DNA of 28,660 nucleotides, from IMG/VR virus record IMGVR_UViG_3300028925_001825, positions 1 to 28,660 of that record; one strand, written 5' to 3'. The stretch comes from a virus. Every line of letters begins with the position of its first letter. The first letter of the stretch is position 1. The notes under the pieces were generated by a model, which made no database searches, was not told where the DNA came from, and saw only the letters and a list, made by a program, of their open reading frames with translations. This document shows positions 1 through 28,660 of the stretch, piece by piece. The translations under genes were made by a program, and so were the position numbers.

Positions 1-440
1 GTGCCTTCTACTAACGACGCAGCTACAACATCATTATAGTATTGGTCTGGGACATACTCGGCGTATTTCGCATCTACAAACCCAGCGGTTTTCGTGCCAA
101 GATATTGAGCCGAATATCCTACCGCTACACTCTTTAATACATCTTCCCAGTCCCCCCCGGCGTCAATTACAGCAGCACCGTTCATTAGAGGTATAAGCCA
201 CCCCTGACCTGTAGATATTAGTACAGCTTCGGCCACGAATTTTATGGGGTCTTGAAGAATACCGTTAACTACGTCTTTTTGAAACTCATACACAGGTTCC
301 CAAACTTCGTCGTCAAACCATCTACCGACCTCTTCTAGGTCATCTTCAAACCCGCCGTGGAACACGAAGTCTTCCAGATCTTTACCCCAATCAGATACAT
401 TGTCCCAAGTGTCTTCCCATATGCTCGTTAGTCCGCCCAT
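1..440 (-). CDS. N-terminal part of an unidentified virion-like protein (runs off the left edge)
   Basis: The frame is open from an ATG at 440 to base 1 without a stop, giving 146 residues of an incomplete protein. It begins MGGLTSIWEDTWDNVSDWG and is rich in Trp, Asp and Gly, with an acidic first 60 residues followed by a more hydrophobic stretch (AEAVLISTGQGWLIPLMNG). No known catalytic motif is visible. Its ATG overlaps the stop of the upstream 151-aa gene as TAATG, and AAAGG lies a short distance upstream. Position at the far end of the late operon, after the tail and fibre genes, would suit an ejection or internal virion protein. That role is inference only, because the bulk of the gene lies outside the window. 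Confidence 0.7.
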   Translation of the reverse strand, partial: MGGLTSIWEDTWDNVSDWGKDLEDFVFHGGFEDDLEEVGRWFDDEVWEPVYEFQKDVVNGILQDPIKFVAEAVLISTGQGWLIPLMNGAAVIDAGGDWEDVLKSVAVGYSAQYLGTKTAGFVDAKYAEYVPDQYYNDVVAASLVEG

Positions 441-895
441 TATACTTTCTTACCTTTATTTTTTATGGGGGCATCGGATAACGCCACTAGAGCTACGTAT
501 TGTGTTTTTCCGTTGTCTCCAACGTTAATACCTACACCCTTGGGTTTTAATTGGTTATATACTTTACGAAACGCATTTTCGTAGTTTGGGTCACTAAAAC
601 GTACTTCGTAATACCTAACTCCAATCTTTTGTATATGGGCTAGGTAGTCTGTTATGTTTTTAGGTAAGTTAGTAGAGGTGTCTATGCTATACATAGTACC
701 TTTCATCTTATCTTGGTGTTTGCCTTCCGCTCTTGTAGATATAAACGCGGTGTTCCCCGACTGGACTATTTCTGTATTTGGGGCAGCAGCTAACGACGCT
801 ATGTAAGCTAGATATTTTGGGTCTTGTCCTTCCAACACCGATGCAATAATCTCGGGGCCAGACAATAACTTTTCTTGCCTACTTATCTGTTGCAT
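440..895 (-). CDS. Conserved-style phage protein, unknown function (151 aa)
   Basis: I do not recognise this family with confidence. The ATG at 895 follows a good Shine-Dalgarno (AGGAG, about 6 bases upstream). The protein has a soluble alpha/beta look: an N-terminal helix (SGPEIIASVLEG), a beta-rich middle, then an Asn/Tyr-rich segment (RFSDPNYENAFRKVYNQLKPKG) and a basic Lys-rich tail. The segment with a hydrophobic strand followed by a helix and KPKG is faintly reminiscent of GNAT acetyltransferase-like virion proteins, but no acetyl-CoA binding motif is clear. It lies between the fibre gene and the left-edge virion gene, and its stop overlaps the next start by one base. A structural or virion-assembly role is likely from context. 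Confidence 0.75.
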   Translation of the reverse strand: MQQISRQEKLLSGPEIIASVLEGQDPKYLAYIASLAAAPNTEIVQSGNTAFISTRAEGKHQDKMKGTMYSIDTSTNLPKNITDYLAHIQKIGVRYYEVRFSDPNYENAFRKVYNQLKPKGVGINVGDNGKTQYVALVALSDAPIKNKGKKV

Positions 896-904
896 ACTGC
901 GCTC

Positions 905-2023
905 CTAGTTAAGGTCAACAAAACTGCCATTGGCATATAGTTTTAGCTTATGGTCATCGGTGTCGTAGTATACCTGCCCATTTGCTGGAGAGCTAGGAGC
1001 AGCACTCTGCGCTGGGAACTGAACTCCGCCGTTAAGTGGCTGTGTCACTAGATCACCAAGTTGCTGTGCGCCAGCTACAACTTTACTATACCTTAAATTA
1101 CCGTCTTCAGAGCCGTCAGACGCATCGCCTATTTCTGTATATACACTGGCGTACAAGATTTTCTCTGGGCCACCCGATGAGAAGCCACGGTCGTTACTAC
1201 CGTAAAACTCTATTTTCCCTAAGTCTTCTCCATCTGCTCCTACTGATTGCGCACGATAAAGCTCAACAATAGGGCTAGCATCTGCGGAACTATTTTCGTT
1301 GTTTCTTATAACAAGGTCAGCACTTGTAGTAGTGCTATTAATAGTTAGAGGGGCAGTCATGGTTGTAAGCGCAATAGTGCCGTCAGCATCTGGTAGTAAG
1401 ATGGTTCTGTCAGCGGTTGGGTCTACTACGTACAGGGAGGTTTCGTTACTGTTTGCGCTATCTCCCTCGAAAGTTAGTACGCCATACCTACCTAAAAATA
1501 TGTCGTTACTAGTATTCATAACAAGCCCGTACTTGTGCAGGGTCATTACAGGGTCTTCGTCGCCACCGGGGTCAACAGTTACATCTGTTACAGGTACAGT
1601 ACTACCTGATCCGTCTGCAAGGTGCCATTTTATACACCCCACTTGAGCGCCACTGTTGGACTCGTCTGTAACCTCAGCGTACATACCGGCGTAAAACGCT
1701 TTCTGTCCCGAGGCGTTTGTACCGTACCAACGTACTCCCCCTAGCTCTGCATTGTCTATACCGTTGCCCCCATTGCGAAATAGAGAAAATATAGGTAGCT
1801 CTGCGGTTGTGCTGTTCGCAGTTGAAGAAGTTAACTCCATGAAGTCATGGTTTACCGCTAAAGCGCCATTGATAGTAGTGTCGCCTAGGTCTTGACGCAA
1901 GTGCTCATCTAGCTGGTTAAAGTACAAACGCAGGACGCTAAACGTGCGTTGGTACAGGCTCTGATTGTACTGTGCAGGCGGTATCGGCAGGGCTGGGGAC
2001 TTAAACTTGACGTTATTAGCCAT
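905..2023 (-). CDS. Tail-fibre-like protein with a duplicated beta domain (372 aa)
   Basis: The N-terminus (ALPIPPAQYNQ, then VLRLYFNQLDEHLRQ at about residues 30-44) is a pattern I associate with phage fibre attachment domains. Two related beta-rich repeats follow. Each has a strand ending in GGVRWYGTN or GKIEFYGSN, then FYAGMYAEVTDES or LYASVYTEIGDAS, then a Gly/Asp-rich turn. A segment TDRTILLPDADGTIAL lies between them, and the protein ends NGQVYYDTDDHKLKLYANGS, a C-terminal motif seen in many phage fibres. The start overlaps the stop of the 775-aa gene as TAATG. It probably forms a trimeric fibre or appendage for host recognition. The repeat structure is visible; the receptor role is inferred. 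Confidence 0.8.
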   Translation of the reverse strand: MANNVKFKSPALPIPPAQYNQSLYQRTFSVLRLYFNQLDEHLRQDLGDTTINGALAVNHDFMELTSSTANSTTAELPIFSLFRNGGNGIDNAELGGVRWYGTNASGQKAFYAGMYAEVTDESNSGAQVGCIKWHLADGSGSTVPVTDVTVDPGGDEDPVMTLHKYGLVMNTSNDIFLGRYGVLTFEGDSANSNETSLYVVDPTADRTILLPDADGTIALTTMTAPLTINSTTTSADLVIRNNENSSADASPIVELYRAQSVGADGEDLGKIEFYGSNDRGFSSGGPEKILYASVYTEIGDASDGSEDGNLRYSKVVAGAQQLGDLVTQPLNGGVQFPAQSAAPSSPANGQVYYDTDDHKLKLYANGSFVDLN

Positions 2024-4350
2024 TATCGTCTTCCGTCTGGGCGCATATCAATTCGGGGATACCCGAGCTGCCACTTAACACCAAGGTCAGTAGACTCGAC
2101 TTTTAGCGACATTTGTCTGCCACGTAGGCGCATGTTTAGGTGTGTGGTGTAAGGTTCTACAGTAATTGTAGCCCCCTGTACTACTGTGCCTGTATTACTG
2201 CCACCTTCTGACGTTGGAGTGTTATATCCAGAACCTGAGCTATCTAACGGGTTTAACGTCATATCTACGCTAGGAGCGCCGGATGTAGACCCTTGGAAGG
2301 TAATATCGGGCAGCATACGCCATACAAACGCGAATTGGTGCCCGTCTTGTAGATCAAACTCAGAAGACGTAATAGAGGCAGTTATGGCCGTTGTAGTGGT
2401 AGTTTCGCTATCATCCACGCCAATTTCGTGGTCTACGAGGTTTTTAGTGTATGTAGCAGCTAATGGTAAGCTACGTATGCCCGAGTTCTCCCACGCAGTA
2501 CGCGCCATAGTGCCGTGATACCACAGGTTTTCTAAGTAGTTATAGGTTACGTATAGGTCGTTGGTTGTACTGCCCGCGCTAGGGTAAAACCACCAAATTT
2601 CGTTAAACTCTTCGTTGGTGCCAGAAACTATTTGTTGGGCTTGTGTAGTCTCAAAGCTCTCAAATACGTGCCTATGTAGCGTGCAGGGTAGTGGTTTTAC
2701 GTTACCATCATAGGTATAAAACTTGTCTTTACCCATCCAAAACGCTATACCGTTAGCATATGATACGGCGTTTGGACTAGCTATAGACACGTTTTCACCT
2801 ACTATTTGCGCACCCCAGCCCTCTAAACCAAGCAATTGTAGTGCGTATAAAGCGGCATCTGTCCAAATAAGTATCTCTTGGCGGGCTTGTATACCCGTTA
2901 TAATCTCACCACCCCTAGATAGTTTTAGGCTGCCAGCTACGTTCGTAGTAGTAGGCGCCCAGTCCCCAGCGTCTTCTTGGTCTGACCAACGTACTAGTAG
3001 TGGGTCTAATGTGTTTGTAGTGTCTAAATACGCTGTCGTACCTAAACAGAACACGAACCGGCTAATGTCTGATACCAGTACCCTGTTAGCCTTAGCGGGC
3101 ACACTAAGTGAGTTTACTCTACTAGACAACAAGACAGCACGTGTAGTTAAGGTATTTGCGCCGTCCCAATAGAATAGTGGCCCACCCCTAAAGTTAGTAA
3201 TTATGTCTTCACCAAAGTTAGCTTGGCTCCACAAACGTATAGTAGCTTCGGTGGTAAGGCCAGTGCTCCATAACCCGCCTCCGTAGTATCCTGCGCCCCA
3301 ACCAGCCTGAGCAGTTTGTATTTCAGCGCCTGAGTTTATCTGGTAAGTAGCTACTACAGAACTACCCCCGCCGAAGCCGTCACCTGTTGCGGGGTCATTA
3401 CTAGCCGTAGTGTCAATTGTATAAGAATCAACAAAGGAAAAGGTTAGAACAGCCCCGGTAGATATGGTCTTAGATGTACCTATTGTAACAATAGTGTCAT
3501 CTTCGCTACCCGCTACGCCAGTTACACGCTCACTAATAGCTGTACCATCAGTTTCCGCGCCAGTCATTAGCATACCTATTGATATGGCAGAAGCAGCGCC
3601 GGTAATAGTATTTATTTCTACAGTAGCATCGCTGGAGCCATCTGCCACAGCTTTAGTTTCGGCTAGGTTGTAGGATATTTGGTATTCTTTGTTTATTACA
3701 CCGGCTGCTATACCGTTAGTAGCACCTGCACCAGAAAATGTAACGAAATCGTTGTTTTTATACCCAAGGTTGGCGTCTATAACTCGAATAATAAAGTGAG
3801 TAGCCGCGCTAGTATCGTCGGTAAGTAGTGGGTTTGCCCCTAGAGTTATAACTGCATTGAAGTGTAATATCGCGTTTATGGCTATGCTTTTAGAGGCGCC
3901 TATGGTTATGCTACCTTGACTAGCTACGGCGGCAACAGTGACACTTATGGCAGAACCACTAGCATCTGTGCCAGTCATAATCATACCTGTACGTACGGTG
4001 CCTACATTGTTCTCTAGGGTTACTGTGGTAGAGCTAGAAGTAGCGGCTTTTACTGTCGCAGAGGCTTGGTCAAGTGGAGTAACGTCATTGTACTCCCCAC
4101 CAGACTCTACATAGAACTTAGTGTTCGTACCAACACCTACATATAATTTGCTCGCTAAAGTACGCCAGCTATGAATAGAGCGGGAGATACCGTCAAACAC
4201 GTTGTTAGATAGGCGCGCCCACCCACCGATCTTTTCCGGCAGACCTTTACGGAACCGTACTTTATCGGAGTCGTTCCAGCCACCTTCAGTGCTGTAGCGC
4301 GTACCTTCTTTGTTTACGCCGGGTTTTAGTTCTAACTTGCTTAATGGCAT
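2023..4350 (-). CDS. Tail hub / packaged-DNA stabilisation-like protein (775 aa)
   Basis: The N-terminal pattern (LELKPGVNKEGTRYSTEGGW, then DKVRFRKGLPEKIGGW) is typical of large beta-rich proteins in podovirus-like phages that are related in annotation to P22 gp10-type stabilisation or tail-hub proteins. The C-terminal half has WSDQEDAGDWAPT, aromatic-rich strands and a final segment on MNLRLRGRQMSLKVES, all consistent with a beta-propeller or tail-nozzle fold. Two related 65-70 residue inserts of Thr/Ser/Ala-rich sequence sit at roughly residues 95-165 and 235-305. Both contain GM(I/L)MTG, then SGSAIS or DGTAIS, then TIGxSKxI. The ATG at 4350 has GAGG about 7 bases upstream. It probably sits at the head-tail interface or tail tip; the exact fold needs a profile search. 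Confidence 0.75.
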   Translation of the reverse strand: MPLSKLELKPGVNKEGTRYSTEGGWNDSDKVRFRKGLPEKIGGWARLSNNVFDGISRSIHSWRTLASKLYVGVGTNTKFYVESGGEYNDVTPLDQASATVKAATSSSTTVTLENNVGTVRTGMIMTGTDASGSAISVTVAAVASQGSITIGASKSIAINAILHFNAVITLGANPLLTDDTSAATHFIIRVIDANLGYKNNDFVTFSGAGATNGIAAGVINKEYQISYNLAETKAVADGSSDATVEINTITGAASAISIGMLMTGAETDGTAISERVTGVAGSEDDTIVTIGTSKTISTGAVLTFSFVDSYTIDTTASNDPATGDGFGGGSSVVATYQINSGAEIQTAQAGWGAGYYGGGLWSTGLTTEATIRLWSQANFGEDIITNFRGGPLFYWDGANTLTTRAVLLSSRVNSLSVPAKANRVLVSDISRFVFCLGTTAYLDTTNTLDPLLVRWSDQEDAGDWAPTTTNVAGSLKLSRGGEIITGIQARQEILIWTDAALYALQLLGLEGWGAQIVGENVSIASPNAVSYANGIAFWMGKDKFYTYDGNVKPLPCTLHRHVFESFETTQAQQIVSGTNEEFNEIWWFYPSAGSTTNDLYVTYNYLENLWYHGTMARTAWENSGIRSLPLAATYTKNLVDHEIGVDDSETTTTTAITASITSSEFDLQDGHQFAFVWRMLPDITFQGSTSGAPSVDMTLNPLDSSGSGYNTPTSEGGSNTGTVVQGATITVEPYTTHLNMRLRGRQMSLKVESTDLGVKWQLGYPRIDMRPDGRR

Positions 4351-4359
4351 TGTTACCTC

Positions 4360-4710
4360 TTAATAAATCCACAGCACAGGTACAGTATTGCGTGTGTCTA
4401 CGTGAACAAAAGTCTTAGCAACACCAATACCACTAAACCCTAACTCGAATGCTTTTTTAGCTAACAAGAATCTTTGTGCCCCGCCGCTAACACGTATATC
4501 TGCGGCAATGCCTTTACTGTGCATCCCCGGTGCGGCTTTCTTAGCCTCAATAGAATGCTTAGGGCTTCTGTACCCAGAGGTAATCGTAAACGAAAACCCA
4601 CACGCTTCGCGTAACGAATCTAGCGCATGAATAAATTCATCCTGCATAGCATTCTCGCCAGTCTCTTGGCAGTCAAATTCTTCGATTTTAAAATATTTAA
4701 AGTTACTCAT
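4360..4710 (-). CDS. M15-type peptidase, phage endolysin (L-Ala-D-Glu / D-Ala-D-Ala peptidase-like)
   Basis: This is a small single-domain zinc peptidase of the Peptidase_M15 fold, predicted to cut the peptide stems of peptidoglycan during lysis. Visible family signatures are the N-terminal FKIEEFDC, TSGYRSPKHS at residues 44-53, HSKGIAAD at 64-71 (zinc ligands H64 and D71) and FVHVDTR at 101-107 (H103 as third ligand, D105 near the active site). At 116 aa it has the usual length for the stand-alone family. I chose the ATG at 4710, not a GTG 18 bases upstream, because MSNFKYF fits family starts. The ATG overlaps the holin stop as ATGAGTAA, so the two are probably translationally coupled. No signal peptide is present, so export depends on the adjacent holin. 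Confidence 0.9.
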   Translation of the reverse strand: MSNFKYFKIEEFDCQETGENAMQDEFIHALDSLREACGFSFTITSGYRSPKHSIEAKKAAPGMHSKGIAADIRVSGGAQRFLLAKKAFELGFSGIGVAKTFVHVDTRNTVPVLWIY

Positions 4711-5179
4711 CTGGCTTATGACTCGCACCGAAGTAAAAAGAAGTTATAGCTGATACTACACCCCCCATGTAACCTAGGATTAGGCTTACTATAGTGTCGC
4801 TATTAGCATCAGGTGGCTGGATAGTAACAAGAAAAATATACCCAACAAAACCCACCAGAGCGACAAGAGCAACGACTCTCGGCGTCCAATCACCTTTGTG
4901 TGCCTGTCTCGCATCTTTGACATCTTGAGCCTCCAGAGCAAATACATCGACTTCTAGCTCTGCCATCTTCTTCTCGAAGTCTAGCTCGGCTTTTTTAATC
5001 TCAACAAGTTGCTCAGGTGTGGCAGATTGCATCGCTGTCTCGATAGACTTAGCGTCTGACTTACAGCCTAGCACAGAGGCAATTGCTTGTGCAGCAGTGC
5101 CCCCAAGAGGGCCAGCTAGTGCCGTACCAAGTGTAGGGGCAACCGCCCCAATTAAGCCTTTAATAGCTTTAAAATTCAT
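4703..5179 (-). CDS. Holin of the GTA 3-TM type (158 aa)
   Basis: The layout matches the holin family described from gene-transfer agents with three membrane segments. There is a hydrophobic Gly/Ala-rich N-terminus (LIGAVAPTLGTALAGPLGG), an acidic/basic helical middle (PEQLVEIKKAELDFEKKMAELE), the diagnostic KDARQAHKGDWTPR at about residues 87-100, and two C-terminal membrane segments (VVALVALVGFVGYIFLVTI and IVSLILGYMGGVVSAITSFY). It would oligomerise in the inner membrane and let the adjacent M15 endolysin reach the wall. The gene overlaps the endolysin start by 8 bases and follows the 54-aa basic gene by one base. A charged C-terminus (SHKPDE) is expected on the cytoplasmic side. Confidence 0.88.
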   Translation of the reverse strand: MNFKAIKGLIGAVAPTLGTALAGPLGGTAAQAIASVLGCKSDAKSIETAMQSATPEQLVEIKKAELDFEKKMAELEVDVFALEAQDVKDARQAHKGDWTPRVVALVALVGFVGYIFLVTIQPPDANSDTIVSLILGYMGGVVSAITSFYFGASHKPDE

Positions 5180-5180
5180 T

Positions 5181-5345
5181 TTACTTACCTACTTTCTGCA
5201 TAGCTGCTTTATGTGAAGCTGAAAAGCTCTTACCGTTCTTCATTTCTTTGCGCATAAAAGCCATATGCTTCGCTGTATGGTGCTCTTTATGCTTTTCTAG
5301 CGTTGTTTTCTGCCGCTTGGTTAGCCCTGAAGTACGTTTATGCAT
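5181..5345 (-). CDS. Small basic phage protein (54 aa)
   Basis: This short frame runs from ATG at 5345 to TAA at 5181-5183 and encodes a Lys/His-rich protein. It starts MHKRTSGLTKRQKTTLEKH and ends HKAAMQKVGK. The pattern LTKRQ...HHTAKHM...MRKEMKNGKSFSASHKAAM resembles small uncharacterised proteins that recur beside lysis or structural genes in marine phages, from memory. Its helical, amphipathic, highly basic composition would allow nucleic-acid or membrane-surface binding, but no function is known. It ends one base before the holin ATG, so it is cotranscribed and probably cotranslated with the lysis pair. It is easily missed because of its length. Confidence 0.75.
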   Translation of the reverse strand: MHKRTSGLTKRQKTTLEKHKEHHTAKHMAFMRKEMKNGKSFSASHKAAMQKVGK

Positions 5346-5350
5346 AGCCC

Positions 5351-5788
5351 TTATCCTAGTGGGTTGTTGTTTAAGTTACTTAATCTCGAACTAAGGCGCG
5401 CAATTTGCCCTTCAAGCCTTTCAATCGTGCTTTGAAGATTGCTAATTCGGCTTTTATTAACGCTAACGCCGCTTTCGATTTTGCTTGTATCTTGGCTTTG
5501 AAGCCCGCTAATAGTGCTTTCAAGTCGTTTAATAGTTTGGTCAGCATTGGTTATCTCCGCTTGTATTGTAGCAATAGTAGCCGATATATGGCCTATATCA
5601 CTGTTTGATTGTGTGACTTCAAGTGTAGTCAATCTACGCTCCATAACGCGAATTTCTTCGACATTATATAGTTCTGACATAGAACCTTCTAGTTGAGCTA
5701 CTTTCTCTTCCATTGTGGCGAAAGTCATAGCAACACCGCCTAGAGCGCCTGCTATACCAACCCAAGTACTAATTTGTTCTGCATTCAT
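5351..5788 (-). CDS. Membrane-anchored coiled-coil protein in the lysis region (145 aa)
   Basis: The N-terminus has a short hydrophobic segment (TWVGIAGALGGVAMTFATM, residues 8-26), followed by a long heptad-rich coiled coil to the C-terminus (for example MEEKVAQLEGSMSELY and ISNLQSTIERLEGQIARLSS). This is the general architecture of inner-membrane spanin subunits: one N-terminal anchor plus a periplasmic coiled coil. No paired outer-membrane lipoprotein with a lipobox Cys is visible nearby, so a spanin role is only a suggestion. Alternatively it may be a fibre- or tail-associated coiled coil. The start overlaps the stop of the upstream secreted-protein gene as ATGA. Function unknown. Confidence 0.75.
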   Translation of the reverse strand: MNAEQISTWVGIAGALGGVAMTFATMEEKVAQLEGSMSELYNVEEIRVMERRLTTLEVTQSNSDIGHISATIATIQAEITNADQTIKRLESTISGLQSQDTSKIESGVSVNKSRISNLQSTIERLEGQIARLSSRLSNLNNNPLG

Positions 5789-6570
5789 CGTGGTGTTACC
5801 TCGTATCCGCTATCGGGAAAAAAGCCTTGCCCATTAGTCGAATTAACTGACCAAAACTCACTTTCAACACCTACTACTGTACCGTTCCAAGATATGTTTA
5901 TTTGGTCTAGGTATACGTCATCAATGTTTACTATAGCGCTATCGTAGAATGCCTGAACAGTATCGGATGCCTGTGTGCTAAAAGTAGTCGCTTCAATTAT
6001 CGCACCTTCATACTGTTCAAGCATGTTCTTTGTTCTTGATGCTACTACCATCCCCTCAATGCTGGCTGCATATTTGTCTCTTGTATCTTGTTTAATATCG
6101 CGTAGGTCGTTATCAGTAGCGTATTTCTCCATACCGATTTTAGTCGATTCATCAGCTACTTCAATCTCAGCCGCTATAGCTGTAACCGCCGCAATCTGCT
6201 GCGCTTCTTCTATCATAGCGTTTTTCTGGTCTTCAAACTCAACCTGCTGGCCGATAATCTGATCTTGTATTAGCAGACTAGTGAGGTGCTCTTGAGTGGA
6301 TTCGGAGAGTGCCAGAGCATAGGCAGCATTGAATGCGTCCAACTGACCCTGTGTGAGATGATACTCTTGTCCTGTATCAGGATGCACGATAGTAGTAGAG
6401 CCATTGACCATGTTAGCAGCCATTTGCGATATGAAATTGTTTGCCTCCTCACCTATTAGGGAATTTATGGCGGCTGTATGATTTTGGAGGTCTGTTTGAC
6501 TTTTCACGGTAAACGACAGGCTCGCTAGGAACGCGATCAGGGCGGTTTTTATAAAATGTATACGCATCAT
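5785..6570 (-). CDS. Secreted coiled-coil protein, start embedded in the upstream gene (261 aa)
   Basis: I placed the start at the ATG at 6570 (MMRIHF), which has AAGGA about 10 bases upstream; a TTG six bases further upstream is less likely. The first 24 residues form a signal peptide (MRIHFIKTALIAFLASLSFT, cleavage likely after VKS). The mature part is Gln/Ala/Glu-rich helix with many IAAEIEVADES-type segments and ends in a beta-like tail (ISWNGTVVGVESEFWSVNS). No enzymatic motif is visible and I do not recognise the family. The first 122 bases, including the ribosome-binding site and the whole signal peptide, lie inside the C-terminal part of the upstream secreted-protein gene in another frame. 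Periplasmic location is inferred; a role in lysis or envelope modification is possible. Confidence 0.75.
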   Translation of the reverse strand: MMRIHFIKTALIAFLASLSFTVKSQTDLQNHTAAINSLIGEEANNFISQMAANMVNGSTTIVHPDTGQEYHLTQGQLDAFNAAYALALSESTQEHLTSLLIQDQIIGQQVEFEDQKNAMIEEAQQIAAVTAIAAEIEVADESTKIGMEKYATDNDLRDIKQDTRDKYAASIEGMVVASRTKNMLEQYEGAIIEATTFSTQASDTVQAFYDSAIVNIDDVYLDQINISWNGTVVGVESEFWSVNSTNGQGFFPDSGYEVTPR

Positions 6571-7003
6571 TACCAATTAATCCTTGGTTAGTAGGACACG
6601 GAGTCCCAGATTCAAATAAAGCCCACCACACCCTATGATCTTGGCACATAACGCTAACGGCAGCAACCTTTAGACCTAGAGCTTGTAGCTGCTTAGACAG
6701 CTTTAATCGCTCACAGTTTTGGTCTACAACAGGCTTACCGATGGCTATACCAAACATCTGTGTTTGGACACCAGCACTACCAGAAAACACACATACGTCC
6801 TGATTGTAGCTTGAGCCGCTCGGAGCTACCGCAGTGCTAACTACTGCACCTTCTTGTGTAACTGTGGTGGTGGTTCGGTTATCAATACTCTCGGCGCTTT
6901 GTTGGTTGTTAGACCCAAAGTCACCTACTGAAGCATCTTGTGCTTCTTGAGCGTTAGATGAGTTTACTAATAATAGCGCCACCACCAGAGATAATAACCG
7001 CAT
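6449..7003 (-). CDS. Secreted cysteine-containing phage protein (184 aa)
   Basis: A clear signal peptide opens the protein (MRLLSLVVALLLVNSSNA, cleaved before QEAQ). After a Thr/Ser-rich spacer comes a conserved-looking core at about residues 71-138: VCVFSGSAG, then GIAIGKPVVDQNCERLKLSKQL, then GLKVAAVSVMCQDHRVWWALFESGTPCP. Four cysteines in this core could form disulfides in the periplasm. I recall this core from small exported proteins encoded near phage lysis genes, but its function is not known to me. The C-terminal 40 residues are basic and Pro/Arg-rich and are encoded over the start of the following gene. The start overlaps the 66-aa membrane-protein gene by 50 bases. Confidence 0.8.
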   Translation of the reverse strand: MRLLSLVVALLLVNSSNAQEAQDASVGDFGSNNQQSAESIDNRTTTTVTQEGAVVSTAVAPSGSSYNQDVCVFSGSAGVQTQMFGIAIGKPVVDQNCERLKLSKQLQALGLKVAAVSVMCQDHRVWWALFESGTPCPTNQGLIGNDAYTFYKNRPDRVPSEPVVYREKSNRPPKSYSRHKFPNR

Positions 7004-7154
7004 ACAGCCCCCATATCATGTTTTCTACGTGGATAAACTTCTTTGACCCAGAAGAAAGTTGTTCTTTGATATATGCGTATTTTAAATTGCACTCTGCCTC
7101 GTGCTTCTCAATACCTGCGACTGCTTCTGCTAGCATTTCCTTCTGCGTTGCCAT
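6954..7154 (-). CDS. XhlA-like small membrane protein (66 aa)
   Basis: The protein has a charged helical N-terminus (residues 1-45, including EAVAGIEKHEAECNLKYAY) and a single C-terminal hydrophobic segment (MIWGLYAVIISGGGAIIS) ending in SKLI. This coiled-coil-then-tail-anchor plan is that of haemolysin XhlA-type phage lysis accessory proteins. The ATG at 7154 has GAGG seven bases upstream. It overlaps the next gene by 50 bases. A role with the downstream holin and endolysin is plausible, giving this phage two candidate membrane-disrupting proteins. Family assignment rests on architecture only, since the sequence is too short for motif proof. Confidence 0.72.
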   Translation of the reverse strand: MATQKEMLAEAVAGIEKHEAECNLKYAYIKEQLSSGSKKFIHVENMIWGLYAVIISGGGAIISKLI

Positions 7155-7162
7155 TACTACCT

Positions 7163-7612
7163 CTATAATATGTTTAAAGTTATGATGATGCCGTCATGCC
7201 CTTCGTTAGGAAGGCCCACTTCGGTGGTAAATAAATCTTTTCTGCCAAGACTCGCAAGTAAGAAATCATACATTGGAGTGTTTGTTTTTACATGCCCTTT
7301 TATGGCTGTAATGTCTAAATCCCGTAACACCTTACAAAAGGAATCACCAGACAGTATAAATGCTTTGTTGTCGCCCACTATCACGTTTGTGCAGTGGTAC
7401 GCTTTGTTCTTTACTCTACCAGTTGTGTAGCCCACAACTTCGCCGTCTTTAGTTATCTCTGCGGTAAGTTTACCGTCTATTGCATGAGTAAATGCACTCT
7501 TCGTAATTGCGAAGTCTTGGCCGGTATTAATATCTATAACGTCTTTGTTTTCGGCGTATAGCTGCTCTAACTTCACTAGGTCAACTGTATTAACTATTGC
7601 CGTGCTAAACAT
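7163..7612 (-). CDS. Unknown phage protein, possible GNAT-like fold (149 aa)
   Basis: The protein is a compact alpha/beta sequence. In the middle there is a strand pair (KLTAEITKDGEVVGYTTGRV), then NKAFILSGDSFCKVLRDLDITAIKGHVKTNTPMYDFLLASLGRKD. The order of strand-turn-strand followed by a strand, an Asn-Thr and a helix ending in LGRKD recalls the C-terminal half of GNAT acetyltransferases. The acetyl-CoA pyrophosphate loop (Q/RxxGxG/A) is absent, so enzymatic activity is doubtful. It sits between a beta-rich decoration-like gene (8-base overlap) and the lysis genes. Similar degenerate acetyltransferase-like proteins occur among podovirus virion genes, but this assignment is tentative. Confidence 0.7.
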   Translation of the reverse strand: MFSTAIVNTVDLVKLEQLYAENKDVIDINTGQDFAITKSAFTHAIDGKLTAEITKDGEVVGYTTGRVKNKAYHCTNVIVGDNKAFILSGDSFCKVLRDLDITAIKGHVKTNTPMYDFLLASLGRKDLFTTEVGLPNEGHDGIIITLNIL

Positions 7613-8054
7613 TAAACGTCACCTCCACTTGCGCGTCTTCTGTCGTACCAAATATATCGCCTTGCCCGTTACCTGACCACGCTGCGTATTTAACTCCCTC
7701 GGCTGTTACTCTTGTAAAGGTAAGCGCACTCATAGTAGCTGTACCTAGACTTGTTACCACAGACGTAACTGACGTGGCTGATAGGTTTTCGTCTGGGTCG
7801 GCTACTGTAAATATGAATTCGTCTGCAACGTTTGACGTGTTGAGGCGGTGTATAGTGTAGTTAGCGCCACCCACTGCCACGTGATTAGGGGATAATGAGC
7901 CGAATTGGGGGGTGCTTTCATCAGATGGCACAGAAAACGGTAGTGCTATAAACCCATGGAATAAAACACCCTTTGTGTTAGTAACACCCACAGTCATAGT
8001 GGAGACATTAGTCCCACTCCCTGCACCTAGCATTGCTATAACGCCCGAAGACAT
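7605..8054 (-). CDS. Beta-rich virion-like protein, unknown function (149 aa)
   Basis: The sequence is Ser/Thr/Val/Gly-rich, with alternating hydrophobic residues expected of a beta-sandwich (GTNVSTMTVGVTNTKGVLFHG, YTIHRLNTSNVADEFIFTVADP, QVEVTFNV). No catalytic motif, membrane segment or signal peptide is visible. It directly follows a fibre gene with a TAATG overlap and precedes the possible GNAT-like gene with an 8-base overlap. It is probably a fibre-tip, fibre-associated or decoration protein. This is inferred from composition and context; I do not recognise the family. Confidence 0.72.
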   Translation of the reverse strand: MSSGVIAMLGAGSGTNVSTMTVGVTNTKGVLFHGFIALPFSVPSDESTPQFGSLSPNHVAVGGANYTIHRLNTSNVADEFIFTVADPDENLSATSVTSVVTSLGTATMSALTFTRVTAEGVKYAAWSGNGQGDIFGTTEDAQVEVTFNV

Positions 8055-9001
8055 TAACTAACACCCCCGCCAAAGATAACGTATAGGTTAGCTTGTACGC
8101 ATACGATCTCGGCTACGCCGCCCTGCACAATGGTTCTGTCGGTATTTACGTCGCCCGGAGTGTATGCTGTACCTGAGCACAGGGCTATAACATCGTCAGT
8201 GCCACCGGATTCGATAGTAATATCAGCCGTTGCATGGGCGTTAACAATAACCCAAGTAGAACCAACAGGGATGGCCGTTGTAGCTGCGTCAGGTAGGGTG
8301 TACTTAGTGTCTCCACTAGCTGTGGATATAATTCTTTGCCCGACAAGTGCTGTCATTGCTGCGGCGTCTTTGTCGGCGGTTGGGGTAAGTACAGTAGCCG
8401 TAGGTGATCCTGAGATACTCAAGCCTTTTACTATACCCGCGCATGTAGTGTTACCCGTCACACCTAGCGTAGTACCTACAGTAGCGGCAGCAGCCATAGT
8501 AACCGCGCCAGTAACACCTAGTGTGCCACCCACTGTGGTATTACCAGTAACACCTAGCGTGCCACCCATTGTGGCGTTACCAGTAATGTTATTTACCCCG
8601 TCTATTACATCAGTGCCGTTGCAGTGTAGGAGAGATGTTTTACCCGCTGGTACAGCTACGCCTGTCTCGCCGCTAACCTTTACGGTTACAATTTGGTTAG
8701 AGTTGTTAAACACAACAAACACTTTACTTTTATCCGGGACATTGAGAGTGCCCGCAGCGGTAAGGGCGGAACCGCCTGCACCAGTATTTAGCTGTAATAT
8801 TGCCGCACGCCCGTCCCCAACCGCGCCATCACCTGCCGTTACACTAGCGACGTTACTAGACCATGAGCTAATTACTGACCGTCCAGCAATGGCTTGCTCT
8901 AACAGGTCGGTAAGGGACGCGTTTATAGTTGTGCCCCAAGTGCCCGCAGCGTCGCCTACGGCTGGCTTTACAAGTCCTAAACTATCTGTGAATGTGGCCA
9001 T
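8054..9001 (-). CDS. Tail-fibre protein with repeated TGNxTVGGTLGVTG motif (315 aa)
   Basis: The N-terminus (FTDSLGLVKPAVGDAAGTWGTTIN) matches a common start of phage fibre or appendage proteins, in which a Gly-Thr-Trp-Gly motif precedes the shaft. The middle (about residues 139-190) consists of short tandem repeats built on GNxTxGGTLGVTG, typical of a trimeric beta-helical fibre shaft. The C-terminal domain is beta-rich, with KYTLPDAATTAIPVGSTWVIVN and ITIESGGTDD, and ends FGGGVS. The repeats are also visible in the DNA at about 8450-8590. Start and stop both overlap neighbours as TAATG. It probably forms a host-recognition fibre; the receptor is unknown. Confidence 0.85.
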   Translation of the reverse strand: MATFTDSLGLVKPAVGDAAGTWGTTINASLTDLLEQAIAGRSVISSWSSNVASVTAGDGAVGDGRAAILQLNTGAGGSALTAAGTLNVPDKSKVFVVFNNSNQIVTVKVSGETGVAVPAGKTSLLHCNGTDVIDGVNNITGNATMGGTLGVTGNTTVGGTLGVTGAVTMAAAATVGTTLGVTGNTTCAGIVKGLSISGSPTATVLTPTADKDAAAMTALVGQRIISTASGDTKYTLPDAATTAIPVGSTWVIVNAHATADITIESGGTDDVIALCSGTAYTPGDVNTDRTIVQGGVAEIVCVQANLYVIFGGGVS

Positions 9002-9429
9002 TATTCAATCCTAATTATTGCTGTAGTCGCGCTCGCGGCAGGGAAAGTAACCGCAAACGTGCTATTAGATGATGTTTTGTCTGAGCCGAAGTCTAGCACA
9101 GCTATAGATGAGTTAGCTCCACCACTTTGGTATATGAGTGCCCCGCGAGCTGTAAACGTAGAGCTTGTCCACTCACTATCAGCGAAATCGACAAAGGCTA
9201 CATTATCCGAAACAGTAATAGCCGCCCCTGATAACGTGTTGCCACCTGTTGAGTATCCGCCTACACCGTCAGCTAATTCACCAGCAACCCCAGCGAACGC
9301 CGCTGTGGAAGCGTCTAGTGTCGCAGTACTATCGTACAAAGCTATCTTGAACGTATCCGAATCGAAGTGAATATCGCCTTTTAACAGGTTTTCTTTACAC
9401 TTGTCTGTCATTGTTTGTGTAATAGCCAT
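9001..9429 (-). CDS. Conserved phage structural protein (142 aa)
   Basis: The pattern FDSDTFKIALYDSTATLDAST near the N-terminus, followed by GELADGVGGYSTGGNTLSG and then VAFVDFADSEWTSSTFTARGALIY, is one I recall in a small protein widespread next to tail or neck genes of podo- and siphophages. The rest is beta-rich, ending in STFAVTFPAAS. There is no enzymatic motif. It is encoded between the adaptor-like gene (one intervening base) and the fibre gene (TAATG overlap), so it is expected in the virion, perhaps as a tail-tube, collar or fibre-base component. The exact role is not known. Confidence 0.8.
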   Translation of the reverse strand: MAITQTMTDKCKENLLKGDIHFDSDTFKIALYDSTATLDASTAAFAGVAGELADGVGGYSTGGNTLSGAAITVSDNVAFVDFADSEWTSSTFTARGALIYQSGGANSSIAVLDFGSDKTSSNSTFAVTFPAASATTAIIRIE

Positions 9430-9430
9430 C

Positions 9431-10102
9431 TTATGCTACTCCTACCGGCGCGGATGCAGTACGGTACGCGGTTGTATTAACCTTACCTCGGTATATGTCT
9501 AGCAGTTTTAGTGACGTCATGTACTGTTTCTCGTACATAGCTAATATGTCAGCTTCAGCTTTCATAAATATACCCGCTTCCACTAGCGCGCCGTTAAGTA
9601 GCACACTATCAAAATTACTAGACAGCCACGTAGTGCCGCTATCCGCACCTGCCGTAAGTGAGGCTGGGTAGGCTTTGTAGGTGTGTATTAGAGATAGTGC
9701 GTCACTTGGGGTAGGTGCTACAGCAATAAACAAAGTTTCAGCACTGCCACTTATCCCGCTCTCGCCGAACTGCGCGTAGTACACAGGGTCGCCTGTAGTA
9801 TCTTGGTCTGGGTATGCTTCTAATAAGAAGCTGTTGTCTTTCTCTAGCAGGTACGTAACAACGTTGGCAGCGTCTTTTGTAGCAAGGCTAAGGGTACTTA
9901 GATAGCCACTAGGCGTTGCTGTTAGGGGGTTTCCTACGGATAAGCTAGTTGAAGTCTCTGTAAACGTGCCAGAAGGTAGATTAATAGCTGTGTATATAGC
10001 TTGCTCTGCTTTAGTTATAAACAAGTTAAGCTGGAAGTCTGAAAACGTGTTCTCAGTAACGTCAGCTATATTAGTCTTCATGTCTGCGTATGTCATGCTC
10101 AT
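9431..10102 (-). CDS. Head-tail adaptor-like protein (223 aa)
   Basis: The N-terminal helix pair (MTYADMKTNIADVTENTFSD, then NLFITKAEQAIYTAINLPSG) and the C-terminal helices (NFDSVLLNGALVEAGIFMKAEAD, then MYEKQYMTSLKLLDIYRG) frame a beta-rich middle. This helix-beta-helix plan is that of podovirus adaptor or gatekeeper proteins bound under the portal (T7 gp11-like and SU10-type adaptors). Length is in the usual 190-240 aa range. It overlaps the zinc-ribbon gene by TAATG and is followed by the conserved 142-aa virion gene. The assignment rests on secondary-structure plan and context, so another neck role is possible. Confidence 0.75.
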   Translation of the reverse strand: MSMTYADMKTNIADVTENTFSDFQLNLFITKAEQAIYTAINLPSGTFTETSTSLSVGNPLTATPSGYLSTLSLATKDAANVVTYLLEKDNSFLLEAYPDQDTTGDPVYYAQFGESGISGSAETLFIAVAPTPSDALSLIHTYKAYPASLTAGADSGTTWLSSNFDSVLLNGALVEAGIFMKAEADILAMYEKQYMTSLKLLDIYRGKVNTTAYRTASAPVGVA

Positions 10103-10443
10103 TATGTCGTCACCGTTACTGTGCCTATCTTGGCATTACCTACTAATGTATTGGGTATGTCTATGTTATTCCCGCCACCTACAGGCCGAAAACCATACTG
10201 AGTAACCCTACTCTCAGCTAGGGCGTTGTCTGGGCGTGGGTTACGTATCGCCTGTGGGTCAGTTACTACAACTTCCCCTAACTTGTTCTGTGGGTGGTCT
10301 TTCTCCCAACAATATGGGCATACCATTAAATGTGTGTTCTTGCTCTTAATAACCAGAGCTTTGAGCTTCTTTAACTTGTACTGAAACCCACAACGGTCGC
10401 ATATAGCGATAGCTCGTTTGGCGGAGGCGAATTTATTAGCCAT
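10102..10443 (-). CDS. Zinc-ribbon virion-region protein (113 aa)
   Basis: Two CxxC pairs are present: CDRCG at about residues 15-19 and CPYC at about 43-46, spaced as in a zinc ribbon. A Lys-rich stretch (KLKKLKALVIKSKNTH) lies between them. The C-terminal half is extended and Gly/Asn-rich (YGFRPVGGGNNIDIPNTLVGNAKIG). I chose the ATG at 10443 (MANKFASAKRA), which forms a TAATG overlap with the upstream stop; a TTG six bases earlier is a weaker start. The gene sits between two neck-protein genes, so the product may be a small zinc-stabilised connector component, or it may bind DNA. Function not established. Confidence 0.78.
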   Translation of the reverse strand: MANKFASAKRAIAICDRCGFQYKLKKLKALVIKSKNTHLMVCPYCWEKDHPQNKLGEVVVTDPQAIRNPRPDNALAESRVTQYGFRPVGGGNNIDIPNTLVGNAKIGTVTVTT

Positions 10444-11189
10444 TAGCAACGACCTATACTAGGCACGAAACGCGCTGAAGTTTTCTCCCTGTCTTCTTGC
10501 GAAGCGAGTGCAAATTGCTCTTCATATTCTTGCTTTAGCATAGGTATTCTAGATGCTAGTTCAGGTACTTTCATAGCTATATAGTATGCCAGTCCTGCTA
10601 CCGCGCATGGGAGGAACCTGAAAGGCATGTCTGCTGTCTGCGCTCCCGTACCCGCGTCTTGTATACGGCGCAAACGGTAGTAATATATTTGGTAAGTACT
10701 ACTTTTGTCCGGCACCGGCCATACGGTTAAGAACTGTACGTTTGCGCCTATAGTGGTGGTGTTGGTAGAAAGGGAGCCACTTTGGTAAGTACCCGCTTGC
10801 CCTAGTCTATGGACTAATGCTTGTAGTGGTCTACCTATAGATAGTTTGTTGGGTATAGCTGCGTACGTAGGTAAGCTAATTCTGTTTAGCGACAGGTCAG
10901 ATTGCGATGACGCGTTACCTGCGTTTGTACGTATGTTCATCTCACATACGTCTATCGTGTCAGCGGGTAAAGAATACGTAGCGTCGTCTTTAGTAAGGTT
11001 GATAAAACCTTCGTCTATCGTCCACAGGTTAATCCCACGATTAGCCCACTCAATGGTAAGCATGTTCATGGAACGTCTAGCCGTACGTAGGTCGTAACCC
11101 GTGCGCAACTCGCGCCCAGCGCGTTCCCACGCCTCTTCCGCTATCTCTGTAAATTGCGGGTTAAATGTAGCAGTGCCTGAAGTAGCCAT
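10443..11189 (-). CDS. Conserved neck/adaptor-like protein (248 aa)
   Basis: The N-terminal signature is FTEIAEEAWERAGRELRTGYDLRTARRSMNMLTIEWANRGINLWTID. Its Arg-rich helix and ANRGINLWTI motif are characteristic of a conserved structural family found between adaptor and capsid genes in many marine and other podovirus-like phages. The C-terminus has a hydrophobic helix (PCAVAGLAYYIAMKVPELASR) and a charged tail (KQEYEEQFALASQEDREKTSAR). It is probably part of the head-tail connector or tail tube. The gene is coupled to both neighbours by TAATG overlaps. Family recognition is from memory of the motif; the exact position in the virion is unknown. Confidence 0.78.
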   Translation of the reverse strand: MATSGTATFNPQFTEIAEEAWERAGRELRTGYDLRTARRSMNMLTIEWANRGINLWTIDEGFINLTKDDATYSLPADTIDVCEMNIRTNAGNASSQSDLSLNRISLPTYAAIPNKLSIGRPLQALVHRLGQAGTYQSGSLSTNTTTIGANVQFLTVWPVPDKSSTYQIYYYRLRRIQDAGTGAQTADMPFRFLPCAVAGLAYYIAMKVPELASRIPMLKQEYEEQFALASQEDREKTSARFVPSIGRC

Positions 11190-11482
11190 TATTTAGTTCC
11201 ACATCCGCATTTGTGTCGTCGTTTACGAGCTAAGCCACCGCCCCCAAACTTTACTGTCGCGGGTTTAGTGTTCTTAACTACCGTTTTGCCCTTTGCGCCT
11301 TCCCGCTTCTTTTTCTTAGCAGTGGCTGCACGTTGGCCTTTAGTTAGCGAGTTCGCTTTGTTGCGTGGTAAGCAACGGTCTGGGTTCTTCTTGTCTTTTG
11401 ATGTGCCACACTTACCTTTGACTTTACCATCAGTACCGACACGAACCCAGTCTTGGTCAACCCATTTCTTTAGATCGCCCAT
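11189..11482 (-). CDS. Lysine-rich DUF5872-like protein (97 aa)
   Basis: The N-terminal domain (LKKWVDQDWVRVGTDGKVKG, then CGTSKDKKNPDRCLPRNKANSLTKGQR) matches my memory of the DUF5872 type: a Trp-containing start, a KCG motif and a P-(D/K)-RCLPR-KA motif with paired Cys. A run of Lys/Arg follows (AKKKKREGAKGK), and the protein ends in RKRRHKCGCGTK, which adds two further Cys and a His. The strong positive charge suggests DNA binding. It is the last of five basic genes in transcription order. The function of this family is unknown. A role in condensing or protecting packaged DNA is inference. Confidence 0.8.
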   Translation of the reverse strand: MGDLKKWVDQDWVRVGTDGKVKGKCGTSKDKKNPDRCLPRNKANSLTKGQRAATAKKKKREGAKGKTVVKNTKPATVKFGGGGLARKRRHKCGCGTK

Positions 11483-11643
11483 TATTTCTTCTTACCTTTA
11501 GAACCTTTAGCGTAATTAGGGTCTTTGCAATACTTAGAAGCTGCCATATTAGCATATGCGCTAGGGTAAGTATCGAAGGTACGTTTCGCCCACGACTTAC
11601 CCTTAGAGCATATTTTGCCACCAGATTTATAGTAGCGGCGCAT
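11482..11643 (-). CDS. Small basic YxSGGK protein (53 aa)
   Basis: This frame runs from ATG at 11643 to TAA at 11482-11484. It begins MRRYYKSGGKICSKGKSWAK, continues FDTYPSAYANMAASKYCKDP and ends GSKGKKK. The order GGKIC, KRTFDTYPSAYAN and a final Cys-Lys is a recurrent small-protein pattern in marine phage genomes, from memory. It shares the MRxYYKxGGK opening with the 102-aa DUF6321-like protein encoded 1.6 kb upstream. Both ends abut the neighbouring basic genes, with a TAATG overlap to the next gene. The product is very basic and has two cysteines. Function unknown. It is below common ORF length cut-offs and would often be missed. Confidence 0.8.
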   Translation of the reverse strand: MRRYYKSGGKICSKGKSWAKRTFDTYPSAYANMAASKYCKDPNYAKGSKGKKK

Positions 11644-11645
11644 GG

Positions 11646-12377
11646 TTAGCGCATCTTACACTTACGAACGCCTTGCTTAGCAATGCCCGCACCGCGAACT
11701 TTACCACCATGCTTAAACGCTGGGGCTTCGCGGTCTTTTCTACGTCTAGCACCAGCATTCATACCTTCTTGGCCGGAAACACCTGCACCTGAACCTGAGT
11801 CTGACTGCATCTCGTCTGCTCGTGTTTTAGCCGCTGCTAGTCGGTCAGCCGAACCTTGTTTTTTATTACCAATATTGCTTGGACTGAAAAAATCGGCGTT
11901 GGATGCTGCGTTAGCCTTACGTTGGGCAGTTTTACCCGCGCCAACTTCGGTTGCTACAGTATTGTCAGCAGACCTATTCGCTTTGGAACCTACAGTGTCC
12001 TTTGCTCTAGTTACAGCATTTGAGCCTTTTGGTAGCGACGCTTCTAAATCCGCAGAACTTAAACCTTTAGGGTTCTTGCCCTTAGTAGGATTAGCCATAG
12101 CTGTAAAGTTAGGCTTCTTCTTAGTGCCACCAACTTTGGCTGTGCCTTCGCTAACATTAGTCTTAGTAGTGACTTTTTTCTTAGCAGGGGCTTTAGCTTC
12201 AGCTTTCTTTTTCTTAGGCGGACGATTAAAGATATACCCGTAAGTATCCTTATTACCGTCTAACCCACCACCGATAACTGATTTACCTTCCGCGATACGT
12301 TCCTTTCGTCGGGCCTTAAACTTCTCTTTAGAAGCCTTACCTTTCTCTATTGTTTTCTTTATGTCTCTTCTTGGCAT
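11646..12377 (-). CDS. Basic, low-complexity GGK-tail protein (243 aa)
   Basis: The protein is dominated by Lys, Ala, Gly, Arg and Ser and is probably largely disordered. The N-terminus is a charged helix (KKTIEKGKASKEKFKARRKERIAEGK). A GYIFNRPPKKKKAEAKAPAKKK segment follows, then an Ala/Asn-rich middle. The last 20 residues or so (HGGKVRGAG...KCKMR) are nearly identical to the C-terminus of the next upstream gene, and the DNA is duplicated too (11652-11708 versus 12386-12442). GAGG lies just before the ATG at 12377, formed by the last codons of the preceding gene. DNA or RNA binding is suggested by charge only. No known fold is recognised. Confidence 0.78.
   Translation of the reverse strand: MPRRDIKKTIEKGKASKEKFKARRKERIAEGKSVIGGGLDGNKDTYGYIFNRPPKKKKAEAKAPAKKKVTTKTNVSEGTAKVGGTKKKPNFTAMANPTKGKNPKGLSSADLEASLPKGSNAVTRAKDTVGSKANRSADNTVATEVGAGKTAQRKANAASNADFFSPSNIGNKKQGSADRLAAAKTRADEMQSDSGSGAGVSGQEGMNAGARRRKDREAPAFKHGGKVRGAGIAKQGVRKCKMR
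11652..11708 (-). repeat. Copy A of a 57-bp duplicated 3'-end coding module
   Basis: This encodes the C-terminal GGKVRGAG...KCKM residues of the 243-aa protein. By eye it differs from 12386-12442 at about 4 of 57 positions. Confidence 0.85.
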
Positions 12378-12379
12378 GA

Positions 12380-12904
12380 CTACCTCATCTTACACTTACG
12401 TACGCCTTGTTTAGCAATGCCCGCACCACGAACTTTACCGCCTTTTTTGTATGCCTTGACCTTGCCGCCTTTCTTCAGGGCAGGCATTTTAGGGGGCATA
12501 GCAGGAGCACCACCGGGCATAACAGAAGGAGCGCCCAGCAAACGCTTTCTACGCTCTTCTTCCGACTCCATAGGAGCAGGGCCGCCAGCACCGGGCATGA
12601 TAGGTGGAGCGCCACCAAGTGATTTGCCCATAGGAGGAGCAGCGCCAGCCATTCCGCCAGCCATATATTTTTTAGTTTTCACTTTACCACCTTTTTTGTA
12701 GTCAGATTTTTTCATGTCTACCATCTTTCCTGTCTTAGGATCAGTACCCATGTCTAAATCTTGCTTACGTTTAGTTTCCGCAGAGCCAGCTTTTTTGCTG
12801 AACTTAGGGTTAGGAAGGCCCGGATTACTTGTCGTGCCAAATTCTTTTAGTTTCTTTGCGTAGTCTTTCGAGTCTTTTTTACCCTTACCACTTACTTCTG
12901 GCAT
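12380..12904 (-). CDS. Lys/Gly/Pro-rich protein with several GGKV motifs (174 aa)
   Basis: A good AGGAG precedes the ATG at 12904. The N-terminal third is Lys-rich (EVSGKGKKDSKDYAKKLKEFG). The middle is a Pro/Met/Gly-rich low-complexity segment (APPMGKSLGGAPPIMPGAGG, then SVMPGGAPAMPPKMP). GGKV is repeated at least three times (KKGGKVKTKKY, KKGGKVKAY, KKGGKVRGAG), and the protein ends in KCKMR like the next gene. It is likely disordered and positively charged. The recurrent YKKGGKV unit also opens the upstream DUF6321-like protein. No enzyme motif is seen. It may bind nucleic acid or the capsid interior; function unknown. Confidence 0.78.
   Translation of the reverse strand: MPEVSGKGKKDSKDYAKKLKEFGTTSNPGLPNPKFSKKAGSAETKRKQDLDMGTDPKTGKMVDMKKSDYKKGGKVKTKKYMAGGMAGAAPPMGKSLGGAPPIMPGAGGPAPMESEEERRKRLLGAPSVMPGGAPAMPPKMPALKKGGKVKAYKKGGKVRGAGIAKQGVRKCKMR
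12386..12442 (-). repeat. Copy B of a 57-bp duplicated 3'-end coding module
   Basis: This encodes the equivalent C-terminus of the 174-aa protein. Most differences from copy A are at synonymous sites, so the peptide is conserved while the DNA drifts. Confidence 0.85.
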
Positions 12905-12913
12905 GTTAATCTC

Positions 12914-13222
12914 CTAACATTTCCAACGTTTGCGCGCTTGGCGAAGCCTTGAATTGGGGTCTTTCGCTGCCTTCGGAAACTGTTTCATTTGTCCGGCAGA
13001 ACGCGCACAGTACGACTTTCGACGTGATGCGCGCTTGCCAGTTGGTTTGTCTTCAGTTACTGCTGTCTTTAATTTACTACCGGGATTATCTTTACGATAC
13101 TTAGCTACACCTTTGGCGGTCATGCCAGCACCAGATTTGGTAGGGCGTTTCTGCCCGCCGCCTATGGTGTGGCCCTTCATAGAGCCTTTGACCTTACCGC
13201 CTTTTTTGTAGTAGTTACGCAT
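12914..13222 (-). CDS. DUF6321-like basic protein (102 aa)
   Basis: It opens MRNYYKKGGKVKGSMKGH and then carries a recognisable conserved block: GAGMTAKGVAKYRKDNPGSK, LKTAVTE, KRASRRKSYCARSAGQMK, and finally DPNSRLRQARKRWKC. This order (TAKG, PGSKL-TAV, RRKS-CAR-G, R-A-KRW-C) is that of the DUF6321 type of small viral proteins. Two conserved Cys and many Arg/Lys suggest a metal- or nucleic-acid-binding role, but none is proven. The start overlaps the preceding gene by 8 bases. It is the first gene of the basic-protein island in transcription order. Confidence 0.82.
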   Translation of the reverse strand: MRNYYKKGGKVKGSMKGHTIGGGQKRPTKSGAGMTAKGVAKYRKDNPGSKLKTAVTEDKPTGKRASRRKSYCARSAGQMKQFPKAAKDPNSRLRQARKRWKC

Positions 13223-13691
13223 AGTGCTTAGTGCCTTCTACAACTACAGTTAATACATCATTAGCGGAAATCCCAAGAGTAGAAATTAATAACGTCCCAT
13301 CGGTTGCGCCCGTACCTGCGCCGGTACCAGTGTTAGTGGTAACAGAGTTAGCGCCTTTTCCGGGGGGTACTAGCCCTCCCCAACCACCTAAAGTAAAGTC
13401 TGAACTCGCGGTCATAACAGAACTAGAGCCAACACCATTAGCGCCCCACACATAGTAGTCCGTAGAGGCATCCCAATGTAGGAGAACCTGTATGCCTGTC
13501 TCTACTGTCGCCCATATACGGTCTATGGACACATAACTACACGCTTTACCCTCTTGGCTGGTGTAGTCAGCGGGGTCGATGAAGTCAGTTTTCGCTAGTT
13601 CACTAGTACCACTATCGTTAACTAGTGAAAACTTAACCACTAACTTACGCTCGGTGCTAGCTAGCGTTTCTATGTTAAATGATAACGCCAT
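13215..13691 (-). CDS. Beta-rich virion-like protein (158 aa)
   Basis: The protein is predicted to be mainly beta, with SFNIETLASTERKLVVKFSL at the N-terminus, an RIWATVETGIQVLLHWD segment, a Gly-rich loop (NTGTGAGTGATDG) and ISANDVLTVVVEGTKHYA at the end. I do not recognise a named family, though the plan (immunoglobulin-like or jelly-roll, Trp-rich middle, no signal peptide) fits capsid decoration or virion accessory proteins. It lies between the 201-aa structural gene and the basic-protein island. No motif indicates an enzymatic role. Confidence 0.72.
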   Translation of the reverse strand: MALSFNIETLASTERKLVVKFSLVNDSGTSELAKTDFIDPADYTSQEGKACSYVSIDRIWATVETGIQVLLHWDASTDYYVWGANGVGSSSVMTASSDFTLGGWGGLVPPGKGANSVTTNTGTGAGTGATDGTLLISTLGISANDVLTVVVEGTKHYA

Positions 13692-13710
13692 AATCTATAC
13701 TCCCGAGTTA

Positions 13711-14316
13711 TTAAGACGTGGCAAATACAGATAAGTTAGCTGCGGTACCATTACCAACGGATGTTAATCTTGCTTCAGCGTTCCATTGTGTGCCGTTGTA
13801 AGAAAACACAACATACGAACCAATACCCGGGCCAGCGTTAGTTAAACCAATAAGGTTTAAGAAATCATCGCCAGTGCCATCAGCAACGTCTTTAGAGAAA
13901 ATCTCTACAGCAGCACGTCGATATACGACAGCATTAGCCATAAAGAATGCACCGGCAGTGCCGTATTTGTGAGTCTGGCCGTTTGACATAGCAGTATGAT
14001 ATTCGACAACAATAACATCACCGGCAACAGAACTAGCCGCTGTAGGTAAAGTCATAGTGGCGTCATTCCCGTCTGCGGGGGCTATGTTTACTGTGTTTTT
14101 TACCAGCGCGCCACTAAAGGCGTTACCAATTTGATTTTTAGCGGTTAATGTTCCGCCTACTAGACCTGTAGGTGTAGCTATACCAGCGTTAGCAATTACT
14201 GAGCCGGTAGCATTGATGTCTAGTACAGTTGTAATAACACCAGTAGTGCTGTCTTTTGTGATTACTTCAAAACCATTTTCTGAACGGACTGGGCCGCTAA
14301 AAGTTGTATTCGCCAT
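13711..14316 (-). CDS. Capsid-associated / fibre-like structural protein (201 aa)
   Basis: The N-terminus (ANTTFSGPVRSENGFEVITK) is a motif I recall from small structural proteins encoded just after the major capsid gene in marine podovirus-like phages. The rest is Gly/Ala/Thr-rich beta sequence, including TLPTAASSVAGDVIVVEYHT and YVVFSYNGTQWNAEARLTSVGN. The ATG at 14316 has AGGAG about 7 bases upstream. It is the first gene after the terminator downstream of the capsid gene, so its expression depends on read-through or an unseen promoter in the 126-base gap. A head decoration or head-fibre role is likely but not proven. Confidence 0.78.
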   Translation of the reverse strand: MANTTFSGPVRSENGFEVITKDSTTGVITTVLDINATGSVIANAGIATPTGLVGGTLTAKNQIGNAFSGALVKNTVNIAPADGNDATMTLPTAASSVAGDVIVVEYHTAMSNGQTHKYGTAGAFFMANAVVYRRAAVEIFSKDVADGTGDDFLNLIGLTNAGPGIGSYVVFSYNGTQWNAEARLTSVGNGTAANLSVFATS

Positions 14317-14390
14317 GAGAATCTCCTGTCGTGGCTAATGTCTACCTACGATATTGCGGGTAGTCAGGGATTAGAACTTCGATCTTATAA

Positions 14391-14418
14391 TAAAAAGAAA
14401 GGGAGCACAAGGCTCCCT
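14391..14418 (-). terminator. Rho-independent terminator after the major capsid gene
   Basis: Read on the minus strand there is a 7-bp stem (AGGGAGC with GCTCCCT on the plus strand), a 5-base loop and then TTTCTTTTTA. It sits about 25 bases after the major capsid stop. The orientation matches the late operon, and incomplete termination would set a step down in transcription after the capsid gene. Confidence 0.85.
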
Positions 14419-14442
14419 CTCAGTCTTACTTTACTTGGTCGA

Positions 14443-15339
14443 TTAAGAACCACAGCCAAACATAGCTAATGGGTCAGAAACACCAAACGAGTAACGTTCA
14501 CGAGCTTTATAACGACTGTTACCAGTGTCAAAATCCGCGTCCATAGACGTAGACATTTTTGAACGAGTAAAGTGCTTTAAGCCATTAGGGATGTCAGTGG
14601 TTAGAAACCAGTTCCCTGTGTCAGTTAAGTAATGGTTAACTGCGTATCCGCCGGGAACCACACCGTTGCTAACGATAGCATTGATGTCGTTATCAGCAGT
14701 ACCCACTCGACCCTCAGTCTCCAACAAACGAGTTGCAACGAATTGCAAGTCAGATGGGATAATGAGTTTCTTAGGACGTGCAGAGATTTTTAAGCCACGC
14801 TCGTCAGTCCACTTACCAATCTGAATAACTGCATTCTCAAGTGAAGTTTCGTTAAGGTCAACGTCACCACCACTGTTTGAGTTAACGCCACCAGATACTA
14901 ATGGATGAGCTGTGCCTATTAAAGACTCGCCATCACCATAAGTTTGGGTGAACGCAGTGTTCAGGATGTTAGCAGCTTTAACCTGCTTGGTGTACGCCAT
15001 AGCGCGAGCTAATGCTTTAGTGTAACGACCCGATAAAGAATCGTACAGGTTATCTTCAATCGCTTCTTCAGTGATTGCGAAACCCATAGCAACAGTTTCG
15101 TGCGTGTAGCGTGCAGTGAATGCTTCTTGCGCTGTATCGTATTCGATAGCCGCGCCTTCAGTCTTAGTGCCTGCTGCGCCGAAGCCAGACAATTTAGTTT
15201 CTTCCTCAAACGAACGGTCAGAAGTCTCTGTTTCAAAGATTTCTTTATGCTCTTCACCGTACTTGGCATACTCTAAACCAAATAAGGCGTTAAGGCCGGG
15301 TAATAACTCTTTAAGGAGCTGGGATCTTGAAATAGCCAT
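14443..15339 (-). CDS. Major capsid protein, HK97-fold (Mu gpT-like family)
   Basis: The 298-aa protein has the order expected of this capsid family: an N-terminal helix (LLKELLPGLNALFGLEYAKY), an IFETETSDRSFEEETKLSGFG segment, EGAAIEYDTAQEAFTARYTH (extended arm / E-loop region), FAITEEAIEDNLYDSL, then the long spine-like helix region with AMAYTKQVKAANILNTAF. Then come DGESLIGTAHPLVSGG and SARPKKLIIPSDLQFVATRLLE (P-domain), and NHYLTDTGNWFLTTDIPNG near the end. Shell assembly is inferred from the family. A scaffold-like protein is encoded upstream and a decoration-like protein immediately before it. AGAGG lies about 10 bases before the ATG. A terminator follows, as expected for the most abundant product of the operon. 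Confidence 0.93.
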   Translation of the reverse strand: MAISRSQLLKELLPGLNALFGLEYAKYGEEHKEIFETETSDRSFEEETKLSGFGAAGTKTEGAAIEYDTAQEAFTARYTHETVAMGFAITEEAIEDNLYDSLSGRYTKALARAMAYTKQVKAANILNTAFTQTYGDGESLIGTAHPLVSGGVNSNSGGDVDLNETSLENAVIQIGKWTDERGLKISARPKKLIIPSDLQFVATRLLETEGRVGTADNDINAIVSNGVVPGGYAVNHYLTDTGNWFLTTDIPNGLKHFTRSKMSTSMDADFDTGNSRYKARERYSFGVSDPLAMFGCGS

Positions 15340-15352
15340 TGTTTAATATCCT

Positions 15353-15976
15353 CTATTCGCTTACTACGCCAGTACCAAATAAATGGTATGGAGCGTTAAT
15401 TTTAACTAATAAGTCAGTTTTCGCATCACCAGCTACTGAGTCGCCGCGATCAGACGTACCAACAATTTTAAAGCCTTTAGTAGCAGTACTTGCTGCGCCT
15501 ACTGCCATATTAGACTTACCAGTAACTGTGTTTACTGAACTGGTCGCGTTCTGTGCCGCAGAAAACGTCACGTTTTGACCGATGTCTGTGTCAGGAACAG
15601 CGCCAGTTGACTGAACTTGGTAAGTTACACCCGGGTCAGTTACAACGTAAGCGATGATTTTAGTACCAGTTGGAGCCGCTGTAGTTGTAGGAAAGAACTG
15701 GTCAAATACTAACTGACCTTGCGCGTTCACATATTCACAACCAACAAATACACCTGCCGCACCGCCGCCGTTTACAGCGAAGTTGTTGGTAGTTATATCT
15801 GCACCTGTACCAGTAGCAATCTCAATTCGACCGCCGTCTAATTTTACTAAAGAACCAAAGCCAATGTTATTGGCAAGTCCTGAAGCAATTTGAAACGCAT
15901 CGCGAGCGCCGTTATAGGCAGACCCGTCAGCATTTTTTACGGGAACTAGCCCGTATGGAGAAGCTGTAGAAGCCAT
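15353..15976 (-). CDS. Head decoration-like protein (207 aa)
   Basis: The start (ASTASPYGLVPVKNADGSAYNGARDAFQIASGLANNIGFGSLV) is characteristic of small beta-rich head proteins encoded just upstream of phage major capsid genes: APYG(F/L)xPV followed by a Gly-Ser/Ala-Arg loop and a GDxV-like turn. The body is Gly/Thr/Ala-rich with many short strands and ends NAPYHLFGTGVVSE. It has a strong AGAGG ribosome site. It is encoded 13 bases before the capsid gene and would be made at comparable levels. It probably stabilises the expanded shell; this is inferred from family pattern and position. Confidence 0.8.
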   Translation of the reverse strand: MASTASPYGLVPVKNADGSAYNGARDAFQIASGLANNIGFGSLVKLDGGRIEIATGTGADITTNNFAVNGGGAAGVFVGCEYVNAQGQLVFDQFFPTTTAAPTGTKIIAYVVTDPGVTYQVQSTGAVPDTDIGQNVTFSAAQNATSSVNTVTGKSNMAVGAASTATKGFKIVGTSDRGDSVAGDAKTDLLVKINAPYHLFGTGVVSE

Positions 15977-16010
15977 TTTAGAATTCCTCTAAAAATTAAG
16001 TTATGTCTGT

Positions 16011-16457
16011 TTAGCCTTTGCCAAACGAGACGTTCGATTTCCTATCATTAAAGATAGGCATTCGTGGATCATTTTCACGCATCAAGTTGTTATCCACTGC
16101 TGCCATCTGATTACTAGTCTGCTCGGCGTAGTATGCTCTACGCTGCTGTAACATCTCATCAGGCATCTTACATAGCATTAGACCGCCAATAACAATATTA
16201 TCTTTGAACTTATCGCTCTCAGTAATAACCATTGTGATCTCGGGGTGGTCTTCTGCACGTACGGGTGTCCAACCTTCGCGTAATTTTGAGTTAATGTTAC
16301 CGGCATCGGTAGCGCCTAACGTACTAATACGAACCCATTTGAACGCATACCCCGGTTCTGGGGTTGGATCAGGTAGTAAACTTGGGGCTTCCCATTGTTT
16401 AGGGGCCGCAGTTTTCTCACGGGTTTCTTGGTCGCGTTTGATTCTATTATCAGCCAT
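16011..16457 (-). CDS. Conserved phage structural-region protein (148 aa)
   Basis: Visible conserved pattern: WEAPSLLPDPTPEPGYAFKWVRIST near residues 22-46, REGWTPVRAEDHPEI at about 60-74, then FKDNIVIGGLMLCKMPDEM, RRAYYAEQTSNQMAAVD and a final KSNVSFGKG. This block order is one I recall from an uncharacterised protein encoded between scaffold and capsid genes in marine phages. The ATG at 16457 is preferred because GAGGA lies 9 bases upstream; an ATG at 16466 would touch that ribosome site. The upstream gene ends one base before the start. A head-assembly role is inferred from position. No enzymatic motif is visible. Confidence 0.8.
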   Translation of the reverse strand: MADNRIKRDQETREKTAAPKQWEAPSLLPDPTPEPGYAFKWVRISTLGATDAGNINSKLREGWTPVRAEDHPEITMVITESDKFKDNIVIGGLMLCKMPDEMLQQRRAYYAEQTSNQMAAVDNNLMRENDPRMPIFNDRKSNVSFGKG

Positions 16458-16458
16458 G

Positions 16459-17445
16459 TTACACATTCCTCATATCTTGAACTAGTTGTTTGGCGTACTG
16501 CTCATTAGACAGTCCCAAACGTTTGGCAAGCCGTACTTGTGTTTGCGTTAAAGTGACCTTTTTAGGGGCCGTGCTCCGCGTAGCGGGGGCAACCACATTA
16601 GCTCGTTTCTTTTTCGGTGCATCCTCGAACTTGTCGGGGAAGATTTGTCGCATACGAGTATCGATCTTCTCGTAGTATTCATCACTGTCAGTACTCGTAC
16701 CTTCAGCAATGAGTTTGTTGTGTACGCCCATTGCTAGGCTGTTCATCTCTAGGTCTGTTTCAAACCAAGGATTTTTAGCTACCCATGCTTCAGCACGTTT
16801 GTTGTCTTGTGCTGAGGCGTTGTCAGGTATTGTTACACTAGAAGTATCCTCTTGTAAAGGCTCAGGCTTGAAGTTTTGTAACTTATCAGCCTTTATCTTC
16901 GCGGATGTTAACTTATCCTGCGCTTCCATGACTTTATCAGAGTCCCCAGCGTCATAGGCCATCTTGTACTGCTTTTTAGCAGTTAGTACTTCGATAGCAG
17001 AACTTCGCTTGGCTTGCTCTAACAAGGCTCCTCGGTTCTTATTCACATCACCTTTTAAAGTTTTGTTTTCTTCGGCCAATTTTTGTGCAAACGCAACAGC
17101 TTCTTGGCGCTCACGTTCAGCCGATTCTTTAGCCCGGCGCTCGTCGTGATAACCTTTCTGGATTTTGTTAATACGCTTTTTAACTTTAGAAGAGTAACCT
17201 TCAAGCTCTTGCTCAGTCACATCTACAGGTGCTTCTGAAGCCTCACGCCCTTGGTCTTCTTTAGGGGTGTCATCGACGATTTCAATATCATCATCTTCTT
17301 CGATTTCGACTTCTTGCTCCTTTTTATAGTCGTCCTCGGTTTTCTTACCACTAAGGTCGATCTCTATGGAACCCGAATCTTCAATTTCAGTGTCTTTATC
17401 CTCACTTTCGTGGGGGAATTCGTACTTAACTTCTTCAAATGGCAT
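16459..17445 (-). CDS. Scaffold-like acidic coiled-coil protein (328 aa)
   Basis: The N-terminal 70 residues are very acidic (for example EVEIEEDDDIEIVDDTPKED), followed by a long charged coiled coil (KVKKRINKIQKGYHDERRAKE, then AVAFAQKLAEENKTLKGDV). A less charged C-terminal region follows (AWVAKNPWFETDLEMNSLAMG), with a basic tail (KKKRANVV, then TQVRLAKRLGLSNEQYAKQL). This composition, length and position between portal and capsid genes are those of podovirus and HK97-type scaffolding proteins, whose basic C-terminus binds the capsid subunit. I chose the ATG at 17445 (MPFEEVKYEF), which has AAGGAG at a proper distance; the frame extends 21 codons upstream without such a site. Confidence 0.82.
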   Translation of the reverse strand: MPFEEVKYEFPHESEDKDTEIEDSGSIEIDLSGKKTEDDYKKEQEVEIEEDDDIEIVDDTPKEDQGREASEAPVDVTEQELEGYSSKVKKRINKIQKGYHDERRAKESAERERQEAVAFAQKLAEENKTLKGDVNKNRGALLEQAKRSSAIEVLTAKKQYKMAYDAGDSDKVMEAQDKLTSAKIKADKLQNFKPEPLQEDTSSVTIPDNASAQDNKRAEAWVAKNPWFETDLEMNSLAMGVHNKLIAEGTSTDSDEYYEKIDTRMRQIFPDKFEDAPKKKRANVVAPATRSTAPKKVTLTQTQVRLAKRLGLSNEQYAKQLVQDMRNV

Positions 17446-17455
17446 GATGTTCTCC

Positions 17456-17854
17456 TTACGCGTGCGTGATGCCACGAGGGTCGCCAATAACGGCCTCAAT
17501 GGAATCATCGTTCATTAAACGGTACTCTTTACCAGATACAGTAAAGCGCGTTCCAGTGTTCATACGAAACATTACGTAGTCCCCGACTTTGCACCATGGT
17601 TCACCACCAAATCGGTCTTTGTCGGTATAGGCTTGTTCGCCCATATCTATCACAATGCCCATAATAGACATGATGTACTCACGTTTAAGTACAGAGTCAG
17701 TCTTGATAAGACCACCTTCATACTCAGTTTCTACTTCAGGTAGTGCTACCAGCACGCGGTAGCCTACAGGTTTAGGGAGTTGCGCCTCGAAAAGCGCTTC
17801 TTCCTGTTCTTTCCGTATGTGCGGAGGCACAGCGAGGATTGAATCAGTCATCAT
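17456..17854 (-). CDS. GroES-like co-chaperonin (Cpn10 family, 132 aa)
   Basis: A Cpn10-like domain occupies about residues 27-128: KPVGYRVLVALPEVETEYEGGLIKTD at the start, IMGIVIDMGEQAY in the middle, CKVGDYVMFRMNTGTRFTVSGKEYRLMNDDSI at the end. The strand order and the VGDYV-type motif match GroES, which caps host GroEL. GGLI (residues 47-50) sits where GroES has its mobile-loop GGIVL; the third hydrophobic residue of that contact appears to be Lys here. A 26-residue N-terminal extension is present. The gene lies between portal and scaffold, as expected for a factor that helps fold the capsid protein. T4 gp31 is the classical phage precedent. Start could be at 17854 or one codon later. Confidence 0.85.
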   Translation of the reverse strand: MMTDSILAVPPHIRKEQEEALFEAQLPKPVGYRVLVALPEVETEYEGGLIKTDSVLKREYIMSIMGIVIDMGEQAYTDKDRFGGEPWCKVGDYVMFRMNTGTRFTVSGKEYRLMNDDSIEAVIGDPRGITHA

Positions 17855-18041
17855 CTTCTTCCAAATAGTTTTTAGCGAGGTCTTCGATATGGTTTAGACA
17901 GGCATCGTATCCTCGGGTTTTACCTGTTAGTTCCCTGTATTCAGCGAAGTCTTTAGCCCCGCCTCCACAGAGAAATTCTTGCAAGGATGCTTTATCCTCG
18001 TTAACTTTGTCGCGCAGTACGTCAAATACTGTTTTAGCCAT
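17844..18041 (-). CDS. Small acidic-tail protein between portal and co-chaperonin genes (65 aa)
   Basis: The product is a small helical protein: VFDVLRDKVNEDKASLQEFLCGGGAKDFAEYREL, then TGKTRGYDACLNHIEDLAKNYLEEDDD. The pattern FL-GGGAKD-AEYRE-TG-RG...I-DL...EEDD is one I recall from tiny conserved proteins encoded beside portal genes in many phages. No function is known. It overlaps both neighbours: TAATG with the portal stop and 11 bases with the co-chaperonin gene. It may take part in portal or capsid assembly, which is inference from its invariable-looking neighbourhood. Confidence 0.8.
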   Translation of the reverse strand: MAKTVFDVLRDKVNEDKASLQEFLCGGGAKDFAEYRELTGKTRGYDACLNHIEDLAKNYLEEDDD

Positions 18042-20602
18042 TACTTGTTACCTTTTGGTTTGTTAAAGAACCTGTCCATAGTTTCTCTACGTTTAATATC
18101 TGCGGCTTGTTCTTGTTTGTCCGCTCGCTCGTTGGTAGCTTTCATCACATCTAGGTCTACCTTGGTAGTGTCGCGGCGACGGTCTGCGGACATCTTAGCT
18201 CCCGCTTTACGCTCGTCTAACTCCAACTCAGCTTGTTCTATCTGCATCTTCATCTCAGCTAACTTGGCGTCTAACGTTAGTTTCTGCTGTGCGAGTTGTG
18301 CGTCAGTCTTATCTTTCATAGCCTTACGCTGAGCTTCCGCTTGCGCTGCTTGGGCGTCTGTCTGATCTCTCTGCATCTTACGCTGCACTTCTTGCTGTTT
18401 GGTTTGCTGCTCTTGCTGCTGTAACTGGAACACAGGGTCTTTAGCTTGTTCTTGCGCTTTCTTACCTGCGGCTTGTTTCTTGTGTCCTTCGGTTAACTGC
18501 TTACCTGCGTCCGCTACTAGGCGAGACAGGTTAACTTCAACCTCTTCTGGAAGCTCACTGTTAGGCGGCGTTAAGCCAAAGCCCAACTTCTCTTCCATCT
18601 GCTGTCTATATAAGAAGGCTGTATGCTCAGCGATGTGGGCTTGGATAGCGCCCATAATCTGTTTGGCTTGTGGGTTTTGGCCAATCATTTGAGCTATCAT
18701 CGGGTCTTCCATAAACGACTTGTGGGCGTCAATGTGAGCTTGATGATCTTGGTATATAAACGCTTGGACAGGCTTTCCAGTTAAGAAGCCCATGTTTTCA
18801 CTGATTGGGTCTGTAGGCTCTGCATCTTCCGATGTAGGTACTAACTTCTCAGCGTTCTTAACACCTAGCACATCAATCATCTGGCGATGTAGCTGTGGTA
18901 AGTCATATATCTGCGGTGCTTGAGACGACATCTGTAGGACTGTCTGGTACTGGACAACACGTTGTGCCATGGTTGTGTTGTTAGGATCACTTACAGGTAT
19001 AACCTCAGTCATCTCGTAGTCTGAACGTTTTGCGTTAACTTCCCCACGATGAGGTTGGTACTTATATGAGGCGGGGGCGTGCTCAGCCATTAGTTCTTTA
19101 AGTAACTTAAACTCTTGCTTCATGGAGTAATGCACACGTGCTTGCACCGCAGCCATAGGCTTGAGCGTACGCTCTAGGATTGCAAGAGTCGTGCCAACTG
19201 GGGCATTAGCGGACATATCTGAGATGTCCATGTCACTAATAGCACCTAGACGGCGGCCTTCAGTCGTAATCTTGTCCAGTAACGCAAGCAATGTTTGGCT
19301 TGGTTCTTTGTACGGTAGCGGCATGATGTTGTCGCGAATCGCACCAGACGGCACATCGACATCCTTCCACTCCCCCGGCTCAATCGGCGTATCATCACCT
19401 TTTATACGTAGCCCACGGGCCTTCAAGCCACCCGGCAGGTTAGATAATGTACCTGCGTCAACTAACTGGCGGATGATAGACGTACCTGCGCGTGCGTAGC
19501 CACCAATGATATGGATTAGACCCATACCGTAGAAACCAAAGCCCGGGACGTACGTGTAGTGTACAAAGTGTTGACGCTTCATATATAAGTCGTCGTCTTC
19601 GTCCCAGTTACGGCGTATGGAGAGTACTGCATAATTCCCACGCTCGATGGTGACAACGTACGGTTTAGCGATCTCGTCTTCATCGTCGTCTAATGCTTCT
19701 ATAAACAAGTCAACGTGTACTTCATACAATGTAAAGCGGTCATCATCGCTTATTGAGTAGCCACCTTCTTCTGCCTTACGTTCTTCGATGTCGGTACTAA
19801 ACGGTGCTGGCTCCCCTAACTCGATGTCTAAGTAAAACCCCGTAGCTTGCAGCTTTCTCATTTCATTTTTAGTTTTACGCATTACATGAGTAACACGCTC
19901 GGCAGTCTCTATAGTAGACGCACCATAAGGCACGATTACATCTTCAGCGGGTATATATGTAGCGCATGGACGACCCATAGTCGGCTCGTAGTAAACTTTC
20001 TTAAAAGCAGAGCCTGATAGACCTAAAGAGTATAAGAGGCGCTCGTGCTCTGGGCGATACTCAACCATGTTCTCGGTAAGTTCGTAGTTCATGTCAGCGC
20101 GCACGCGTTCTGCTGCTTCCAATTTATCTTTATCTTCTAGGCCCAGAACCTTAGTCTTAACGGGGCCAGCGGCAGGAAACGTCTCAGACATAGCTTCGGC
20201 TTGAAACCGGATAGCTGCTTCAGCAAGTACCGTAGAGTACACACCACAGGCGTTTTCCCACGGCTCTGTACGTTCTTCGTACTTAAACCCGAGTATGTCA
20301 AGCCCGTCAACGTAGGTATCTGCCCACTCTTTGCGGCTATGTACATCGGACTCAACTGACTGTAAAAGAGAATGAGAAATATATTCCAACTCTTCCTTAT
20401 CTAACTCTTCAGCTAGGTTATCGTTGAATTCGTTATCTCCACGTTCCTTGACGTCAGGCATGAGCGATACTTCTACGCTGCCATCGCTTAACGTAACTTC
20501 TTCTGGGTTAAGAATATCTATCTCCAGAGCGCCTGCAAGATCGTCATCTATGCCCTCGTCTATGCCTTGTGGTGCCTGATATAAACTTTTTTCAATTGCC
20601 AT
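18041..20602 (-). CDS. Portal protein (853 aa)
   Basis: The large portal subunit forms the dodecameric channel at one head vertex through which DNA is packaged and ejected. Recognisable regions are an N-terminal acidic segment, RKEWADTYVDGLDILGFKYEERTEPWENACGVYSTVLAEA, the wing region with AFKKVYYEPTMGRPCATYIPAEDVIVPYGA, and the core with NIMPLPYKEPSQTLLALLDKI, ISDMDISDMSANAPVGTTLAILERT and MAAVQARVHYSMKQEFKLLKE. The last 170 residues are Gln/Ala/Lys-rich coiled coil (the barrel or a scaffold-binding tail). Length is large but usual for podovirus-like portals with a C-terminal barrel. AAGG lies upstream of the ATG. It follows the terminase genes and precedes the 65-aa gene. Confidence 0.9.
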   Translation of the reverse strand: MAIEKSLYQAPQGIDEGIDDDLAGALEIDILNPEEVTLSDGSVEVSLMPDVKERGDNEFNDNLAEELDKEELEYISHSLLQSVESDVHSRKEWADTYVDGLDILGFKYEERTEPWENACGVYSTVLAEAAIRFQAEAMSETFPAAGPVKTKVLGLEDKDKLEAAERVRADMNYELTENMVEYRPEHERLLYSLGLSGSAFKKVYYEPTMGRPCATYIPAEDVIVPYGASTIETAERVTHVMRKTKNEMRKLQATGFYLDIELGEPAPFSTDIEERKAEEGGYSISDDDRFTLYEVHVDLFIEALDDDEDEIAKPYVVTIERGNYAVLSIRRNWDEDDDLYMKRQHFVHYTYVPGFGFYGMGLIHIIGGYARAGTSIIRQLVDAGTLSNLPGGLKARGLRIKGDDTPIEPGEWKDVDVPSGAIRDNIMPLPYKEPSQTLLALLDKITTEGRRLGAISDMDISDMSANAPVGTTLAILERTLKPMAAVQARVHYSMKQEFKLLKELMAEHAPASYKYQPHRGEVNAKRSDYEMTEVIPVSDPNNTTMAQRVVQYQTVLQMSSQAPQIYDLPQLHRQMIDVLGVKNAEKLVPTSEDAEPTDPISENMGFLTGKPVQAFIYQDHQAHIDAHKSFMEDPMIAQMIGQNPQAKQIMGAIQAHIAEHTAFLYRQQMEEKLGFGLTPPNSELPEEVEVNLSRLVADAGKQLTEGHKKQAAGKKAQEQAKDPVFQLQQQEQQTKQQEVQRKMQRDQTDAQAAQAEAQRKAMKDKTDAQLAQQKLTLDAKLAEMKMQIEQAELELDERKAGAKMSADRRRDTTKVDLDVMKATNERADKQEQAADIKRRETMDRFFNKPKGNK

Positions 20603-20607
20603 TATTT

Positions 20608-20763
20608 TTACCTTTTTAATTTGCCTTCACGTACTAGCTTGTCACCCTGCGCCTTGGGAATAGACCCGCTACCGTAATTAGTTAAATAGTTTTTACCGTC
20701 ACCGGAAACGCCAACTATACGCTTGTCCCCAGCTACCGATCCACCTCTGTTATACCTTTTCAT
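20608..20763 (-). CDS. Small basic protein between terminase and portal genes (51 aa)
   Basis: A short frame from ATG at 20763 to TAA at 20608-20610 encodes a Gly/Lys/Arg-rich peptide. It starts MKRYNRGGSVAGDKRIVGVS and ends KLVREGKLKR. Its ATG overlaps the terminase stop as TAATG, and its own 3' end supplies the AAAAGG ribosome site of the portal gene, which argues for genuine translation. The KRYNRGG opening resembles the RxYYKxGG starts of the basic-protein island further down the operon. Function unknown. Confidence 0.72.
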   Translation of the reverse strand: MKRYNRGGSVAGDKRIVGVSGDGKNYLTNYGSGSIPKAQGDKLVREGKLKR

Positions 20764-22313
20764 TAGTAGTATCCGCCCCTACGCGAAGATTTGAATTGTT
20801 TTATCTCGTCTTGTTCATCTGTGGGTAGTCGTATAAACCCACCTTGTCTAAATCGCATTAGCGCCATTACCATGGAGTCAACTAAGTCATCGTTACTAGC
20901 GAACGGGAAGCCCGCTACTTCATCTACAAGCTCTTCAGCCCAGCGCGTAGCTGGAACCCAGCACAGCCCCGAAGCCACAATATCTGTTACAGAATTCAAA
21001 CGTGCTAGCTTATCGCCTGAACCCCTGTGTGGAGTAAACTCCGATACGGGTAGTCCCATACGGCGCATCTCTTGGTATATAGCTACACCGGAACTCTTCT
21101 TCTCCACGATAAACGCATCGGGGTTCCAAGCCCCGTACTCTTCCATGCACATATCTTTCAGCTCTGGAAACTCCATCCTTCTCTTTATACTATTTAAGAG
21201 CATGATGTTGTACGCGTTAGTCTCTTCATTCATAAAGACGCCCCACGTGGTCAGTGCCGTGTAATCCGCACGGTTGTGCTTCTCTGCCGCCGAATCCAAC
21301 GACATGATTATAAACTCACACGCGGGAGGGCTTTCTCCGCCCCACATCTGCCACCACTCACGTTTTACAAGTGCTGCTTCTTGCGATGTGGGCTGCTGCT
21401 GGTACTGAGCGTTCCACTGGAAGTTAGGCATCGACGCTTTGGTACGTAACAACGCTTCTAAGTCAAAGAACTCCGGCCATAGCGGTTTTTCCACTATTTG
21501 CCCAGTCTCTTTATCTTCTATTTCTAGTATTGCGGGAAATTCGATCACTTCGTACTGGTCAGACCGCTCATTATTGACCATATCCTTAATTACACGGCCA
21601 GTCAGGTCATCCATATGCCATCTGGTCTGTATAATAGCCACTCGACCCCCCGGCATAAGCCGAGTTCGGGCACCAAACGTGTACCATTCGTACGCTTTCT
21701 CAAAAACAGAGAAGTTACCGTTGATAACGTCCTGCTCCGAGTGCGGATCATCAATTAATAGTAAGTCAGCACCCCGTCCCGCTAGTGCTGATCCCACACC
21801 ACAGGCGTAATACTCGCCTCCGACGCTAGTGTTCCACCGTCCGGCTGATTTAGAGTCTTTAGACAGGCCAACTGTAGGGAAGATGGCTGCAAATGCCTCA
21901 CTAGAGATCAAATTTCGCACTTTACGCCCAAAATCTACTGCTAAATCGGTGGTGTGGGATACCATCATGACTTTTTTGTCGGGATTTCGCCCTAAAAACC
22001 ACGCTGGGTAGAAAATAGACACTAGTTGGGACTTACCATGACGTGGTGGTATGTTTACACACACCCTATCACGTGTCCCGGCTTCAATAGCCATAAGTTC
22101 GTCGGCCAAAATCCTGTGGTGCTTACCCACTAGGAAGTCAGGCATCATTAACTTAGCAAATTCTATAAGGTCATCGTACGCAGCAGCGTTAGCTTCGCGC
22201 CCATCAAGCTCATCCACAATAGTATTAATCTCAGTGACTTCATCATCTGAGTAATTATCGAGGTTGTCCAACATTACTTGGACTTCTGCTCTTGTGAAGT
22301 TAGTCGTCGTCAT
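20763..22313 (-). CDS. terL: Terminase large subunit (packaging ATPase-nuclease, 516 aa)
   Basis: The N-terminal ATPase has Walker A PPRHGKS at residues 89-95, the QTRWHMDDLTG coupling-type motif at about 229-239, and Walker B LLLIDDP at 184-190 with an adjacent acidic cluster. The C-terminal RNase H-like nuclease has its first Asp in IMSLDSA (D340), an acidic residue in FIVEKKS (E404) and a late Asp in NDDLVDSM (D479). It packages DNA into the prohead through the portal. I prefer the ATG at 22313; the frame extends to a TTG at 22337 inside the upstream gene. The 14-base overlap with the small terminase gene indicates coupling. A short 51-aa gene separates it from the portal. Confidence 0.95.
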   Translation of the reverse strand: MTTTNFTRAEVQVMLDNLDNYSDDEVTEINTIVDELDGREANAAAYDDLIEFAKLMMPDFLVGKHHRILADELMAIEAGTRDRVCVNIPPRHGKSQLVSIFYPAWFLGRNPDKKVMMVSHTTDLAVDFGRKVRNLISSEAFAAIFPTVGLSKDSKSAGRWNTSVGGEYYACGVGSALAGRGADLLLIDDPHSEQDVINGNFSVFEKAYEWYTFGARTRLMPGGRVAIIQTRWHMDDLTGRVIKDMVNNERSDQYEVIEFPAILEIEDKETGQIVEKPLWPEFFDLEALLRTKASMPNFQWNAQYQQQPTSQEAALVKREWWQMWGGESPPACEFIIMSLDSAAEKHNRADYTALTTWGVFMNEETNAYNIMLLNSIKRRMEFPELKDMCMEEYGAWNPDAFIVEKKSSGVAIYQEMRRMGLPVSEFTPHRGSGDKLARLNSVTDIVASGLCWVPATRWAEELVDEVAGFPFASNDDLVDSMVMALMRFRQGGFIRLPTDEQDEIKQFKSSRRGGYY

Positions 22314-22908
22314 AGATTGTGTCGTCTTCTTCACCAAATGCTTCAGTTATACTGAGAGGTTTGCTTTCAACAACTACTGCGTCTTCTATTTCTTCGGGGT
22401 TTACGAGTTTTTCTAACTTGCCACGCAGTTTCTCGCGTAGGTCGTCACTTGATTGGTGGGTAATCGTCACTTCTGACTTCTCTGCGAACAGTCCTACGTC
22501 CGATACCTTGCCTAGTAGCTCTAAAGCACGTAGCCGTATCTTGGCATCAGGGTTCTCCGTCTCTAGCACTAGCTTGTTGGTTACTAGGTGCCTTATATGC
22601 ACAGAGTTTGTAACCACGGATTGGCCGAATTCAGTAAGTATACTGTCAGTTAATATAAGAGAAGCTGGGCGTAGTTTCGCCATGTTTGTAGGGGTAGCCT
22701 TCTTGGAAGTGTGTACAGGGTTACCTGCATAGGCAGTGGCTAATGCTGCGGCTGTGTCTTTATCTTCCTTAGTAGGTTCTATGTCCAACCCATGCTCCGC
22801 TAGGAATAGCGCCGTATTAGCAGCCGCACTCGCCGAAAGCGTGAGGTCGGTAAAAGGATTGTCATCCGAAATAGGCACGCCTAGTTCAGGTTCAATAGAT
22901 AAAGTCAT
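22300..22908 (-). CDS. Terminase small subunit-like protein (202 aa)
   Basis: The central part (TPTNMAKLRPASLILTDSILTEFG, then NSVHIRHLVTNKLVLETENPDAKIRLRALELLGKVSDVGLFAEKSE) matches a conserved family encoded directly before large terminase genes, with the hallmark RALE-LGKxxDVGLF. The C-terminus has a coiled-coil-like segment (SSDDLREKLRGKLEKLVNPEE) and an acidic end, suited to contacting the large subunit. It would recognise the packaging site and control the ATPase. It is the first gene of the leftward operon; a sigma70-like promoter lies 32-59 bases upstream. The N-terminal 60 residues are Ala/Asp-rich without clear motif. The small-terminase role is inferred from position and family pattern. 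Confidence 0.8.
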   Translation of the reverse strand: MTLSIEPELGVPISDDNPFTDLTLSASAAANTALFLAEHGLDIEPTKEDKDTAAALATAYAGNPVHTSKKATPTNMAKLRPASLILTDSILTEFGQSVVTNSVHIRHLVTNKLVLETENPDAKIRLRALELLGKVSDVGLFAEKSEVTITHQSSDDLREKLRGKLEKLVNPEEIEDAVVVESKPLSITEAFGEEDDTIYDDD

Positions 22909-22939
22909 AATGTTTCGCAGGTGTTAACCAGTTGGGACA

Positions 22940-22967
22940 AATATACTACAAAAAATTTTTTTGTCCA
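22940..22967 (-). promoter_or_regulatory. Leftward sigma70-like promoter for the late/packaging operon
   Basis: On the minus strand, -35 TGGACA (22962-22967) and -10 TATATT (22940-22945) are separated by 16 bases, each matching consensus at 5 of 6 positions. The start site would fall near 22933, about 25 bases before the small terminase ATG. An inverted repeat GGACAAA / TTTGTCC (22935-22941 and 22960-22966) spans both boxes and could be an operator. Confidence 0.65.
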
Positions 22968-23138
22968 GCGAATTACAATATAGGGGGGCTTCGTACCACA
23001 TAGGTGGTTAATAAGTAACCAGAAACGTATGGATTTGAGAAAAAAGCAAATTATTCGTGTAAATTAGGATTATACAGGCGCGCGGGACTTTGCTGTACAA
23101 AGCGGGGGTGCACCCCCCGTACCCTCTCAATATGGCCA

Positions 23139-23157
23139 TGTTACCACTGTGGTAACA
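23139..23157. promoter_or_regulatory. Palindrome box 1 (TGTTACCACTGTGGTAACA)
   Basis: A perfect 19-bp palindrome with a single central base. It lies upstream of the rightward promoter-like sequence and the 179-aa gene. It is followed by CTGACATAT (23159-23167) and GTGACAACACC (23168-23178), which recur near box 2. Confidence 0.85.
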
Positions 23158-23188
23158 CCTGACATATGTGACAACACCTTACCACCTA

Positions 23189-23216
23189 TTGACAATACCC
23201 GATACCATGCGATAGT
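23189..23216 (+). promoter_or_regulatory. Possible rightward promoter for the 179-aa gene
   Basis: A perfect -35 TTGACA (23189-23194) is followed after 16 bases by GATAGT (23211-23216), which matches the -10 consensus at 4 of 6 positions. The start site would lie about 45 bases before the ATG at 23267. The weak -10 suggests a need for activation or low basal activity. Confidence 0.5.
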
Positions 23217-23266
23217 AGTTGCAAGTCAAGGCAATATCGCTTTGACTACTTAAAGGATTACATAAT

Positions 23267-23806
23267 ATGAACAATCTAAACGTAGCAACATTAGCCCTCC
23301 TTACTGACACTGCAAAGGCTGAGAAGCGCACCATGGTAGCCATGATCAAGGCCATCGACGCGGTGCAAGCAGAGGGCAAGACTAGCCTACACTTCACGAC
23401 CCCTAGCAAGCCCGAGTCACTATGCAGCCAAGAGCAATGGGATGAACTCAAGGCAGCAGTCCACAAGTCATTCACTAAGGACGAGCAACGTATTCTTAAC
23501 TTCACTAAGGCGGACGCTAAGATGCTGACCGATGAGCAGAAAGAGGTGAGACGGGCTAAGATACAAGACACCGGCAAGCAGATAGGCAAGTGGAAGCAAG
23601 CACTAGCACGTCGAGAGAAGGCTGATAGAGAGCCAGTGACTAGCACTCTTGAGGCAAGGACTCACACTAAGATAGAGGCCATACTCAAGACACTGCAAGC
23701 GACCGAGCAGTTCGACGGTAACTTACTGGCACTGTTTGAACTACTCAAGATGGCACTGGATGAAATCAACATCGAGTTACCGGAACCATCTGAACCATCA
23801 CACTAA
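23267..23806 (+). CDS. Unknown early-block protein (179 aa)
   Basis: The ATG has AAAGGA about 10 bases upstream. The protein is soluble, Lys/Glu-rich and mainly helical: NVATLALLTDTAKAEKRTMVAM at the start, LHFTTPSKPESLCSQEQWDELKAAVHKSF in the middle, then ILNFTKADAKMLTDEQKEVRR and a C-terminal helix pair (IEAILKTLQATEQ, LLALFELLKMALDEINIELP). No signal peptide, membrane segment or catalytic motif is visible, and I do not recognise the family. It is the first gene of the rightward block and stands alone, ending in a strong terminator, so it is transcribed as a monocistronic unit. Such placement is common for host-takeover or regulatory genes, but that is speculation. Confidence 0.82.
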   Translation: MNNLNVATLALLTDTAKAEKRTMVAMIKAIDAVQAEGKTSLHFTTPSKPESLCSQEQWDELKAAVHKSFTKDEQRILNFTKADAKMLTDEQKEVRRAKIQDTGKQIGKWKQALARREKADREPVTSTLEARTHTKIEAILKTLQATEQFDGNLLALFELLKMALDEINIELPEPSEPSH

Positions 23807-23811
23807 GTAAC

Positions 23812-23844
23812 AAAAGGGGCGGCCTTCGGGTCGCCTCTTTTTTT
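23812..23844 (+). terminator. Rho-independent terminator after the 179-aa gene
   Basis: A 10-bp G/C-rich stem (AGGGGCGGCC with GGTCGCCTCT, two G-U pairs in RNA) is closed by a stable TTCG tetraloop and followed by seven T residues. It begins five bases after the stop codon. Confidence 0.93.
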
Positions 23845-23871
23845 GTGCCTGCGATTTGACCCACCCATTAG

Positions 23872-23903
23872 ATACCAGTTCCTTAGATGCGTTGCGCGCA
23901 GCC
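23872..23903. repeat. 32-bp direct repeat, unit 1
   Basis: Starts ATACCAGTTCC and ends TGCGTTGCGCGCAGCC. It differs from unit 2 at 2 of 32 positions. The offset between units is 42 bp. The sequence includes the self-complementary octamer TGCGCGCA. It is non-coding as far as can be seen. Confidence 0.9.
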
Positions 23904-23913
23904 CGCCCGATTA

Positions 23914-23945
23914 ATACCAGTTCCCTAGTTGCGTTGCGCGCAGCC
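23914..23945. repeat. 32-bp direct repeat, unit 2
   Basis: Second copy of the ATACCAGTTCC...GCGCGCAGCC unit, six bases before palindrome box 2. Confidence 0.9.
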
Positions 23946-23950
23946 TGACT

Positions 23951-23969
23951 TGTTACCACAGTGGTAACA
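23951..23969. promoter_or_regulatory. Palindrome box 2 (TGTTACCACAGTGGTAACA)
   Basis: A perfect 19-bp palindrome inside the non-coding repeat region. Like box 1 it is followed by CTGACATAT (23974-23982). No gene start lies close downstream, so this copy is not simply a leader element. Confidence 0.85.
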
Positions 23970-23980
23970 CACCCTGACAT

Positions 23981-24071
23981 ATCACGTGGTACTCGAGTTA
24001 CACGTGTTACACAACGTAGGACATCTAATCTCGATCACGTGACAACACCCCAAACGTGTGTTACACAACGT
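23981..24071. repeat. 54-bp-spaced duplication with CACGTG and GTGTTACACAACGT
   Basis: Unit 1 (23981-24017) and unit 2 (24034-24071) each open with ATCACGTG and close with the exact 14-mer GTGTTACACAACGT (24004-24017 and 24058-24071). The interior is diverged. A third CACGTG is at 24001-24006. GTGACAACACC at 24039-24049 also occurs next to box 1. Confidence 0.82.
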
Positions 24072-24075
24072 TAAA

Positions 24076-24431
24076 CCAAATGTTCTGCACGTTGGCATCA
24101 AATGTTCCAAATGTTCTGCAAATGTTCGTTTTTCGAGGTACAAAAAAGAACATTTGTCCGGTGGTATCTAATGGTGGTTTGGTGGTATCCAATGGTTAAC
24201 CATTACAGAATACCTGTACATATATTATACTTTTATCAAATGTTCGTTTGTTCTTTTAGTACAATCACTTATTATATATTACTTCGATACGTGGAGGCCT
24301 TCTCGCACATGTTCTTCCCTCCAACCCTAATCGCTCCCGACCTCTCAATTTCAGCATTTTAGTAACAAAAGAACATTCCTTTATATTCAACAACTTACAC
24401 GCCCCCATGTTAGAACAATTACGGAACATTT
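24076..24431. repeat. AAATGTTC octamer cluster, candidate replication origin or partition locus
   Basis: Exact AAATGTTC occurs on the plus strand at 24078, 24100, 24109, 24120 and 24238 (first bases). It occurs on the minus strand as GAACATTT at 24148-24155 and 24424-24431. The 14-mer CCAAATGTTCTGCA is perfectly repeated at 24076-24089 and 24107-24120. A/T-rich tracts (about 24215-24290) lie inside the cluster. No convincing gene is present in 23845-24586. Iteron-like arrays beside an A/T-rich tract are typical of origins, but no initiator gene is visible in the window. Confidence 0.65.
24160..24195. repeat. Short direct repeat GGTGGTATCYAATGG
   Basis: Two 15-bp copies (24160-24174 and 24181-24195) differ at one position. 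The second runs into the palindrome AATGGTTAACCATT. They lie inside the octamer cluster. Confidence 0.8.
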
Positions 24432-24467
24432 CAGTACATACAACCATACACCACGATATACCATCGC

Positions 24468-24496
24468 TTGACACCAACTGATAAGTATGACATAAT
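24468..24496 (+). promoter_or_regulatory. Strong rightward sigma70 promoter
   Basis: TTGACA (24468-24473) and CATAAT (24491-24496) are separated by 17 bases: perfect -35, 5 of 6 in the -10, optimal spacing. The start site near 24503 gives a leader of about 84 bases that contains palindrome box 3. It would drive the operon that leads to the MoxR/VWA genes. Confidence 0.82.
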
Positions 24497-24542
24497 GTCT
24501 CTTCAGGTGGGAGATCACTTGAGATTTACACACACACCAACT

Positions 24543-24561
24543 TGTTACCACAGTGGTAACA
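24543..24561. promoter_or_regulatory. Palindrome box 3 in a leader (TGTTACCACAGTGGTAACA)
   Basis: A perfect 19-bp palindrome about 40 bases downstream of the predicted transcription start and 25 bases before the ATG at 24587. In RNA it could fold into an 8-bp stem with a 3-base loop just before the ribosome site. Confidence 0.85.
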
Positions 24562-24586
24562 CCAACAGCACTACATGGAGCAACAC

Positions 24587-24796
24587 ATGAAAGACAAACA
24601 CGACAACGCCACCATCGACTGGGTAGACACACCAACACGCAGCCAGTTCAAGCAACAAGCCAAGCAACTGAATGCACTTAGCTACGCCGAATGCGAACGC
24701 CTAGTAGAAGTGCTAGAGCAGCAGCTAGCGCAGAGCAACCGCACACTAAGTAACAAGCTAGCACGCATCACTAACAAGACCCTTGCACATTCGTAA
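24587..24796 (+). CDS. Small helical protein, first gene of the operon (69 aa)
   Basis: I chose the ATG at 24587, which has GGAG six bases upstream. A further in-frame ATG at 24575 actually overlaps that ribosome site and is unlikely. The protein is hydrophilic and helical (TRSQFKQQAKQLNALSYAEC, then ERLVEVLEQQLAQSNRTLSNKLAR), with a coiled-coil-like middle. No motif is recognised. The 17-base string ACATGGAGCAACACATG at its start is repeated exactly at the start of the next gene. Function unknown. Confidence 0.75.
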   Translation: MKDKHDNATIDWVDTPTRSQFKQQAKQLNALSYAECERLVEVLEQQLAQSNRTLSNKLARITNKTLAHS

Positions 24797-24805
24797 TCAA
24801 CTAAC

Positions 24806-24824
24806 TGTTACCACTGTGGTAACA
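24806..24824. promoter_or_regulatory. Palindrome box 4 (TGTTACCACTGTGGTAACA)
   Basis: A perfect 19-bp palindrome in the 42-base gap between the 69-aa and 110-aa genes, 14 bases before the ATG at 24839 and abutting its ribosome site. Confidence 0.85.
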
Positions 24825-24838
24825 ACATGGAGCAACAC

Positions 24839-25171
24839 ATGGAATACACAAAAGCAGAACAAGAAGCACTAGCAAAGCACGAAGGATGGCACGCCATGCA
24901 CCAACGTATCGCCAAGCTAGAAGCCGAGTTTATTGGCAGGTTTACAGAAGAAGTCAAGCAGCTAGAGATCGAAGCAGTAGAGAACAATCGACCTTATATA
25001 GATTTACGTGGGTGCGACGACGACGAGCTGTACAACATAGTCAACAACACCGAGGAGCTGTACAACCTACGCCGCAAGCCGAACGAGTTGATGGCCATAC
25101 TAGCCGACGACTATAAGTTCACATGGTGGCAAGTATTCAAGTTACTGCGCTTAAACTTGGAGGAGCTGTAA
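24839..25171 (+). CDS. Unknown acidic helical protein (110 aa)
   Basis: The start at 24839 has GGAG six bases upstream; the in-frame ATG at 24827 overlaps it. The protein is helical and acidic (KAEQEALAKHEGWHAMHQRI, then AKLEAEFIGRFTEEVKQLEIEA). It continues with YIDLRGCDDDELYNIVNNTEELYNLRR and ends in a Trp-containing helix (FTWWQVFKLLRLNLEEL). No family is recognised. Its stop overlaps the next ATG as TAATG, so translation is coupled to the 42-aa gene. It is preceded by box 4 and shares its leader with the gene before it. Confidence 0.75.
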   Translation: MEYTKAEQEALAKHEGWHAMHQRIAKLEAEFIGRFTEEVKQLEIEAVENNRPYIDLRGCDDDELYNIVNNTEELYNLRRKPNELMAILADDYKFTWWQVFKLLRLNLEEL

Positions 25172-25299
25172 TGAACGATAGTGACTGGAACGACCAGAAC
25201 CAACGCGGCGACTTATATACGCGGTATGAAATATATTGTGATTGCTTACAAGGCACTGGCGCTTATATAAAAACATACGACGAATGGCTTAATTCATAA
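25171..25299 (+). CDS. Very small protein coupled to the 110-aa gene (42 aa)
   Basis: The ATG at 25171 overlaps the preceding stop as TAATG and has a strong GGAGGAG upstream. The peptide is rich in Asp, Tyr and Asn (MNDSDWNDQNQRGDLYTRYE, ending TYDEWLNS) and has two Cys spaced CDC. No motif is recognised. Coupling and ribosome site support real translation; function unknown. Confidence 0.68.
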   Translation: MNDSDWNDQNQRGDLYTRYEIYCDCLQGTGAYIKTYDEWLNS

Positions 25300-25311
25300 A
25301 TGGAGAACAAC

Positions 25312-25461
25312 ATGAACAATGAAGAACGTATTGACCTTGGCATAGCCAGTGACGGTTGTACGGTAGCAGATGGCTCTGTTGTATGCGTGACACTCAACGG
25401 CGAACCAATCGTTATATTTGAACACCCCGAACCCAACATTTATTATGGATATGGAGAGTAA
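25312..25461 (+). CDS. Very small protein upstream of the DUF3150-like gene (49 aa)
   Basis: GGAG lies about seven bases before the ATG at 25312. The peptide (starting MNNEERIDLGIASDGCTVAD, with VVCVTLNGEPIVIFEHPEP) has two beta-hairpin-like segments and ends one base before the ATG of the next gene, whose ribosome site (GGAGAG) is formed by its last codons. This interlocking supports translation. No family is recognised. Confidence 0.68.
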   Translation: MNNEERIDLGIASDGCTVADGSVVCVTLNGEPIVIFEHPEPNIYYGYGE

Positions 25462-25462
25462 C

Positions 25463-26368
25463 ATGAACAATCAAATCGCAGCACCACAAGTAGAAGTACC
25501 AACACTGGCCGCACGCACGCTGGCCATCGACCTCAACATATCAGTATGGACAGCTCGCAAGAAAGACAAGCGCGCATCACGCAAGGTCAACGACGACAAC
25601 TACGCTATATCTGACGCATCCACCGTAAACAAGAACCTACTCGCAGGTTGTGACTTGCTCACCGAACTCAAGACGTTCGCAGGTAAGATACGCTCCGTGC
25701 ATTACAGCTACACACTACCATGGACTGACAGCGGCACGCGTATCATTATGACCGCAGGCTATCCCGATTACATCACCACTATCACTGGCATGATTGCCGA
25801 CTTCAATTGCGTAGTGGATGAATTCATCGATCAGTACGACTTCGAGGTTATATCATCCAAGGCACGCCTAGGTACTATGTTCGACGAAGCCGAGTACCCA
25901 CCGTCGTGGCAAGTGCGCGATAAGTTCGCCGTCAAGCTAACGTGTTCACCCGTGGCTGACATGCACGACTGGCGGCTCGACGTAGACCAAGACGTACAAA
26001 CATGTTTTGACGAGGCTATGTCTACCTACGGCAACGCTATGGAGCAACGCATCAATGGCGCTATGACTGACATACACCAACGCTTGCACAAGGTACTGTC
26101 CAACATGTCCGAACGACTCGACTACGTAGGTGACAACGACAAGAAGACGTTCCGCAATACCTTGCTCGACAACGTGCTCGACATCGTAGACCTCATGCGC
26201 AAGTGTAACCTGACCGACGACACCCAACTGACTGCGCAGGCTGACACGTTAGAGCGTGCGTTACGTGGTGTATCGCCCGAGGCATTACGTGACAGTTCAC
26301 AACTACGCGCCGAAACCAAGCGCACGGTGGATGAGGTTATCGCATCCCTACCATCAATCGACCTGTAA
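25463..26368 (+). CDS. DUF3150-like protein (301 aa)
   Basis: The ATG at 25463 has GGAGAG upstream; the frame extends 15 codons further into the previous gene without support. Features fitting the DUF3150 type: LAARTLAIDLNISVWTARKKDKRASR with a short Val-Asn motif at the start, NKNLLAGCDLL, then YTLPWTDSGTRIIMTAGYPDY, VVDEFIDQYD and EAEYPPSWQVRDKFAVKLTCSPV. A helical C-terminal half follows. I recall this family encoded next to MoxR-type ATPases and VWA proteins in phages and integrative elements, as here. It may be a substrate adaptor or structural partner of the ATPase, but its biochemical role is unknown. Confidence 0.78.
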   Translation: MNNQIAAPQVEVPTLAARTLAIDLNISVWTARKKDKRASRKVNDDNYAISDASTVNKNLLAGCDLLTELKTFAGKIRSVHYSYTLPWTDSGTRIIMTAGYPDYITTITGMIADFNCVVDEFIDQYDFEVISSKARLGTMFDEAEYPPSWQVRDKFAVKLTCSPVADMHDWRLDVDQDVQTCFDEAMSTYGNAMEQRINGAMTDIHQRLHKVLSNMSERLDYVGDNDKKTFRNTLLDNVLDIVDLMRKCNLTDDTQLTAQADTLERALRGVSPEALRDSSQLRAETKRTVDEVIASLPSIDL

Positions 26369-26388
26369 ATTGGGGGCAAGACGTACCT

Positions 26389-26408
26389 TGTTACCGTATA
26401 CGGTAACA
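26389..26408. promoter_or_regulatory. Palindrome box 5, variant centre (TGTTACCGTATACGGTAACA)
   Basis: A perfect 20-bp palindrome with the same TGTTACC arms as boxes 1-4 but a GTATAC centre that is one base longer and symmetrically changed. It lies in the 69-base gap 29 bases before the MoxR-like gene. Confidence 0.85.
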
Positions 26409-26437
26409 CCAACAAACAACTAAATGGAATCAATACA

Positions 26438-27526
26438 ATGAACACACCACAACGTATGTACGCACTAGACCGTAAACAAGCCGTGACTTTCATCAACCAA
26501 ACATCAGACATGGTTACCGTGTGTGCGCTAGGTCACACTGGCACAGGCAAGACTTGGATGTTCGAAGAGCTATGCGCTCTCAACCCTGACCACATACCAT
26601 GCTTCTTCGACGGTGCTAACAAAGACCAAGGCGATATGTCTATCCCTGACATCAAGGGCAGCACTGACGCGCTCAAGTTCATACCCAACATCGAGCTGGG
26701 TGTACACCATGGCAAGCCCATCTTGCTAATGGTTGACGAGTACCCCAAGTGTAACCGCTCAATCAAGCTAATGCTCAACAGCTTAATACACGAGCGCAAG
26801 TTCGCAGGCCACACGTTAGCAGCAGGCAGTAAGATTGTACTCACTGGTAACCTTGGCGCTGAGGGATTGGGTGACCTAGTGGAGGCACACACCGCTAACC
26901 GTATGACTGTGTTTGAACTCAAGAAGCCCGACCACATGGAGTGGATCGAGTGGGGTATCAACAACGGCATCGACCCTACTATTCTTGGCTGGGTGAAAGA
27001 CAACCCGTCTGTATTCGCTGACTTCCGTGACGTCAAGAACCCTGACGAGAATCAGTACATACACCATCCGCAGGCCGTAGGACGTACGCAATTCTGTACG
27101 CCGCGTTCGTTCCACAAGCTGTCTAATATATTCAGCAAGCGCGAACACCTTGACGAACACACACTGACGTGTGCTGCTATTGGTACTATCGGCGCAGCCG
27201 CCGCGCTTGACCTTATGGCATTCGTCAAGCTGGCTAATCAGTTACCATCAACTGAGTCTATCAAGACTGACCCGCTCAACGCGACTGTACCCAACAGCGC
27301 CTCCGCTATATGTATGGTGGTGTATCGCACACTGGCAGGTATGGACAGCACGTTCGTTACGCCGTGGCTCACGTACCTCAATCGTTTGCCCGCCGAGGCA
27401 CAAGGTATGTTCGCTAACGGTGTAATGGTAGACAAGTATCACGCACAGAAAGTTGTTACCACCAACGCAGGTTGGGGCAAGTGGTGTATGGCCAACACAC
27501 ATCTATTCGCAGCAGACAAAGTATAG
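26438..27526 (+). CDS. MoxR-type AAA+ ATPase (362 aa)
   Basis: AAA+ motifs in order: Walker A GHTGTGKT (residues 32-39), Walker B ILLMVDEYPK with D100 and E101, sensor 1 in IVLTGNLGAEG (N138) and an arginine-finger candidate in HTANRM (R155). The N-terminal insert LSDIKGS-like motif (SIPDIKGST, 68-76) is typical of MoxR/CobS-like ATPases that act on protein substrates with VWA partners. The C-terminal half is a lid and helical region (CTPRSFHKLSNIF) without further known domains. It is flanked by the DUF3150-like and VWA-protein genes, 9 bases from the latter. A chaperone-like remodelling role is inferred from the family. A phage target is not known. Confidence 0.9.
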   Translation: MNTPQRMYALDRKQAVTFINQTSDMVTVCALGHTGTGKTWMFEELCALNPDHIPCFFDGANKDQGDMSIPDIKGSTDALKFIPNIELGVHHGKPILLMVDEYPKCNRSIKLMLNSLIHERKFAGHTLAAGSKIVLTGNLGAEGLGDLVEAHTANRMTVFELKKPDHMEWIEWGINNGIDPTILGWVKDNPSVFADFRDVKNPDENQYIHHPQAVGRTQFCTPRSFHKLSNIFSKREHLDEHTLTCAAIGTIGAAAALDLMAFVKLANQLPSTESIKTDPLNATVPNSASAICMVVYRTLAGMDSTFVTPWLTYLNRLPAEAQGMFANGVMVDKYHAQKVVTTNAGWGKWCMANTHLFAADKV

Positions 27527-27535
27527 GGAGCTATC

Positions 27536-28660
27536 ATGTTATCAATAGGCAAAGAACTAACCGCAGACCAACGCTTGCCCAAGGCGCTGGTATCAATTAT
27601 GCGCAGCGACAGGTACGTGGCACTGGCCAGTGTATTGATGTTGGGTGACCGCGTGATCGACAACGGCATGACTAACACCGCCGCTACTGACGGACGTGAC
27701 GAGTGGTATAACTCTGACTTCGTTGACACACTGATTGACGCCGAGCTACGTGCGCTTATCATTCACGAGTGTAAGCACAAGATGTACAAGCACCTTACAA
27801 CGTGGGCATGGGTGGCTTACAAGTACGGGCACAGTCTGACCAACCAAGCTATGGACTACGTTATCAACCTAGAGATCGTTGACGAGAACCCCGACGATTT
27901 CTGCAAGCTACCCGCTTGCGCATTGCTCGACGTCAAGTACCGTGGCATGACTACCGCACAGGTGGCCAAGGCATTACACCAAGACCAACAGCAACAGCAA
28001 CAGCAACAACCGCCCAATCCTTCAGGCAGTGGTACTGGTACACCTGACAACAAGTCTGGCGGTGGTATGGACGATCACGACTGGGACGGCGCCAAGGAAA
28101 TGACAGCCGACGAGCAAGCCGAGCTAACCAAGGAGATTGACGAGGCTATCCGACAGGGTGCGCTTGCCGCAAGCAAGATGGGCAAGGGTGGTAACACTGA
28201 CTTCGGTGACCTACTCAAGCCGCAGGTTGACTGGCGCGAGGCGTTGCGTGAGTTCATAAGTACAACGTGCGCGGGTAACGACTACCAAACGTGGAGAAGC
28301 CCGAACCGCAAGTACCTAGGCCATGAGATATACATGCCAACGGGGTACAGTGAGACGGTTGACGAGTTGACTATCGCCATCGACACGTCTGGCTCTATAG
28401 GCCGACGTGTTCTCACTAAGTTCATGTCTGAGGTCAAGGCCGTGTGCGATGTAGTCAAGCCCAATACTGTACGCATACTGTACTGGGGTAGTAGCGTAGT
28501 AGCTGACGAGGTATACGAGACACACGAGATACCCGACATACTCAACACGACCAAGCCCGTGGGTGGTGGTGGCACTGACGCAGCGTGTGTACCTGAGTAT
28601 ATGCGGGCTACTGGTATCAAGAGTCAAGCCACTATCATGTTGACTGACGGTTACATATAC
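27536..28660 (+). CDS. HExxH metallopeptidase-like / VWA protein (runs off the right edge)
   Basis: From the ATG at 27536 (GGGAG upstream) 375 codons are open to the edge. The N-terminal domain has HECKHKMYKH (HExxH at residues 77-81) followed by NQAMDYVIN (about 104-111), the pattern of DUF2201-type putative metallopeptidases. A linker with eight Gln (CAA/CAG run, 27986-28009) and Gly/Ser-rich sequence follows. The C-terminal VWA-like domain has the MIDAS motif DTSGSIG (283-289), VRILYWGSSV, GGGGTDAA (second MIDAS Thr/Asp region) and TIMLTDGYIY at the cut edge. It pairs with the MoxR-type ATPase. Protease activity is predicted by motif only. The C-terminus lies outside the window. Confidence 0.88.
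   Translation, partial: MLSIGKELTADQRLPKALVSIMRSDRYVALASVLMLGDRVIDNGMTNTAATDGRDEWYNSDFVDTLIDAELRALIIHECKHKMYKHLTTWAWVAYKYGHSLTNQAMDYVINLEIVDENPDDFCKLPACALLDVKYRGMTTAQVAKALHQDQQQQQQQQPPNPSGSGTGTPDNKSGGGMDDHDWDGAKEMTADEQAELTKEIDEAIRQGALAASKMGKGGNTDFGDLLKPQVDWREALREFISTTCAGNDYQTWRSPNRKYLGHEIYMPTGYSETVDELTIAIDTSGSIGRRVLTKFMSEVKAVCDVVKPNTVRILYWGSSVVADEVYETHEIPDILNTTKPVGGGGTDAACVPEYMRATGIKSQATIMLTDGYIY

Follow-up and report, generated by a model that had tools for sequence, protein, structure and literature searches.

A MoxR-type ATPase, a DUF3150-like protein and an HExxH-VWA protein are encoded together in phages, conjugative plasmids and a genomic island

The last three genes of a 28,660-base virus record (the window, meaning the whole stretch of DNA analysed here) encode a DUF3150-like protein, a MoxR-type AAA+ ATPase and an HExxH-VWA protein, and homology and gene neighborhood together indicate that they are a ternary module of mobile elements rather than a phage oddity. 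The preliminary description of this DNA had treated the trio as a phage system; that setting stands, but it is too narrow, as the trio also occurs on conjugative plasmids, on a genomic island and in bacterial genomes. The pairing of a MoxR ATPase with a zincin-VWA protein is already known; what is new, as far as the sources show, is the three-protein set that includes DUF3150, its spread across phages, plasmids and an island, and the use of HExxH as a criterion to tell these proteins from CobT. We judge the chances evenly balanced that the three proteins act as one ATP-driven protein-remodelling machine of mobile elements, with its likeliest target in DNA replication, recombination or defence. 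Relatives of the trio are present in hundreds of environmental viral contigs, and the IncC plasmid pNDM10505 has all three genes.

In the window, packaging and structural genes—among them those for the large terminase (E 4e-101), the portal and a capsid/protease—occupy the minus strand at bases 1–22,908; from 23,267 onward the genes are on the plus strand, and the trio stands last, at the right end. The DUF3150-like gene (25463–26368, plus strand) is an open frame of 301 aa, the MoxR-type ATPase gene (26438–27526, plus strand) an open frame of 362 aa, and the HExxH-VWA gene (27536–28660, plus strand; DUF2201_N plus VWA DUF2201) encodes 375 aa and is open at the contig end, with the C terminus missing. 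The protein assignments of the preliminary description are borne out by domain matches and motifs, by which each protein can now be attached to its own frame. The missing C terminus is supplied by a 97% identical contig, L004, which begins 49 bases before the VWA gene and reproduces those 49 bases of the window exactly, giving a protein of 405 aa in all; the other of the two nearest full-length relatives (L006) has 418 aa. At the start of the plus-strand early region, the gene at 23267–23806 weakly matches Avd (E 0.004), an accessory protein in diversity-generating retroelements; in 44 related loci a similar position is taken by a conserved gene of about 199 aa, of which the one member scanned has no Pfam match.

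Two Pfam families are matched by the HExxH-VWA protein (P0003): PF13203, DUF2201_N, a "putative metallopeptidase domain" (E=5.9e-20), and PF09967, VWA-like DUF2201 (E=1.9e-10). The HExxH zincin motif, HECKH, lies at residues 77–81 (27764–27778, plus strand), and is followed by an N-x-A-x-D-x-x-I-N helix whose D107 (27854–27856, plus strand) is invariant in 114 sequences; the MIDAS motif DTSGS, residues 283–287 (28382–28396, plus strand), completed by T347 and D371, is invariant in about 110. Conservation was assessed over 120 distinct VWA-protein sequences, each site being counted where covered, and every covering sequence retains H77, E78, H81, H86, N103, D107 and N111 as well as the MIDAS residues D283, S285, S287, T347 and D371. 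The preliminary description had made its reading of the N terminus depend on conservation of the HExxH glutamate and histidines; the glutamate and both histidines are invariant across 115 distinct sequences. An AlphaFold model of the L004 protein (mean pLDDT 83) places HExxH and N-x-A-x-D on two successive helices, residues 68–83 and 99–116 respectively, as in zincins. By analogy with that helix arrangement, and given its conservation, D107 would be the third metal ligand. The HExxH motif, the downstream ligand and the family profile argue, at the level of sequence, for membership of the zincin metallopeptidase class (DUF2201_N, PF13203); it is also possible that the domain is a metal site devoid of peptidase activity. 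A PDB fold comparison of the VWA protein gave matches essentially through the VWA domain and so identified no solved structure related to the HExxH domain.

The linker between the two domains, which varies in length, contains the run of eight glutamines singled out in the preliminary description (Gln8, CAR codons, 27986–28009, plus strand). The run is present, but it is neither conserved nor significant: relatives mostly have one to five glutamines at this point, and one has 17. The family to which P0003 belongs in PHROG (phrog_1314) is labelled "HNH endonuclease," and this label or "homing endonuclease" is widespread on GenBank phage records of DUF2201 HExxH-VWA proteins, where it has apparently spread by annotation propagation. 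We reject an HNH endonuclease identity for P0003, as Pfam gives only DUF2201_N and DUF2201 and no HNH domain.

The ATPase (P0002) matches a phage ATPase family (phrog_1297, E 3e-34), and midasin is its best sequence relative in the PDB; AAA_5 falls below the Pfam cut-off for the window copy alone. Its Walker A motif, GHTGTGKT at residues 32–39 (26531–26554, plus strand), has an invariant G and K, and Walker B residues D100 and E101 (26735–26740, plus strand) are invariant in the 107 sequences covering the site. Across the alignment the Walker A lysine, the Walker B DE, the sensor 1 asparagine and the sensor 2 arginine are kept, and the arginine finger is found in 104/106. The P-loop, Walker B, sensors and arginine finger, together with the adjacent MIDAS VWA gene, point to a MoxR AAA+ ATPase of the class that has a VWA partner.

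The window DUF3150-like protein (P0001) has no direct Pfam match. PF11348 (DUF3150) is matched by 9/11 aligned sequences of its family (best E 1.3e-6), 7 of the 18 records searched lie above the PF11348 cut-off, and a profile comparison aligns the window family with plasmid and bacterial DUF3150 at 95.9% probability (E 6e-9). A W-[ST]-x-R-K motif is conserved in DUF3150, and WTARKxDK stands at residues 29–36 of the window protein. The predicted fold (pLDDT 89, pTM 0.79) is a long antiparallel helical hairpin, with helices at 97–139 and 176–219, and a small strand-rich head; comparison of the model with the PDB gave no significant fold match, and there is no mention of DUF3150 in the literature searched. 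Distant DUF3150 relatives in Planctomycetota, in Desulfobacterales bins and in phage Tunturi_3 (L178–L181, L189) lack a VWA gene that could be detected in their neighborhood, and in several a PF00004-type AAA gene stands upstream instead; DUF3150 may, on this second arrangement, serve other AAA+ proteins too.

Linkage of the three genes was examined in viral contigs from IMG/VR, where scans gave at least 588 VWA relatives and at least 561 DUF3150 relatives, 80 of each being taken for neighborhood analysis. Duplicate proteins were removed from the counts, and 3.5 kb of sequence was required upstream of VWA genes and 3.8 kb downstream of DUF3150 genes. Both partner genes are present in 74/74 distinct VWA-anchored relatives and in 78/78 distinct DUF3150-anchored relatives, which excludes a chance association; the preliminary description had named rare co-occurrence of the homologs as what would speak against an operon, and the whole trio is found in every case. 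The DUF3150 proteins of this set have a median pairwise identity of 56%, and mean column identity of the three proteins is 46–63%. Most of these loci belong to a single phage group whose map is conserved, the terminase and portal genes lying on one strand and the trio, DUF3310, Hjc-like, PolA, PD-(D/E)XK and SNF2 genes on the other, and shared descent explains part of the co-occurrence. The order DUF3150–ATPase–VWA is seen in 130/131 phage loci. The linkage is supported independently by further elements in which the genes are ordered differently: ATPase–DUF3150–VWA in phage Pag-Yong1 and in the Cupriavidus conjugative plasmid pRK1-1, and ATPase–VWA–DUF3150 in L175, a MAG contig. In the phages the trio diverges from the terminase and structural genes and is followed by genes for PolA, a PD-(D/E)XK nuclease, an Hjc-like protein and SNF2.

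Palindromes mark the early region of the window. A perfect 20-bp palindrome, TGTTACCGTATACGGTAACA, lies at 26389–26408, between the DUF3150 gene and the MoxR gene, as a putative operator of the early operon, and a related 19-bp palindrome, TGTTACCACWGTGGTAACA, occurs four times in the early plus-strand region (23139–23157, 23951–23969, 24543–24561 and 24806–24824). Shuffles of the window yield no such repeated palindrome, and the late region has no copy, exact or with one mismatch. A palindrome of their own is repeated at least twice in 81/93 distinct relatives vs 0/279 shuffles; its sequence differs between the listed phages, and it often stands 20–50 nt before start codons. These sequences likely form an array of operators or stoperators that differs from phage to phage and serves the early operon; if so, the trio would belong to the early-operon regulon. 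A scan for promoter and terminator consensus sequences did no better than shuffles.

Outside phages, PF11348 was searched in 398 Pseudomonadota genomes, eight of which have a match above the cut-off. The canonical DUF3150 gene has a VWA neighbor in all eight (seven with canonical HExxH; one, G273, with an HExxxH variant), and a P-loop ATPase lies near it in 7/8; in G164 the ATPase is on a second contig end. The ATPases scanned beside bacterial DUF3150 are AAA_5 plus CbbQ_C proteins, and the bacterial VWA proteins match the CobT model. IncC plasmids, the Salmonella island and the bacterial genomes have the same three components as the window, with profile homology in the ATPase and DUF3150 and with the HExxH and N..ED site; their VWA partner is longer (545–731 aa) and CobT-like rather than DUF2201. 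Window-type ATPases align with the CbbQ/CobS-type ATPases of the bacterial trio at 96.6% probability (E 6e-10), and the match between phage and bacterial metallopeptidase domains, weak as it is (25% probability, E 8e-4), still aligns TDG, HExxH and the N...D helix. In pNDM10505 the order is ATPase, hypothetical, ssb, bet, exo, DUF3150, VWA, so that the trio brackets ssb-bet-exo and, unlike in the window, the ATPase is parted from DUF3150-VWA; a Salmonella genomic island has the same gene order. Counting the DUF3150 gene alone, relatives occur in at least 1,168 plasmid records, of which 978 are predicted conjugative and many come from Klebsiella, Escherichia, Citrobacter, Providencia and Salmonella; a second DUF3150 lineage, counted in the same way, occurs in 42 plasmid records, mostly of Burkholderiales. 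SetCD/AcaCD, which activate transfer, drive the bet-exo operon of SXT/R391 and IncC elements (PMC4344509, PMC4542580), and in SXT the loss of bet, exo, s067, s068 or s070 lowered transfer no more than 10-fold (PMC2791158). Judging from synteny, s067 and s068 are probably the DUF3150 and VWA genes; if so, the deletions argue for a role in SXT transfer that is modest at most.

Parts of this arrangement have precedents. NorQ/NorD and CobS/CobT, like the window pair, combine a MoxR AAA+ protein with a VWA co-chaperone, and in the former the MoxR ring engages its VWA partner and remodels its linker (PMC13036017); neither system is described with DUF3150. In group 2.2 jumbo phages, too, a MoxR gene lies close to one for a vWA protein whose N-terminal part is a metallopeptidase domain, a published pair for which virion assembly was proposed (Iyer et al. 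2021, PMC7824862). The jumbo phage PA5oct has relatives of both window proteins but, unlike the window, shows no DUF3150 gene in the vicinity of the pair. In the Schitoviridae, N4 gp24/gp25 are a homologous ATPase and HExxH-VWA protein, again with no DUF3150 detected; they have been called an AAA ATPase and a vWFA protein of unknown function (PMC2784036), and in LUZ7 their homologs lie upstream of helicase and DNA polymerase genes. Just upstream of the gp24-like ATPase of LUZ7, ORF36 (L003 1567–2409) is another AAA protein (PF00004, E 1e-13). The VMAP or iSTAND MoxR-vWA ternary conflict systems (PMC7159879) were considered and rejected, as the third component here groups with DUF3150 and has no VMAP/STAND match.

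In the machine that we propose, the three proteins would form a complex. As NorD does on NorQ, the HExxH-VWA protein would dock through its VWA domain on the MoxR AAA+ hexamer, and the hexamer would then pull or twist that domain. The window VWA partner has a zincin-like domain attached across a variable linker, and movement of the VWA domain may position or activate this domain, presumably metal-binding and a peptidase, on a target protein. The DUF3150 helical hairpin, with its W-[ST]-x-R-K motif, would be the adaptor that selects or presents the target, which may be a host or element protein of DNA replication, recombination or defence, remodelled or cut during establishment of the element. 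Such a target appears likeliest because the genes adjoin early or replication genes in phages and recombination genes on plasmids; that DNA metabolism or defence fits best is held with low certainty. The frame of the preliminary description, in which MoxR-VWA pairs remodel target proteins, agrees with the domains, the motifs and the NorQD precedent. Against a single ternary machine, the profile match of the phage and bacterial metallopeptidase domains is weak, the DUF3150 model resembles no solved fold, and N4-like and jumbo phages have the pair with no recognizable DUF3150. A more specific form of the proposal seems to us tentative, with the balance against it: DUF3150 would be the substrate adaptor of an unrecognised ATP-dependent zinc protease, its peptidase joined in one polypeptide with the VWA co-chaperone that serves a MoxR ring, common to phages, islands and IncC-type plasmids and dismantling a host DNA-maintenance or defence complex at establishment, with the phage "cobS/cobT" genes that have HExxH as a branch. 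The two-protein core is already testable as N4 gp24/gp25 in E. coli.

The preliminary description had offered host takeover, virion maturation and anti-defence as possible targets, and the list survives except for virion maturation as a general role. In that reading the MoxR/zincin-VWA machine would fold and cleave tail or head proteins, as published with the precedent of a two-tailed archaeal virus (PMC7824862); the record of the PA5oct ATPase (L186 1987–3102) carries the note "ESI-MS/MS," as do annotated structural proteins, which would allow its presence in virions, and in roseophage RPP1 virion genes lie near the gp24/gp25 homologs (PMC4193335). We nonetheless consider it improbable, because conjugative plasmids and a genomic island carry the trio and make no virion, because the window trio shares with replication genes an operon divergent from the structural genes, and because N4 gp24/gp25 are middle transcripts (PMC4193335). 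In an anti-defence device, a narrower version of our main proposal that we think possible but unlikely, DUF3150 would pick the target and the zincin would cut or dismantle a defence complex of the host shortly after entry. This reading accords with the presence of the trio on mobile elements in the cases examined, in an early or transfer-phase context, and with the suggestion that predicted zincins of jumbo phages cleave host proteins (PMC7824862), but defence or known anti-defence genes are not consistently adjacent, a PADLOC scan gave weak matches only, and the three proteins are well conserved rather than fast-diversifying.

A chaperone that inserts metal or cofactor, as NorQD and CobST do, would use the HExxH site to hold a metal or pass it on to a target enzyme, which might be a metalloenzyme of the phage or of the host. 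NorQD inserts iron (PMC13036017), and the CbbQ_C domains of the bacterial trio ATPases and the CobT matches of their VWA partners point the same way; we regard this role as quite improbable all the same, since it is precisely the HExxH and D residues that are missing from true CobT, the chelatase subunit, and no metalloenzyme gene is a consistent neighbor. HExxH is absent from 30/30 top-scoring CobT genes of 299 Pseudomonadota genomes, and in the alignment these CobT proteins have other residues in place of the two histidines, the glutamate and the D that comes four positions after N, the D107 position being mostly Q, T or S, while a neighboring E and R stay; the joint loss of the four is as expected if they make up one metal site. 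The same four residues are kept in the "CobT" of phages CRP-810, ICP2 and RHph_X66. It is therefore hardly tenable that such genes are cobalamin auxiliary metabolic genes (CobS/CobT), as GenBank labels those of CRP-810, ICP2 and Rhizobium phage and as PMC11288001 also claims, even though the bacterial trio VWA proteins match the CobT model: no cobN is annotated near the CRP-810, ICP2 and Rhizobium phage loci. On sequence grounds, the B12 annotation of the CRP-810, ICP2 and RHph_X66 genes appears doubtful, as do the B12 roles proposed for genes of this kind (PMC11288001), because HExxH separates the trio proteins from CobT. For the window pair we reject a CobS/CobT identity, P0003 being a DUF2201 protein with HExxH and no Pfam match to CobT. 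The presence or absence of HExxH thus offers a simple criterion between the trio machine and cobaltochelatase, and it bears on the treatment of phage cobS/cobT as B12 auxiliary metabolic genes. Annotations frequently give the trio subunits a wrong name, that of vitamin B12 genes (CobS/CobT) or of HNH nucleases.
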